From assembly GCA_937873375.1 (NCBI GenBank), contig CALMWK010000077.1, forward strand, positions 1 through 62,473: a DNA stretch of 62,473 bases. Reading direction: 5' to 3'. The notes beneath the pieces are model-generated. The model was not told where the DNA came from. It saw only the letters and a program-made list of their open reading frames with translations, and made no database searches. The position numbers and the translations under genes were made by a program. Below, piece after piece: positions 1 through 62,473 of this stretch. Position 1 is the stretch's first letter. Each line of letters opens with the position of its first letter. Source of the DNA: Candidatus Bathyarchaeota archaeon. GTDB taxonomy: Archaea > Thermoproteota > Bathyarchaeia > Bathyarchaeales > Bathycorpusculaceae.

Positions 1-107
1 GGCGTAACCTGCTGCCCTGTTTGCGCCTTGACTGATAAACCGCTGTTTAGCAGAAGTGGGGCAAGCAGCACGAAAACAAGAAAAACCACAAACAGCTTGG
101 ACTTCAT
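1..107 (-). CDS. N-terminus of a secreted/membrane-anchored protein, truncated by window edge (MKSKLFVVFLVFVLLAPLLLNSGLSVKAQTGQQVT...)
   Basis: Open frame from ATG at 107 to the window edge; typical signal peptide; upstream of and co-directional with ecfT end. Confidence 0.55.
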   Translation of the reverse strand, partial: MKSKLFVVFLVFVLLAPLLLNSGLSVKAQTGQQVT

Positions 108-191
108 CAAATTGCAGAGGGGTCAGTAGTCTAATAAGAATTTCCCAAAATTAGCCCCAAGTAACTGCTTTTCTTTTTCGACCTGTTTAAG

Positions 192-980
192 CTAAAACCC
201 AAGCAGATGACTTACTGTTGGAATTGGGATGTACAAGAAGGTGAAAATCGTCAGCACCAAGATGCCGATGGTTATAGCTAACAGGACGTAGTCGCCTCGG
301 TGGAACTTCAGCGCGTACAGGTTGGTGCGTTTTTTGGTTGCGCCCCACGCTCGGGACTCCATGGCTTCAGCAAGCTCTAAGCTTCTCCGGATGGCGCTGA
401 CAATCAACGGAATAAGCACAGGAACATAATTTCTAATACGCTTCAAAAAGTTCCCCTTCTCCAACTCCAACCCACGGGCTTTTTGGGCATCCATGATGGT
501 CTGGGCTTCCTCCGCCAACACAGGCACAAAGCGCACCGCTGTGGTGAAGGCAAACGAAAACTCGTAGGGCACCTTTGACTGCTCCAACGCCAAACCCAAA
601 TGGTCAGGAGAAGTTGTTAGGAAGAACACTGAGAATGACTCCACCAGCACCACAAACCGCAGAGTCATGGCGGCGGCGCCTTCGATGTTTGCCGCGGTTA
701 GTGTGTAGCCTTGGCTGAAATAGTTGGTTGCGATGTTGATGACGAATATGAACAGAGCCAAAAACAGGGCGCCCCGAAGCGAGCGCACCCACTGCTTCTG
801 CACCCGAGCCAGCAGTACAAACGGCACCTGCATGAGGAACAGCACCACAAGTGGGATGATGCTGCTGAACAGGATAGCTGCTGCAAATATTATGATGACG
901 TAGATGAATTTCATGCGGGGGTCCAAATTGTGGATAGGCGAGTAGACCTTGCGGAATTTTAAGCCGTCAAAAACACTCAT
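192..980 (-). CDS. ecfT: Energy-coupling factor transporter transmembrane protein EcfT
   Basis: CbiQ/EcfT-like sequence (DPRMKFIYVI..., ...ARGLELEKGN..., AMESRAWGATKKRT) and overlap with two EcfA ATPases. Confidence 0.9.
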   Translation of the reverse strand: MSVFDGLKFRKVYSPIHNLDPRMKFIYVIIIFAAAILFSSIIPLVVLFLMQVPFVLLARVQKQWVRSLRGALFLALFIFVINIATNYFSQGYTLTAANIEGAAAMTLRFVVLVESFSVFFLTTSPDHLGLALEQSKVPYEFSFAFTTAVRFVPVLAEEAQTIMDAQKARGLELEKGNFLKRIRNYVPVLIPLIVSAIRRSLELAEAMESRAWGATKKRTNLYALKFHRGDYVLLAITIGILVLTIFTFLYIPIPTVSHLLGF

Positions 981-1801
981 CAGCTTCTCCTCCGCAACTT
1001 TTCCATAAGCAAATCCTTCGCCTCGTAAATGTCTATAATGTCCAATGGGAACCCCTGCCCAGTCAACTTTGCAAACACCTGTGCAATCTGGGGCAAAACA
1101 ATCGAAGACTGCTCCAACAACACCGGATTAGTCAGAATCTCTTTTCCTGCGCCGTCCGCCACAATTTTGCCTTCCCGCATAAGCACCACCCGCGGGTTAC
1201 ATTCTGCCACGAACTCGACGTCGTGGGTTACCATAACTATGGTTTTGCCCTGCGTCTGCATCTGCATAATGAACTGGCGCAGGTTCTCTTTTTGCCGATG
1301 GTCTTGTCCGATGGTGGGTTCGTCCAAAACCAAAATTTTGGGGTCCCAAGCCAAAACCGACGCGAGGGCTACGCGTTTACGTTCTCCCCCGCTAAGCATG
1401 AACGGTGATGTCTTGCGGTACTGGGTTAACCCGAGCAGGTTCACAGCCCACGTTATCCGCTTCTCGATGACTTCTGCTTCGTAACCAAAATTCTTCAGGG
1501 CAAAGGCAATTTCGTCATCCACCGTCTCGCTGAACAGCTGGTGGTCGGGGTTCTGGAAAACAAAGCCCACGTCCCTCGCCAACGTGGCGACGCTTGTTTT
1601 GGTGGTTTCTACGCCGTTGATGCGCACGGAGCCGCTGGTTGGCTTCAGAAGCCCGTTAAAGTGCTTGATAAGTGTGGTTTTGCCTGCACCGTTCTGCCCC
1701 ATGATGGCGACGAATTCGCTGTCCTTCACCGTTAACGAGACGCCTTTGAGGGCTTCCACGCCGCTGGCGTAGCTGAACCTGACGTTTTCCACAATCAACA
1801 T
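980..1801 (-). CDS. ecfA: ECF transporter ATPase EcfA
   Basis: Walker A GQNGAGKTT, LSGGERKRVALA signature, Walker B ILVLDEPT. Confidence 0.92.
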   Translation of the reverse strand: MLIVENVRFSYASGVEALKGVSLTVKDSEFVAIMGQNGAGKTTLIKHFNGLLKPTSGSVRINGVETTKTSVATLARDVGFVFQNPDHQLFSETVDDEIAFALKNFGYEAEVIEKRITWAVNLLGLTQYRKTSPFMLSGGERKRVALASVLAWDPKILVLDEPTIGQDHRQKENLRQFIMQMQTQGKTIVMVTHDVEFVAECNPRVVLMREGKIVADGAGKEILTNPVLLEQSSIVLPQIAQVFAKLTGQGFPLDIIDIYEAKDLLMEKLRRRS

Positions 1802-2649
1802 TACCTGCCCAGCGCCTCCTCCACAATCTTCGCCAGCTCCTCTGAGGACAGAGGTATGGTGTTGCCCAGTTTCGCCCCGTCTTTCTGCAGCATCTCATAG
1901 AGCAGTGTCGCTTTGGGTATGCCTACGCCCATGAGGCGGGTTTCCTGTTTGCTTAGGATTTCTCGGGTGTCGCCGTCAAAGCAGACTTTGCCTTCATCCA
2001 TGATTATGATGTGGTCCGCGTACTTCGCAGTCAAATCCAGCCTGTGCTCCACGAGCACGACGGTTATGCCGAGTTTCTGGTTAAATTCATGAATAACCTC
2101 AAAAATCTTCTCTGCACTAAGGGGGTCCAGAAAACTTGTTGGTTCATCTAAAACTATGATTTCTGGTTGCATGGCAAGAACCGCTGCAATCGCCACCCGT
2201 TGCTGTTGTCCGCCTGACATTTCGTGAGGGGACCTTTCACGTAAGTCGTAAATGCCTGTGAGGTTGAGTGCCCAGTCTACGCGTTTTCGCATTTCTTCTC
2301 TGCTGAAGCCAAGGTTTTCCAGTCCGAAAGCCACGTCTTTTTCTACGCTTAGCGCGAAGAGCTGGTTTTCGGGGTTTTGGAAGACTAAGCCCACATGTTT
2401 TGCCATTTCCATTGTTGGGTGTTTTGCGGCGTCCTGTCCTGCGACCACTATGTCGCCTGTTAATTCGCCTTGGTAGAAGTGTGGTATGAGCCCGTTGAAG
2501 GTTCGGCACAAGGTGGTTTTTCCGCAGCCGCTTGGACCCGTGATGAGGACGAACTGTCCTTTCTCCACTTTTATGGAGACATCACTGATGGATGGGCGCG
2601 GCGCGCTTGGGTAAGTGTAGGTGAGGTTTCGGGTTTCAATAACCGCCAT
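1801..2649 (-). CDS. ecfA: ECF transporter ATPase EcfA (second)
   Basis: Walker A GPSGCGKTT, MSGGQQQRVAIA, IIVLDEPTSFLDP. Confidence 0.92.
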   Translation of the reverse strand: MAVIETRNLTYTYPSAPRPSISDVSIKVEKGQFVLITGPSGCGKTTLCRTFNGLIPHFYQGELTGDIVVAGQDAAKHPTMEMAKHVGLVFQNPENQLFALSVEKDVAFGLENLGFSREEMRKRVDWALNLTGIYDLRERSPHEMSGGQQQRVAIAAVLAMQPEIIVLDEPTSFLDPLSAEKIFEVIHEFNQKLGITVVLVEHRLDLTAKYADHIIIMDEGKVCFDGDTREILSKQETRLMGVGIPKATLLYEMLQKDGAKLGNTIPLSSEELAKIVEEALGR

Positions 2650-2700
2650 GGTTCTTGTGCCTGCCTAAGTTAAGCGCGCGGTTGCTTCTTTTAAGAGTAA

Positions 2701-3696
2701 CTACTCATTTTTAGCTAAGTTTTCCTTCAAAAGCCGCAAACAACGCTTCAAACCCGCTTCGATTTCCCCTGTTCCGTTGACGCCTGCTGCCATGGCGTGT
2801 CCGCCGCCCATGCCTTTGAGGTACTCGCCGAGGGGTTTTGCTATGTCTCTTCCGAGGTGGATGCCTGTTTTCTCGGTGAAGTCTCTGGTGCATCGCAGGC
2901 TGATTTCTATGCTGTCGCCTTTCTGTCCCGCCACTGCTGACACGTGAGCGCCTATGTCCGTTAAGGCGCGTGCCGCAGAGGCTTGATAAGCACTGACATG
3001 TGAGAGGGCGATTATCCAGTTGCCGACTTTAAGCAGTTTAGCTCGTCTGCAGCCTTTTATTCTGGCGACGCGTTCGCTAAAATCCATGGGCATCGCCATC
3101 ATAGAGAGGCACTCTTGCGCGTTAACGCCGCTGTCGACGAGGTCGCTGACTGCTTTGAATGTGGCTGAGTTAGCCAGCACGAAGTGGCGGGTGTCAAATG
3201 CCATGCCGACGAAGAGGGCTTTTGCTTCGTTCTGGTCGGGTTTGATGTTTTGTTCTTTGTAGAAGTTGTAGACTATGTCGCAGGTGCTTGAGGCTTCTTC
3301 GTTGGTTATGCAAAGTTTGCAGATGCCCTGCGTTTCAGGATGCGCCGCATGATGGTCCACCACGATGATTGGCGCGGGGGTTTTGGAGACTTTCTCCACC
3401 AAGTCACCCAACTGCTGAATGGTATTAGTGTCAAGTAGGATTATGGCTTGGGCTTTGTCCACGTTAGGTTTGAGGTTCACTTTTATGGGTATGTATTTGA
3501 AGAGGTTTTTGGCGAGCCTGCTGACACCTTGTCCTGTACCGATTTCGGTGGTGATGTCAGGTTTGACTTTTTTCAGTAAGCTTTGAAAGGCGTAGGCTGA
3601 GCAGACGGCGTCGGGGTCGCTGTTGTGGTGGCATAAAAGTAGAACGTGCTGGGCTTTTGCTTCTTCCAGAATACCAATTATGTTATTGAACGTCAT
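2701..3696 (-). CDS. DHH-family phosphoesterase (nanoRNase/RecJ-like)
   Basis: DPDAVCSAYAF, VVDHHAAHP, C-terminal GGGHAMAAG DHHA1 motif. Confidence 0.88.
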   Translation of the reverse strand: MTFNNIIGILEEAKAQHVLLLCHHNSDPDAVCSAYAFQSLLKKVKPDITTEIGTGQGVSRLAKNLFKYIPIKVNLKPNVDKAQAIILLDTNTIQQLGDLVEKVSKTPAPIIVVDHHAAHPETQGICKLCITNEEASSTCDIVYNFYKEQNIKPDQNEAKALFVGMAFDTRHFVLANSATFKAVSDLVDSGVNAQECLSMMAMPMDFSERVARIKGCRRAKLLKVGNWIIALSHVSAYQASAARALTDIGAHVSAVAGQKGDSIEISLRCTRDFTEKTGIHLGRDIAKPLGEYLKGMGGGHAMAAGVNGTGEIEAGLKRCLRLLKENLAKNE

Positions 3697-3991
3697 TTTT
3701 CAGTTTTCTCAAGTAAGTTTCAATTGCTTCAAAAGCCTTTTCCACGGCTTGGTCCGCGAGTGCTTTCTGTTTAACACCCTCTGCTTCTTTGGACAGCACC
3801 AAATCCACTTCAACCGTGAAGTTTACGGGTTTGGTTCCTTCCGCTTCTACGCTGATGTCTAGTTTCTCTAAAAGTTTAGAGGAAACTTGGGAGAGGATGT
3901 GTTTTCGGGCGGCGTTTTCCGCTGCTTCGCAGACTTCTTCAAATTGTTTGTTGGTTAACTCGGGTATACCAAGGTCCACCACGAGTTTCAC
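3683..3991 (-). CDS. DUF3194 family protein
   Basis: ~100 aa, downstream of prefoldin beta; matches remembered archaeal DUF3194 family. Confidence 0.7.
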   Translation of the reverse strand: MKLVVDLGIPELTNKQFEEVCEAAENAARKHILSQVSSKLLEKLDISVEAEGTKPVNFTVEVDLVLSKEAEGVKQKALADQAVEKAFEAIETYLRKLKNDVQ

Positions 3992-4000
3992 CTTCGCCGT

Positions 4001-4375
4001 TTACTGCTGTGATTGGGCTGAAACTGGGTTGAGGTCTTCTTGCAGTTTGGTTTGGACTTCTTTGAGTTGGCTGCGCATGCGTTCTTCTTGTCGGGCTAAA
4101 ACTGTGACTCTGGTGCCGAGGAGTTCTTTGCGTTCGGTTAGGTCTGCATTTACTTTGGCTTTGTCTGCTTTAACGAGGAGTGCGCCTGCAGCTTTGTAGA
4201 TGACTGCGTCGTCAGCAGTTTTTTCTAATTCAGCTAGGGTTTGGTCGATTTCGGCTTGTTCTGCGTCTACTTGCTGTTTCTGCTGGAGTATGGTCTGCAG
4301 GGTTTGCTGAAGCTGCTGGAGCCTCAATAAGCGTTCTTGGACTTGAGGGGGTAATTTTGAAATTTCGTCACTCAC
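4001..4375 (-). CDS. pfdB: Prefoldin subunit beta
   Basis: Coiled-coil MSDEISKLPPQVQERLLRLQQLQQTLQ..., YKAAGALLVKADKAKV. Confidence 0.9.
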   Translation of the reverse strand: MSDEISKLPPQVQERLLRLQQLQQTLQTILQQKQQVDAEQAEIDQTLAELEKTADDAVIYKAAGALLVKADKAKVNADLTERKELLGTRVTVLARQEERMRSQLKEVQTKLQEDLNPVSAQSQQ

Positions 4376-4488
4376 AACTTATTCCTTCTATCTCCCACAG
4401 AAAAACACGCGCCCTTAAATAAGCATTATCCAATTGAATTCGCAAAGTTTATCCGAATTTTTGGTAGTCCACGGCTTTACATCGGTGA

Positions 4489-4610
4489 TTATTTCCATTT
4501 TGTGAGGATTTCTTCGCGTTGGAAGGTTGCTTTGCTTAGGTAGAACAGTCCGATGTCGGCGAGGGCTAGCGCTGCTGAGATGGCTAAGGCAAGCAGTAGG
4601 GATGTTGAGC
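4489..4610 (-). pseudogene. C-terminal remnant of an ABC-2 type permease
   Basis: Translated tail LALAISAALALADIGLFYLSKATFQREEILTKWK parallels the C-terminus of the permease at 6044..6787 (IIAGILSAVDVALYFVSTAAFQREEILTKWK); similarity lost upstream. Confidence 0.7.
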
Positions 4611-4885
4611 GACAAATAGACTCTCCTTTAAGCCTGTCGAAGAAGGCTTGGTCCTGCACAAATTGACGTGTAGCCTGCCATTGACTGCGAACCTCTTCCG
4701 ATTTAGAGTTTCGTTTACCGTGTTTATGTGTCAATTTAGAAAACCGTACTCCCAACTTTTGGGTGAAGGGGGCGAACATAGAAGCCTATGAGCTAGCACT
4801 CGCCCAAATAACGCCGCTTTAGATATAGATCCAAACTTAAAAAACTATCTTCTTTGCTTGAAGACCAATTTACCGCTTATCGCTT

Positions 4886-5359
4886 TTGGTGGCAAAGCGT
4901 GCGCAACTAGTAATGCAAGCGACATACTATTATTTGGTAAGAAAGTATACAATAAAGAGATCGGGAGAGGCGTTGGTCTTGGAAGTAGAAAACGTGTTCA
5001 AAATAGCGGTGACCTATTCCAGAGTTCACGAGTTCCTGATAAGCAAGAATTGGGAATCCCAAGGAAAGGATGAGGAAATGGAGATGGACTCGTTTAGAAA
5101 CAAGAAGACTGGGAAGAAGGTGTTCGTCGAGGACATTTCGGCGGACTTTCCGGTGACCTTTCTTATGGGCGAGCTTAGCGTGCTGGAGTTCAGTACCATT
5201 GCTAGTGAATTGACGCCGGAAATCCAGTTACTGGAAGTTGACAGCAGTTGGGAAGGTAAACCGACGACCATCGTGGTCGCGATGACAGAAGAGCAAGTTA
5301 GGAACATGTTCGGCAGAAGAACGAAGATGAGAAAGATGGCAGTTCACCGCGCGCGCTAA
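4886..5359 (+). CDS. Hypothetical protein (orphan; start uncertain)
   Basis: Long + ORF between remnant permease and small minus-strand genes; no family recognised. Confidence 0.5.
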   Translation: MVAKRAQLVMQATYYYLVRKYTIKRSGEALVLEVENVFKIAVTYSRVHEFLISKNWESQGKDEEMEMDSFRNKKTGKKVFVEDISADFPVTFLMGELSVLEFSTIASELTPEIQLLEVDSSWEGKPTTIVVAMTEEQVRNMFGRRTKMRKMAVHRAR

Positions 5360-5416
5360 AATAAAGGAAAAAGATGGAATGCACGGACAGACATCCAAAC
5401 GGTCGAGTAATCCTGC

Positions 5417-5671
5417 CTACGGCGAGTTGCTGGTTGCGTTTTCCGTCTTCTTGCGCGGCTTATAAATAACACCTGCAATGAACAACACAATCCCAACGAT
5501 GGGTAATACGAGCACTGCTTCTTGACCTCTTGCAAAATAGAGGACAAGAACCACAACAGTTAATATTGCGCCAATTCCAAGGAGTCGCCCCTTGTTTGTT
5601 TGATAATAATCTTTCATGTCCACCATTTTTCCCACATCATCCCTCGTCGCTTCCAACTTAGTTACTTCCAC
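5417..5671 (-). CDS. Small membrane protein, two TM segments
   Basis: LLGIGAILTVVVLVLYFA and AVLVLPIVGIVLFIAGVIY hydrophobic segments. Confidence 0.55.
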   Translation of the reverse strand: MEVTKLEATRDDVGKMVDMKDYYQTNKGRLLGIGAILTVVVLVLYFARGQEAVLVLPIVGIVLFIAGVIYKPRKKTENATSNSP

Positions 5672-5764
5672 TTTAGCGCGTGCTACCTTGTTTCGATATT
5701 TACACCGGAAAAGATTACTGGTTAGTTGGCTAAACTTTCAATCTTTTGCGCTAGCGATGCACTT

Positions 5765-6016
5765 TCAGGTTTTCTGAGCTTCTTTTCCGTCCACGAATAG
5801 TTTGATAGGCGAGAACGGTCCAGCGCTGATTTCCAAATGATGCTTTTCGGAATTTCCCACGTCCAACTGGAACTTCTTTGACAATGGCTGAAAGTTTGCT
5901 TCATTAACGACTTTTTCGCCATCCACTTCTATCTTGATGTATTTTAGAAGCGCGCTCGCATTAACAATAATGGTGTGTTTTTCAGTCTCACCTATTTCAA
6001 ACTTGGCTTTTGTCAT
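5765..6016 (-). CDS. Small beta-rich protein made of two tandem repeats
   Basis: Internal repeat AKFEIGETEKHTIIVNASALLKYIKIEVDGEKV / KKFQLDVGNSEKHHLEISAGPFSPIKLFVDGKEA. Confidence 0.6.
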   Translation of the reverse strand: MTKAKFEIGETEKHTIIVNASALLKYIKIEVDGEKVVNEANFQPLSKKFQLDVGNSEKHHLEISAGPFSPIKLFVDGKEAQKT

Positions 6017-6043
6017 TTTTTGAACCGCCCTCCTCTAACTTTG

Positions 6044-6787
6044 CTACTTCCACTTTGTAAGTATTTCTTCTCGTTGAAAAGCTGCTGTACTTACGAAATA
6101 AAGAGCGACATCAACTGCGGAAAGAATACCTGCAATTATGAGAAAACCGTTTATGTCCAGACTTATTATGCCTACTTCGCTAAGTAAATAAATCGCTAAA
6201 AGTGGAAACAAAATAAATATCCCATAACTGTTTGCGCTTCGCACATCGTTAGCTCTCGACGAAACAATCACACTATATAGCACACTCATGACAACAGCGA
6301 CAGGGACTACAATTAGTAGCAAAACGCCAAAAGTCCAATTTGGAAAATAATTATAGCCAAGCCTACCGACGGTCGTGGCATCGATGCCAACCATAAAGAC
6401 TATGGAGGCTGCGTACATTGCTGCTAAAGTTGGCAACACAGCAGAAATCGCTTTCCCAAGCAAAATCTCCCCATCCGTCAACGGAGTAGCCAGAAGCGGC
6501 TCCAAACTCTTTTCGACTTTTTCGCCTACTATACTGTAAGAGGCAATGCCTAAGGGAATATACGCTGCTCCAATAACAAAAAAGAACGAAAATGAATTCA
6601 ATAGATTTGGAAGGACCCCCACAGCTGCAAGCCCACCGCTGTTTCGTAGTTGAGTGAACTCTAATATGGCTGGAAAGAGAACAGAAATTATTACTGGAAA
6701 AACGATGATTGAATACAAAATATTTTTCTGGTGCCTAAATATCTTAAAGTCCCTTGAGGCTACAAGCCACGCTTTAGATAATCTCAT
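6044..6787 (-). CDS. ABC-2 type transporter permease
   Basis: Six-TM ABC-2 pattern; overlaps ATPase gene by 4 nt. Confidence 0.85.
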   Translation of the reverse strand: MRLSKAWLVASRDFKIFRHQKNILYSIIVFPVIISVLFPAILEFTQLRNSGGLAAVGVLPNLLNSFSFFFVIGAAYIPLGIASYSIVGEKVEKSLEPLLATPLTDGEILLGKAISAVLPTLAAMYAASIVFMVGIDATTVGRLGYNYFPNWTFGVLLLIVVPVAVVMSVLYSVIVSSRANDVRSANSYGIFILFPLLAIYLLSEVGIISLDINGFLIIAGILSAVDVALYFVSTAAFQREEILTKWK

Positions 6788-7704
6788 GCAGACTCCCTCA
6801 CAAGCTTCAAATATACATCCTCTAAAGAGGAACCAACAACATTAACTGTGTTAACATGACCGCCCGCTAAAACCATGGCTTCCACAGCACCCCAATTCTC
6901 CTTATCTGGGTCTGACACATCGAACGTTATCTTGTTGCCCTCGTTGGTCAAATTCTTAAGTGATAGTTTTTTCAAAGCGCTAAGAATTTTTTCGTTAACT
7001 TGTTCCAATGAGACAATGGTTTTCTTACCTTTAACTTCCTGTTCAAGGTCTTGAGGGGTACCAGTCACACGGAGCGTCGTATTCAGAATCCCTATTTTAT
7101 CACATATCCTCTGTGCTTCATCAAGGTTATGGGTATTTAGGAAAATAGTTTTCTTCTCCTTTTTCAGTTCAAGAATAAATTCCCTAACGGTCTTCGCGGA
7201 TTCAGGATCCAAGTTCGCTGTCGGCTCATCCAAAAACAATACTTGTGGGTCATGAATAAGAGCACGTGCAATGGCTAACTTTTGCTTCATACCTTTAGAA
7301 AAGGTTCCTGCCAAAGCATTCCTCTTTTCCCAAAGCCCCAACATCTCCAAAAAACGCTTAATGCTTTCTTTCCTTTGAGCATCCGAGCTATCATATATTT
7401 TTCCGTAAAAGTCCAAGTTATCATAAGCGGTTAGATGTTCCGATAGTCCGACATTATCAGGAACCAACCCAATTATTTTACGTATCTTTAAAGAACCTTC
7501 TTTATTGCCTATTTCATACCCGCCTATTGTGGCGCTTCCACTTGTTTTTGATATTAGGCAGCAAAGCATCCTGATTGTGGTGGTTTTTCCTGCACCGTTT
7601 GGTCCAAGGAAGCCGAAAACTTCGCCGTCATTAACTCGTAGGGTAACGTTGTCTACTGCTGTTAGGTTCCCAAATTTTTTTGTGAGGTTTTCTGTTTCAA
7701 TCAA
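6784..7704 (-). CDS. ABC transporter ATP-binding protein (ABC-2 exporter type)
   Basis: GPNGAGKTTTIRML, FSKGMKQKLAIARAL, VLFLDEPTANLDP. Confidence 0.92.
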   Translation of the reverse strand: MIETENLTKKFGNLTAVDNVTLRVNDGEVFGFLGPNGAGKTTTIRMLCCLISKTSGSATIGGYEIGNKEGSLKIRKIIGLVPDNVGLSEHLTAYDNLDFYGKIYDSSDAQRKESIKRFLEMLGLWEKRNALAGTFSKGMKQKLAIARALIHDPQVLFLDEPTANLDPESAKTVREFILELKKEKKTIFLNTHNLDEAQRICDKIGILNTTLRVTGTPQDLEQEVKGKKTIVSLEQVNEKILSALKKLSLKNLTNEGNKITFDVSDPDKENWGAVEAMVLAGGHVNTVNVVGSSLEDVYLKLVRESA

Positions 7705-7889
7705 AAGGCATCACCGTGGTAGTAGCTATTGTCGCCAATTTGTCTGTGAGAATTCGAGTATTTAAGCCTAAAATTTGAGAAGAATTATACTTGAAAGAGG
7801 AGGGTTATAGCCAATGTTTTCGTCATCTTCTATGCGCTATAGTCAAAAAACAGCAACAGAACACACACCCACATACTAACAACCGTAAC

Positions 7890-8060
7890 TGCTTGTGGCA
7901 ACTTGCACAGCCAGCACGCAACCCAAAACACAACCAGACAACAAAAACCAACCCGCAAAACAGCGTCTAAGTAGTTGATGTAACTAAGCAACTAGCCATC
8001 AACAACAACCAAACAAAAAACAAACAACAAACCAAACCCAAAAAACCAACCCAAACAACC
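7890..8060 (+). repeat. A/C-rich, G-depleted intergenic element, copy A (upstream of psmA)
   Basis: Contains GTCTAAGTAGTTGATGTAACTAAG (7965-7988), identical to 40850-40873; CAACTTGCACA lies 66 bp upstream in both copies. Confidence 0.75.
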
Positions 8061-8164
8061 AACACAACCCCATTTCCCACACCCTATTTAAAAGGAAAGG
8101 TTTTTAGTGTTGTTATCCCATGAGAAATGGCGAATAGTGAAAAGAGTACAAAGAGGTTAAAATT

Positions 8165-8893
8165 ATGTCCGTATTTGCAGCACCAGGAGCATACGACCGT
8201 GCAATAACCGTTTTCAGCCCAGATGGCAGGCTCTTCCAAGTAGAATACGCCATGGAACTCGTCAACAGAGGCGCAACCATCCTAGGCATCCAAAGCGCCC
8301 AAGGCGTAATCCTAGCAGCCGAAGAAAACATCGAACCCCTCGAAGAAGCAGGCTACTCATGGAAAATCTTCAGGGTAGACGACCACATCGGCGCAGCCAT
8401 AGTTGGCTTAAGCAGCGACGCACGCATACTAATCGACCAAGCCCGAATATACGCACAAAGCAACAAACTCACCTACGACGAACCCATAGACACAGAAGTC
8501 GTCACCAAACGTATCTGCGACATCCAACAAATGTACACCCAACACGCAGGAGTCAGACCCTTCGGCGTCAGCATAATCTTCGGCGGAGCAGACAAAACAG
8601 GCTCACGCGTCTTCGGAACCCACCCAAGCGGCACATACCGCGGCTACAAAGCAACAGCCCTAGGCGCAGGCAGAGAAACCGCCCTAAATATCTTCAAAGA
8701 AGAATACAAAGAAGACCTAACCCTAGAAGAAATCAAAAAACTCAGCGTCAAATGCCTCGTAAAAGCCCTCGAAGCCAGGCAATTACCCGCACGCATAAAA
8801 ATCGCCGTAATCCCAACCGAAACCAAAAAACTCGAAATGCTCTCGGACGAAGCTGTAGACGACATAATCAAACAGTTGGGTTCGGGCAAGTGA
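8165..8893 (+). CDS. psmA: Proteasome subunit alpha
   Basis: YDRAITVFSPDGRLFQVEYAMELVNRGATILGI signature. Confidence 0.97.
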   Translation: MSVFAAPGAYDRAITVFSPDGRLFQVEYAMELVNRGATILGIQSAQGVILAAEENIEPLEEAGYSWKIFRVDDHIGAAIVGLSSDARILIDQARIYAQSNKLTYDEPIDTEVVTKRICDIQQMYTQHAGVRPFGVSIIFGGADKTGSRVFGTHPSGTYRGYKATALGAGRETALNIFKEEYKEDLTLEEIKKLSVKCLVKALEARQLPARIKIAVIPTETKKLEMLSDEAVDDIIKQLGSGK

Positions 8894-8900
8894 AAAAGTA

Positions 8901-9590
8901 ATGAGTGAAAAGTTTACAATTGCGCGATTCACAAAAGATAGCGAACATTTTGAAATCCTCGTTAAACCCAACAAAGCCCTCGACTACCGCAACGGGAAAA
9001 TCGCGGGCATAACCGAGGTTTTAGCAGCAGAAACCATTTATTCCGACGCCAACAAAGGCACCCGCGTAGCAGAAGACGAACTACGCAAAGCCTTCGGCAC
9101 CACAGACACCCTAAAAATCGCAGATGTTATTCTCAAAAAAGGCCAACTCCAACTCACAACCGAACAAAGACGCAAAATGGTCGAAGACAAACGAAAACAA
9201 ATCATCGACTACATCAGCCACCAAGCAGTCGACCCCAAAACCAACCTACCACACCCACCCATGCGCATCGAAAACGCCATGGAACAAATACGCTACCCCA
9301 TAGACCCCTACAAATCCATCGAAGAACAAGCCCGAGAAATAATCAAACTCCTACGCCCAATTTTACCCCTAAAAGTTGAACAACTCCAAATAGGCGTCAC
9401 TATACCCGCAACATACGCAGTACGCGCATACGGAGCCATCAAAGCATACGGCGCCATAAAACGCGAAGAATGGCGCTCCGACGGCTCATGGTACGGCATT
9501 CTAGAAATGCCAGCTGGCAGCTACGCCTCATTCCTCAACAAACTCGGAGACGTAACCAAAGGCGCAGGAGAAGCCAAAGTAATTAGTTAA
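8901..9590 (+). CDS. Ribosome maturation protein SBDS/SDO1 homolog
   Basis: FTIARFTKDSEHFEILVKPNKALDYR..., operon position between psmA and rrp4. Confidence 0.92.
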   Translation: MSEKFTIARFTKDSEHFEILVKPNKALDYRNGKIAGITEVLAAETIYSDANKGTRVAEDELRKAFGTTDTLKIADVILKKGQLQLTTEQRRKMVEDKRKQIIDYISHQAVDPKTNLPHPPMRIENAMEQIRYPIDPYKSIEEQAREIIKLLRPILPLKVEQLQIGVTIPATYAVRAYGAIKAYGAIKREEWRSDGSWYGILEMPAGSYASFLNKLGDVTKGAGEAKVIS

Positions 9591-9640
9591 CAAAAAACGA
9601 AAACCAAAAATCATGATAAAAACGGAGGTAAAAATCAAAC

Positions 9641-10348
9641 ATGCCAACATTCTTTGAAGAAAAACAGCTTGTAACGCCTGGAGAACTCCTCGCAGAAGGC
9701 GAATACCAAGCTGGAGAAAACACCTACCTAGAAAGCGGTAAAATCTTCTCCGCACGAATCGGACTCGTCGACTGCGACAACAAAAAAGTCAACGTCGTCG
9801 CCCTAAGAGCATTCTACGCTCCCAAACCAGGCGACATAGTCATCGGCTCAGTCATAGAAGTCGGATTCAACGGGTGGACCATCGACATAAAAGCACCCTA
9901 CACAGCGCTTCTCCGCGCATCAGACGTACTCAACAGACCCTTCAAACCCCAAAACGACGAACTCAACCAAGTCCTAGACGCAGGCGACCTGATAGTAGCA
10001 AAAATCGCCTCATACGACAGAGCACACGACCCACAACTAACCGTCGGCGAACCAGGCTTAGGCAAAATCACCCGCGGACAAATAATGCGCGTCACCCCAA
10101 CAAAAATCCCACGAGTCATCGGCAGAAAAGGCTCAATGATTTCCATGATTAAACAAGAAACAGGATGCCAAATCATCCTAGGCCTAAACGGCGTTGTCCT
10201 AGTCACTGGAAAAAATACAGCCGACGAAGACCTCGCCATGGCAGCGATAAAGAAAATTGAAGACGAATCCCACACGACCGGGTTAACCGATCGCATCACA
10301 CAACTGCTAAAAGATGAAAAAGCTAAACGGGAGGAAAATAAAAATTGA
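9641..10348 (+). CDS. rrp4: Exosome complex RNA-binding protein Rrp4
   Basis: S1/KH architecture: [34 protein letters not shown]. Confidence 0.93.
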
Positions 10349-11094
10349 ATGACAAACAAGAAAAACTAATCGACAAAAAAGGCATACGCCTCGACGGAAG
10401 AAAAGCCGACGAGTTAAGGCCACTAAAACTTGAAGTAGGCGTTTTACCTAACGCTGACGGCTCAGCATACGTTGAACATGGAAAAAACAAAATTCTGGTC
10501 GGAGTGTTCGGACCACGCGAAATGCACCCCAAACACCTTTCACGCCCAGACCGTATGGTTCTACGATGCAGATACCACATGGCTCCTTTCAGTGTTCAGG
10601 AACGTAAATCACCCGCACCTTCAAGACGCGAAGTAGAACTCAGCAAAGTCATACGTGAATCCCTTGAACCAGCATTGTTCTTGGAGCTATATCCACGAAC
10701 CGGCATCGATGTGTTCATTGAGGTTTTGCAGGCTGACGGCGGAACCCGATGCGCAAGCATCACCGCAGCGGCTTTAGCCTTGGCTGACTCAGGCATACCC
10801 ATGCGTGACCTAGTGGTTGCGTGTGCAGCAGGCAAAATCGAAGACACAGTTGTCTTGGACCTTTACGATGCCGAGGACAAACTGGGCGCTGCAGATGTTC
10901 CAGTGGCTTACATGCCTAACTTAAACGCTATAACGCTGCTCCAGATGGATGGCACTCTCACTCCTGAAGAGTTCGAGAAAGCCGTGAGCATGGCAACAGA
11001 TGGTTGCAAGCAAATCTACCCCATGCAGAAAGAAGCGTTGAAGACCAAGTATATGCATATTAAAGAAGAAACCCAAGAGGAGACTGAAGAGTAA
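10345..11094 (+). CDS. rrp41: Exosome complex exonuclease Rrp41
   Basis: [37 protein letters not shown] start overlapping the rrp4 stop. Confidence 0.95.
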
Positions 11095-11885
11095 TGTCAA
11101 CCCTGATAACTAAAGTTCGACAAAGACAAATAAGCCAACTAATCGAAAAAGGCAAACGCCTCGACGACCGAGCACTGACTGATTACCGAGAAATCAAAAT
11201 TGAAGAAGGCCTAATCGAACGCGCCGAAGGCTCAGCAAAAATTCTTCTGGGCAAAACCGAAGTTCTCGTCGGTGTAAAAGTTGGAACAGGCGAACCATTC
11301 ACTGACACACCCAACGAAGGCGTTTTAACCGTAAACGCAGAACTTGTGCCGCTAGCATCTCCAAGTTTCGAGCCAGGACCACCAGACGAAAACTCCATTG
11401 AACTGGCCAGAATTGTTGACCGTGGAATACGCGAGTCAAAAACCATCGACAACGAGAAACTATGCATTGAACCTGGCAAGAAAGTGTTTGTAGTCTTCGT
11501 AGATGTCTACGTGCTAAATCACGATGGCAACCTCATCGATGCTTCAGCTTTAGCTGCAGTTTCCGCTCTGCTCAACACCAAGATGCCTAATTTCGAAATC
11601 AAAGACGGCGAAGTAAAAATCAAACAAGGCTACACTCCATTGTCCCTGAGAAGTCACCCAGTCACAGTCACTATTGGCAAAATAGGCGACAAACTGGTTG
11701 TAGACTTAGGCTTGGAGGAAGAGCAGGTGATGGACGCACGGCTTTCTATGGCAGTCAAAGACGACGGCAACATTTGTGCAATTCAGAAGGGTGGCTCAGG
11801 CTACTTTACACCGCAACAAATAATAGAAGCTTCAAAGCTTGCTCAAGAAAAAGCCGCTGAAATGCGCAAGAAACTCAAGTGGTGA
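11094..11885 (+). CDS. rrp42: Exosome complex protein Rrp42
   Basis: GKRLDDRALTDYREIKIEEGLIERAEGSAKILLGKTEVLVGVK; RNase PH fold partner of Rrp41. Confidence 0.95.
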   Translation: MSTLITKVRQRQISQLIEKGKRLDDRALTDYREIKIEEGLIERAEGSAKILLGKTEVLVGVKVGTGEPFTDTPNEGVLTVNAELVPLASPSFEPGPPDENSIELARIVDRGIRESKTIDNEKLCIEPGKKVFVVFVDVYVLNHDGNLIDASALAAVSALLNTKMPNFEIKDGEVKIKQGYTPLSLRSHPVTVTIGKIGDKLVVDLGLEEEQVMDARLSMAVKDDGNICAIQKGGSGYFTPQQIIEASKLAQEKAAEMRKKLKW

Positions 11886-11893
11886 AAACAAAA

Positions 11894-12193
11894 ATGGGAA
11901 GGACAAAGAAAGTCGGTCCAACAAGAGGTTTAGGAACCCGCTATGGTTCCACCGTTCGGAAACGCTACATCCAAGTCATCGCTGGTCTGAAGACAGCCCA
12001 CAAGTGTCCACAATGTGGCTTCGTTAGAGTGAAACGCAGAAGCGTCGGTGTCTGGCAATGCGGCAAATGTAGTTTTACTTTCACAGGTGGCGCTTACATG
12101 CCCACTACCAAACTTGGGATTGTAGCTAAGCGTGCAGCGAAAGGCACTCAAGCAGAAACCCCAAAACCGATAGCTGAAGAAGAAAACGCCTAA
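11894..12193 (+). CDS. rpl37ae: 50S ribosomal protein L37Ae (eL43)
   Basis: GRTKKVGPTRGLGTRYGSTVRKRY and CPQC...CGKC zinc ribbon; ATG at 11894 preferred over the ORF-track start 11879. Confidence 0.92.
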   Translation: MGRTKKVGPTRGLGTRYGSTVRKRYIQVIAGLKTAHKCPQCGFVRVKRRSVGVWQCGKCSFTFTGGAYMPTTKLGIVAKRAAKGTQAETPKPIAEEENA

Positions 12194-12235
12194 CCTTCTT
12201 TCTTTTCATTTCTTTTATTTTTCTTTTGTTTGCTT
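12194..12235 (+). terminator. T-rich archaeal-type terminator after the exosome/eL43 operon
   Basis: CTTCTTTCTTTTCATTTCTTTTATTTTTCTTTTG directly after the eL43 stop. Confidence 0.45.
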
Positions 12236-12287
12236 AACCTATTTTAGATTCATCCGCTTTTAGTTCAGCTATGGAAGCTAAAAAGGC

Positions 12288-12542
12288 ATGAAAGCCAAGG
12301 CTACTGTTCGCTTGCTGTTCACCTCAGAAAAACACTTGAACGCGCTCATAAATGCGTTAACACCTGAAATCAACAAGCAAATTACCACCCGTTCCAAAAC
12401 AACATTGACAAAGGAAAACCGGTTCTTGGTGTTGGACGTGGAAGCAAACGACACCGTTGCTCTAAGGGCAGCGTTGAATTCTTACCTTAGATGGATAAAC
12501 TCCACCACGAACGTTTTAGAAACTTTAGAGCACAACTTATAG
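12288..12542 (+). CDS. pcc1: KEOPS complex subunit Pcc1
   Basis: Small two-domain Pcc1 pattern ...LALINALTPE..., RFLVLDVEANDTVALRAALNSYLRWI. Confidence 0.85.
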   Translation: MKAKATVRLLFTSEKHLNALINALTPEINKQITTRSKTTLTKENRFLVLDVEANDTVALRAALNSYLRWINSTTNVLETLEHNL

Positions 12543-12571
12543 AGATCTGCCACAGATTCTACTGTGTTCAT

Positions 12572-13183
12572 TCACTGCAACTTTTTCGATTTACAGAGAT
12601 AACATCCAGGCTTGTCGGTAATGTGGATTTCTTTGAATCCTGCTTGTTTCAGCAACTGCACCATTGCCGTTTTCTCAGGCAGTTCATCATGGGCAACTAC
12701 TGACGCCGCATTGTGGTGATGTGCCCTTATTTCTTCACTGCTCAGTGCATGTGCTATGATAAGTGTTCCTTCTGGCTTGAGTACGTGGTTCATCTGGCGT
12801 AGGGCTGCTTCTTTGTTTTCGATATGTGGGAACAAGCCAAAGCAGATCACAGCGTCGAACGACTCCGCGGGGAAATCAAGTTTTTCAGCCTGCTGAATGG
12901 CAAAGCTGATGTTTGAAAGATGGGCATATTTTGCTTTGCAGGCTTCAATCATTTTCTCGGCGAAATCAACAGCCACAACACCACCGCTTGGACCTACCTG
13001 TTGGAGCAGAAACGGGATCAAGATTCCCGTGCCAGTGCCTACGTCTAGGACTCTCTGTCCCTTAGAGAGTCCAAATTTGGGTACAAGCTGTTCTGTGAAC
13101 TTCAGGAGTTTTTCGGTTCGGGTTTGTTTGTCCCATGTGTTTGCGAGTTCGTTGAAAAAAGTTCGGCGGTTTGTCATCTGCAA
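12572..13183 (-). CDS. Class I SAM-dependent methyltransferase
   Basis: RVLDVGTGTGILIPFLL, VAVDFAEKMIEACK. Confidence 0.88.
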   Translation of the reverse strand: MQMTNRRTFFNELANTWDKQTRTEKLLKFTEQLVPKFGLSKGQRVLDVGTGTGILIPFLLQQVGPSGGVVAVDFAEKMIEACKAKYAHLSNISFAIQQAEKLDFPAESFDAVICFGLFPHIENKEAALRQMNHVLKPEGTLIIAHALSSEEIRAHHHNAASVVAHDELPEKTAMVQLLKQAGFKEIHITDKPGCYLCKSKKLQ

Positions 13184-13206
13184 TTCACTTTGACGCTTTT
13201 CGCTTT

Positions 13207-13764
13207 TTATTTGCTGGTTTGTTTAGTCGTGATGTTTCTGGATTTTAGTGCCAGTATCAGGAAGATTCCGATTGCTCCGCCGATTACGCCGCCTATTGTG
13301 TGTAGCCCTGCCCAGCCGAGGACTCCGCCCCAATTTGCCAACGCCGGTCCAGCCATGAAGAATGTGCCAATTAGGTATCCTGCTACAGCCGCTGAAACAA
13401 TTGCAGCTACCATCATGCTCACGCCTGTGTAGATTGATTTTTTAAAGGCATTATCGTATCCCATGAGCTTCGTCATTAAATCGAAGACTATGCTTGCTGC
13501 AGTGAAGCCTAAGAAGTGGATGCCGCCTCCAAGTGCAAAATTTATGGCTGTGGCTATTAAGCCGACTGCGGTTATGGCTCCAAGTTTTCTTATCCACCAC
13601 GCCGCTATGATTAGCACTGAAAAGCCTATGAGGTCGCAGAGGAAGGGAAGCCCGGTCATTCGGAAGAATATGGGTGAGAAAATGAGGTTTAGTACGCCCC
13701 AGAGGGCTGCACATAGTGCTATTGCCGCTACATCTCGACTGTTGAAGTACGTCACATCATACAC
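13207..13764 (-). CDS. Integral membrane protein, ECF transporter S-component-like
   Basis: ~185 aa, about six hydrophobic segments, small-residue rich; resembles ECF S components. Confidence 0.6.
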   Translation of the reverse strand: MYDVTYFNSRDVAAIALCAALWGVLNLIFSPIFFRMTGLPFLCDLIGFSVLIIAAWWIRKLGAITAVGLIATAINFALGGGIHFLGFTAASIVFDLMTKLMGYDNAFKKSIYTGVSMMVAAIVSAAVAGYLIGTFFMAGPALANWGGVLGWAGLHTIGGVIGGAIGIFLILALKSRNITTKQTSK

Positions 13765-13766
13765 CT

Positions 13767-13798
13767 TAGTATTACGTTTTTATAAAAACGTAATACTA
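13767..13798. promoter_or_regulatory. 32-bp perfect palindrome centred on a TATA-like core
   Basis: TAGTATTACGTTTTTATAAAAACGTAATACTA equals its reverse complement; just upstream of the minus-strand gene starting at 13764. Confidence 0.7.
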
Positions 13799-13875
13799 TT
13801 TTGTATTTAACTTTTCCGGTGCCTCAAAACTTTCCAACGAATGTACACTTGCGTTTTTCTGCTTTCATAGGACAC

Positions 13876-14943
13876 TCATTTCTCGCGCAGAGCTTTAGGT
13901 ATGTACGCACATTGAGGGTCTTCGCCGAATATGTCGCCTGTATAGAATAGAGCCGATGTTCTGCATCCACCGCAGATGTCGCGGAACTCGCACACGCCGC
14001 ATTTGCCTTTAAGGTTGCTTTTATCCCTGATTTTCGCAAAGAACTCCGAAGACTGCATGCCATCCCAGATACTTTTGAGCGACTGTGTTTTGACGTTTCC
14101 AAGCCTGTAAACATCGTTAAAGCTGCAGGGTATGACTTCGCCGTTTTCCGCCACACTCATGAATTTTCCTAAGAAACACCTGCCCAAGAAGAAATGGTTA
14201 AACCAGTTGTCAAAATCAGGCATGCCCCTTTGTTTCGCTACACGAGCAAAAGACGGATAGTACACGTTAATTTCAGGTTTACCCTTGTACTTTGACCGCA
14301 AGTCGTAGAGTTTGTTCCATGCCCACTCATGCTGTTGCGCTGAAGGCGCCGCTTTGAGACTGGTTTTGTCTTTGTTGTATGGGATGAAACCGTGGTAGAT
14401 GACCCATCGGGCACTATACTTCTGCGCCAAATCCAGCACATTTGTGAAGTCTTCCTCGTTAACGTTTGTGACTTGTTCGTTGACGTTGGCAAACGTGTAG
14501 ACCAAGCAGTTCAAAAGTTTCTCCTTTGAAAGTTTCTCAATTGCCGAAACCGCGCTTTTGTAAGCACCTTTCCCACGGACAAGGTCGTTTGTTGCTTCAG
14601 CGCCGTCTATGCTGACTGACACTTTTGTCTCGTTTTTGACGACCTTATCCAAGGTTTTATCGTCAAGTAAGCGTCCGTCGGTTATGATGCTTGTGTTCAA
14701 CCCAATTTTTCTAGCGTACTCAATTATTTCAAAGAGGTCTTTGCGCAGAAGTGCCTCTCCCCCAGTGATTCCGAAGAAGCTTGCGCCGAACTCGTAGGCT
14801 TGGTCAACAATTCGTTTGGCGCTTGCAGTGTCTACTTCGTCTGGAAAAGCTGGTTTGGACGCGGAAGCGCAGTGTACACAGTTAAAGTTGCAGGCGAAGG
14901 TACATCGCCAAGGCACAATATACAGGGGTCCTTTTCTTTCCAA
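13876..14943 (-). CDS. Radical SAM protein with SPASM-type C-terminal cysteine domain
   Basis: CNFNCVHC core and C-terminal CGVCEFRDICGGCR...C. Confidence 0.88.
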   Translation of the reverse strand: MERKGPLYIVPWRCTFACNFNCVHCASASKPAFPDEVDTASAKRIVDQAYEFGASFFGITGGEALLRKDLFEIIEYARKIGLNTSIITDGRLLDDKTLDKVVKNETKVSVSIDGAEATNDLVRGKGAYKSAVSAIEKLSKEKLLNCLVYTFANVNEQVTNVNEEDFTNVLDLAQKYSARWVIYHGFIPYNKDKTSLKAAPSAQQHEWAWNKLYDLRSKYKGKPEINVYYPSFARVAKQRGMPDFDNWFNHFFLGRCFLGKFMSVAENGEVIPCSFNDVYRLGNVKTQSLKSIWDGMQSSEFFAKIRDKSNLKGKCGVCEFRDICGGCRTSALFYTGDIFGEDPQCAYIPKALREK

Positions 14944-14978
14944 TCCATCAGACTCCTATTCTTTCAGAAAGACAGTTG

Positions 14979-15965
14979 TTAAAGTTTATAGAGATTCCCC
15001 ACACTATTCCAAACAAACGCATTCGGCATCACGTTAGCTATGGCGCACATTCCTCGCCAACCCGTGCAATGCGAAGGCACTACCAATTTTGGATTTATCT
15101 TTTTTAGCTCGTCCACGGTTTGTCCAATTCTACTCTCGTTTTCTTTCCCAGCCAGATGAAAGCCACCCATTACCGCGTAGACTTTTGTGGTTCCAGTGAT
15201 TTTTCGTGCATAAGCTACAGTGTTAATTATGCCCGCGTGAGCGCAACCAGAGAGAACAACCAACCCCTTCCCTTTGACGTTAATGATTACCGCGCGGTCA
15301 TCCAAAATCACCGGATCAGGTACCCATGCCCCATTCACCCATGTTCTATGGTGCAAGTAACCCTTCTCAAAACTGGTTTCACGCGGAATTTCACCTGACA
15401 CAAAAACCCTGCCGTCAGCTATCGCGAACGGTTTTTTGGTGTTGATTAGTTGTGCAGAGCCTAACTGTTCTTTCGTGGGAAACGTGGTGTATGGTCTAAT
15501 TGTTCCGTCTTGGTTTGCGGTTCCTCTTTTTTTGAACATGTCCTCATGGACGATAATCGGCAGGTTAACCTTGTTAATTTCCTTCAACGCAGAGAGAAGT
15601 CCACCGAAATGGTCATAATGCCCATGGGACAAAACAATGCATTCTACTTCAGCCATGTCTATGCCCATGCGCTTCGCGTTCTCAACGACGCCTTCGTGGC
15701 TGCCGCCTGTGTCAAACAGGATTGTGTTTGTTTTTCCTTCGGAAAATACGCGGATTAACATTGCAAACCCGTGTTGCGCTTCTGGCAATTGCGAGTGTGT
15801 TTTTGTCCATTCTTCGCCATACCGCGTTTTGGTCCATTGCCGAAATGATTGAACCTCTTTTTTGTCTACCGTGGAGAGGAAATCAATCGAGTTATCCACT
15901 AAACTGAGCACTTCTACCCTGTCAACTTCTTTTATTGTGACGGGTTGGCGATTAGTTATGCTCAT
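14979..15965 (-). CDS. MBL-fold metallohydrolase (DHPMP-synthase-like)
   Basis: LSHGHYDHFGG motif; likely start ATG at 15965 (MSITNRQP), avoiding overlap with the upstream regulator. Confidence 0.85.
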   Translation of the reverse strand: MSITNRQPVTIKEVDRVEVLSLVDNSIDFLSTVDKKEVQSFRQWTKTRYGEEWTKTHSQLPEAQHGFAMLIRVFSEGKTNTILFDTGGSHEGVVENAKRMGIDMAEVECIVLSHGHYDHFGGLLSALKEINKVNLPIIVHEDMFKKRGTANQDGTIRPYTTFPTKEQLGSAQLINTKKPFAIADGRVFVSGEIPRETSFEKGYLHHRTWVNGAWVPDPVILDDRAVIINVKGKGLVVLSGCAHAGIINTVAYARKITGTTKVYAVMGGFHLAGKENESRIGQTVDELKKINPKLVVPSHCTGWRGMCAIANVMPNAFVWNSVGNLYKL

Positions 15966-15978
15966 CTTGTTTTCACTT

Positions 15979-16548
15979 TTAGAGCGTGCCTTTGTACTGC
16001 TCCGTTGTTGGGCAGCCCACACACTTTTGGCTTTTATATCGTCTACATGGGTTACAGTCAACTTCGCATGGTGTGATGGTTTTTTCTTGGTGTGCCAGAT
16101 TTTCTCTGACTTGCAGGAAAGGCGAAAAGTACATGTCACTTATGGGGTAAAATTCTGACCTGCGGATTCCTTTGCTGCATCTTAGGGAACATTTTTCCAT
16201 GGAGATGCTCTCTAAGGTTTCTTGGTTTTCCGCGATAACTACGGCGATTAGGTTGTAGCCGCCTATTGTTTTGAAGATTTGGACCACGCGGGGGCAGTCT
16301 TTGAATCTGTCAAGCAGGTTTTGCATAGATTCTGCGCTTTCCATTTCCAACATGACAATTGCTGGGTGAAGACCCAGAGCGTTTGGGTTAATTAGGGCTG
16401 CAACTTTGATGGTGCCTTTGTTTATGAGTTTTTCCAGTCTCTTCTTGGTTCCCATGCTGGTAAACCCAATGGTTTTGGACAAGTCATTTAGGGTGGTTCG
16501 TCCGTCTTCTTGGAGTTGGGCAACTATTTTTTTGTCAATTGAGTCCAA
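15979..16548 (-). CDS. Lrp/AsnC-type transcriptional regulator with C-terminal Cys cluster
   Basis: DSIDKKIVAQLQEDGRTTLNDLSKTIG HTH; C-terminus CEVDCNPCRRYKSQKCVGCPT. Confidence 0.85.
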   Translation of the reverse strand: MDSIDKKIVAQLQEDGRTTLNDLSKTIGFTSMGTKKRLEKLINKGTIKVAALINPNALGLHPAIVMLEMESAESMQNLLDRFKDCPRVVQIFKTIGGYNLIAVVIAENQETLESISMEKCSLRCSKGIRRSEFYPISDMYFSPFLQVRENLAHQEKTITPCEVDCNPCRRYKSQKCVGCPTTEQYKGTL

Positions 16549-16574
16549 ACTGTTCGCCTGTTTACTTTATCAAC

Positions 16575-16596
16575 GTAAACTATTAATAAGGTTTAC
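16575..16596. promoter_or_regulatory. Inverted repeat GTAAAC-N10-GTTTAC in divergent promoter
   Basis: GTAAACTATTAATAAGGTTTAC between the Lrp-like regulator (-) and mrp-like gene (+). Confidence 0.5.
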
Positions 16597-16639
16597 CTAA
16601 TAAACAACTGGCAACAAATCTGTTAGGTAGTGAAAGAAC

Positions 16640-17536
16640 ATGGCAAACCCACCCAAACATGTAAACAGCACCGAAGAATGTGACTCATGTCCAACATCCG
16701 ATGGATGCGACGACCAAAGAAAACAACAATGTGAACAAGAACACAAGCTGAAGTTAAATTTGGGCAGGGTTAAGTACAAAATAGCTGTCATCAGCGGCAA
16801 AGGTGGCGTCGGAAAAAGTACCGTAACCGCAAACCTTGCAATGGCGTTTGCAATGAAAGGTGATAAAGTCGGTGTTGTTGACGCTGACATTCACGGTCCA
16901 TGCATACCTAAGATGCTGGGTTTAAAAGGGCAAACTCTGAAAAGCGGACCTGATGGCTCGCTAAGTCCCGTCACTGGTCGTTTAGGAATAAAAGCTGTAT
17001 CTATGGACTTTTTGCTTCCAAATGATGAGGCGCCCATAATTTGGCGTGGTCCCCTGAAAATGCGTGCTATCCAGCAATTCTTGTCTGATGTAGCGTGGGG
17101 TGAACTTGACTATTTACTTGTAGACCTGCCGCCTGGAACTGGCGACGAACCGCTAAGTGTCATGCAGCTGATGCCAGATATGGATGGCGTTGTAATAGTG
17201 ACGATGCCCTCCGAGGTTTCTGAAGCAGTCGTTAAAAAATCTGTTTCCTTCGCTAAACAAGTCGGCGTTCCGGTTATCGGCATAATCGAGAATATGAGTG
17301 GTTTTGTCTGTCCTGACTGCGGAGCCAAAATTGACATTTTCAAAGCTGGCGGAGGCAAACGAATCGCCGATAGCATGACTGTTCCGTATCTGGGGTCAAT
17401 ACCCATAGATCCTAAGATTTGTAATGACTCTGACGGAGGTTTATCTTTCATGGCTGAAAAGTCGGCTTCACCAGCAGCCAAAGCGTTCGGGGAAATTGTC
17501 AAGAAAATTGAACAAGCTTTGGAAAACAAAAAATGA
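16640..17536 (+). CDS. Mrp/NBP35 family Fe-S carrier ATPase with N-terminal Cys-rich segment
   Basis: SGKGGVGKSTVTANLA, DADIHGPCIPKMLG, C-terminal CPDCG. Confidence 0.93.
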   Translation: MANPPKHVNSTEECDSCPTSDGCDDQRKQQCEQEHKLKLNLGRVKYKIAVISGKGGVGKSTVTANLAMAFAMKGDKVGVVDADIHGPCIPKMLGLKGQTLKSGPDGSLSPVTGRLGIKAVSMDFLLPNDEAPIIWRGPLKMRAIQQFLSDVAWGELDYLLVDLPPGTGDEPLSVMQLMPDMDGVVIVTMPSEVSEAVVKKSVSFAKQVGVPVIGIIENMSGFVCPDCGAKIDIFKAGGGKRIADSMTVPYLGSIPIDPKICNDSDGGLSFMAEKSASPAAKAFGEIVKKIEQALENKK

Positions 17537-17574
17537 GTATGAAATTGTAACAAAAAAAGGATTGTGAGAAAAAA

Positions 17575-17952
17575 ATGAAAATTTGTGTAACCGCGTCAAC
17601 AGGCACAATAGACGCCCAAATCGATCCACGGTTTGGCAGATGTGCCTACTTTGTAGTTGTGGACTCTGAAACCATGCAGTTTGAAGCTGTCCCAAACTTG
17701 GCTTCAGGTGCAAGTGGTGGTGCAGGAATCCAAGCTGCCCAAGCAGTCGCCAATAAAGGAGCAAAGGTAGTTTTAACTGGAGATGTTGGACCTAACGCTT
17801 TTCACGCGTTGTCAGCTGCTGGCATAGAAATCGTGACAGGTGTTTCTGGCTCTGTCAAAGAGGCTGTTGAAAAGTTCAAGAGGGGCGACTTCAAGAAAAC
17901 TGGCGCACCCACCGTTGGCGACCATGCTGGTGTAAGCAAAACACAACGTTAG
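17575..17952 (+). CDS. NifX/NifB-like (dinitrogenase Fe-Mo cofactor family) protein
   Basis: MKICVTASTGTIDAQIDPRFGRCAYFVVVD...GAGIQAAQAVANKGAKVVLTGDVGPNAF. Confidence 0.9.
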   Translation: MKICVTASTGTIDAQIDPRFGRCAYFVVVDSETMQFEAVPNLASGASGGAGIQAAQAVANKGAKVVLTGDVGPNAFHALSAAGIEIVTGVSGSVKEAVEKFKRGDFKKTGAPTVGDHAGVSKTQR

Positions 17953-17990
17953 AAGTGCTGCTTGTTGAACTTGCCGAAAGAGTGTCCTGT

Positions 17991-18827
17991 ATGATTGTGA
18001 CCGTTGCAAGCGGAAAAGGCGGAACTGGCAAGACATCCGTAGCTGTGAACCTAGCTCTCTCAATAGAGAACGTTCAACTTCTAGACTGTGACGTCGAAGA
18101 ACCAAACGCCCATCTGTTCTTGCATCCAGAATTGCTCAAAACCGAACCCGTTTACACCTTTATTCCCTTTGTTAACCAAGAGTTATGCGACCACTGCGGA
18201 GTATGCTCCAAGTTCTGTCAATACCATGCCCTGTTTACCAGCCCAAACAATGTTCTAGTTTTTCCCGAGCTTTGCCACAGCTGTGGTGGCTGTATGATAG
18301 TTTGTCCAAAAAAAGCAATTACGGAGACAAAGAATAGAATTGGGAAACTAAATTTTTGTGCTGCTGAAGACTTGACGCTTGTTTACGGGGAACTTGAAAT
18401 AGGCAAGCCCATGTCAGTTCCAATTATAAAAGCCGTCAAGAAGCAGATGGATAAAAGTAAAAATGTGATTATTGATTCTCCACCTGGAACCTCATGCCCC
18501 TTCATTGAAACTGTTCGAGGCAGTGACTTCTGTGTTCTCGTAACGGAGCCTACACCTTTTGGTTTACACGATTTGAAGATAACTGTTCAGGTGTTACGTA
18601 AAATGATTGTTCCCTTCGGCGTTGTTGTTAACCGTGCAGGAGTAGGCGACAACAAAGTCTACGAATATTGCCAGCAAGAAAACATTCCGATATTGCTGGA
18701 AATTCCTTACCAAAGAAAAATCGCCGAGCTCTACTCAAGAGGCATTCCCTTCAGCCAAGAAATGCCTGAGTGGACAGAAAAGTTTCAAACGCTTTATAGC
18801 GACATAGGGAAGTTGGTTAAAAAATGA
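17991..18827 (+). CDS. MinD/ParA-family ATPase with inserted 2x[4Fe-4S] ferredoxin domain (copy 1)
   Basis: ASGKGGTGKTS; CDHCGVCSKFC and CHSCGGCMIVCP; internal ATG 17991 preferred over 17955. Confidence 0.9.
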   Translation: MIVTVASGKGGTGKTSVAVNLALSIENVQLLDCDVEEPNAHLFLHPELLKTEPVYTFIPFVNQELCDHCGVCSKFCQYHALFTSPNNVLVFPELCHSCGGCMIVCPKKAITETKNRIGKLNFCAAEDLTLVYGELEIGKPMSVPIIKAVKKQMDKSKNVIIDSPPGTSCPFIETVRGSDFCVLVTEPTPFGLHDLKITVQVLRKMIVPFGVVVNRAGVGDNKVYEYCQQENIPILLEIPYQRKIAELYSRGIPFSQEMPEWTEKFQTLYSDIGKLVKK

Positions 18828-19690
18828 AGCAGCTAACGGTTTTGAGTGGAAAGGGCGGAACTGGAAAAACAACCATAACGGCTGCGTTTGCTGTTTTGGC
18901 GAAAAACGCGGTTGTTGCTGATTGTGATGTTGACGCGCCTGACCTTCACATGCTTTTACATCCTGAAGTTATGGAGACGCGAGAGTTTCGGGGTTCAAAG
19001 GTGGCGGTTATTGACAAAACAAAATGTACCAACTGCGGTTTATGCAAAGAAAACTGCCGTTTTGACGCGATAACAGGTGATTTGCAGGTTGAGGCTATTG
19101 CCTGTGAAGGTTGCGGTGTTTGCGCTCACGTTTGTCCAGTAGGTGCTATTACTTTGACTGAACGCGTTTCGGGAAGTTCCTATATTTCTAAGACCCAATA
19201 CGGTTTCATGGCGCACGCGCTGCTTAATCCCGGAGAATCTAACTCGGGAAAGCTTGTAACTTTAGTTAGACAGAACGCCAAGATATTGGCTAAAAAAGAA
19301 AATCGTGACCTGATTATAATCGATGGCTCGCCAGGAATTGGCTGTCCTGTTATAGCTTCAGTTACTGGGGTAGATGCTGCGTTGGTGGTTACTGAGCCAA
19401 CGTTGTCGGGCATTCACGACCTTGAGCGGGTGGTGCAGTTGCTAAACCACTTCAAGGTTACGCCGTTTGTCTGTGTAAACATGTATGACGTGAACACGGA
19501 TAACACCAACAAAATCTTGACTTACTGTAAAGACAACAGCATAGACGTTGTGGGCCTTGTTCCTTTTAGCTCTGAAGTCACCAAAGCCATGGTTAACGGA
19601 AAAACCATAATCGAAAACTTTCCCGCGAGTAATGTAGCTGGAGAAATAACCAATATGTGGAAAAAACTATCCACTTTCTTGGACTTGTAA
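18824..19690 (+). CDS. MinD/ParA-family ATPase with inserted 2x[4Fe-4S] ferredoxin domain (copy 2)
   Basis: LSGKGGTGKTT; CTNCGLCKENC and CEGCGVCAHVCP. Confidence 0.9.
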   Translation: MKQLTVLSGKGGTGKTTITAAFAVLAKNAVVADCDVDAPDLHMLLHPEVMETREFRGSKVAVIDKTKCTNCGLCKENCRFDAITGDLQVEAIACEGCGVCAHVCPVGAITLTERVSGSSYISKTQYGFMAHALLNPGESNSGKLVTLVRQNAKILAKKENRDLIIIDGSPGIGCPVIASVTGVDAALVVTEPTLSGIHDLERVVQLLNHFKVTPFVCVNMYDVNTDNTNKILTYCKDNSIDVVGLVPFSSEVTKAMVNGKTIIENFPASNVAGEITNMWKKLSTFLDL

Positions 19691-19692
19691 CA

Positions 19693-19730
19693 GCACACTT
19701 TGATGATGTGCAGTTGGAGCTGCCTTTTTT
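19693..19730 (+). terminator. Hairpin followed by T-run downstream of the MinD-ferredoxin genes
   Basis: GCAGTTGGAGCTGCCTTTTTT. Confidence 0.4.
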
Positions 19731-19797
19731 GAAGAACGCCTTTGACCGCAAGACTAATTTTGTGCTATTACACATAATCAGTTTGGAGATGTGATAG

Positions 19798-19974
19798 TTG
19801 GTCCGTGAACTTACTATAACTATAGATGATGAATTGGAGAAAGAAATGAGTAAATGCCCCCAAATAGATTGGGCTGTTGTTCTCAGGAAAGCAATAAAAG
19901 ACTGTCTTAAGCGTAAAGAAATCTCCGAAGTGTACACTGCACCAGTTGAAACAGCGATAAAACAAGAAGAATAG
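19798..19974 (+). CDS. 58-aa VapB-like antitoxin candidate (TTG start)
   Basis: Read from sequence: VRELTITIDDELEKEMSKCPQIDWAVVLRKAIKDCLKRKEISEVYTAPVETAIKQEE; shorter than the ORF-track cutoff. Confidence 0.55.
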   Translation: MVRELTITIDDELEKEMSKCPQIDWAVVLRKAIKDCLKRKEISEVYTAPVETAIKQEE

Positions 19975-20112
19975 CAGTTTTTCTGTTGGGAAATGACGGA
20001 TTTGCCTGATTTTGCTTCACTTGCTTTTGGTTTTGTTCTATCCAGATGCATAGACCAAAGTTTAGGAATAAACAATAAGTGATTAGGTGGGGGCGAGGAA
20101 ATCAAAGTCTTA

Positions 20113-21090
20113 TTGTTGTCTGAACAGGAAGTTGCTGAACTACTTTCGATTGAAGAAGTCATGGCTGCTGTCGAGGTAGCATTCAAAGAGGCGACTTTAG
20201 GCTACGCTCAAAATCCCCCGAAGGTCTACCTAAACTTTTCCCAGCACCGTGGTGACCTGCGAGTTATGCCTGCCTATTTAGAAAGACAGGATGTAGCCTC
20301 GGTTAAGCTGGTTAGTGCCCACCCTGATAATCCTCAAAAATTCGGTTTGCCAACAGTCCAAGGTACGCTTATGCTCTTTGACCCTAGAAACGGTTCACTT
20401 CTGTCAATAATGGGTGGACAAAACATTACTGCCCTGCGAACAGCTGCTGCAGGAGGCATAGCCGCCAAACACCTCGCAAACATGGACTCAAAAGTTGTCA
20501 CTTTTGTGGGCGCTGGTGTTCAGGCGCGAACGCAGTTTTTAGCGTTGTTAGCCGCTGGTTTCCGTTTTGAAGAAGTTAGGGTTTGGGATATATCGCCCAA
20601 AGCGGTTGCCGCGTTCATTTCCGATGTGAAATGTAAAGCGGGTCAACTCAAACTTGTTCATGTGACCAACCTTGCTGAGGCTATTCAAGGGACCGATATT
20701 GTTGTTACAACGACGCCTTCAAGGATGCCTTTAATTTTGGATTCTTGGGTTTCAGATGGTACGCATTTTAACTGTGTTGGGGCTGATGCTCCGGGAAAAG
20801 AAGAGATTGACCCTGAAATCTTGAAGAGGGCAAAGATAATTGTTGATAATTGGGAGCAAGCATGTCATAGTGGAGAAATAAATGTTCCATTGCGTAACGG
20901 CGTTATAAGCAAGGCTGACATTTGGGCGGAATTGGGCGAAATCCTGATTGGCATGAAGGTAGGTAGAACTTCACCTGAGGAAATAACAGTTTTTGATACT
21001 ACCGGAATTGCTGTTCAAGATGCTGTAACCGCCAACCTTGTCTACACGAAGGCTTTGCAGAACAAGCGTGGTTCTTTCATAGAAATATAG
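20113..21090 (+). CDS. Ornithine cyclodeaminase / mu-crystallin family protein
   Basis: GAGVQARTQFLALL, MGGQNITALRTAAAGGIAAKHLA. Confidence 0.9.
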   Translation: MLSEQEVAELLSIEEVMAAVEVAFKEATLGYAQNPPKVYLNFSQHRGDLRVMPAYLERQDVASVKLVSAHPDNPQKFGLPTVQGTLMLFDPRNGSLLSIMGGQNITALRTAAAGGIAAKHLANMDSKVVTFVGAGVQARTQFLALLAAGFRFEEVRVWDISPKAVAAFISDVKCKAGQLKLVHVTNLAEAIQGTDIVVTTTPSRMPLILDSWVSDGTHFNCVGADAPGKEEIDPEILKRAKIIVDNWEQACHSGEINVPLRNGVISKADIWAELGEILIGMKVGRTSPEEITVFDTTGIAVQDAVTANLVYTKALQNKRGSFIEI

Positions 21091-21150
21091 GCAGTTTGTC
21101 TCCGCAGAGGCGTAAGCCAAGGAGATCTTTACCGATAAGCCGCGATTAAG

Positions 21151-21435
21151 TTACATTGGACATTTATACTCGCCTTTTTCCAAATACTCCATAGCTTTAG
21201 CTTCCTCACTTTGCCGTTTACGCTGTTTTTCTTCTGCAACTTTTATGTCGTCACATTTTTCAAAGATCAAAGCTTTGATAGCTTCTTTATTCTGGTTTAG
21301 ACCCAGATGTCTTTTTACGAATTCAAGCTTTTCAGCCTCGGGTACTTCAAAATCTATCATCTCAACTGTCTTTCGACCCACATTCGTAGGCTGCTCTTTC
21401 AGTTTTTTCACCTCCTCAATATTTTGTGAAAGCAA
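21151..21435 (-). CDS. Hypothetical small charged protein
   Basis: 94-aa ORF in a minus-strand run; no family recognised. Confidence 0.45.
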   Translation of the reverse strand: MLSQNIEEVKKLKEQPTNVGRKTVEMIDFEVPEAEKLEFVKRHLGLNQNKEAIKALIFEKCDDIKVAEEKQRKRQSEEAKAMEYLEKGEYKCPM

Positions 21436-21472
21436 AAGAAGCGTTTATCGGCAGAGCGTAGGTGCATAATGT

Positions 21473-22039
21473 TTATGCTGAAAACAGCGTAAAGGATTGT
21501 TCTGGCAGGAAATCCATGTCTTTTTCAAGCTGGTACCCAGCTTCCTTCATTTCTTTTATTATAGTTTCTTTGTGGACGTGGTGTCCAAACATTCTGTGAA
21601 AACTGAATCGCCCACCACTTCTATACTCGATTATGGCGATTCTTCCTTTTGGTTTCAGTGAGTTCTTCAATTGTGTGAAGTAATCCACTCTGTTAGTTAG
21701 GTGATGGCAAACGTTGCGCATAAAGATTAAATCCAACTGCTTCTCAGGCAGACTTGCGTTCTCCTTTGGTGTGCGAACCGTTTCAACGTTTACTAATCCC
21801 TTCTCTTTAGCACTATTTTGGATGAACTCCAGAAAATTCTGGTTCACGTCAACAGCAAGTACCCGTCCTTCTGTTCCCACAGTTTCCGCAAACCGAAGCG
21901 CGAAGTAGCCGCCACCAGCCCCGACATCAGCAACTTTTTGTCCTTGCTGCAAATCTAACGCTTTCAATACTTCGTCTGGTTTGTTCTTTGGGTCGGAAGC
22001 TTTTTTGTTGAACATTTCTGCCTTAGGGTTTTTAATCAT
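21473..22039 (-). CDS. SAM-dependent methyltransferase
   Basis: KVADVGAGGGYFALRFAE, VLAVDVNQNFLEFI. Confidence 0.88.
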   Translation of the reverse strand: MIKNPKAEMFNKKASDPKNKPDEVLKALDLQQGQKVADVGAGGGYFALRFAETVGTEGRVLAVDVNQNFLEFIQNSAKEKGLVNVETVRTPKENASLPEKQLDLIFMRNVCHHLTNRVDYFTQLKNSLKPKGRIAIIEYRSGGRFSFHRMFGHHVHKETIIKEMKEAGYQLEKDMDFLPEQSFTLFSA

Positions 22040-22141
22040 TGTTTCGCCTTATCAACAGTTTTGAGCAATTCCAATACTTTTTTCTTTGGTGTTTGTGCGA
22101 AACTGGAAAAGAAGGAAGTTGGGTTGTGTTCAATTGGTTTT

Positions 22142-22363
22142 TCACTGAATTGCTGTTTCCCCTGTCTTGGAGAGCCCGACTTTGTCGCCTGTTTCCTCTA
22201 CGAGGCCTGCGTTTTTGAGTTCGCGAAGCCCGCTTCTTACACGGAAAAGAGGTTGTCCTGTTTTGCTTGCAATTTGCTCAGGAGATGCTGCGCCGTCTTT
22301 TATTGCTTTTAGTACTGCCATTCCGCTTGATGTTGGTTTTCCGTCTGCAGATACACAGGGCAT
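22142..22363 (-). CDS. Small winged-helix protein
   Basis: SPEQIASKTGQPLFRVRSGLRELKNAGLVEE; 5 nt from peroxiredoxin in the same direction. Confidence 0.6.
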   Translation of the reverse strand: MPCVSADGKPTSSGMAVLKAIKDGAASPEQIASKTGQPLFRVRSGLRELKNAGLVEETGDKVGLSKTGETAIQ

Positions 22364-22367
22364 GCTC

Positions 22368-23027
22368 TCAACTCTCGGGCAGTTTTTTCATGCAGAGATA
22401 CCAGTCTTTGCATTCATATCCTTCTTTGAGTCTTTCTTCTGCTTGCTCAGTTGTGGCTGGCGCTGGAACTACCACGGGGTCGCCTGGTTTCCAATTTGCA
22501 GGGGTAGCTACTTTATGTTTGTCAGTTGTTTGCAGTGCATCAATTAGCCTTATGATTTCATTCATGTTTCTGCCTGTGGTTAGAGGGTAGTAAAGCATGG
22601 CGCGTATCTTACTTTCGGGGTCAATTATGAAGACACATCGGACTGTTTCTGTTTTGCTTTGTTCTGGATGTATCATTCCGTACTTTTTGGAAACTTCTTT
22701 GTTCAGGTCTGCGATAATGGGAAAGGGTATCTTGACTCCCATTTTCTGTTCAACATTTCTTGCCCAAGCTATGTGCGAAGAAACGCTGTCAACACTTAAA
22801 CCCAAGAGTTCTGTGTTTCTCTTCTTTAATTCATCGTAGATATTAGAGAACGCTATAAACTCAGTAGTGCAGACTGGCGTAAAATCCGCTGGATGCGAAA
22901 ACAACACAAGCCACGTTCCCTTGTAGTCTGAAAGTCGTAGTGTCCCCTGGGATGTTGCCGCTTCAAAATCTGGCGCCTTTTGACCTAGTACTGGCAACCC
23001 TGTCTCTTCTTTTAGAATTTCTGTCAT
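22368..23027 (-). CDS. Peroxiredoxin (Prx6/1-Cys type)
   Basis: LFSHPADFTPVCTTEFIAF. Confidence 0.95.
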   Translation of the reverse strand: MTEILKEETGLPVLGQKAPDFEAATSQGTLRLSDYKGTWLVLFSHPADFTPVCTTEFIAFSNIYDELKKRNTELLGLSVDSVSSHIAWARNVEQKMGVKIPFPIIADLNKEVSKKYGMIHPEQSKTETVRCVFIIDPESKIRAMLYYPLTTGRNMNEIIRLIDALQTTDKHKVATPANWKPGDPVVVPAPATTEQAEERLKEGYECKDWYLCMKKLPES

Positions 23028-23102
23028 TTATTTTTCACCTTTACTTCAAAATTTGCTGAGTATAATATGTTGTATTGATAATAAAAATATTTTTGTGTAA
23101 AT

Positions 23103-23117
23103 GTTTAGTTTCTAAAC
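23103..23117. promoter_or_regulatory. Inverted repeat GTTTAG-TTT-CTAAAC near peroxiredoxin promoter
   Basis: Perfect 6-bp arms, 3-bp spacer. Confidence 0.4.
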
Positions 23118-23156
23118 TTTTCAGTTTCAATTACCTGCTTTTTCTGCTGTCTATGT

Positions 23157-23537
23157 TCAACTTTTGTTGAGATTTCGTTGCGCGCTTTCTTTGCCCAGTT
23201 CCGGTAAAAGCCGTTTTAATGATTCAACGACTGCGATGTTAGGGTCAACTATTATGGTTGTTATTTTGTGATGTTCAAGCAACTTTGATGCGCCTGGTCC
23301 CATTTGAGAAGCAATTACCAAATTCACTTTCAAATCTGCTAACGTTTTTGCTGCAATCGGTCCAGAACCTTGTATGTAAGCTGCGGCGGGGTTATCGATT
23401 GTCTTTACACTTTTTATTTTGTTGTTTTCCACGTTTACGATTGTGAATGTCTTCGTTTTTCCGAAGACGTTTGAGACGGTATCTTCTGCGCCTTTATGTC
23501 CGTTTGTCGCTAACGCGATTATCGTAGTTTTATTCAT
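23157..23537 (-). CDS. NifX/NifB-like (Fe-Mo cofactor family) protein
   Basis: Family pattern ALATNGHKGAEDTVSNVFGKTKTFTIVNV...; GPIAAKTLADLKVNLVIASQMGPGASKLL. Confidence 0.85.
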   Translation of the reverse strand: MNKTTIIALATNGHKGAEDTVSNVFGKTKTFTIVNVENNKIKSVKTIDNPAAAYIQGSGPIAAKTLADLKVNLVIASQMGPGASKLLEHHKITTIIVDPNIAVVESLKRLLPELGKESAQRNLNKS

Positions 23538-23591
23538 TTTTTCACTTTCTGATTTGTAATTGTTTTAAAGAAAAAAGGATTGATTAAGTGG

Positions 23592-23864
23592 TTACTTGTT
23601 GAGTTCGTCTAGTCTTTCTTGGATTTTCTTGAGAGTTTCCTGCAGGGTTTTCTGTTGTTCTTCTATGAGTGCTTTTTGTTCAGCAAGTAATGTTGCTTCG
23701 TTTTCAGGTTTTGTTGCAGGTGCGACTGGGTAGGGACTATAAGGTCCGTATAGTTGCCAGCATGCGCCTCTTCCGTACAGCCATCCTGGTCTTTGCCATG
23801 GTGGTAAATGGCTGAATGGTCCTGCTCCTGGCCAGTTTCCTCTGTTTCTCCAACCTCCGGGCAT
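23592..23864 (-). CDS. DUF5320-like small Gly/Pro/Trp-rich protein with C-terminal coiled coil
   Basis: MPGGWRNRGNWPGAGPFSHLPPWQRPGW... LIEEQQKTLQETLKKIQERLDELN. Confidence 0.75.
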   Translation of the reverse strand: MPGGWRNRGNWPGAGPFSHLPPWQRPGWLYGRGACWQLYGPYSPYPVAPATKPENEATLLAEQKALIEEQQKTLQETLKKIQERLDELNK

Positions 23865-23891
23865 TTTCTTTTTTCACCTCTTTGAGTATTT

Positions 23892-23905
23892 TGTGCTTAT
23901 GCACA
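23892..23905. promoter_or_regulatory. Inverted repeat TGTGC-TTAT-GCACA in divergent promoter
   Basis: TGTGCTTATGCACA between the DUF5320 (-) and DUF134 (+) genes. Confidence 0.45.
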
Positions 23906-23971
23906 CATTCAATTATGGAATTAGACACAAAAATATATAAGTGTTGCGGCACAAATCAATAACTGATAATC

Positions 23972-24295
23972 ATGGGCTGGCGACATAGACGCGGATGCAG
24001 AGGGCGCTTTCCAAAACGAATTAACATACAGCAGCCTCTGGGAATTAACCAGTTCTCACCTACTCCCCAAACCAACTCCGCTCCCGTAATTATCGAGCAA
24101 GCAGAAATCGAAGCTCTAAGACTCGTTGACTTGGAGGGTCTTTCTCAGGAGGAAGCTGGTGCTCGGATGGGTGTTTCTAGAGGAACCATATGGCGGATGG
24201 TGCAGAGTGCCCGCAAAAAAGTGGCTCAGGCTCTGACTGAGGGGCGTCCCTTGGTTGTTGCTGTGGGTCCATCTTCTGAAGAGCGTGGAGCATAG
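23972..24295 (+). CDS. DUF134 family DNA-binding protein
   Basis: EALRLVDLEGLSQEEAGARMGVSRGTIWRMVQSARKKVAQAL. Confidence 0.9.
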   Translation: MGWRHRRGCRGRFPKRINIQQPLGINQFSPTPQTNSAPVIIEQAEIEALRLVDLEGLSQEEAGARMGVSRGTIWRMVQSARKKVAQALTEGRPLVVAVGPSSEERGA

Positions 24296-24462
24296 TTTAA
24301 CGTTTTTGGCTTGCGCAAGTGGCTGTGCACGTTTTTTGTACTGATGTCCATTTTCCAATATGGGTTATGTTATCTGTTTGTTTTTTAAACAAAAAGTATT
24401 AATATTGTTTATGTATTAAACTGGATTCGGTAAAAGGTAACAAGCTAAAAGAGGTAAACCAA

Positions 24463-24837
24463 ATGACTAAAAGAATAGTAATGCCAGTAGAAAATCAAGC
24501 TGGTTTAGAAGCGCCCATCGCGCAACACTTCGGAAAAGCACCCTACTACGCAGTTGTTGATTTAGACGAGAACAGCGCGGTCTTAAACATAAAAACCGAA
24601 ATGAACAGAAGCGAACATGCCGGAGGCATAGGGCTTCCCCACGAGAATCTCTTGGTCCTAAAACCTGACGTTTTTGTAGTGTATGGTATGGGGCCTGGTT
24701 GCTTACGGAGCCTTCAAAGCACTGGCATGACCGTGCTCAAAGCCGTTGGGAACACTGTGAACGACATCGTCACCGCGTTTAAGGAAGGTCAGCTTAAAGT
24801 GCTTGAAGGTGGCTGCGAACATTCTCATCATCACTAA
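24463..24837 (+). CDS. NifX/NifB-like (Fe-Mo cofactor family) protein with His-rich C-terminus
   Basis: APIAQHFGKAPYYAVVD..., C-terminal CEHSHHH. Confidence 0.9.
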   Translation: MTKRIVMPVENQAGLEAPIAQHFGKAPYYAVVDLDENSAVLNIKTEMNRSEHAGGIGLPHENLLVLKPDVFVVYGMGPGCLRSLQSTGMTVLKAVGNTVNDIVTAFKEGQLKVLEGGCEHSHHH

Positions 24838-24899
24838 GCTTGATGTTTAATGGTTAATTTTAAATTGTTAGCCTGAGAAAAGGATAGCTGGTGAATTAA

Positions 24900-25316
24900 A
24901 TGCCAAAAGTCAAAGCAAAAGCAAAGCGAGTAGAAAATGTTTGTTCAGTAGTTGATAATTCTCGAACCCACAGCGTAGTGTGTGACCTCCCTCTTCCAGC
25001 AGGTGGAACTGATGCTGGTCCTACCGCGTTGGAGCTGGCTTTGATGGCTCTTGCAGATTGCGGCGTCACCATATTTAGTGACGTTTGTAAGAAGAGCAAC
25101 ATCGACCCTGGCAAAGTCGTGGTTACTGTTGAGGCTGAAAAATCTCCTGATTCGCCAGTACTGACTGGTGTAACCATGAAGGTTAATGTTTCCTCAAAGG
25201 CAAGAAAAGAACTGCTGAATGCTGCTTGGAGAAGAACCGAAGCAAACTGCCCTGTCATATCCATTTTCAAAGACCCAATTCCAGTGAAAGTCGAGTTAGA
25301 GCTAAACTCCGAATAA
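24900..25316 (+). CDS. OsmC family protein
   Basis: GGTDAGPTALELALMALADCGV...; EANCPVI. Confidence 0.85.
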   Translation: MPKVKAKAKRVENVCSVVDNSRTHSVVCDLPLPAGGTDAGPTALELALMALADCGVTIFSDVCKKSNIDPGKVVVTVEAEKSPDSPVLTGVTMKVNVSSKARKELLNAAWRRTEANCPVISIFKDPIPVKVELELNSE

Positions 25317-25385
25317 CCCCTTCTTTTCTTTATTAAATAAACATGAATTTTCGTAAGTGAACTAAAAATTGGTTAGGTGTGATTT

Positions 25386-25922
25386 GTGAAAACTGCTTTG
25401 ATGGTTTACTGGTCGCAAACGGGCAACACTGAGAAAGTAGCTCAAGCCATAAAACTGGGTTTAGAAGAAGCAGGTGTCAACGTCACCGTAAAGAAACCCG
25501 CTGACGCTGCAAGCGTTGACTACTTAGACTATGATTTAGTGTGCGTTGGTTCCCCTTCAATACAGTGGCATCCTGCCAAGCCAATAGACGACTTTCTAAA
25601 AAACAAACTAGCAGCATACCGCAAACAAGGCAGCATCAAACCTTCCGCTCCAAAAATATCTGGAAAAAACGCGCTAATTTTTGTAACCTACTCAGGTCCT
25701 CACACTGGGCTTGACGAGGCCACACCTGCAGGTAAATACATGTGCCAGTTCTTTGAACACATAGGCTTCAGTGTCCTCGACGAATGGTACATCCTAAGCG
25801 AGTTCCACGGTAACTTGGAGAACAGCACACTGGGCAGAATGGGTGACATCCGAGGAAAACCCACCATAGAAGACCTGCAGAAAATCAAGCAAGACGCCAA
25901 GCAATTAGCCAGCAAACACTGA
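25386..25922 (+). CDS. Flavodoxin family protein
   Basis: VYWSQTGNTEKVAQAI FMN-binding loop. Confidence 0.88.
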   Translation: MKTALMVYWSQTGNTEKVAQAIKLGLEEAGVNVTVKKPADAASVDYLDYDLVCVGSPSIQWHPAKPIDDFLKNKLAAYRKQGSIKPSAPKISGKNALIFVTYSGPHTGLDEATPAGKYMCQFFEHIGFSVLDEWYILSEFHGNLENSTLGRMGDIRGKPTIEDLQKIKQDAKQLASKH

Positions 25923-25927
25923 GCTTC

Positions 25928-27253
25928 TTAATCTGTTTTGCTCATGAAAACTGGAGTGTCCTGTTTTTCTCTGTCAACTACCAGTCTGCCGTTTTTGATG
26001 ACTTTTTCAACCAAGTTTACGCCGAAGCTGTAGCCTAAAAACTTGTGGTTTGGTGCATCCAGAATTGTTATATCTGCTTTTTTACCCACTTCTAGACTGC
26101 CCACTTCGTCTGCGCGGCAGATCGCGTGCGCTGCATTAATGGTTGTAGCTGTAATAGCCTCAGCGGGTGTCATGTGCATTAGGTGGCAAGCCATGGCTAT
26201 GACCAGTTGTTGGTTCATAATCCAGCAGCATGAGTTGAAATCTGTGCCCAAAGCCACAGGCACTCCCGAGTCAATCATAAATCTGGCGTCGGGGTATCTG
26301 TTCATCATAAGACTAAAGGTTGCTGCGGGAAGCAAAACTGCAATAACACCTTTTTCAGCCATGGCTCTTATGCCTTCAACTGAAGAGAAATTTAGATGCG
26401 ACGCGGATACGGCGTTCACGTCGGCAGCGACTTCTGCGCCTCCCAGCGTGTTGAGGTGGTCTGCGTGGATTTTGGGTTTTAAGTTGTGTCTTTTGCCGTT
26501 GGCTAAAATGCCTTTTGCTTGTTCTAGGTTGAAGGTTCCCCGTTCGCAGAATACATCACAGAACTCTGCCAGCCCTTGCTGGGCGACTTTTGGGATGGTT
26601 TCTTGAGCGATTATGTTCACGTATTCGTCAGTGTTGCTTCTGAACTCAGGTGGGACAACGTGGGCTCCCATGAATGTGGGCACGACGTTTACGCAGTGTA
26701 GCTGGTTTAGACGTTTCATGGCTGTTAGAATTTTCAGTTCGTCTTCGGTGGTTAAGCCGTAACCGCTTTTTGCCTCCACCGTTGTTGTGCCGTGAGCTAC
26801 CATATTGTCTAGTCTTTCCAAGCCGAGCTCCACAAGTTTTTCTAATCTAGCTCTGCGGGTTTCTTTGGCAGTTTTCAGTACACCCCCGCCGCTGTTGAGG
26901 ATTTCCATGTAGGACGCGCCTTCTACGCGCATCAGGAACTCCTCTTCGCGTGAGCCTGCGAAAACTAGGTGCGTGTGGGGGTCAACAAAGCCGGGGAGAA
27001 CCGTTTTTCCCTTGGCGTTGATTACTTCTGCGCCTCGGAAGGTTTTGGTGATGTCGTGGGTTTTTCCTACTGCTACGATGCGTCCTTCACGGATGGCTAT
27101 GGCGCCGTCGTGTATGATTTCCAATTCGTTCATTTTGCTGCCCGTGCGGGGGTATTGGCTGCTGCCTGCGAGGGTTAATAGTTCTTCGGCGTTTACGATG
27201 AGTAAGTCTGCGTTCTCTTTTGTTTTGGCTTTTGGTTTCTTACTCAAGGTCAT
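25928..27253 (-). CDS. hutI: Imidazolonepropionase
   Basis: VDPHTHLVFAGSREEEFLMRVEGASYMEILNSGGG, HADHLN; likely start 27253 (MTLSKKPK). Confidence 0.9.
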   Translation of the reverse strand: MTLSKKPKAKTKENADLLIVNAEELLTLAGSSQYPRTGSKMNELEIIHDGAIAIREGRIVAVGKTHDITKTFRGAEVINAKGKTVLPGFVDPHTHLVFAGSREEEFLMRVEGASYMEILNSGGGVLKTAKETRRARLEKLVELGLERLDNMVAHGTTTVEAKSGYGLTTEDELKILTAMKRLNQLHCVNVVPTFMGAHVVPPEFRSNTDEYVNIIAQETIPKVAQQGLAEFCDVFCERGTFNLEQAKGILANGKRHNLKPKIHADHLNTLGGAEVAADVNAVSASHLNFSSVEGIRAMAEKGVIAVLLPAATFSLMMNRYPDARFMIDSGVPVALGTDFNSCCWIMNQQLVIAMACHLMHMTPAEAITATTINAAHAICRADEVGSLEVGKKADITILDAPNHKFLGYSFGVNLVEKVIKNGRLVVDREKQDTPVFMSKTD

Positions 27254-27509
27254 TGCCTTCTCCTCTTTCTTTTTTGCTGTAAACGTTTCTTTGGTTATAC
27301 TGTTATATAGAATTAATTTGGATTTTGATGGGTAGTTTGTGCTAAATTTTAGGAACGCCCTTACCCCCGAAACATTAGACTGTTGCTCTATATACCGCAA
27401 AGTAATATACGTTGCCACAAAAGGGAACAACACAGATACAGAAAACTAATTTAGCTTTTAAACTTTTAAATTTTTCAACCTGCAATAACGTTTAATCGAG
27501 GTAGATGCG

Positions 27510-28109
27510 GTGGTGCCTGAAGTTGAGTATGAAGTTCCAACCTGGAACCAGATTTACATTTTGCTCCTTGAGCAGGCTGAACGAATCTGTAGCGTCGTCT
27601 TCAAACCTGACGTTATCGTGGGTGTGTCTAGAGGTGGGTGGGTGCCTGCGCGTGTTTTGTCGGATTTGCTGGAAAACCCCAACCTCGCTAATGTTAAGGC
27701 TGAAAACTACATAGGCCTAGGTAAAACCCGAGGGAAGCCCGCTTTGACGCAGGGGGTTTCTGTTGATGTTGCAGGTAAACGTGTGCTTGTTGTGGATGAG
27801 GTTGCTGATTCAGGTGGAAGCCTCAGGCTTGTAAAAGAGCACATTTTGGAACAAGGTGCTTTGGAAGTTAAAACTGCCACGTTGTACTATAAACCTCAGA
27901 GCGTGTTCAAGCCAGACTATTACCAAAAAGAAACAACCCGCTGGATAGTTTTCCCATGGGACGTTAAGGAAACGGTCAGGAAAATCTTTGAAACCCACAA
28001 GCATGATGCGGCAAGCCTCAAAAAAGAAACAGCCAAGCTTGCTGGTGCTGGTGTGCCCAAGCGGTTAATAGAGCGGTTTGTGAAGGAGTTCTCTGAAGAA
28101 TCATGCTGA
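27510..28109 (+). CDS. Phosphoribosyltransferase family protein
   Basis: VGVSRGGWVPARVLSD and VLVVDEVADSGGSL (PRPP-binding). Confidence 0.9.
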   Translation: MVPEVEYEVPTWNQIYILLLEQAERICSVVFKPDVIVGVSRGGWVPARVLSDLLENPNLANVKAENYIGLGKTRGKPALTQGVSVDVAGKRVLVVDEVADSGGSLRLVKEHILEQGALEVKTATLYYKPQSVFKPDYYQKETTRWIVFPWDVKETVRKIFETHKHDAASLKKETAKLAGAGVPKRLIERFVKEFSEESC

Positions 28110-28669
28110 AACAGCTGGCTGAGTACGGTAAATTCGTGGAAATCACAGGGTTTGCAGGCGTAAAGGTTGGCGGCGAAAAAGACTTTATGGTTACGCTTCG
28201 TAATGCGGTGCCCAAGATGGTTGAGGTGCAGTTTTTTGACGCTGACCTTGTGGCGACGTGGCAGCACCTGTACTTTGCAGTGTTAAACGCGCTTATGGCT
28301 TTCAAGAATAAACGGAATATCTCGAAGAGTGTGGCGGTGGAGGTTGTGCTGTATGCGTCTGCGCAGCGGCAAATCACGAAAGCCATAGACCACATAGGCG
28401 TCAAATGCAATTCCAGCAATGTGGCTGCCGTGATAATCGGCGCGGATGCGGATTCAGTAAAAGCAGGGCTTGCAGCGGTTGAAAAATGCCTTGGTGTGGA
28501 AACTGACGATTCAGTTCTTGAATTGTCAAAGGTGAAAGTGCAGCGGATAAAACGGGTTTTCAAAATTTCAGAAACAGAACTTGACGCATCAACGGCGAAA
28601 AAAGATGCTGAGCAGGCTCTGGTTGACTCGGTTGTTGAGAATGCGGCTTTGCTGTCCACCCAGCTTTAG
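28103..28669 (+). CDS. cgi121: KEOPS complex subunit Cgi121
   Basis: Cgi121 pattern: FDADLVATWQHLYFAVLNAL, NISKSVAVEVVLYASAQRQITKAI. Confidence 0.85.
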   Translation: MLKQLAEYGKFVEITGFAGVKVGGEKDFMVTLRNAVPKMVEVQFFDADLVATWQHLYFAVLNALMAFKNKRNISKSVAVEVVLYASAQRQITKAIDHIGVKCNSSNVAAVIIGADADSVKAGLAAVEKCLGVETDDSVLELSKVKVQRIKRVFKISETELDASTAKKDAEQALVDSVVENAALLSTQL

Positions 28670-29190
28670 AGCATTTTTTCTTTTAGCACACTTATCACGT
28701 CGGCTTGTTTTACGAGGGACATGCCTGTGTATCCGCTGAGAACCTCGATGAGCAGGACTTTGTCTGGGTTGTGTAGGTCAACTTTGTTTGGTATGGTTGT
28801 GGCGACGGCTTCGATGAAGTCGCGGCTGTGTAGGCTGGTGAAGCGTTTTTCGATGGTAACGCGGAAGGTCTCTTTTTCGCTTAAGCCCGCGGCGAGTTCG
28901 GCGGCGGCTTGTGTTATTTCTTCTAGGTTGGTGTGGACGACTTTTTGGATGGGTATGATTCGTAGGGCGTAGCGGAACTCGTAGGGGCGCTCTTGGAGCA
29001 TAACGCGGAATTTTTCGATGGCTTCCACGGGGTCCAGAGCAGTTTTGGCTACAACTAAGCCTCGGATTCCTGTCCTGTCCGTTTTCGCTTCGGGGTCGCC
29101 TGCCTCTTTGAGCAGAAAGGCGAGTTCGTGGCACATTTGGCGTTCGTTTCCACGCATGGTTGAAGCGAGTAGGTTAAAGTCTGATAGCAA
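28666..29190 (-). CDS. THUMP-domain RNA-binding protein (Tan1-like)
   Basis: RYALRIIPIQKVVHTNLEEI..., FRVTIEKRFTSLHSRDFIEAVA, VLIEVLSGYTGMSL. Confidence 0.85.
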   Translation of the reverse strand: MLSDFNLLASTMRGNERQMCHELAFLLKEAGDPEAKTDRTGIRGLVVAKTALDPVEAIEKFRVMLQERPYEFRYALRIIPIQKVVHTNLEEITQAAAELAAGLSEKETFRVTIEKRFTSLHSRDFIEAVATTIPNKVDLHNPDKVLLIEVLSGYTGMSLVKQADVISVLKEKML

Positions 29191-29499
29191 TTGTTTGCAG
29201 CTCCGCTTGAAAGATGTTGTAGCGAAGTTTATTTCTGTTTGTTCTTTTTTGGATGTTGGTTTTGGTTTGTTTGGTTGTGTGTTTGCTGGTTGTTTATAAA
29301 ACTTGGATGTTGAGTGATGTTGGCGTGTTTGGGTTGTAGTTGTGGGTGCATGTTGAAAGTGTTTTAGTTTTCACAAGTTGTTTGTTTTTGTGACTCTATC
29401 TTCTGAACGGTGGCTGTCTTTTTATCTACTTGCGTCTCTTGGTTTTTTGCTAAACCCTAATAAATACCCGTAACTGCATAATCTGTGGGTTAGTCCATA

Positions 29500-30787
29500 A
29501 TGTTAGAACACAAATGGACACTAATTATGCTACTCATAATTCTTATAGCCTCTTTTTTTTATCACTGATCCAAACTGGGCTGCACAAGCAACTTCTTCCA
29601 CAGAAGACTGGCCTATGTTCCGCCACGACGCCGCACATACAGGTGTAGCAGACAGCAGCGGGCCAACGAGAACTCCAGTTGAAATATGGCGCTACAACAT
29701 CGGCGACATCATAGAGTCATCCCCAGCAGTCGTCGAAGGCGTACTCTACATAGGCTCAGACAAAGGCATCTACGCCATAAACGCATCCACAGGCGACCAC
29801 ATATGGAACAACATCACAGCAGGCGGAATGTCCTCTCCCGCCGTTGACAACGGCGTAGTCTACATAGGCTCAGCAGGAGGCTTTGTGCAGGCCTTTAACG
29901 CTTCAACAGGCACACAAATATTTCGTCACCCGACTGGCGGCCAGGGTGTGAGCGCATCACCATTAGTCATAAACGACGGCGTCTATATAGGCGTGGGGTT
30001 ACTTATGCGCCTTAACACTTCTACTGGACACCCCACATGGACTTACAGAGCACAAGATAGTAGCAGTTTTGAAACTTCGCCAGCCGTAGTTGACGGCATC
30101 ATCTACGTCGGCGCAGACTACAACATCTATGCTGTCAACGCTTCTTTAGGAACCAAAATATGGAACTACACAATAGAATACCAGCCCAACGGCTACATAA
30201 TCTCCTCGCCTTCAGTGTCAGTCGGAGTCGTATACATAGGCTCAGGCAGCACCACATCTACAGTCAATGGACAAGTCTGGGCTGTAAATGCTACGTCAGG
30301 AACTAAAATGTGGAACCATACTGTGTCAGGCGGCGTGGTTTCGTCTCCAGCTGTTTTTGGAAGATACGTCTACGCAGGAGCATACGACGGCACCATCTTT
30401 GCCTTAGACCGCCTAAATGGTAGGGAAGTGTGGAGCTACCAAACAGGCGATAGCATATTTTCCTCGCCAGCAGTCGCAAACGGCATAGTTTATGTGGGTT
30501 CAAACGACGGATACATCTACGCCTTAGATGGGCAAACAGGCGAAAAGTTATGGAGCTACCAAACCGAAGGACCCATACGTTCTTCCCCAACTATCGTAAA
30601 CGGAGTACTGTACGTTGGGTCATACGACGGCTACGTCTACGCACTAACCGAACCAACAAACAGCACACCCTCACCAACCATCCCAGAATTTCCCAATCAA
30701 CTTTTAGCAACTGCCATTTTTCTCTCTTTACTTGCTGTTGTCTCTGCAGTTGTGATTACAAAAAAGCGAACAAAGACTAAACTCTGA
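29500..30787 (+). CDS. Secreted PQQ-like beta-propeller protein with C-terminal PEF-type tail; frame broken at an 8-T run
   Basis: Signal peptide MLEHKWTLIMLLIILIASFF from ATG 29500 is out of frame with the propeller ORF; removing one T from 29553-29560 restores one ORF (...ASFFITDPNWAAQATSSTEDWPMFRHDAAHTG); C-term TIPEFPNQ + TM + KKRTKTK. Confidence 0.75.
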
Positions 30788-30899
30788 TCTTCAAAGTTCT
30801 TAATACTGCTGTTATTAAGCTCTGTATCTGTTTAGCATTAACCAATTTTTCGCAACAAAAGTTGCTTAATTTGGGTCAGTGTTGGTTTGGCTTTTATTC

Positions 30900-30975
30900 A
30901 TAGCCCCCAAAAGGGGCTCCTAGCCGTCGCCTCACATCATCCCCACCTAAACTCCCCTCGCAGAGGATTTATCAC
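30900..30975 (-). ncRNA. Candidate structured RNA or decayed mobile-element end
   Basis: Hairpins AGCCCC-TTTTG-GGGGCT and CCTC-TGC-GAGG on the minus strand; GC-rich compared with flanks. Confidence 0.25.
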
Positions 30976-31127
30976 TTTTGCCACAACAAGGCGAATATTT
31001 GAAAAAAAGCCCCTTTCCCGTCTGGACTTCTCCGATAACCTACGTCACTTGACGAATAATAACGTTTAAGACACGCTTCGGCAAGGTACAATAATACCAG
31101 TCTTAAAACTGGAGGTGAAAACAAAAC

Positions 31128-31196
31128 ATGATATTCATTGAAGAAGAAGAATGGGAAGAAGGCGAAGAAGAAGAATGGGAAGAAGAAGAATGGTAA
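31128..31196 (+). CDS. 22-aa Glu/Trp micro-protein MIFIEEEEWEEGEEEEWEEEEW
   Basis: Strong SD GGAGGTGA 9 nt before ATG; tandem EEEEW units; below the ORF-track cutoff. Confidence 0.6.
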   Translation: MIFIEEEEWEEGEEEEWEEEEW

Positions 31197-31377
31197 ACCA
31201 CCCAAGGCATTTCTGCCTTTAACGTCTTTTCTTTATTGTTGCTCACAACTTTTCAGATTTTGTCAAAGCTTGTTCCTTACACAAAAACTTTCGTAAACCG
31301 GCGCTTTAAGCCAGTCACCCCTAAACTCTTTTATTCCCTCCTTGCGCATTGATAAATGAGCGGAGGCAAAGGGCACG

Positions 31378-31647
31378 GTAAAAATTTTTGTAGACAGCGA
31401 CAAATGCATCGGATGCGGGTCCTGCGTGGACATCTGCCCAGCGGGCGTTTATGAACTTAGAAACGGCAAGTCCATGCCCATCCGAGCTGAAGAATGTCTT
31501 CTTTGCCACGCATGTCAAGCCAAATGCCCGCGGCAAGCCATCAAAATCGTCGGGTCAATGTCAATTCGCCAGCGCATACGCTCCCGTGGCTCACTCCTAA
31601 GCAAGATACTATCAAGCAAACCAAACAAAGGCAGCCACAGCAAATAA
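31378..31647 (+). CDS. 2x[4Fe-4S] ferredoxin-like protein; canonical start missing
   Basis: KIFVDSDKCIGCGSCVDICPAGVYEL...CLLCHACQAKCPRQAIKI; the ORF-track start (31426) would delete most of the first cluster motif. Confidence 0.8.
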   Translation, partial: VKIFVDSDKCIGCGSCVDICPAGVYELRNGKSMPIRAEECLLCHACQAKCPRQAIKIVGSMSIRQRIRSRGSLLSKILSSKPNKGSHSK

Positions 31648-31810
31648 CAAAACAAACCCCACTTCACCACCAAGAACGAACAAAAATAGTCAAGCTTCTT
31701 TTTGAATTATGTAGCAAACACACAGACATCCTCAAAACAACACCCGCAAACCCGCCAAAACACAGGTTATAATTTATAACTCTCCCCTCGACATTCATAA
31801 CCGAAGAGCC

Positions 31811-33607
31811 ATGACCCGCATTGCAGTAATGGATTACGACAAATGCAAACCCAAAAAATGCAACCAGATGTGCATAAAATTCTGCCCGATGGTGCGAAGC
31901 CGCGTAGAAGCCATCAGATTCGAAGAAAACAAAATCACCATCTCCGAAAAACTCTGCAGCGGATGCGGCATATGCGTCAAAAAATGCCCCTTCAAAGCCA
32001 TCAGCATAGTTAACCTTCCTGATGAGTTGGACAAGGACTGCAGCCACCGCTTCGGAGAAAACACCTTCAAGCTTTTCAGGTTACCCACACCTTCGCCAGG
32101 AACTGTTTTGGGTTTGCTGGGTCAAAACGGCATCGGCAAAAGCACCACCCTCAAAGTTCTTTCAGGCGAAATCAAACCCAACCTTGGCAACTTCCAGAAC
32201 CCGCCCGATTGGGACGAACTTATCCAGTATTACCGTGGTTCTTCACTTCAGGATTACTTCCAGAAAATGAGCGAGGGCACCCTCAAAGTTAGCCACAAAC
32301 CCCAGTACGTGGACAAAATCCCCAAAGCCATATCAGGCAAAGTCAGCGAACTCCTCGAAAAAGTTGACCAAAGAAAAGTCCTAAACCAACTCTCAGAAGA
32401 TTTGGAGCTCAAGCCAATTTGGGACCGCCCCTTAGATGTGCTCAGCGGCGGCGAACTGCAACGAGTAGCCGTAACCGCAGCATTGTGCCGAGAGGCGGAT
32501 GTGTATCTTTTCGACGAGCCCTCCAGCTACTTAGACGTGAAGCAGCGCCTGCACGTTGCCAAAGCCATACGTACCCTCAAAGAGCAACAGAAAACCGTTG
32601 TCGTCGCCGAACATGACCTAGCCATCATAGATTACCTTTCAGACCAAATCTGCGTCTTCTACGGAGAACCAGGCGTGTACGGTGTGGTTTCACACGTTCA
32701 TGGTGTCCGCACGGGCATTAACATTTACCTGCAAGGCTACATCTCAGACGAGAACATCAGGTTCCGCAAAGAACCCATCGTCTTCCACGAAAAACCCCCA
32801 GCCGTAAACGCGTATGGCGGCGAAGTCTTGCTGAAGTGGGGACAAGTGGAGAAAACCTTCAAAGGCTTCAAACTCACAGCCGAACCAGGAGAAATCAAAC
32901 GCGGCGAAATCATCGGCGTGCTTGGACCCAACGGCATCGGCAAAACCACCTTCGTCAAAATCCTCGCAGGCTTGGAAGAGGCGGATGATAAACAAAAGTT
33001 CGGCGAACTGTCGGTTAGCTATAAGCCTCAGTACATCGCGGCTGACTACACGGGCACCGTACAGGAGTTGCTTATGAGTGTGGCGAAGGAGAATTACACT
33101 TCCAGCTACTACAAAACCGAGATTCTGCAGCCTCTACGGGTGGAGCCGCTTCTGGACCGCTACGTGATGGAACTCAGCGGTGGAGAACTGCAAAAAGTTG
33201 CAATAGCCGCCAGCCTAAGCCGCAAAGCCGACCTAATCCTGCTAGACGAACCCAGCGCTTACTTGGACGTTGAGGAGCGGCTGAACATGGCAAAAGCTCT
33301 AAGACGCATAGTCGAAGCTCACGGCACCCCCGCGTTTGTGGTGGAGCACGACGTAGTAACTCAGGACTTCATAGCTGACCGATTGATGGTTTTCAGCGGC
33401 AACCCCGGAGTGACGGGCACCGCAAAGCCACCCACTACCCTGCGTAAAGGCATGAACTCTTTCTTGAAGGAGATGGATGTGACTTTCCGCCGAGACTCTA
33501 CTACGCGGCGTCCCAGAGTCAACAAGGAAGATTCCAGGCTGGATGTTATGCAGAAGGAAATCGGAGAGTACTACTACACGCGTATCATCCGCCAGAAGCC
33601 TCAATAA
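31811..33607 (+). CDS. ABCE1/Rli1 ribosome recycling ATPase
   Basis: N-terminal Fe-S Cys motifs plus two ABC domains (GQNGIGKST, GPNGIGKTT, LSGGELQRVAV, LSGGELQKVAI). Confidence 0.96.
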   Translation: MTRIAVMDYDKCKPKKCNQMCIKFCPMVRSRVEAIRFEENKITISEKLCSGCGICVKKCPFKAISIVNLPDELDKDCSHRFGENTFKLFRLPTPSPGTVLGLLGQNGIGKSTTLKVLSGEIKPNLGNFQNPPDWDELIQYYRGSSLQDYFQKMSEGTLKVSHKPQYVDKIPKAISGKVSELLEKVDQRKVLNQLSEDLELKPIWDRPLDVLSGGELQRVAVTAALCREADVYLFDEPSSYLDVKQRLHVAKAIRTLKEQQKTVVVAEHDLAIIDYLSDQICVFYGEPGVYGVVSHVHGVRTGINIYLQGYISDENIRFRKEPIVFHEKPPAVNAYGGEVLLKWGQVEKTFKGFKLTAEPGEIKRGEIIGVLGPNGIGKTTFVKILAGLEEADDKQKFGELSVSYKPQYIAADYTGTVQELLMSVAKENYTSSYYKTEILQPLRVEPLLDRYVMELSGGELQKVAIAASLSRKADLILLDEPSAYLDVEERLNMAKALRRIVEAHGTPAFVVEHDVVTQDFIADRLMVFSGNPGVTGTAKPPTTLRKGMNSFLKEMDVTFRRDSTTRRPRVNKEDSRLDVMQKEIGEYYYTRIIRQKPQ

Positions 33608-33826
33608 GGCATTTTTCTAAGTCGGTTTTGGAGGCAAAATTAACCTTGTGCTGGCAAAAGCAACCTGTGGCTTGGTTCTTTTTGCCTTTGTATCAGTGCA
33701 TACTTTGATTCGGTTGCTATTTTTTCTCTGCTTTAGGTAGGTTTTTCTGCTTAAAACGTGTAGTTAACTTAAAGAACAAGCTTAGCCATATCGTAACGGA
33801 AATGGAACCTTGAACAGAATTTACTG

Positions 33827-35371
33827 GTGAGGCTAAGGGTGGCACAAGCAACCTTCGAAGAAATAAGTGCGTCGGACTTTTTCTATCGTAACCGCGACAT
33901 AGCTGGCTTCTCAAACCCTTCCCGCGCCATATTCGTTGCCATCCGAGAAATTGTGGAGAACGCACTGGACGCGGCGGAGAGCCAGATGATTCCTCCTGAC
34001 GTTTATGTGCGTTTGTCTTTTGAGAGTGAAGCCACCAAGGACACGCAAATTTACAAGCTCCGCATTGAAGATAACGGTTCAGGGATTCAGCCCAGATTCA
34101 TTCCTTCCGCCTTTGGTCAGGTTCTGTACGGTTCTAAGTACAAGTTGAAGCAGACGCGTGGCACTTTTGGTTTAGGCGGAAAAATGGCATTGCTGTATGG
34201 GCAGATTACGACGCATCAGCCAGCGTCGGTTACTTCCAGCACGGGTAACCAGAACAAGATTTACTCATTTAAGCTGATGATTGACATCCAGCGGAACCGC
34301 CCTATAATCTTGGACCGTAAAGTTCTCATTAACAAAGACAACTGGCGCGGCACCATAATTGAGTTCACGCTTGAAGGCGACTACCTGCGTGCCATGCCCA
34401 AAATTCTGGATTACTTCAAACAGACCGCCATGGTGAATCCGTACGCGAATTTGACGTTCGTAGACCCGAAGGGTAGACTTTACAAGTGGATGCGTGTCAC
34501 CACGGCGATGCCTGAACCGCCCAAAGAAACCCTGCCTCATCCGTACGGCGTAGACGTGGAGATGTTGCAACGGCTAATTTACGTAACCACCGACACCAGC
34601 ATGACTGATTTTCTAAGGCACAATTTCCACCGCGTTGGTGGCATAACAGCGCAGAAGTTTTTGGAGTTTAGCGGTTTAACTCCGTCGAAGAACCCCAAGA
34701 AGTTGGCACATGAAGAAATTGTCAAATTAACCCAAAACCTGAAAAAGTTTAAGGATTTTCTTCCACCTGACGCCAGCTGCCTGTCTCCATTAGGCGAGGA
34801 GTTGTTGCGGGCTGGTATTCAAAAAGAACTTAACCCTGAGTATCTGGTGGTGCATCAACGTAAACCTTCCACATACGCGGGTCACCCCTTCATCGTGGAG
34901 ATGGGTATAGCCTATGGCGGTGGGGTGCCCAAGACTGGTGGCTTTGTGATTTACCGATTTGCCAACAGGATACCTCTGCTTTACGACGAGGCAAGCGACG
35001 TTTCGTATAGGGTTATCGGTTCGATGAATTGGCGCAGATACAAGGTTTCACCCGAAATGCCAATAGCAATTGTGGTGCACATCTGCAGCACCAAAGTGCC
35101 CTACAAAACCGTGGGTAAAGAGTTCATTGCTGACCGCGCTGAGATTCGCCGTGAAGTAGCTAATGAGCTTCGCGAGGTTAGTCGTCAACTGGGGCATTTC
35201 TTGGCTCGCAGGGAACACGTGGACAAGGAGAAGAAGCGGTTGAGCATCTTCGCTAAGTATCTGCCTCGAATTGCCGAGTTTGCGACAAAGTTGGCTGGCA
35301 AAGAGAGGGTTCCTGACATTAACAAATTGTTGAAGAGTGTGCAAAAGTATGGGGAAGACGAGCAAAAGTAG
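33827..35371 (+). CDS. top6B: DNA topoisomerase VI subunit B
   Basis: GHKL motifs EIVENALDAAE, IEDNGSGI, GTFGLGGKMAL. Confidence 0.96.
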   Translation: MRLRVAQATFEEISASDFFYRNRDIAGFSNPSRAIFVAIREIVENALDAAESQMIPPDVYVRLSFESEATKDTQIYKLRIEDNGSGIQPRFIPSAFGQVLYGSKYKLKQTRGTFGLGGKMALLYGQITTHQPASVTSSTGNQNKIYSFKLMIDIQRNRPIILDRKVLINKDNWRGTIIEFTLEGDYLRAMPKILDYFKQTAMVNPYANLTFVDPKGRLYKWMRVTTAMPEPPKETLPHPYGVDVEMLQRLIYVTTDTSMTDFLRHNFHRVGGITAQKFLEFSGLTPSKNPKKLAHEEIVKLTQNLKKFKDFLPPDASCLSPLGEELLRAGIQKELNPEYLVVHQRKPSTYAGHPFIVEMGIAYGGGVPKTGGFVIYRFANRIPLLYDEASDVSYRVIGSMNWRRYKVSPEMPIAIVVHICSTKVPYKTVGKEFIADRAEIRREVANELREVSRQLGHFLARREHVDKEKKRLSIFAKYLPRIAEFATKLAGKERVPDINKLLKSVQKYGEDEQK

Positions 35372-36440
35372 TATCGCAGAGAAGAAGCACGACGTTGTTA
35401 ATCGTCTAAAGCTTTTAGGGACGGACATTTACGAGCAGTTAGACAAGGGTGTTTTCCCCACAATCAACATACCTAGCCGTAGCACAGAAAACATCAACTA
35501 TGACCCTAATATTCGCCAATACATTTTGGGCGAAAGAGTTGTGAGCCGAAGCGCACGCAACATTCGCCACGTGAAACCGTTTACGCAGTTAGCGTGGGCT
35601 GCCCTGTTCAGCAACGAACTTACCACACAGCGCAAAACCAGCACCTTAAGAGACGTGTACTACTCTGCACAAGCGTATGAGATGTCATTCACAGACCAAC
35701 AAGAATCCAACAACATCATAACCGACCTAGAAACCCTCACAGGTTTTAGACGCGAAGACTTCAACATCTTCCCAGAAGAACGCTCAGCAATTTTTGGCGA
35801 CTTAAACATAGAATACACAGTGCCCGGCTACGAAGGCAAAACCCTGAACCTGACCAGCCACCCTGACGGGGTGCTGATTGGCCCAGCGTTGACTTCTTCG
35901 GAGTTTGTGAGCACGAACGCCGACAAAGTCATAGCCATAGAGAAAGGCGCCCTCTTCACACGGTTCATCGAAGAAAACGTGCACAACAAACACAAGTCCT
36001 TGCTTATTTCATGCGGTGGTCAAGCACCAAGACAAACAAGGGCCTTTATTCGGCGGCTACATGACGAGTTGAACCTGCCCGTTTACATATTCACCGACGG
36101 CGACCCATGGGGCATGCACATTGCCCAAGTAATCATTTCGGGTTCAGCGAACGCGGCACACCTGCGCGAACTCAACACTCCCGACGCGATATGGAGTGGC
36201 GTGTGGGCAACCGACATCGTTGACTACAAACTGCCAACTGACCCCTTGGATGAGGTGGACATTAAACGGCTCTACGAGCTGCAAAGAGACCCACGCTACC
36301 AGAATGACCCACTGTGGCAACGCGAAATCAAAATGTTCCTTAAAATTAAACGCAAGGCGGAGCAAGAGGCTTTCAGCAGATACGGTTTAACCTACATAGT
36401 AGACGAGTACCTACCCAAAAAACTAAAAGAAACCAAATAA
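35349..36440 (+). CDS. top6A: DNA topoisomerase VI subunit A
   Basis: Spo11/TopVIA features: RDVYYSAQ, TOPRIM FTDGDPWGMHI. Confidence 0.96.
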   Translation: MGKTSKSSIAEKKHDVVNRLKLLGTDIYEQLDKGVFPTINIPSRSTENINYDPNIRQYILGERVVSRSARNIRHVKPFTQLAWAALFSNELTTQRKTSTLRDVYYSAQAYEMSFTDQQESNNIITDLETLTGFRREDFNIFPEERSAIFGDLNIEYTVPGYEGKTLNLTSHPDGVLIGPALTSSEFVSTNADKVIAIEKGALFTRFIEENVHNKHKSLLISCGGQAPRQTRAFIRRLHDELNLPVYIFTDGDPWGMHIAQVIISGSANAAHLRELNTPDAIWSGVWATDIVDYKLPTDPLDEVDIKRLYELQRDPRYQNDPLWQREIKMFLKIKRKAEQEAFSRYGLTYIVDEYLPKKLKETK

Positions 36441-36594
36441 CAAGAGAAATTTAGATTCTTTTACTGTTTGACGGGGTCGCCCTGTTTCACTTTGGTGGGT
36501 TGCTTTTGAGATTTGGCTTATTGTGAAGACTGTGTTGGCGTGTACTTTTTTTGTCTTCTGTGTTCTGCGCGAGTTCCACTTCCAAAGTAGTAGT

Positions 36595-36654
36595 GGCAGT
36601 AGGGTTTTTAACTCTCTCCGAAAATCTTTCCGTCCGCCAGCGCCCCAGCAAACC
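36595..36654. repeat. 60-bp intergenic repeat, copy E1
   Basis: GGCAGTAG...ATCTTTCCGTCCGCCAGCGCCCCAGCAAACC; matches 40677-40736. Confidence 0.65.
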
Positions 36655-36788
36655 ACGTGGTCTAACTATTTGTCGGTTTTGTCAAGCCCGCGTTTTGACA
36701 TAAGTTGTCTTGGGTTATTTTTCTTTGAACTATATTTTCAGGCATACTGCCTCTTCTATGGTGCTAAATAAATAAGTCCTGTTTTCCT

Positions 36789-37724
36789 TTATTTGAATGT
36801 GGATATGTATTGTCGAGGGGTGGGCCACGAGTTGAGGCTTCTTCCGATATCAGTGTCTATTCTTTTGATGCCGGGTATCTTTGCGATTTCTTCGTGAATC
36901 ATGAGCAGTTGCTTGATGTCTCTCATCAAAGTTTCTGCATATATGTCGTAGTCTCCGCTGGCTTTTATTATGACTACTACGTCGGGAATTTTGGCAAGTT
37001 TCTCCACAATAGTAGAAAAATTGGTCTGAGAAAGTGCGATGCTAAAATTGAGCATTGCTTGATACCCGATTTTCGTCGGGTCGATTTGGATTAAGACTTT
37101 TATTATGCCGTTTTCTTTGAGTTTTTTGTATCTTTTTATTGCCGTATAGGTTGAGGTCCCTATTTCTTCAGCAATTTTTTTGAAAGATGCGCGGCCATTA
37201 GTAGCTAATTTTTCAATTATCAGCAGGTCTAACTTGTCAATTTTGTTTGTCGTCTTCTTGACGTTTGTTGCCTGAGGTTGCGTTTCTCTAATTCTGTTAA
37301 ATGCTTCTTGGAATGGTTCTATAGCCAGATTTTCTGGAATGTTTTTTACGCCTGTCCAGATGTAAGTTCTTAAATCTACAACTGAAGTTTGCTGTCTTAT
37401 TGCCTCTTTAACATGGTCCAACTCATTTAAGCTTCTTAGTATTGCGATGACCCTTACATTATATCTTGCGTTAACACGATAAGCCGCGTGAATGTATGGC
37501 ATTCTTCGGATAAGTTCAGTGACTTGGTCTACTTGCTGAGACTCGACGTGGACTAAGAGACTCACAACTGCATTATAGCCAAAACTCCTATAATCCATCT
37601 GAATGGTCGCGCCCGTAATTATGCCTGCTTTTTTCATTTCTCCGTAGTGCTTCCAGATGGTGTTTTTTGAGACCGCGCATTCTTTTGCGATTTCTGCGAA
37701 ATTTTTTCGTCCGTCTTTCAGCAA
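36789..37724 (-). CDS. Tandem two-module Lrp/AsnC-family regulator
   Basis: Two HTH segments (FAEIAKECAVSKNTIWKHYGEMKKAGII; FKKIAEEIGTSTYTAIKRYKKLKENGII), each followed by a RAM-like region. Confidence 0.85.
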   Translation of the reverse strand: MLKDGRKNFAEIAKECAVSKNTIWKHYGEMKKAGIITGATIQMDYRSFGYNAVVSLLVHVESQQVDQVTELIRRMPYIHAAYRVNARYNVRVIAILRSLNELDHVKEAIRQQTSVVDLRTYIWTGVKNIPENLAIEPFQEAFNRIRETQPQATNVKKTTNKIDKLDLLIIEKLATNGRASFKKIAEEIGTSTYTAIKRYKKLKENGIIKVLIQIDPTKIGYQAMLNFSIALSQTNFSTIVEKLAKIPDVVVIIKASGDYDIYAETLMRDIKQLLMIHEEIAKIPGIKRIDTDIGRSLNSWPTPRQYISTFK

Positions 37725-38021
37725 GTCTCTGAGAATTTTGGCATCAATATCGCAAATTTTCCTCGTTAAACAGCGCCCCTTTTTTCTGAGGTTGTTAGTA
37801 GGTTTTAGAGATACTTTGATTTAAAACTATTCTTACATTGTCGCCTTTCTGTTTTTTGTGGATGTTTCATCAGATATTAAATTTTGACTTTCCCTCAAAT
37901 ATTCTCAAATTGTCACCTTCCTGTAGTTTTTTTGACTATTTTGTTAAATCTGTGATTGTTTTCATCAAAAATTTTAAATACACTTTACATACAAATAGCC
38001 ATCACCCAAAAAACGGGGAAA

Positions 38022-40586
38022 ATGAAAATGCCTAACAACTTTATTGTAAAAAAAGCTAAAAATCGAAGAACAAAAATGTCCTATGCAATCTTTTTGACTC
38101 TGATATTAACTTTGACTACACTCATGGCGACCCTACAATTCGCCAACGCCACTCCCATCGAAATCGATACTTACGCCTTTGTTATGGTTTCTCCAAACCC
38201 TGTGGGCATTAATCAGGAAGTACTTATCGTTGCCCAGATTGACAAAGTCTCACCGACAGCTGCTGGCGAATATGGGGGAGACCACTTTAAGGACATTATG
38301 GTGAAGATAACTAAACCTGACGGTACCACTGAAACCCAAGGCCCATTTGAGGCATGGTCAATGTCAAATGCATTCTTCTACTACACGCCAACAATGGTGG
38401 GAACATACACTTTACAAATGGATTTTCCTGGACAAGCGATAAACACTGCTGACTATCAGTATTGGTTTAAACCCAGTACAAGCGCAATAGTGGAACTAAC
38501 CGTTCAGACAGAACAAATAACGCATCTATCTGATGTTCCCCTTCCAACTGGCTACTGGACAAGACCAATATACGGCGAGAACAAAGGCTGGAGCATAATT
38601 GCAGATAACTGGCTTATGAGGCGATATGATTTCCCTAGTCGCTTTTTCAGTGGAGACACCGCGTTTGCTCCGTATACTTCAGCTCCGAATAGCGCCCACG
38701 TACTATGGAATAAGCCCATAATTTTCGGGGGCGTAGCTGGAGGACCTTATGGCGACAAAACATACTACACCGGGCTGTCATACGAGCAGTTCTACAACCC
38801 GCTAATCATTAACGGCAGAATTTACTACATAGACCACGGACCAGCTTCCTATGGCGACAGAGCGGCAGGTAGCATTGACCCATTCGGTGACATGGGATAT
38901 GGCACTTATTGCTTAGACCTTTACACCGGCGAAGAGATATGGTTCATGAACAACACTCTCATACAGTTTGCTCAACTATACGACATCGAAAACCCTAACG
39001 AGCACGGACTCATCGCACACTTATGGGAAGCAAGCTTTCCAGACAGTGCAGGTATGTCAACGTGGAAAATGTATGATGCCTTCACAGGAAGATACATACT
39101 AACCATCAGAAACGTACCAATGCATCCGCTGCAAACAAATGCTGTAGTGTTCGGTCCAAACGGTGAACTTCTATCATACTACCTTGACGCTGTAAGCGAT
39201 AGGCTGGTACTGTGGAACTCAACCATGGCTTTAGGCCAATATCCAATGATATACTACCCCGAAAGATACAGCCCAATTACACCTGCCTTTCCATTAGACG
39301 GAAGCAGAGGTATCCAATGGAACGTATCAATACCAGACTTACCCACAGGCACTGTCATTCAAGCGCTAAACGTACAGGAAGGCTACTTACTCACATCATG
39401 GCAAAGTGTAGCGAACTGGAGTGTATATTTCACTTACCCCGGAGTCATTAAAGAAGCAGCTTTTCCAACATCAATACAGAAAAACTCTAACGGACAATAC
39501 CCTACTTCTATTCAACCGCTGTGGAGTGCTGACCGAACAAACATTCAAGGCCGCGTTTTCTACAGCAAAAACATCGGAGACGGTGTCTACACAATATTTG
39601 ACAGCCCCACTTTAAGGATACGAGGCTACAGCGCTGCAACAGGTCAAGAGCTATGGGTAACTGAACCAATATCAACTAACGGCTGGGCATATTACACCTA
39701 CATGCACCATATAGCATACGGAAAACTCTACACACTAGGCTACGACGGACACATGCGTGCTTGGGACCTTAACAACGGCAATCTCGTGTGGGATTACTAC
39801 CTAGGTAGTACCGGCTACGAAACGCCCTACGGTACCTTACCAAGTTATACAGGTTTCAACATTGTTGACCACAAGATATACTTAACAAACGATGACCACT
39901 CGCCCGATTCAGTTGTGTGGAGAGGCGGCAAACTATGGTGCGTAGATGCAGATACAGGAGATGGCTTATGGAGCATATCCGGGTGGATACGTCATGGCGC
40001 TTTCTCAGACGGCATCCTGACAGCATTAAATTCTTTGGACGGACAGGTATACACTTTCGGTAAAGGTCCAAGCGCAACTACTGTCTTAGCGCCACAAGCG
40101 GGAGTTTCCATTGGCAGTCCAATAACTATAACCGGTACAGTCACGGACCAATCTCCTGGCCAGAAGGGCACACCCGCAATTTCTGACAATGACATGAGTG
40201 CATGGATGGAGTATTTGCATATGCAGAAGCCTATGCCTACAAACGCTAGGGGTGTTGACGTGACTATTTCGGTGGTGGACCCGAGCGGAAACACAGTTGT
40301 TCTTGGCAGTGCTACGAGTGATATTGGTGGAAGCTATGGTTTCTCATGGGCTCCGACGATGGAAGGCAAGTACCAGATTACGGCGACTTTTGAAGGCACA
40401 ACCTCTTACGGCAGCTCATATGCTACAACCTATGTAACGGTTGGTTCATCGCAAGCATCAGCTTCGCCTTCTGTTGTTCCTGGGCCTGAAGCAGCACCAA
40501 GCACTGAGATATACATCATCGCAGCCGCAGCAGTCATAATAGTCGTAGCCGCAGCCGCAGCAGTAGTTCTCAGGAAACGCAAGTAA
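38022..40586 (+). CDS. Large secreted PQQ-like propeller surface protein, C-terminal TM anchor
   Basis: Signal region FLTLILTLTTLMATLQFANA; propeller-like repeats (e.g. YCLDLYTGEEIWFMN, WDLNNGNLVWDYY); C-term IYIIAAAAVIIVVAAAAAVVLRKRK. Confidence 0.8.
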   Translation: MKMPNNFIVKKAKNRRTKMSYAIFLTLILTLTTLMATLQFANATPIEIDTYAFVMVSPNPVGINQEVLIVAQIDKVSPTAAGEYGGDHFKDIMVKITKPDGTTETQGPFEAWSMSNAFFYYTPTMVGTYTLQMDFPGQAINTADYQYWFKPSTSAIVELTVQTEQITHLSDVPLPTGYWTRPIYGENKGWSIIADNWLMRRYDFPSRFFSGDTAFAPYTSAPNSAHVLWNKPIIFGGVAGGPYGDKTYYTGLSYEQFYNPLIINGRIYYIDHGPASYGDRAAGSIDPFGDMGYGTYCLDLYTGEEIWFMNNTLIQFAQLYDIENPNEHGLIAHLWEASFPDSAGMSTWKMYDAFTGRYILTIRNVPMHPLQTNAVVFGPNGELLSYYLDAVSDRLVLWNSTMALGQYPMIYYPERYSPITPAFPLDGSRGIQWNVSIPDLPTGTVIQALNVQEGYLLTSWQSVANWSVYFTYPGVIKEAAFPTSIQKNSNGQYPTSIQPLWSADRTNIQGRVFYSKNIGDGVYTIFDSPTLRIRGYSAATGQELWVTEPISTNGWAYYTYMHHIAYGKLYTLGYDGHMRAWDLNNGNLVWDYYLGSTGYETPYGTLPSYTGFNIVDHKIYLTNDDHSPDSVVWRGGKLWCVDADTGDGLWSISGWIRHGAFSDGILTALNSLDGQVYTFGKGPSATTVLAPQAGVSIGSPITITGTVTDQSPGQKGTPAISDNDMSAWMEYLHMQKPMPTNARGVDVTISVVDPSGNTVVLGSATSDIGGSYGFSWAPTMEGKYQITATFEGTTSYGSSYATTYVTVGSSQASASPSVVPGPEAAPSTEIYIIAAAAVIIVVAAAAAVVLRKRK

Positions 40587-40676
40587 ACACAACAAAAACC
40601 AACCTTCTTTCTTTTTTTCTTTAGTTGTATGGGAAAACGTGGGCTGAGTGGGCTCTGATGGTTAAACTACTAAAGA

Positions 40677-40736
40677 GGCAGTAGCGAAGACTCTTTCATC
40701 TCCTATATCTTTCGTCCACCAGAGCCCCAGCAAACC
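40677..40736. repeat. 60-bp intergenic repeat, copy E2
   Basis: GGCAGTAG...ATCTTTCGTCCACCAGAGCCCCAGCAAACC; same total length as E1. Confidence 0.65.
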
Positions 40737-40774
40737 CTTTTTTTAAAACAAAACAAGACAAGAAAACATACCTC

Positions 40775-40940
40775 AGTTTGTGACAACTTGCACAAACAAA
40801 ACAAAACCCAAACCAAACCCCAACCACAAAACACAACCAACAAAACAATGTCTAAGTAGTTGATGTAACTAAGACCCCACTCAACAACAACTAAACAAAA
40901 AAACAAATCGCAACCAAAAAGTCCCAATTTACAAAACCAA
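40775..40940 (+). repeat. A/C-rich, G-depleted intergenic element, copy B
   Basis: Shares the 24-mer and the 66-bp spacing with copy A. Confidence 0.75.
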
Positions 40941-41031
40941 CCCCACCACAAAACCACCAAACTAAGAGAAATTTAAAATACTCAAGGTTATTTAATACTG
41001 CAGAACAACAACCACACAAGGACAGATAGAC

Positions 41032-41232
41032 ATGAGCGAAACAGGAACCTTCTGGATTAACCTCTCCGAAAAAGCAATAGGCTTACTACTCGTCAGCCTA
41101 AGCCTCTTAATGATTTACTTCACAGCCACCAGCACAACTGTTCTAGGCGCTTACAGCGGATTCTTCGGCTTTTTAGGCGCCATAGTTCTAGTAGCCGGGG
41201 CATTCCTAATAGTTGTAAAACCCCCAGAATAA
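41032..41232 (+). CDS. Small two-TM membrane protein
   Basis: 66 aa with hydrophobic segments AIGLLLVSLSLLMIYF and GFLGAIVLVAGAFLIVV. Confidence 0.6.
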   Translation: MSETGTFWINLSEKAIGLLLVSLSLLMIYFTATSTTVLGAYSGFFGFLGAIVLVAGAFLIVVKPPE

Positions 41233-41305
41233 ACTGGGCACTTCCCCTTTCTATCAACCCTAATTTTGTCTTCCTTTCACTTCATGCGTTTACTCGGGAA
41301 CTAAC

Positions 41306-42007
41306 ATGTTTGCAATTGGACACTTCGCACTCGGATACCTCACAGGCAAAACCTCATCCACCCTTCTTAAAACAAAACTAAACCTCCCCCTACTCCTCAC
41401 AATCTCAGTCATACCCGACATCGACCTCATCCTCCAATTTGCCGAGCCAACCCTTTTCATGCACCGAGGACCCACCCACTCAATAATTGCCCAAACCGCC
41501 ATCATGATTCCCTTCCTGATAATCTACAGGAAAAAAACCCTCCCCTACTACGCAGCACTACTTTCACATTCCCTTCTTGGAGACTTCTTCACAGGCGGCT
41601 TCGAAATGTTCTGGCCCATCTCTCAAGGATGGTTCGGCACAATAGGCCTCGACGTAATGGGTATAACCAACGTCACCATCGAGCTTATCCTGTTTGCCAT
41701 TGCACTGCCACTCATGTTCAAAACCAAAGACATCCAAACACTCCTAAAACCCAACAACCACAACCTAGCCTTAATCATAGCCTTCGGCGCAGTCCTAGGA
41801 CCCATGCTTCAGATAGGACAAAGCACCGAAATGTCCCTGCCAACGCTGCTCATGATTCCCAGCATATTCTACCTGTGCCTGTTTGCGTACTCTCTGCTTA
41901 TTGAGCTAAACGCCAAACTAAACAAACCCCCCAAAATCTTAACCCTGAATCAAGCAACCCCAAACCCAAAAGCTGAGTATTTATTAACCAACAACTCCTT
42001 ATTCTGA
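41306..42007 (+). CDS. Membrane-bound metal-dependent hydrolase family protein (DUF457/YdjM-like)
   Basis: N-terminal FAIGHFALGYLTG, PDIDLI, HRGPTHS motifs. Confidence 0.85.
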   Translation: MFAIGHFALGYLTGKTSSTLLKTKLNLPLLLTISVIPDIDLILQFAEPTLFMHRGPTHSIIAQTAIMIPFLIIYRKKTLPYYAALLSHSLLGDFFTGGFEMFWPISQGWFGTIGLDVMGITNVTIELILFAIALPLMFKTKDIQTLLKPNNHNLALIIAFGAVLGPMLQIGQSTEMSLPTLLMIPSIFYLCLFAYSLLIELNAKLNKPPKILTLNQATPNPKAEYLLTNNSLF

Positions 42008-42049
42008 ACACCCAAATTACTCAACTTCACAAAAGAAGGTTACAGCACA

Positions 42050-43825
42050 ATGCCTATCCGCCAACCAATTGTATGTGTTCTCGGGCACGTCGACAGCGGC
42101 AAAACTCTGCTCTTAGACAAAATCCGAAAAACCAGCGTCCAAGCCAGAGAAGCAGGCGGAATCACTCAGCATATAGGCGCAAGTTTCTTCCCTGTTGAAA
42201 CCCTCAAACAAATCATCGGCACCTCCACACTTAAAATCGAAATAGAAATCCCTGGCTTGCTCGTAGTCGACACGCCTGGACATGAAGCTTTCACCAATTT
42301 GAGACGCAGAGGCGGAAGTGTAGCCGACATAGCTATCCTAGTCGTCGATGTGATGCGGGGGTTTGAAGCGCAAACTTATGAATGCATCGAAATCCTCAAG
42401 GCACGCAGAACGCCCTTCATTGTGGCGGTGAACAAAATTGACCGTGTTGCAGGCTGGAAAAGCCAACCTAGCACTGCTTTCTTGAAGTCGTATGTCACTC
42501 AAAATTCTTATTCCAAAGAGGATTTGGATAACAAACTCTACGAGGTCATGGGAACTTTCTCAAGGCTAAAAATCAGCTCTGACCGTTTTGACCGCGTCCG
42601 CGACTTCACCTCCACGGTTGCTCTAGTGCCTGTGTCTGCGAAGACAGGCGAAGGCATCAGCGAACTCCTCATGGTGCTCATCGGCTTGACCCAGCAGTAC
42701 CTCAAAAAGCAGCTGCAGACAACTGAAGGTGCCGCGAAAGGTTCTGTTTTGGAAGTGAAGGAAGAACCTGGCTTGGGTTTGACGCTTAACGCTATAATCT
42801 TTGATGGTACTCTGCAAAAGGACGACTTAATCGTGGTTGGCGGTAAAGAGAAACCCATAGTTACTCGTATACGAGCCATTTTGGTTCCTAAGCCGTTGGA
42901 TGAGATGCGTGACCCACGCGACAAGTTCTCGTCGGTTGAGTCGGTTTTTGCAGCGGCAGGGATAAAAATTGTCGCTTCAGGCTTAGAAGGTGTCCTTGCT
43001 GGTGCTCCTTTGTACGCTGTTGCAGCGGGAGAAACTCCTGAAAAATACTCCAAACTCATCGAGGATGAAATTAAGAAAATCCGAATCGCCACCCAAGTTG
43101 AAGGTATAATCCTCAAAGCTGATACGCTCGGGTCTTTGGAAGCCATCGCTGAGATGCTTAAACAGAAAAACGTGCAGATACGCATAGCCGATGTGGGTGA
43201 TGTTTCTAAACGTGACATTATCGAAGCCTCCTCAGTTAAAGCACATGACCCACTGCAAGGTGTAGTCTTGGCTTTCGGCGTAAAAGTTTTGCCAGACGCT
43301 GAAGAAGAAGCCACCGCGAGAGGTGTTCAGGTGTTTAAGGAGCAAATCGTGTACCATTTGATAGAAAACTATGTGGGCTGGGTTAAATCGCGAAGTGAAG
43401 CTAAACTTGAGCAGGAACTCGAAAAAATGGTCAAGCCCGGCAAAATCCAAGTTATTCCAGGTTACGTTTTCCGCAGGGCAAAACCCGCCATATTCGGCGT
43501 TGAAATCTTGGCAGGAACCCTAAAACCCAAAGTCTCCCTGATCAGGGCGGCAGACGGCGAAGACATCGGTGAGTTGCAGCAGATTCAAGACAAAGGCAAA
43601 TCCGTGCCCGAAGCCACCCGCGGCATGCAGATTGCAGTATCCATGGATAAGCCCACTGTGGGCAGGCATGTTTTCGAGAAGGATGTGCTGTACGTGAAAG
43701 TGCCTGAAGCTGACGTGAGGAGCTTCCAGAATGCCTTCGCGGAGCAACTCTCCGAAGAAGAGCAAGAGATGCTAAAAGAATACGTAGTGGCGATGCGAAA
43801 GAAATCACCCTTCTTCGCCTTCTAG
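42050..43825 (+). CDS. infB: Translation initiation factor aIF5B
   Basis: GHVDSGKT, DTPGHEAF, NKIDR; GGITQHIGA. Confidence 0.96.
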   Translation: MPIRQPIVCVLGHVDSGKTLLLDKIRKTSVQAREAGGITQHIGASFFPVETLKQIIGTSTLKIEIEIPGLLVVDTPGHEAFTNLRRRGGSVADIAILVVDVMRGFEAQTYECIEILKARRTPFIVAVNKIDRVAGWKSQPSTAFLKSYVTQNSYSKEDLDNKLYEVMGTFSRLKISSDRFDRVRDFTSTVALVPVSAKTGEGISELLMVLIGLTQQYLKKQLQTTEGAAKGSVLEVKEEPGLGLTLNAIIFDGTLQKDDLIVVGGKEKPIVTRIRAILVPKPLDEMRDPRDKFSSVESVFAAAGIKIVASGLEGVLAGAPLYAVAAGETPEKYSKLIEDEIKKIRIATQVEGIILKADTLGSLEAIAEMLKQKNVQIRIADVGDVSKRDIIEASSVKAHDPLQGVVLAFGVKVLPDAEEEATARGVQVFKEQIVYHLIENYVGWVKSRSEAKLEQELEKMVKPGKIQVIPGYVFRRAKPAIFGVEILAGTLKPKVSLIRAADGEDIGELQQIQDKGKSVPEATRGMQIAVSMDKPTVGRHVFEKDVLYVKVPEADVRSFQNAFAEQLSEEEQEMLKEYVVAMRKKSPFFAF

Positions 43826-43930
43826 CAGCAACATCAACACCTAGCATAGCTCAAACTCTTGTTGGTTCTGTTTCTTTGTTTTTAGCCTTCATATTTGGAG
43901 CCTATTAGCCAATCATTGCAGAAAAACCGA

Positions 43931-44059
43931 GGGGGAGGGGGTAGAGAAAACGTAGGGTACCCTACTAAGGGTCAAATTCTGTTATCTTTGGGATTCTGAA
44001 AATGGGTAGGGGGAAGGGGTAGGTCAAAACCATAGGGTCCTATCAGAGGTCAAAAAACC
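43931..44059 (+). repeat. G-rich direct repeat, two units with 78-bp period, each with a palindromic core
   Basis: GGGGGAGGGGGTAG...GTAGGGTACCCTAC...GGTCAAA and GGGGGAAGGGGTAG...ATAGGGTCCTAT...GGTCAAA. Confidence 0.7.
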
Positions 44060-44151
44060 ATGTTAAATTCTATAAATAAGGGGCTATATAGACTGTTTCG
44101 AGCAGCAGTTCTGAGTGCATATTCCCAATTTCTCTTTATCACTGGGAAATT

Positions 44152-44460
44152 TTAGCCTCCGCCCACAGGCGGAACAATCGCCAAAACATCCCCATCTGCC
44201 AAATCTGTTTCCAGCGCTTTGAGGGTTCCCGAACTTTTGCCGTTAATGAGGAACTGCAAAAAACCCTTAACCTCACCCGTTTGCGGGTTGTAAACGTATT
44301 CGGTGAAGCTTTTTCCGTAGCGTTCTGAGAGGCTTTTGAGGACAGCACCAACTGTGGCTTTTTGGTCTTCTGAAAACTCTATATTTTCTTCTTTTTTGCC
44401 TGTGACTTCCCGAAGAACCGTGAAGAAGCGAACTGAAACCTGCAACGCTGAGGTCACCAC
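44152..44460 (-). CDS. MoaD/ThiS/SAMP ubiquitin-like protein
   Basis: QVSVRFFTVLREVTGKKEE..., C-terminal LAIVPPVGGG. Confidence 0.9.
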   Translation of the reverse strand: MVTSALQVSVRFFTVLREVTGKKEENIEFSEDQKATVGAVLKSLSERYGKSFTEYVYNPQTGEVKGFLQFLINGKSSGTLKALETDLADGDVLAIVPPVGGG

Positions 44461-44513
44461 GTAGGTATTAACGGTCGAATGGCGAGATTAAACTGTTATG
44501 CACCAAACAGCAG

Positions 44514-44918
44514 CTATTTTTCGAACACTTTCTTAATTTCGTCTAAACTTTCTGTGAAGTCTGCTGGTTTGTCTGGCTTCATTCCTTTCTTTGACACTTT
44601 CAGGATGATTTCGTAGCCTTTGCTGGACAATTTGTTTGTCAAGGCTCTGAAGGTGAAGCCCTTCCAAAGAATATATGTGCAAAACAGAATCGTCTTCTTG
44701 CCTTCGCCTTTCGGCAAACGCTCTACGAACGCCGCAGTTTCTTTTGCAGGTCTGAAGCCCTCAACAGGTGTGCCTAGGATAAGCAGGTCGTAGTTTTCAA
44801 CAACTGACGGCTCAGAAGAAGCCAAGTCGAAAGTGGGTGCTTTTAGTAAATCTGAGATTGCTTCTGCCATGCGTTTGGTGTTTCCAGTTCTCGAAAAGTA
44901 TACCACACAGGTTTTCAT
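44514..44918 (-). CDS. Flavodoxin-like protein
   Basis: VVYFSRTGNTKRMAEAI. Confidence 0.85.
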   Translation of the reverse strand: MKTCVVYFSRTGNTKRMAEAISDLLKAPTFDLASSEPSVVENYDLLILGTPVEGFRPAKETAAFVERLPKGEGKKTILFCTYILWKGFTFRALTNKLSSKGYEIILKVSKKGMKPDKPADFTESLDEIKKVFEK

Positions 44919-44973
44919 AATTTGCTATTTCAATTTTTCACTTAATATAACCTTCGCCTTCAAAAAGTTCCAG

Positions 44974-45687
44974 CTATTCCGCAACTTTCCGCTGGATATC
45001 GTACGCAAATCCTGCAAGTACCGCTAACAGCATAACTCCATCTGAGATGTAACCCAGAAGGGATAGAATTGGCAAAGTGTTTGTCGCGTTTGCATCAAAG
45101 AACAGCACTAAGGGCCACCCAGTGATTGCCATTGCAACGGCAAACCAAAAAATTAACACAAAGGCGATTATAGACCACGGCCATAACTTGGCAAGAAAGT
45201 TCCGTGCATTAACGTTTAGATGTGTACGCCACCACGTTAGTGGCTTGTTGATTCTGGTTGCGACAGCACTAGCTACCACTCCGAGGAATATTGGTGGAGA
45301 GCCCCCTCCAACCAGAAAAAGCGTGATTGAAAGAAGAAGCAGGATTAACGCGCCGTACTTCCTCTGAACGAAACCAACAGCCCAGATTGTGACTAAGAGG
45401 CCAACAATCATCGCAAGAATCCCTGATACAAAAAAGTTGGGAACAATTGCCAAAGCAGGTTCAGTTGCTCCGGACCATAACTTTTGCGCTGGACCAATGG
45501 CATCTATAACTAAACCGTTTGTCGTAACATTGCCTTGAAGCATTTCAAATAACCCATGTTCCATGCCTGCTAACCCAACAATAGCGCCGAGTGTTGAGGC
45601 TACTGCTCTTGTCGCGCTAATCGACGGCTTCTGCTGCTCTAAGGGAGCTGAACTTTCTTGCAATTCTCTCATCTCAAGGGCGCACAT
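44974..45687 (-). CDS. Hypothetical membrane protein
   Basis: Multiple TM segments; no family recognised. Confidence 0.6.
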   Translation of the reverse strand: MCALEMRELQESSAPLEQQKPSISATRAVASTLGAIVGLAGMEHGLFEMLQGNVTTNGLVIDAIGPAQKLWSGATEPALAIVPNFFVSGILAMIVGLLVTIWAVGFVQRKYGALILLLLSITLFLVGGGSPPIFLGVVASAVATRINKPLTWWRTHLNVNARNFLAKLWPWSIIAFVLIFWFAVAMAITGWPLVLFFDANATNTLPILSLLGYISDGVMLLAVLAGFAYDIQRKVAE

Positions 45688-45869
45688 GCGCCTTATGAAA
45701 CTGCCATATCCTCTTTTTCACTTTATATGACCTTCGTTGACCCTAACATGAAAAACGGCAGGCAATCACACAAAGGGGTGTCAAAGTGGCATGTCGCATA
45801 GTCGCAGGGTTTTGCGCATGAGTAGGTGATTAGAGAAAGAGCAAAACTTGGACGGTTTTGGGTGCCATT

Positions 45870-48800
45870 TTATGTTGTAATTTTGAAGTTCTTTTTTCCA
45901 TTTCGGTTAACCTTAGGAACCGTAATTGTGAATTTGGCTCCTTTACCCGGTTCCCCGGTCTCTTGAATATTCCAGCCGTAAACGTCCATCATCTTCTTGG
46001 ACAAGAATAAACCAAAACCCGTGCTGCCTCCCGTGCTGAAACCTTCCGTGAAAAGCTTCAGCTTATTCTCTTTTGAGATGCCTACGCCGTTATCCTCATA
46101 AATCAACCGCAGTTTACCATCTTCTACTTTTTCACAGTGTACTCTTATGGTTGTAGTTGTTTTGCCGTATTTTCTAGTGTTATCCATGAAATTATAGAAA
46201 AGCTGTCTCAGAAAAGAATCAGCCAACAAACTCAGACCGTGGCACTCATTAACCACTTTAAGGTTAAAGCCCGAAAAAAGAGCCCTAGCTTCAGCTACCG
46301 TTTTCTCCACATCAACATAAGCCAGCTCTTCAACGCCTAGTTGCTCATACATTTTAGCGAACTCAAAAATCTTCACAGAATCCTTAACAGCCTGCTCCAT
46401 CTTGCCCAACCCATCAACGATATCCGCCTGATCCGCATGCTTCTTTTTCAGCAAATACGCATAACCAGTGACCGCTGAAAGCTTGTTACGAACATCATGC
46501 CTCGTCAACCCGCCAACCACGCGCAGCTTTTCATTCATCATTTCAATTCTTTCGCTGTTTTCTTTGAGTTTCTCCTCAGCTTTTTTGCGCTCCGAGATGT
46601 CACGAACCGTAGCCTGCAGAACGTTTCGCCCCTTCAGCGGCATCCTTGTCAAAAGCACATCCGCAGGAAAAGTCGTGCCATCTGTCCGCTTGTGAATCCA
46701 AAAGAAGTTGTCGGTGCCGGTTTTGAATGCTTTGTTAATGTGGTTCCTAGCCGCTTCCATAGACGGTGTACCGTCTGGTTGCGTTGGAGGCGACAAATCC
46801 GCCGGATGCTTCTTTGAAAACTCCTCCACTGACTTGCACCCGAACATAACAAGAGTTGCTTTGTTGCAGTCGAAGAATCCTTTTTCGTCAAGCAGCATTA
46901 ATGCGTCTCTTGACGACTCAAACGTAGTCGCGTACTTCTCTTCGCTCTCTTTGAGTTTCGCCTCCGCTTCTTTCTTCTCAGTTATGTCAATTGCAATTTC
47001 CACTGCGGATGTGATGTTCCCCTTTCTATCCGTAATTGGTGTAGCGACAATTTCAACCCAATACGGCCTGCCATCGACGGTTGTAGAGCAGTATTCATGA
47101 GAGTCTACCTTTGTTTTTCCTGCGAAAACTTTTGCAACCCCACAATCCGGGCAAGGTGCATCTAAGCTGTTGAGCGTTGCATAACACAGTTTTCCTATGG
47201 TATCGCCTTTGTACCGTTTTATGAAGTCGTTTGCCCACAGCACATGAAAGTCTTTGCTGACAATGACCAGACCAGCACCGATGGCTGTTGTAACTGATTC
47301 AAGCTTATCCCGCTCTTGCTTAAGAGCATCTTCTGTTTTTTTGCGTTCAGTGATATCTCTAGCTACGCTTAAAACCAGTTTTCTGCCGTCTGACTCGATA
47401 ACACGTCCATGTATCTCAAAGGGCACAATGGTCTTGTCTTTACCCAAGTTGTAAATCTCAAAAATACCTTCACCCTTTTCTAATAACGCTTTCATTCGCG
47501 CCCTAAAATCCCAAGTATTACCCGGCGCCTCCAAGTCTGTAATCTTTAGTTTTTGAAATTCTTCTCTGGAGTAGCCTCTAAGTTTGTGAGCTGCCTCGTT
47601 GAAATAGACAATTCTTCCGTCTAAATCATGCACCAGAATCGAGTCCGAGGCAGCGTCAAAGAGGTTCGCGGCGATGTGCATTTCCATCTCCGCCAACTTA
47701 ATTTTGGTGATGTCTTTGGCTACGTGAACAATCTGAGTGACTTCTCCTTTCTCGTCAAGAATTGGCGAAGTAGTTATCAATAGTGGCACGCCCACGTGTG
47801 GATCATCTACTTCTCCTGTGGCTGTTTGTTTTGTTTCAAAAGTCTTCGTAGCTGGGCAATCAGGCCAAGGTTTGTCTGTGCCATGTACGATTTCGTAGCA
47901 GTGTTTGCCTATCAATTCTTCTGGTTTTTTCTTAAAAGCATCACAAGTGCTCTTGTTAACCATAACCAGTCTTCGATCAGCATCCATAACGAACAATAAA
48001 TCTCCAATACTGTCCATGATTTTAGCCATTTCCAAAACTTTGTCTTCGTTCTCTTTCTCCAATTTTTTGCGTTCCGTTATGTCTTCAAACACTGCTGAAA
48101 AGTAGCCTTTTTCTGAGCTATACGCGAGAATGGATAACCATATTTTTAAAGGCTCCACGAACATTTCAAATTTTTCTTCTTTTCCAGTTAAAGAAACTCT
48201 GCCATAGATATCGAACAGTTCAGGGTTAGTTTCTTTGATTCCCGGTATTGCTTCCGTAACCTTCTTGCCAACTACCGCAGTTTTCTTCAATCCAGTTAGC
48301 CTTTCAAAAGCATCATTAATTTCGAGATAAACAAAGTCTATTGGTTTACCTTTTTCTTCAAATATCATTTTGCAATATGCAAAACCATTAAGCATGTTTT
48401 CAAACAGCGAACGATATCTTCTTTCGCTTTCCGTTAATGTCTGTTCTGCTTTTTTGTGTTCAGTGCTGTCTCTGATGATGCTTTCTGACCTCAAAAGATT
48501 GCCCTGCGAATCGTTTTGAATGGTGATAGTGGCTCTAGCATCAAAGATTGTGCCGTTTTTTCTCTTGAGCTTGACTTCGTAATCTTGGACAGCTCCTTTC
48601 TTCGTTAAGAAATCAAACAGAACCTGCCTATCCGCAGGATTTACATAAAGCGTACTCGCTGGCAGATTCACCAGCTCCGCCGCGTTCTCGTACCCTAGCA
48701 TTAATGCGGCTGCCGGATTTGCGGACATCACAACTCCTTTAGCATCAGAAACAATTATTCCATCCAGAGTAGAGTCAAACAAGCCCTGATATTTTTCCTC

Positions 48801-49256
48801 AGAGCGACACAGCGCCTCTTCAGTTTTCTTATTTTCCACCAACGAAAATATGGCGTGTGCAAGTTCTCCGTAGACTGTTTCAGGTGAGCCTTGCTTGTTG
48901 TAGTATCCGTCTGCGCCAAGATTCAACGCTTTCATAGCCACCTCTTCTCTGCCCTTGCCCGTAAAAATAATGAAGGGGATGTCCTTTTTTTCTTCTCTAA
49001 GTTCCTTTAAAAATTCCAGCCCATCTTTTTGAGGCATTTCATAATCTGAAACAACCACATCAAAAGAGCTTTCCCGCATTTTTCTGAAGGCTTCATCAAC
49101 AGATAATGCGACGGCAACTTCTAAATTGCCCTCCATCATGAGAATCTCTTTTGCGACCTCCAAAAGGCCAGCGTCATCATCAACATGCAAAACACGCACT
49201 GGCGTTTGACTGCCTGTCTTGATAATATTTGAAGCCCCGGTTTTCAATTGAGTCAA
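45870..49256 (-). CDS. Hybrid sensor histidine kinase: N-terminal receiver domain, multiple PAS domains, C-terminal kinase
   Basis: REC VLHVDDDAGLLEVAKEIL...VVSDYEMP; repeated PAS boxes with 'DITERKK' linkers; H-box TRHDVRNKLSAVTGY, ATPase YEDNGVGIS. Confidence 0.92.
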   Translation of the reverse strand: MTQLKTGASNIIKTGSQTPVRVLHVDDDAGLLEVAKEILMMEGNLEVAVALSVDEAFRKMRESSFDVVVSDYEMPQKDGLEFLKELREEKKDIPFIIFTGKGREEVAMKALNLGADGYYNKQGSPETVYGELAHAIFSLVENKKTEEALCRSEEKYQGLFDSTLDGIIVSDAKGVVMSANPAAALMLGYENAAELVNLPASTLYVNPADRQVLFDFLTKKGAVQDYEVKLKRKNGTIFDARATITIQNDSQGNLLRSESIIRDSTEHKKAEQTLTESERRYRSLFENMLNGFAYCKMIFEEKGKPIDFVYLEINDAFERLTGLKKTAVVGKKVTEAIPGIKETNPELFDIYGRVSLTGKEEKFEMFVEPLKIWLSILAYSSEKGYFSAVFEDITERKKLEKENEDKVLEMAKIMDSIGDLLFVMDADRRLVMVNKSTCDAFKKKPEELIGKHCYEIVHGTDKPWPDCPATKTFETKQTATGEVDDPHVGVPLLITTSPILDEKGEVTQIVHVAKDITKIKLAEMEMHIAANLFDAASDSILVHDLDGRIVYFNEAAHKLRGYSREEFQKLKITDLEAPGNTWDFRARMKALLEKGEGIFEIYNLGKDKTIVPFEIHGRVIESDGRKLVLSVARDITERKKTEDALKQERDKLESVTTAIGAGLVIVSKDFHVLWANDFIKRYKGDTIGKLCYATLNSLDAPCPDCGVAKVFAGKTKVDSHEYCSTTVDGRPYWVEIVATPITDRKGNITSAVEIAIDITEKKEAEAKLKESEEKYATTFESSRDALMLLDEKGFFDCNKATLVMFGCKSVEEFSKKHPADLSPPTQPDGTPSMEAARNHINKAFKTGTDNFFWIHKRTDGTTFPADVLLTRMPLKGRNVLQATVRDISERKKAEEKLKENSERIEMMNEKLRVVGGLTRHDVRNKLSAVTGYAYLLKKKHADQADIVDGLGKMEQAVKDSVKIFEFAKMYEQLGVEELAYVDVEKTVAEARALFSGFNLKVVNECHGLSLLADSFLRQLFYNFMDNTRKYGKTTTTIRVHCEKVEDGKLRLIYEDNGVGISKENKLKLFTEGFSTGGSTGFGLFLSKKMMDVYGWNIQETGEPGKGAKFTITVPKVNRNGKKNFKITT

Positions 49257-49649
49257 TCAGTTCCCCTTTCCATTTTTAAGTTAGCAACAGCGGATTTTAC
49301 CCAAACACGTTTTAGACCGATATTTTGAAAGTTCCAGCTATATTGATTCGACTTCTAAATGGGATACTATATGCCTTGTGGAGCATAGTTTTTCCAGAAG
49401 CAACACGGATGTTTTCCACAAAAACATGAGTTAATGAAATTATTATATCTTACTATTGCAGTCTGAGGAAGAACAAGAACACGCCAACAGCACACCTTTA
49501 GTTCAACCAACCTTGAGGCACTGCAAAGTTTGTGAGGGTTTGAGTTCCCGTAAGCTTTCGAGGATACACCTTTTTTCCTTGCGAGGTTGACTAACCCATT
49601 TTGTGGGCAACAGAGGACACAGCACCAGAACAAGCCAAGAAAACACACA

Positions 49650-49850
49650 GTGCTGCTTGCCCCTACCTGCACAACCAATACACAACCAAACAAGATCCAA
49701 ACCAAACCTCTTCAGCAAAACCCAACCCACCACACAAACCCAAAGAAGTAGAAGTGCCTAGCAACCAAACAACAACCACAAACAAAACAAAAAAAAACAA
49801 GCACCCGCAGAAACCACACATTTCAGCAACCAATAACAACTGAAAAAATC
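49650..49850 (+). repeat. A/C-rich intergenic element, diverged copy C (upstream of thermosome)
   Basis: CTGCTTG..CTACCTGCACAACCA resembles copy A CTGCTTGTGGCAACTTGCACAGCCA; AAGTAGAAGTGCCTAGCAACCAAACAACAACC. Confidence 0.4.
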
Positions 49851-49992
49851 CATTTTACAAAAAAGCAAAAATTTTCCCAACAAACCCCAGTACCAATAGC
49901 CACCTGCAAGGGTTAAGGTTTATATTTTCGTTTGATTTTTGCTTATCCCCGATTAAAACAGTATTCTATCCCAAAAAAATGAGGTTAATGAT

Positions 49993-51636
49993 ATGGCATA
50001 CTTAACAACCACAGGCTCAGGACAACCCGTCCTGATCCTTAAAGAAGGCACAACAAGAAGCAGAGGCAAAGAAGCCCAAAAAAACAACATCATGGCAGCA
50101 CGCGTAATCGGCGAAGTACTCAAAACCACACTCGGCCCACGCGGCATGGACAAAATGCTCATAGACAACCTAGGCGACATCACAATAACCAACGACGGCG
50201 CAACCATCCTCAACGAAATCGAAGTTGAACACCCCGCAGCAAAAATGATGGTTGAAATCGCCAAAACCCAAGACGACATGGTAGGCGACGGAACAACCAC
50301 CGCCGTAGTTCTCGCAAGCGAACTGCTCAAAAAAGCCGAGGAACTCCTAGAACAAAACATTCACCCAATTATACTCGTCAGCGGCTACCGCAAAGCAGCC
50401 CAAAAAGCCATCGAAGTCATAGGAAAAACCGCCGTACCAATTGACACCAAAGACAAAAAAGCACTGCTCAAAGTAGCTTTAACATCAATGGGCAGCAAAG
50501 CCGTCGGCAGCGCCAAAGAACACTTGGCAGAAATAGCCATAGAGGCAGTTACCCAGATCGCTGAACAACGCGGAGACAAAATGCTAGCCGACATAGACAA
50601 CATTCAACTCATAAAGAAAACCGGCAAAAGCCTCCTCGAAACACAGCTTGTAAGAGGCATAATCGTTGACAAAGAAATAGTTCACCCCGGAATGCCCACC
50701 AAGAAAGAAAACGCAAAAATTGCCCTTTTGGATTCAGCGTTGGAAATCGAAAAAACCGAAATGAGCGCTGAAATACGCATCCGCGACCCAACCCAGATGC
50801 AAGCATTCCTAAACCAAGAGACCGGCATGATGCAGGAAATGGCAAAGAAGATCAAAAAATCAGGCGCAGACATTGTTTTCTGCCAGAAAGGCGTCGACGA
50901 CATGGTCCAGCACTTCCTCGCGAAAGAGGGCATAATGGCCGCAAGACGCGTAAAAGAATCAGACATGGAAAAACTCGCAAAAGCCACAGGCGGAAGAATA
51001 GTTTCCGACCTCGACGATTTGAAAGCAGCCGACTTAGGCATGGCTGGCATGGTGGAGGAACGCAAAATCGGCGACGACAAAATGATCTTTGTCGAAAAAT
51101 GCAAAGACCCCCACAGCGTAGCCATACTCATACGCGCAGGCTTAGAGCGCCTCGTAGACGAAGCAGAACGCGCCATGACTGACGCATTATCAGTAATTTC
51201 TGACGTCATAGAGAACAGCAAAATCGTCGCAGGCGGCGGAGCAGTAGAAATCGAAGTTGCAAAAGAACTGCGAAGATACGCCAACAAAGTCGGCGGCAGA
51301 GAGCAACTCGCCATAAACGCCTTCGCAGACGCAATGGAAATAATACCCCGCTCACTCGCAGAAAACGCAGGCCTCGAACCCATAGACATACTCGTCGAAC
51401 TCCGCTCAGCCCACGAAAAAGAAGACGGCAAATACAAAGGCATAAACGTCTTCACCGGCAAAATCCAAAACAGCATAGACAACGGCGTCATCGAACCAGC
51501 CATAGTCAAAGAGCAAGCCCTAAAATCCGCAGCAGAATCCGCAGCCATGATACTGCGCATAGACGACGTAATATCTAGCTCAAAGCCAAAATCCGGCGGT
51601 CCAGGCGGAATGCCGGGCGGCATGGGCGAAGAATAA
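49993..51636 (+). CDS. thsA: Thermosome subunit (group II chaperonin)
   Basis: [41 protein letters not shown]-terminal GGM. Confidence 0.97.
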
Positions 51637-51717
51637 GAAACACCTTTCCCCAATCTTTCTTTTTGTAAACGCTATTCTTATTAAACAAAACACGTTAGAT
51701 TACCGTTCGTTCTCTAT

Positions 51718-51795
51718 GCTCCGGTAGTATAGTCCGGTCAAGTATAGCGGCCTCTCGAGTCGCGGACCCGGGTTCGAATCCCGGCCGGAGCACCA
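51718..51795 (+). tRNA. tRNA-Glu(CTC), 3' CCA encoded
   Basis: GCTCCGG...CCGGAGC acceptor, anticodon arm GCGGC-CTCTCGA-GTCGC, T-arm CCGGGTTCGAATCCCGG. Confidence 0.95.
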
Positions 51796-51834
51796 AACAA
51801 CCTTTTGCTTTGTTCAGAAAATTGGAATTGGTTT

Positions 51835-52287
51835 TTAGTAGAGCCAGTTTTCGTCTGCCCGTTTATACGTCAAGATTTCTTGGGGTGCAAAAAATATGTT
51901 CATTTCCGTTTTTGCGTTCTCAACCGAGTCAGACGCGTGGATAACGTTTTTGGTTGTGGTCATTGCCCAATCGCCCCTTATGGTGCCTGACTCTGCTTCT
52001 TTCGGGTTCGTGTTGCCTACCAGTTTGCGCATAATCTTCACGGCATCTTCCCCCTCCACGACAAGTGCAACGACTGGGGCTGAAGTTACATACTCAACCA
52101 AGCTTTCGTAGAACGGTTTTCCCTTGTGGACTGCATAGAGTTTTCCTGCTTTTTCCTCGGTTAGCTGAGTCATTTTCATAGCGACTATTTTTAAGCCTCT
52201 GTTTTCCAGTCTGGACAATATGTTCCCTATGATTCCTCTGGTTACTGCTGAAGGTTTTAGCATGACAAACGTTTTTTCCATATTCAC
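51835..52287 (-). CDS. ndk: Nucleoside diphosphate kinase
   Basis: ERTFVMLKPSAV-like start; RGDWAMTTTKNVIHASDSVENA active-site region. Confidence 0.95.
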   Translation of the reverse strand: MNMEKTFVMLKPSAVTRGIIGNILSRLENRGLKIVAMKMTQLTEEKAGKLYAVHKGKPFYESLVEYVTSAPVVALVVEGEDAVKIMRKLVGNTNPKEAESGTIRGDWAMTTTKNVIHASDSVENAKTEMNIFFAPQEILTYKRADENWLY

Positions 52288-52440
52288 TTGCTTCCTTTCT
52301 GTATGTCGCTAAGAGTATTTTGTTGCTTGCTTTTAACGCTTTTTTTCTTAGATGCCTGCTAGAAACTGTTTTAAGAATGATGCTGTCCGTATGCTTTATC
52401 AACTCTGCACCCAAGCACGGCGCACAAAGGAGAAACCGTC

Positions 52441-55400
52441 ATGGCAAACGGCAAAAATAGTACTTCAGGTGAAAGTGCCGCAAACAAAGTGCAGCCGATG
52501 CTAAGTTCAGATGAGCTTCTGAATCTCCAGATTGCAGAGCTTCTCCCACGTTTGGCAACTTCTCCGTCAGGTCTCACTTACGAAGAAGCAACTGACCGTC
52601 TGGAAGTTTACGGTCGCAACGAGCTTGCCAAGAAAAAGAAGCGCTCAGCCATAATCGAGTTTCTCATGAACTTCAACAGCCCCCTAGTCATCATTTTGAT
52701 GGTTGCAGGTTTAATCTCGGGCATCCTCGGCGAATTACCCAACATGGTAATAATTTTCGTGATTGTTTTCTTGAGCGTAATTCTCGACTACTATCAGGAG
52801 TCTAAAGCTGAGAAAGCTGCCGAGAAGCTGAAGGAAAAAGTCACCACCACGGCAACCGTAATCAGAGACGGCGTCAAAAAGGAAGTGAAGCTTCCCGAAA
52901 TCGTTCCAGGCGACATCATCTACCTTTCAGCTGGAGACATTGCACCTGCGGACGCACGGGTAATCAGCGCCAAAGACCTCTTCATTAACCAGTCATCTCT
53001 GACGGGCGAATCTTTCCCTGTTGAAAAGACGCCTGCACAGATTAAATCGAAGAACACATCCATCACTGAATGGACAAATTATCTTTTCATGGGAACCTCG
53101 GTTGTAAGTGGAACAGCCACAGCGGTGGTTGTGCGCACGGGGGGTTCCACGGAGTACGGCAAAATCGCCAAGAGACTTGTGGAGAAAGCGCCTGAAACCG
53201 AGTTTTCAAAGGGCATAAAGAGCTTCGGTTTTCTCATTATGCAGGTCACAATACTCCTTGTGCTGTTTGTCTTCTTGATAAACGCGCTTCGTAATCCTGA
53301 CACCAACGGTATCCTGAACGCGTTGCTTTTCTCCGTGGCTCTTGCGGTAGGTTTGACTCCTGAACTGTTGCCCATGATCATCACGGTGAACCTTTCTAGG
53401 GGAGCCATCGCAATGTCCAAGAAAGGCGTCATAGTCAAGCGGTTGGCGTCTATCGAGAACTTTGGCAGCATGAACGTTCTGTGCACAGATAAAACTGGGA
53501 CGCTCACAGAGAACCGCATCACCCTTGTGTTGCATGTGGATGCTGAAGGAAAAGACGACGACAAAGTGCTCTTGCATTCCTACTTGAACAGTTACTACCA
53601 GACTGGACTGAAGAGTCCGCTAGATGAGGCTATACTTGTTCATGAAGAACAGGACATAAGTGGTTTCCAGAAAATTGATGAAGTCCCCTTCGACTTCGTT
53701 CGACGCCGCCTCAGCGTTGTAGTAGAAAAGGACAGAGAACGTTTCTTCATAGCCAAAGGTGCCCCTGAAGAAATCCTCAAAGTTTCTTCATACTGCGAAA
53801 TCGGCGGCTTAAACTTTGACTTAACTGAAGAGCTCCGAAAGAAAGCTGAACAGAAATACTTCGATTTGAGCTCCGAAGGCTTCAGGGTTTTAGGTGTTTC
53901 ATACAAGAAGCTAAAGGAAGAAAAAGCCGTTTACTCCGTGAACGACGAAAGCAACATGATTTTCCTAGGGTTCGTGGCTTTTCTTGACCCGCCTAAGGAA
54001 ACGGCAAAGGAGTCCCTCAAACTGCTGAGCGCCGCAGGAATTGAGCTAAAAATTCTCACAGGCGACAACGAACTCGTTGCCCGAAAAACCTGCGAGCAAC
54101 TGGGTTTCGAAATAAAAGGCGTTGCCCTTGGCAGTGAAATTGTCCAGATGCACGATGACGCCTTAGCCCGAGTAGTTGAGGAAGCTAATGTTTTCGCGCG
54201 GGTGACTCCTGTTCAGAAAGACCGCATAATTAACCTGCTCAAAGGCAACGGGCATGTTGTTGGGTTCATGGGCGACGGCATCAACGATGCGCCTTCGCTG
54301 AGAACGGCGGATGTGGGTGTTTCTGTGGATAACGCTGTGGACGTTGCGAAGGAGTCCGCAGACATTATTCTCTTAAAGAATGACTTAACTGTGCTGGCGA
54401 AAGGTGTGCTGGAGGGCAGGAAGACTTTTGGCAACACCATGAAGTACGTCATGATGGGCGTCAGTTCCAACTTTGGCAACATGTTCAGCGTCGCAGTGGC
54501 ATCACTGTTTCTGCCTTTCTTGCCTATGTTGCCAATTCAAATTCTTTTGAACAACATGCTTTATGACTTGTCCCAATCAGCCATAACCACCGACAACGTA
54601 GACCCAGAATACGTTGAAAAGCCGAAACGATGGGACATTGGCTTCATAAGGCGATTCATGATTTCTATGGGCCCCGTGAGCTCCATCTTTGACTTCTTGA
54701 CATTCTTCATAATGGTAATTGTTTTCAATATTCCACTAGTAAACACTCCGCCAGAGCAAATTGCCCTGTTCCAAACCGCATGGTTCCTTGAGTCCTTATG
54801 CACGCAAGCGCTTGTCATATTCGTCATACGAACACGGAAATCACCCTTCTGGAAGAGCAAACCAGGCAAATTACTGCTGCTAAGCAGCTTCAGCATTGTT
54901 GCCGCAGCCTTGATAATTCCATTCACATTCCTAGGTGACCTGTACTTTGGCTTCGTGCAGCCTCCTCTAACATTTTTGGCAATCTTGGCAGTGTTGATAG
55001 TGGCTTATCTGCTGCTTGTGGAAGTGGTTAAACGGTGGTTCTACAAGCGCCACTCCTACCGTATAGAACAGGTTTTGATTCCGAAGCGGCGGGTGCTCTA
55101 TTTGAGTAGAAACGCGCGGCTTGTACAGGAAATAGTAGCTGTTGTATGTCTCCGTGTTGAGGATGAAATCTCATTTAACTCCCTCATTGAAGACCTTGCA
55201 AGCAGTGTAAGCTACCCAATTGACACAGACCAAGTACTGCAAAATCTACAGCACCTACGGCGCGGCGGCTTAGTCAACATAGATTGGCACAAACGTGTCA
55301 TCAAACGTGAAGGACCTATGAAAGAATACGTGACCAAGCGTGTGGTGGATAGCGAGATGTGGCCAATGGTGTTTGAGGACTGGCTGAAAATAAACAAGAC

Positions 55401-55467
55401 CATTCAAGACCGATACGGCGAAGTGAACCACGAGTTTCAGGAGCTGCTATCTCCAAGACAACGCTAA
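52441..55467 (+). CDS. P-type ATPase (Mg2+/cation type, MgtA-like) with ~135-aa C-terminal extension
   Basis: CTDKTGTLTENR, TGDNELVARK, GDGINDAPSL; extension ...VCLRVEDEISFNSLIEDLASSVSYPIDTDQVLQNLQHLRRGGLVNIDWHKRV... Confidence 0.93.
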   Translation: MANGKNSTSGESAANKVQPMLSSDELLNLQIAELLPRLATSPSGLTYEEATDRLEVYGRNELAKKKKRSAIIEFLMNFNSPLVIILMVAGLISGILGELPNMVIIFVIVFLSVILDYYQESKAEKAAEKLKEKVTTTATVIRDGVKKEVKLPEIVPGDIIYLSAGDIAPADARVISAKDLFINQSSLTGESFPVEKTPAQIKSKNTSITEWTNYLFMGTSVVSGTATAVVVRTGGSTEYGKIAKRLVEKAPETEFSKGIKSFGFLIMQVTILLVLFVFLINALRNPDTNGILNALLFSVALAVGLTPELLPMIITVNLSRGAIAMSKKGVIVKRLASIENFGSMNVLCTDKTGTLTENRITLVLHVDAEGKDDDKVLLHSYLNSYYQTGLKSPLDEAILVHEEQDISGFQKIDEVPFDFVRRRLSVVVEKDRERFFIAKGAPEEILKVSSYCEIGGLNFDLTEELRKKAEQKYFDLSSEGFRVLGVSYKKLKEEKAVYSVNDESNMIFLGFVAFLDPPKETAKESLKLLSAAGIELKILTGDNELVARKTCEQLGFEIKGVALGSEIVQMHDDALARVVEEANVFARVTPVQKDRIINLLKGNGHVVGFMGDGINDAPSLRTADVGVSVDNAVDVAKESADIILLKNDLTVLAKGVLEGRKTFGNTMKYVMMGVSSNFGNMFSVAVASLFLPFLPMLPIQILLNNMLYDLSQSAITTDNVDPEYVEKPKRWDIGFIRRFMISMGPVSSIFDFLTFFIMVIVFNIPLVNTPPEQIALFQTAWFLESLCTQALVIFVIRTRKSPFWKSKPGKLLLLSSFSIVAAALIIPFTFLGDLYFGFVQPPLTFLAILAVLIVAYLLLVEVVKRWFYKRHSYRIEQVLIPKRRVLYLSRNARLVQEIVAVVCLRVEDEISFNSLIEDLASSVSYPIDTDQVLQNLQHLRRGGLVNIDWHKRVIKREGPMKEYVTKRVVDSEMWPMVFEDWLKINKTIQDRYGEVNHEFQELLSPRQR

Positions 55468-55540
55468 AGGTCTCGGCAGAGGCAATTTCCCATAACTGCC
55501 CCATTCTAAATAGTGGTCTTATACCTTACTTTCTCATTTT

Positions 55541-56104
55541 CTAGTTGTTTGTTTTGTGCTGTTCAGCTATTTTTTTGTTTATGGACTGCAACTCATCTTG
55601 AAGCATTTTAATTTGGTTACTCAGATGTTTTTTCTGCTGCTTCAGTTTTCCAATTGGTTTTCCTGTTTCTTCTTCAAGAAAAGCGGAGAACGGCGCAGGC
55701 ATGACTGGTATTGGAAATTTTTCCGGCTCAATGTTCAGCACATCTTTGGCGAACGCCTCAAAAAGAGAGTTTATGTTGTTCGCGATTTCGTTTTGTTTTA
55801 TGATGGCGTGCTTTAGGATGAGTCTGCCTTTTTCGGTAATTCTGTATGCTTTTATTTTTCTGTTGTTCTGAGTGACCCATTCGCCTTTGATGTATCCGCT
55901 TTTTTCTAGACTACGAAGAACAGGATATACACCGCCAGCAGTGGGTCTCCAGAATCCTTTTGTCTTATCTTTGATTTCCTTCATAATTTCGTAGCCGTGG
56001 GACTGCTTCTTGCTGAGCAAAATGAGTATCCCGACGCGTATGTAGCCTTTCTGTGCTTCCTTCATCCAGTTTGCGGTTGTCCTGTCTTCGACGTTTGGAT
56101 GCAT
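55541..56104 (-). CDS. PadR-family transcriptional regulator
   Basis: LLSKKQSHGYEIMKEIKDKTKGFWRPTAGGVYPVLRSLEKSGYIKGEW; start 56104 (MHPNVEDR). Confidence 0.92.
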   Translation of the reverse strand: MHPNVEDRTTANWMKEAQKGYIRVGILILLSKKQSHGYEIMKEIKDKTKGFWRPTAGGVYPVLRSLEKSGYIKGEWVTQNNRKIKAYRITEKGRLILKHAIIKQNEIANNINSLFEAFAKDVLNIEPEKFPIPVMPAPFSAFLEEETGKPIGKLKQQKKHLSNQIKMLQDELQSINKKIAEQHKTNN

Positions 56105-56150
56105 ACAACTTTCAAAGTTAATGGTGCGTGTAGTAATACTTATATTTTGC

Positions 56151-56180
56151 TTCGATATATTGCACTGAAATATATACGAA
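56151..56180. promoter_or_regulatory. Near-perfect inverted repeat between padR and ABC exporter genes
   Basis: TTCGATATATT-N7-AATATATACGAA (one extra base in the right arm). Confidence 0.55.
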
Positions 56181-56193
56181 TGAGGTGGTCTCA

Positions 56194-57213
56194 ATGGAAA
56201 ACGAATCCATAATCGAAGTTCAAAACCTGACAAAGACTTTCGGGAAATTCACAGCCGTCGACAACATCTCTTTCACTGTGAAAAAAGGCGAAGTCTTCGG
56301 GTTGCTCGGTCCCAACGGAGCAGGTAAAAGCACAACCCTACGTATGCTGTCTACTTTAGCAAGACCCACAAAGGGAACTGCCACAATTGGTGGCTACGAC
56401 ATCGTCAAACATGATACGGAAGTGCGGAAATTAATCGGCATTGTTTCCGAGAAGATGATAATGTACAATCGTTTAACAGCTAAAGAGAACCTGTGGTTTT
56501 TCGGGAGTCTTTTCAACATTCCAAAAGATGTTTTAACAAAGAGAGTTGACGAGCTTTTAGAGTTGGTTCAGCTTACCAAGTGGAAGAACGCTCAAGTGGG
56601 CACTTTTTCGACAGGTATGCGCCAAAGAATGAACGTGGTGCGTGCGTTGCTTAACATGCCCCGCGTGTTGTTCCTAGATGAACCCACACTGGGTTTGGAC
56701 CCTCAGTCGTCAGTCGAGATTAGAGAATTCATTAAAAAACTTAACCGAGAAAACGGCACCACGGTTGTCATAACGACCCACATGATGGTTGATGCTGATT
56801 TGTTGTGTGACCGCATAGCCATTGTGGATCAGGGAAAAATCGTCGCCCTTGATACGTCAGCGAATTTGAAAAAAATCATTTCAGGAGCGGATACAAAGAT
56901 ATTAAACTTGAATATTGCAAATCTCACGTCCGAACTTATTGAAACTATCCGAAAACTTCACTGTACAGATTCTGTTACACAAGAAAACTCTACAACTTTG
57001 AAGATTCTTGTTCACGGCGACGAGGCTTTCGATTCCGTGATAGATGCAATACGGAAGAAAAATGGGAAAATAAGTTCTATGGAAAACCTTCAGCCTACGC
57101 TTGAAGATGTTTTCTTACACATAACTGGGCATCAAGTGCGAGATAGTGCAGACCAGAAGATACAAAATGAAAAGCATGGACCTTTCGCTCAACAACAAAG
57201 GAGAATAAGGTGA
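56194..57213 (+). CDS. ABC transporter ATP-binding protein (ABC-2/DrrA type)
   Basis: GPNGAGKSTTLRML, FSTGMRQRMNVVRALL, VLFLDEPTLGLDP. Confidence 0.93.
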   Translation: MENESIIEVQNLTKTFGKFTAVDNISFTVKKGEVFGLLGPNGAGKSTTLRMLSTLARPTKGTATIGGYDIVKHDTEVRKLIGIVSEKMIMYNRLTAKENLWFFGSLFNIPKDVLTKRVDELLELVQLTKWKNAQVGTFSTGMRQRMNVVRALLNMPRVLFLDEPTLGLDPQSSVEIREFIKKLNRENGTTVVITTHMMVDADLLCDRIAIVDQGKIVALDTSANLKKIISGADTKILNLNIANLTSELIETIRKLHCTDSVTQENSTTLKILVHGDEAFDSVIDAIRKKNGKISSMENLQPTLEDVFLHITGHQVRDSADQKIQNEKHGPFAQQQRRIR

Positions 57214-58418
57214 GTAACATGGGCGCAAAAACTCTTCTTTCACACAGTTTAAGGATTGCTTGGAAAGACCTTATGGAGCTGTTTAGGAACCGATTAGGTC
57301 TAGTTTTGCTCATAGTGATGCCGCTGTTTATGATGGTTATGGTTGGCTTCATTTATCCATCCAACGGTGGTGGTCTGAGCGACATGCCTGTTGCGTTGGT
57401 TAACGAGGATGCAGGCTTCGGCAATTCTGTTCTTCCAAGCCAAGTTTTCCTCATGGGTTTGCAGCAAATCAACGACCAGACGCATATGCTGGTTCTTTCC
57501 AACGCCTCAAGCATGGCTGACGTTAAAGACATGGTTCAGAGGGGCGAATTGCAGGGCGGCATAATTATCCCTAGCAACTTCTCCTCTTCCATTATGAACG
57601 GCGAACAGGGTACCCTAATCATTGTAACTGACCAGTCGAATCCCCAAATTTCAGCCACAATTCAAGCAGCCTTGTCGGCAGTTTTCAACGAAATGGGCAC
57701 CATGTTAGCTCAACAAAACGTTCAGATGCTCAGCCCAACGATTAACGCAACCAACTCTCTGGCAGTTGTGAAACCCTACAATGTTCAAACCGAAGGCGTA
57801 GTTCTTGGAACCCCCAGCTACTTCGACTTCATCGCCCCCGGCATCATGGCTATGACTGTTATGATGAGCGTCATGACTGGTCTTCCAGTTGCTATTTCGC
57901 AAGAGAAAGAAATAGGCACCATGGACGGCATGATGGTTGCACCCATCAACAGGTTATCCATCATACTTGGCAAGACACTGGGTCAGACTGCAAGAGGGCT
58001 CATCCAAGGCGTAATAATACTAGCGTTAGCTGTAGGCTTATTCGGCGTCACCATCCAAGGGAGCATTCTGTTGGTGTTCGGTTTGCTATTGTTGGGTGTT
58101 TTTGCTTTCGTTGGTTTAGGCATAGTGATAACGTCCTTCACAAAGGACCAAGAGACAGCGCAGATGCTCATGATGACGCTGATGTTTCCGATGATGTTCC
58201 TCAGCGGCGTGTTCTTCCCGATACAGCAGATGCCATGGTATATGCAGAGCATATCGCAAGTTCTGCCGTTGACTTACGCTTCGCAGGCTCTACGGAAAGT
58301 GATGGTGCTGGGCGCAGGAATCCCCGCAATATCCACTGAACTGATAGTGCTCATCGTGTTCGGAGTAGTCATGATTGCCATAGCAGTGCCAGTGTTCAGA
58401 CGCGCAATGACCCGATAA
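57210..58418 (+). CDS. ABC-2 type permease (DrrB/YhgE-like)
   Basis: Overlaps ATPase by 4 nt; large extracytoplasmic loop after TM1; PMMFLSGVFFPIQQMP. Confidence 0.9.
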   Translation: MSNMGAKTLLSHSLRIAWKDLMELFRNRLGLVLLIVMPLFMMVMVGFIYPSNGGGLSDMPVALVNEDAGFGNSVLPSQVFLMGLQQINDQTHMLVLSNASSMADVKDMVQRGELQGGIIIPSNFSSSIMNGEQGTLIIVTDQSNPQISATIQAALSAVFNEMGTMLAQQNVQMLSPTINATNSLAVVKPYNVQTEGVVLGTPSYFDFIAPGIMAMTVMMSVMTGLPVAISQEKEIGTMDGMMVAPINRLSIILGKTLGQTARGLIQGVIILALAVGLFGVTIQGSILLVFGLLLLGVFAFVGLGIVITSFTKDQETAQMLMMTLMFPMMFLSGVFFPIQQMPWYMQSISQVLPLTYASQALRKVMVLGAGIPAISTELIVLIVFGVVMIAIAVPVFRRAMTR

Positions 58419-58708
58419 AACCACCGAAACTCTCTCATGCATTAACGCATGAGGGAAAAACTTTTTTCTTTTTCTCTTTTTCCTTTAAAACACAACCGCC
58501 CTGACAATAGAAAGCCTTTTTTCGAAAACTTTGATTCTAAAAATAGTAGCGGTTTGGCTCCACAGAACGCGTTTCTCGGCTTTCTGCCAGTCAAACAGCA
58601 GTCTACACACCAGTAGAATCTATAAATAGAGGGGGATATAGTCGCCGAGAGCAACTAGCCACCAGCGTAGAAAACTTAGGTCCGCTTCAAAGATGTTAAT
58701 GCAGCATT

Positions 58709-59689
58709 CTATACGGCATTGCCAAAACTGACTGCCAAAAATACTGCGTAAATCATAAGCAGAAATATTCCGTCGCGCCTGCTCACTCTCTTATTCTGTA
58801 AGATGTACCATAATACAAGATTAGCTATTAGCGAAAAAATGATTACGTCTGAAAAAGCTGTTAATTCCACCTGAAAAGGTGAAACCAAGAAGGTTACTCC
58901 TAAAATCAAAGTGATGTTAAAGAAGCAACTTCCTATTATGTTGCCAAAAGCAAGATCTAAGAAACCTTTACGAACAGACGCAAGGCTTGTGGCTAGTTCT
59001 GGGACACTTGTTCCAAAGGCCACCAGCGTAGCGCCGACAACGACTGTTGGGATGCCTGCACTTGTCGCCAAAAACGAAGCTGAATTCACAATGAAATAGG
59101 AACATGCGACAACTCCAATTGCCCCTACAATAGACATAACCGCATAGGTGCTTGTCTTCTTTTTTACAGCATCTTCTGAAATTTCTTCCACGGTTTTTCT
59201 TTCCTTCATAAGCTGATACATGTTGAACGCGAAAATCGTGATGAGTATGACTCCGACTATCTGACTTGAGTATCCAACAAAAAGTAAAATCAGCGGAACC
59301 ACCGAGGCAATGAGCAGACCGAAATTGAGGCTGCCCACTTCTTCCCTCGTCATCTTGGTGAAAAATCCTGAGCTTTCAGGGTATTTTGCCGCCATAACAA
59401 GCAAACATATTCCAAGAATTAAACACACATTTGCTATATTTGAGCCCAAGACGTTACCTATTGAAATGCCCACGGTTGCTGGCGCTAAAACAGCGAATAC
59501 AGCCACAAAAAGCTCAGGTAAAGAAGTGGAAAAAGCAACCAAAATGAACCCCACTTTTGTCTTCCCCAAACCTGTGGCGCTTGCCAAGTTTATCGCATTA
59601 TTAATCGTCAAGTTACTGGCTCTATTCAAAATAAGTAAAGCTGCAATCAGGACCACCAGACTCCCAACAAGTCCAAATTGTTCCAACAT
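58709..59689 (-). CDS. Sodium/calcium antiporter family (CaCA)
   Basis: Two alpha-repeats: FSTSLPELFVA...GNVLGSNIANV and FGTSVPELATSLAS...GNIIGSCFFNI. Confidence 0.92.
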   Translation of the reverse strand: MLEQFGLVGSLVVLIAALLILNRASNLTINNAINLASATGLGKTKVGFILVAFSTSLPELFVAVFAVLAPATVGISIGNVLGSNIANVCLILGICLLVMAAKYPESSGFFTKMTREEVGSLNFGLLIASVVPLILLFVGYSSQIVGVILITIFAFNMYQLMKERKTVEEISEDAVKKKTSTYAVMSIVGAIGVVACSYFIVNSASFLATSAGIPTVVVGATLVAFGTSVPELATSLASVRKGFLDLAFGNIIGSCFFNITLILGVTFLVSPFQVELTAFSDVIIFSLIANLVLWYILQNKRVSRRDGIFLLMIYAVFLAVSFGNAV

Positions 59690-59854
59690 CTTTCCTCACT
59701 GTTGACTTCTATCCACTGCCGCTTTATTATCCGCGCATAGCCCACATTTACCGCTTATGCGTCTACGTCTTATATTGACTTACTTTTAGTCTCTTTTCCC
59801 TAAACAGACGTAATAACTAGTTGGATAAAACTTTTATACCTCGTAAGGGGTGTT

Positions 59855-60133
59855 GTGCATATGCATACCAACTATAATGACCACGGTGCTGTAATGGAAC
59901 CGAGCAAGAAACCATTGAATGTTCTCATCAAACAGCTACATGGCAACATTGAAGTCGTCCTCAAAAACGGCTGCGAATACAAGGGAAAAATGATCAAAGT
60001 CGACGGACACATGAACATTCTTCTGGAAGGCGCAACTGAATACAAAGAAGAACAAATGCTCACCAACTACGGTAACGTGTTGCTTCGCGGAAACAACGTC
60101 CTCTACATAGTTTTAGACACAACAAGACACTAG
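59855..60133 (+). CDS. LSm/Sm-like archaeal protein
   Basis: PLNVLIKQLHGNIEVVLKNGCEYKGKMIKVDGHMNILLEGA...NVLLRGNNVLYI. Confidence 0.95.
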   Translation: MHMHTNYNDHGAVMEPSKKPLNVLIKQLHGNIEVVLKNGCEYKGKMIKVDGHMNILLEGATEYKEEQMLTNYGNVLLRGNNVLYIVLDTTRH

Positions 60134-61050
60134 AACGTTAACGTTCTAACTTTTCCAACTATAAAATCAACAGCTTCCTCTATGCTAACTTTCACCTTAA
60201 ACCTGCGGCTGAAAAAATCTAAAATATTTTTCACGTCACGAGTTAACAGCTCCATCGCATTTGGATGCTCCAACGTGACGAATTGTGGCCAATCAATAAT
60301 CAAAACGTGCATGTCAGGCTTCAAAATAATGTTGTACTCGCTTAAATCCGCATGCACCACGTTAGCCTCCAAATATGCCTTCTGAACATTGACTAAAATC
60401 TCCTTCAAAACAGCAGTTGGGTCGTCGATTCCTTTCCATTTAGACAATTCTGCGCCTTCAATTACGCCCATAACTATGGCATGACGATTCTGCATAATAG
60501 GCTCAGGCACCGCAACCCCATGAGTATGAACAAGCTTTAACGCTTCAAACTCCTTTTCCGCAGCTGAACGCGACTGAAACAACCAACCCGCGTGGTCTGC
60601 AATGTACCCGCGTTTGCGCCTAGTCTGCCTGAAACTTATTCTGCCTAACCTGTGAAACTTCACTGCAACCCGCACACCTTTAGGGTCTAGGGCATCGTAA
60701 ACATCTGCCTCTTTGCCTACACCTATTGGTTGCCCAAAAGCTTCAAGCACTCCAGCTTTAACAAAAGCGTTTATGGCTAAACAATCATAGCCTGCGTAGT
60801 TCAACGTGTACCCAACGTAGGCACCCCGCATCCTGTAAATGAGACCTAACTTGTCAATTCTATCCATATTGCGGTCTATCTTTTCCGGGGGCACTTTAGC
60901 GTACCTAGATATCTGCCCTTTCGGAACAAACTCATGTTTGTTCATTCCTGTTTCTATAACCTGCAGTATCTTCAGGTCTTCGATTTCCAACTTGCGGAAC
61001 ACTTGCACCGCAACTTCAGCAGATGACATCTTGTAGAAAATATGCTTCAA
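60130..61050 (-). CDS. rio2: RIO2-type serine/threonine protein kinase
   Basis: N-terminal winged helix; GVGKEADVYDALD, VVHADLSEYNII, IDWPQFV; internal Met start at 61029 possible. Confidence 0.93.
   Translation of the reverse strand: MKHIFYKMSSAEVAVQVFRKLEIEDLKILQVIETGMNKHEFVPKGQISRYAKVPPEKIDRNMDRIDKLGLIYRMRGAYVGYTLNYAGYDCLAINAFVKAGVLEAFGQPIGVGKEADVYDALDPKGVRVAVKFHRLGRISFRQTRRKRGYIADHAGWLFQSRSAAEKEFEALKLVHTHGVAVPEPIMQNRHAIVMGVIEGAELSKWKGIDDPTAVLKEILVNVQKAYLEANVVHADLSEYNIILKPDMHVLIIDWPQFVTLEHPNAMELLTRDVKNILDFFSRRFKVKVSIEEAVDFIVGKVRTLTF
60131..60148. other. 18-bp perfect palindrome at convergent stop codons
   Basis: TAGAACGTTAACGTTCTA equals its reverse complement. Confidence 0.7.
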
Positions 61051-61086
61051 CTGCTAATAAGAGTGAAGCTTTCAGAAAGCGTTTCT

Positions 61087-62271
61087 TTACAGAATTAAGA
61101 CTTCTGTTGCTTGCAGAGCTGCTTGAACCATTCCCGCAATGTTCAGTTTCTCTTCAGCTTCCTTCACTGCTTGCAACTTCGCTTGCGTGGAAGGCTGACT
61201 TGGCGCAGCAGTGCAGCCCTTTGCTTTTTGTATGGAGATTTCGAAGGTGCCGATTTTTCTTGCAACCGCTTCCGTTTCAATTTTGTCAAAACCTAACAGT
61301 GGACGGTGAATTGGGTAAAGCGTTGCCGCTTCATCTATCGCGAAAAGGTTGTGCATGGTTTGACTTGCTTGCTCGCCTATAGCTTCCCCGGTAATTATTC
61401 CGTATGCTTTTTCGGTTTGTGCAATCTGCTCAGCTATACGGTACATTAACCGCTTACACAACAGGCACGTGAACCTTGCTGGAGCTTCCTGCTGAATTTT
61501 TTTCATGTTTTCTCCGTTGGGCACAATGTAAATTTTTCTGATGAAGCCTGCGCTCCACTCTTGCAGTTTCTTAGCGGTTTGGATGGCTTTTTGTTTGGCG
61601 GCGTCATCTGTGAACGGTGAATTATCAACGTAGATGGGGATTGTTGGGCTTCCACGTTTCATCGCAAGCCAGCAGGCCACGGGCGAATCTATTCCGCCGC
61701 TGAGAAGACAAACCGTTTTTGCTTGTGTGCCCAGCGGGAAACCGCCTGAACCGTGAAGGGTTTCTGCGTAAACGTAAGCTTCTGCATCTCGCACTTCAAC
61801 AGTCACGGTTATGTCTGGTGCTGTAAGGTTCACGGTTGGGTTACGCGGTTCCAATTTAATCAGGATTTTTTCTCCAAGTTCACGACACAACTCCACGCTG
61901 CTGTACGGGTGTGTGCCTACACGGTGGCACCGGACAGCGAAACTTTTGCCCTCCTGTATTGTGGCTTCTGCGATGGTTAATGCTGTTTCCGCTATTGCGT
62001 TTAGGTCTGAGGTTGTTTGTTTGGCTGGTGAAACACTGGACACTCCAAATACTCGTGTTAGTGCCTGTGCGGTTTGTGTTGGTGTTTGTGTTTTTATGTA
62101 GATTCTTCCGCGGGTGCGTATTATTTTCTCAGGCTTCAGGCTGCTGGTTTTCAGGGCATATTTGATGTTTTGTAAAACCTGTTTTTCATATACGCGCCTT
62201 GTCCACTCGCTTTTAATGCCTATTTCTCCGCTGAACCGAACAATAATAGTGTCGTAGTCCGTTGTCGTTAC
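61087..62271 (-). CDS. thiI: ThiI-like tRNA 4-thiouridine synthase; N-terminus extends upstream of the ORF-track start, start codon unclear
   Basis: LLSGGIDSPVACWLAMKRG PP-loop motif; in-frame upstream translation ...DYDTIIVRFSGEIGIKSEWTRRVYEKQVLQNIKYALK...IRTRGRIYIKTQTPTQTAQALTRVFGVSSVSPAKQ. Confidence 0.85.
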   Translation of the reverse strand, partial: VTTTDYDTIIVRFSGEIGIKSEWTRRVYEKQVLQNIKYALKTSSLKPEKIIRTRGRIYIKTQTPTQTAQALTRVFGVSSVSPAKQTTSDLNAIAETALTIAEATIQEGKSFAVRCHRVGTHPYSSVELCRELGEKILIKLEPRNPTVNLTAPDITVTVEVRDAEAYVYAETLHGSGGFPLGTQAKTVCLLSGGIDSPVACWLAMKRGSPTIPIYVDNSPFTDDAAKQKAIQTAKKLQEWSAGFIRKIYIVPNGENMKKIQQEAPARFTCLLCKRLMYRIAEQIAQTEKAYGIITGEAIGEQASQTMHNLFAIDEAATLYPIHRPLLGFDKIETEAVARKIGTFEISIQKAKGCTAAPSQPSTQAKLQAVKEAEEKLNIAGMVQAALQATEVLIL

Positions 62272-62473
62272 CTGCTGCTTGATAATACAAAAAGGAGCGG
62301 CAACACCTGATTTAACGGTTTTGCTGACTGCACCGTTTTACTTCCAAGTACTTAGGTGCTCTTTTCCCTGTTTCTAAGCGGTTAACCTTTCTGAGTTGAT
62401 AGTATTTGCAGTTGAGAAAAACGCGCTTTTGTCCCTGTTTTTGGTTGAGAATTCGCTATTATGGTTTTGTTTT

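Follow-up and report, generated by a model that had tools for sequence, protein, structure and literature searches.

A MITE-like interspersed repeat between genes of some Bathyarchaeia

An A/C-rich element situated upstream of psmA in a bathyarchaeal contig (62,473 nucleotides, the whole of which was analysed and is called here the window) belongs to a real, new MITE-like interspersed repeat. We consider it probable, at about 0.78, that this repeat is a short non-autonomous mobile DNA element of the MITE type, devoid of coding capacity and residing between genes of some Bathyarchaeia. An earlier note on this DNA had offered four candidate functions (leader RNA, upstream protein-binding array, miniature repeat, chromatin-excluding tract), among which the miniature repeat is best supported. 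In the literature searched, whose coverage was partial, we found no report of an interspersed repeat or MITE of Bathyarchaeia.

The window contains three copies of the repeat, which, like all other features located below, lie on the forward strand. Copy A (7883-8030), located 5' of psmA, was delimited by BLASTN and profile matches across its own genome (G000), and copy B (40771-40911) by alignment and profile matches. The third, diverged copy C (49650-49805; 57 bits, E 1.6e-15; 3' boundary at 49798 or 49805 depending on the search), which the earlier note had missed, precedes a thermosome (Cpn60/TCP-1) gene recognized by Pfam. Copies A and B are 75% identical over an ungapped match of 126 nt. 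They share, exactly where it had been placed, a perfect 24-mer (7965-7988 and 40850-40873), which holds the 5' arm of the hairpin described below, and CAACTTGCACA was indeed found 66 bp 5' of the 24-mer in both. Since no match with up to three mismatches is expected in dinucleotide shuffles, chance origin of the A/B match is excluded. The family proposed from these two copies is real: a profile built from 15 copies detected approximately 50 copies in G000 at E<0.01, and the BLASTN and profile searches suggested in the note revealed additional copies both in the own genome and in relatives. The family unit is about 145 bp long. Several G000 copies in the profile search are truncated where a contig stops, as a repeat that breaks assemblies would be. 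Filling gaps 5' of housekeeping genes and sitting at contig ends, the copies probably fragment assemblies, and the repeat can be mistaken for a regulatory element.

Base composition itself might be thought to generate such sequences repeatedly, as chromatin-excluding or simple low-complexity A/C tracts, given that A/C-richness marks both the coding strand of the own genome and many of its gaps. This is extremely improbable. The copies have defined ends and conserved boxes at near-fixed spacing, they reach E-values of 1e-29 and are conserved across genera, and chance low-complexity origin was ruled out on these grounds.

Each copy consists of a 5' box (CTGCTTGT...TGCACAACCA), an A/C-rich linker devoid of structure, a hairpin close to the 3' end and a AAACAAAAAACAAA tail. 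In copy A, the conserved box, which reads CTGCTTGT-N-TGCACA(A)CCA in two copy alignments, occupies positions 7889-7915. In the G000 copies G hardly occurs in the linker and tail; the description of the whole element as almost free of G holds for these two parts and fails for the first ~25 nt. No conserved ORF was found in the element, and informal inspection of the copies revealed no attC-like or CRISPR-like features.

The hairpin had been drawn as TAGTT-GATGT-AACTA. The best fold of copy A instead pairs GTTGATG (7974-7980) with CATCAAC (7997-8003), and these arms are backed by compensatory changes across copies. Stems of own-genome copies are GTTGATG/CATCAAC or GTAG/CTAC, those of relatives GTTGTTGTTG/CAACAACAAC or GAAGATGAAGA/TCTTCTTCTT. 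In an alignment of 50 copies, 83% of cells pair in the stem. The number of two-sided stem changes (25 versus 14.8 +/- 2.6 in shuffles) and the covariation score, attained in none of 500 shuffles, are both inflated by relatedness among the copies and thus represent support, not proof. When the stem alignment is shifted by three columns, the score is still fairly high (at -3 nearly equal), because the hairpin arms have a period of three. The compensatory changes suggest that a single-stranded form, either RNA or DNA during transposition, matters. Conservation of the interior together with a covarying hairpin exceeds the needs of a bare MITE and counts against the MITE reading; sequence change from species to species with retained architecture could also fit a functional RNA.

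Outside the window's own genome, the repeat reaches high copy numbers in some genomes of a sister genus, while close relatives of these have few copies or none; one genome (G163) carries 56 copies and another (G085) 94 copies in the 1.44 Mb examined. The same genus mixes species having at least 12 copies with species having none. A structured-model search for the class matched 31 of 257 genomes, nearly all within one family, and across 85,000 species genomes a DNA-pattern scan found Bathyarchaeota bins only, besides one match in a gammaproteobacterium (L149), where the element is absent; that match was taken as chance. No exact match was present in viral contigs. A congener, G003, possesses its own 13-copy family of the same architecture and different sequence. 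In this family (L208-L220), palindromic GTATATRC...GTATATRCAA and a C run stand 5' of the common architecture.

The ends of the copies in the sister genus have features of a mobile element. Many G085 copies are bounded by the inverted repeats CAGTAGATCAAA...TTTGATCTACTG, and TTTGATCTACTG sits a few bases outside the copies, in inverted arrangement, in both G085 and G163. Beside the G085 copies the end motif occurs 20 times inverted at the left and 18 times direct at the right; the only exceptions, three forward motifs at the left, are compatible with right ends of adjacent units. In G163 the motif occurs 8 and 7 times, respectively, where the background is 0.1. Counted one base after the motif, TA flanks both ends in 23 of the 33 G085 pairs, while by our estimate about 0.1 pair is expected by chance at a TA frequency of ~6-7% in these gaps. 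The outer ends lie ~160-185 bp apart in units with the E core. The same ends also bound a second G085 family of ~275 bp (250-280 bp). Two members of the latter, C5:45001 and C5:48443, are 3.4 kb apart and their interiors look identical in alignment, which suggests recent movement or duplication.

None of the 40 G000 copies that could be examined for it has the sister-genus end motif next to it, and a different end sequence is possible there; membership of the G000 copies is based on homology of their interiors with the end-bounded G085 copies. A general inverted-repeat comparison told true flanks from mispaired ones in no genome, since the latter carry the ends of the family too.

Sites that are empty in a related genome agree with insertion. 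One G163 gap of 238 bp, occupied by copy L249, has a syntenic counterpart of 86 bp in G085, with flanks alignable on both sides, and another of 695 bp, holding copy L235, corresponds to 99 bp in G085. At two further G163 loci (L239 and L240), genes that are adjacent in G085 (C10:28400-30568) are split, and both breakpoints carry a copy of the repeat; this arrangement suggests recombination between repeat copies.

Insertion sites in G085 also show a target preference. When the flanks of G085 copies are joined after removing one TA, a TATA-like box with a G run after it is restored in 15 of 33 sites, compared with 2.05% of 14,223 control TA sites. This target, here called module P, is itself a dispersed intergenic repeat, with 100 copies in G085, often in convergent gaps, and continues after the TATA-like box and G run into conserved GAGAGCAACA or GAGACGTCGCGTG. 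The window contains one module P (GTAGAATCTATAAATAGAGGGGGATATAGTC) at 58607-58655, in a convergent gap, and a second at 44060-44105; equivalents flank many repeat copies. An ordinary gene promoter it does not appear to be: in co-directional G085 gaps it points the same way as the next gene in 18 cases and the opposite way in 29. As there is no bias towards the next gene, we call it at most a putative promoter.

Module P is nevertheless found as a TATA plus G-run unit 58-74 bp 5' of several copies and in the same direction. This raises the alternative of a multi-copy family of non-coding RNA genes, in which module P would be the promoter ~60 bp 5' and an A/C-rich RNA with a 3' hairpin the product, and which the compensatory changes in the hairpin would also favour. 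We regard it as quite unlikely. Module P also stands on the opposite side pointing away, or is absent; folded by themselves, 15 own-genome copies give a consensus structure with next to no stability (RNAalifold, -0.44 kcal/mol). Above the Rfam gathering score, the window yields only a tRNA and no match to the element, and the repeat loci only rRNA, SRP and tRNA neighbours. Moreover, copies are missing at orthologous sites, and inverted ends with TA duplication are unexpected for an RNA gene.

The situation upstream of psmA is in keeping with mobile DNA of MITE type. Among seven congeners, an intact copy is present at this place only in G000 and a differently sequenced cognate in G003, whereas in the remaining five the sequence there is unrelated to the element, consistent with empty orthologous sites. 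The psmA core promoter region is, on the other hand, kept in all seven; it reads TTTAAAAGGAAAGGTTTTTAGTG in most of them, just 3' of the element position, and its TATA box TATTTAAAA (8085-8093) lies outside the repeat, on its 3' side. With this conserved TATA box downstream of the element, a leader RNA of psmA is not supported. Nor is a conserved upstream protein-binding array, as five of the seven congeners have nothing there and G085 copies are no more frequent 5' of genes than at 3' ends or antisense. The repeat is not specific to psmA, and its positions do not regularly fit those of a leader or an upstream activator.

A broader version of the regulatory idea, in which the repeat would activate or insulate highly expressed operons from an upstream position, draws on the best-conserved own-genome copies, which precede psmA, GAPDH, enolase, rpsL, PheS, L15-SecY, rpoB and thermosome genes; these names were read from sequence, and Pfam confirmed psmA and the thermosome gene. 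It also draws on orientation, which had been thought constant relative to the next gene. This is true of the three window copies; genome-wide, 27 of 41 downstream genes in G000 are co-oriented (27:14), and the bias in co-directional gaps is only 11:5. It disappears in G085, whose 94 copies, nearly all of them intergenic, comprise 22 in the same and 21 in the opposite direction, 22 in divergent and 24 in convergent gaps and 5 overlapping called, mostly short ORFs, with gene calls made by a simple codon model, so individual cases may be wrong. The housekeeping impression did not survive these orientation counts, and with many copies at convergent 3' ends and nothing 5' of psmA in five congeners, we judge an activator or insulator very unlikely.

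If the repeat is a MITE-type element, a transposase acting in trans would cut at the inverted ends CAGTAGATCAAA...TTTGATCTACTG. The cut ends would then be joined to a TA target and the TA duplicated, often inside the TATA-like, G-run module that is itself repeated. Copy A would have landed 5' of the psmA core promoter and be dispensable there. We infer the transposase, its class and its activity in the window's own genome. The self-comparison of G085 proteins, serving as a paralogue screen, gave no obvious multi-copy transposase, and no ORF-bearing pair of the same ends was evident in the 1.44 Mb of G085.

The hairpin near one end and the intergenic spread could alternatively point to an IS200/IS605 or REP-RAYT type of element, with the hairpin serving as a single-strand transposition signal. 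That is highly improbable, since the Y1 transposase family (PF01797, IS200/IS605 type) is absent in G000 and G085, and G085 displays terminal inverted repeats and TA duplication; to our knowledge, neither IS200/IS605 nor REP-RAYT families have terminal inverted repeats with TA duplication. Such ends bring the MITE-type repeat closer to the IS630/Tc1/mariner superfamily, which is characterized by TA target duplication and short inverted ends. MITEs of this superfamily share both traits with the repeat as seen in G085, whereas its end sequence was matched to no known family, and the repeat may be placed in this class by virtue of the TA duplication.

BOX, RUP and BIME sequences are modular mosaics formed by several repeat types between genes. 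The repeat likewise takes part in a modular intergenic mosaic, but its sequences are different and it constitutes a TIR-bounded unit with TA duplication. MITEs have been described from Sulfolobus, Halobacterium, Haloquadratum and others (PMC10969869). Prokaryotic MITEs such as Correia elements, MITEAba12 and the Sulfolobus MITEs resemble the repeat in being short, ORF-less, intergenic and present in many copies, and in having inverted ends, target duplication and nested clusters (PMC10969869 and general knowledge). The repeat differs from them in that no parental insertion sequence was identified and inverted ends were undetected in the own genome, and in its internal covarying hairpin and its strongly preferred target, a TATA-like module that is itself repeated.

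This preference is the most unusual trait of the repeat and makes promoter-targeted transposition in archaea testable. Insertion targeted to promoters is documented in bacteria for TnGBS, ISLre2 and ISKra4 elements, and archaeal ISH6 is known to have an AT-rich target (PMC3942029). Like the repeat, the Mutator-like elements TnGBS, ISLre2 and ISKra4 direct insertion to promoter-like sequence in gaps; TnGBS, however, inserts 15-17 bp 5' of bacterial sigma-A promoters (PMC3942029), whereas the TA of the present archaeal repeat lies within a TATA-like box. A bolder proposal, which we hold to be speculative and rather unlikely, is a bathyarchaeal transposon system whose miniature elements enter TATA-box-like sites specifically, TATA surviving beside the new end. 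This would be an archaeal equivalent of integration targeted to promoters, in which TBP might act as a guide and the conserved single-strand hairpin would be required for mobilisation or for an RNA function.

Other repeated sequences accompany the copies in G000. A second A/C-rich subtype (L018, L019, L021, L022, L024) has the form AACATRGC...ATGTTGCCTGTGAA...AAAAGTAGTGCCACAGCAAAC and lies, at L018, directly 3' of a type-1 copy. A further module, Q (GTAAAGTTTGTGAGGGTTTTTGGTTCAGG...TTTTTTCTTTTGAGTTGACTAA), recurs 5' of own-genome copies (L064, L066, L073, L126, L139 and, in the window, ~49530-49600). Finally, coding strands in the window are strongly A/C-rich, with positive AT skew and negative GC skew, for example at 8165-9500, and A/C-rich skew is also common to many intergenic regions of the genus.
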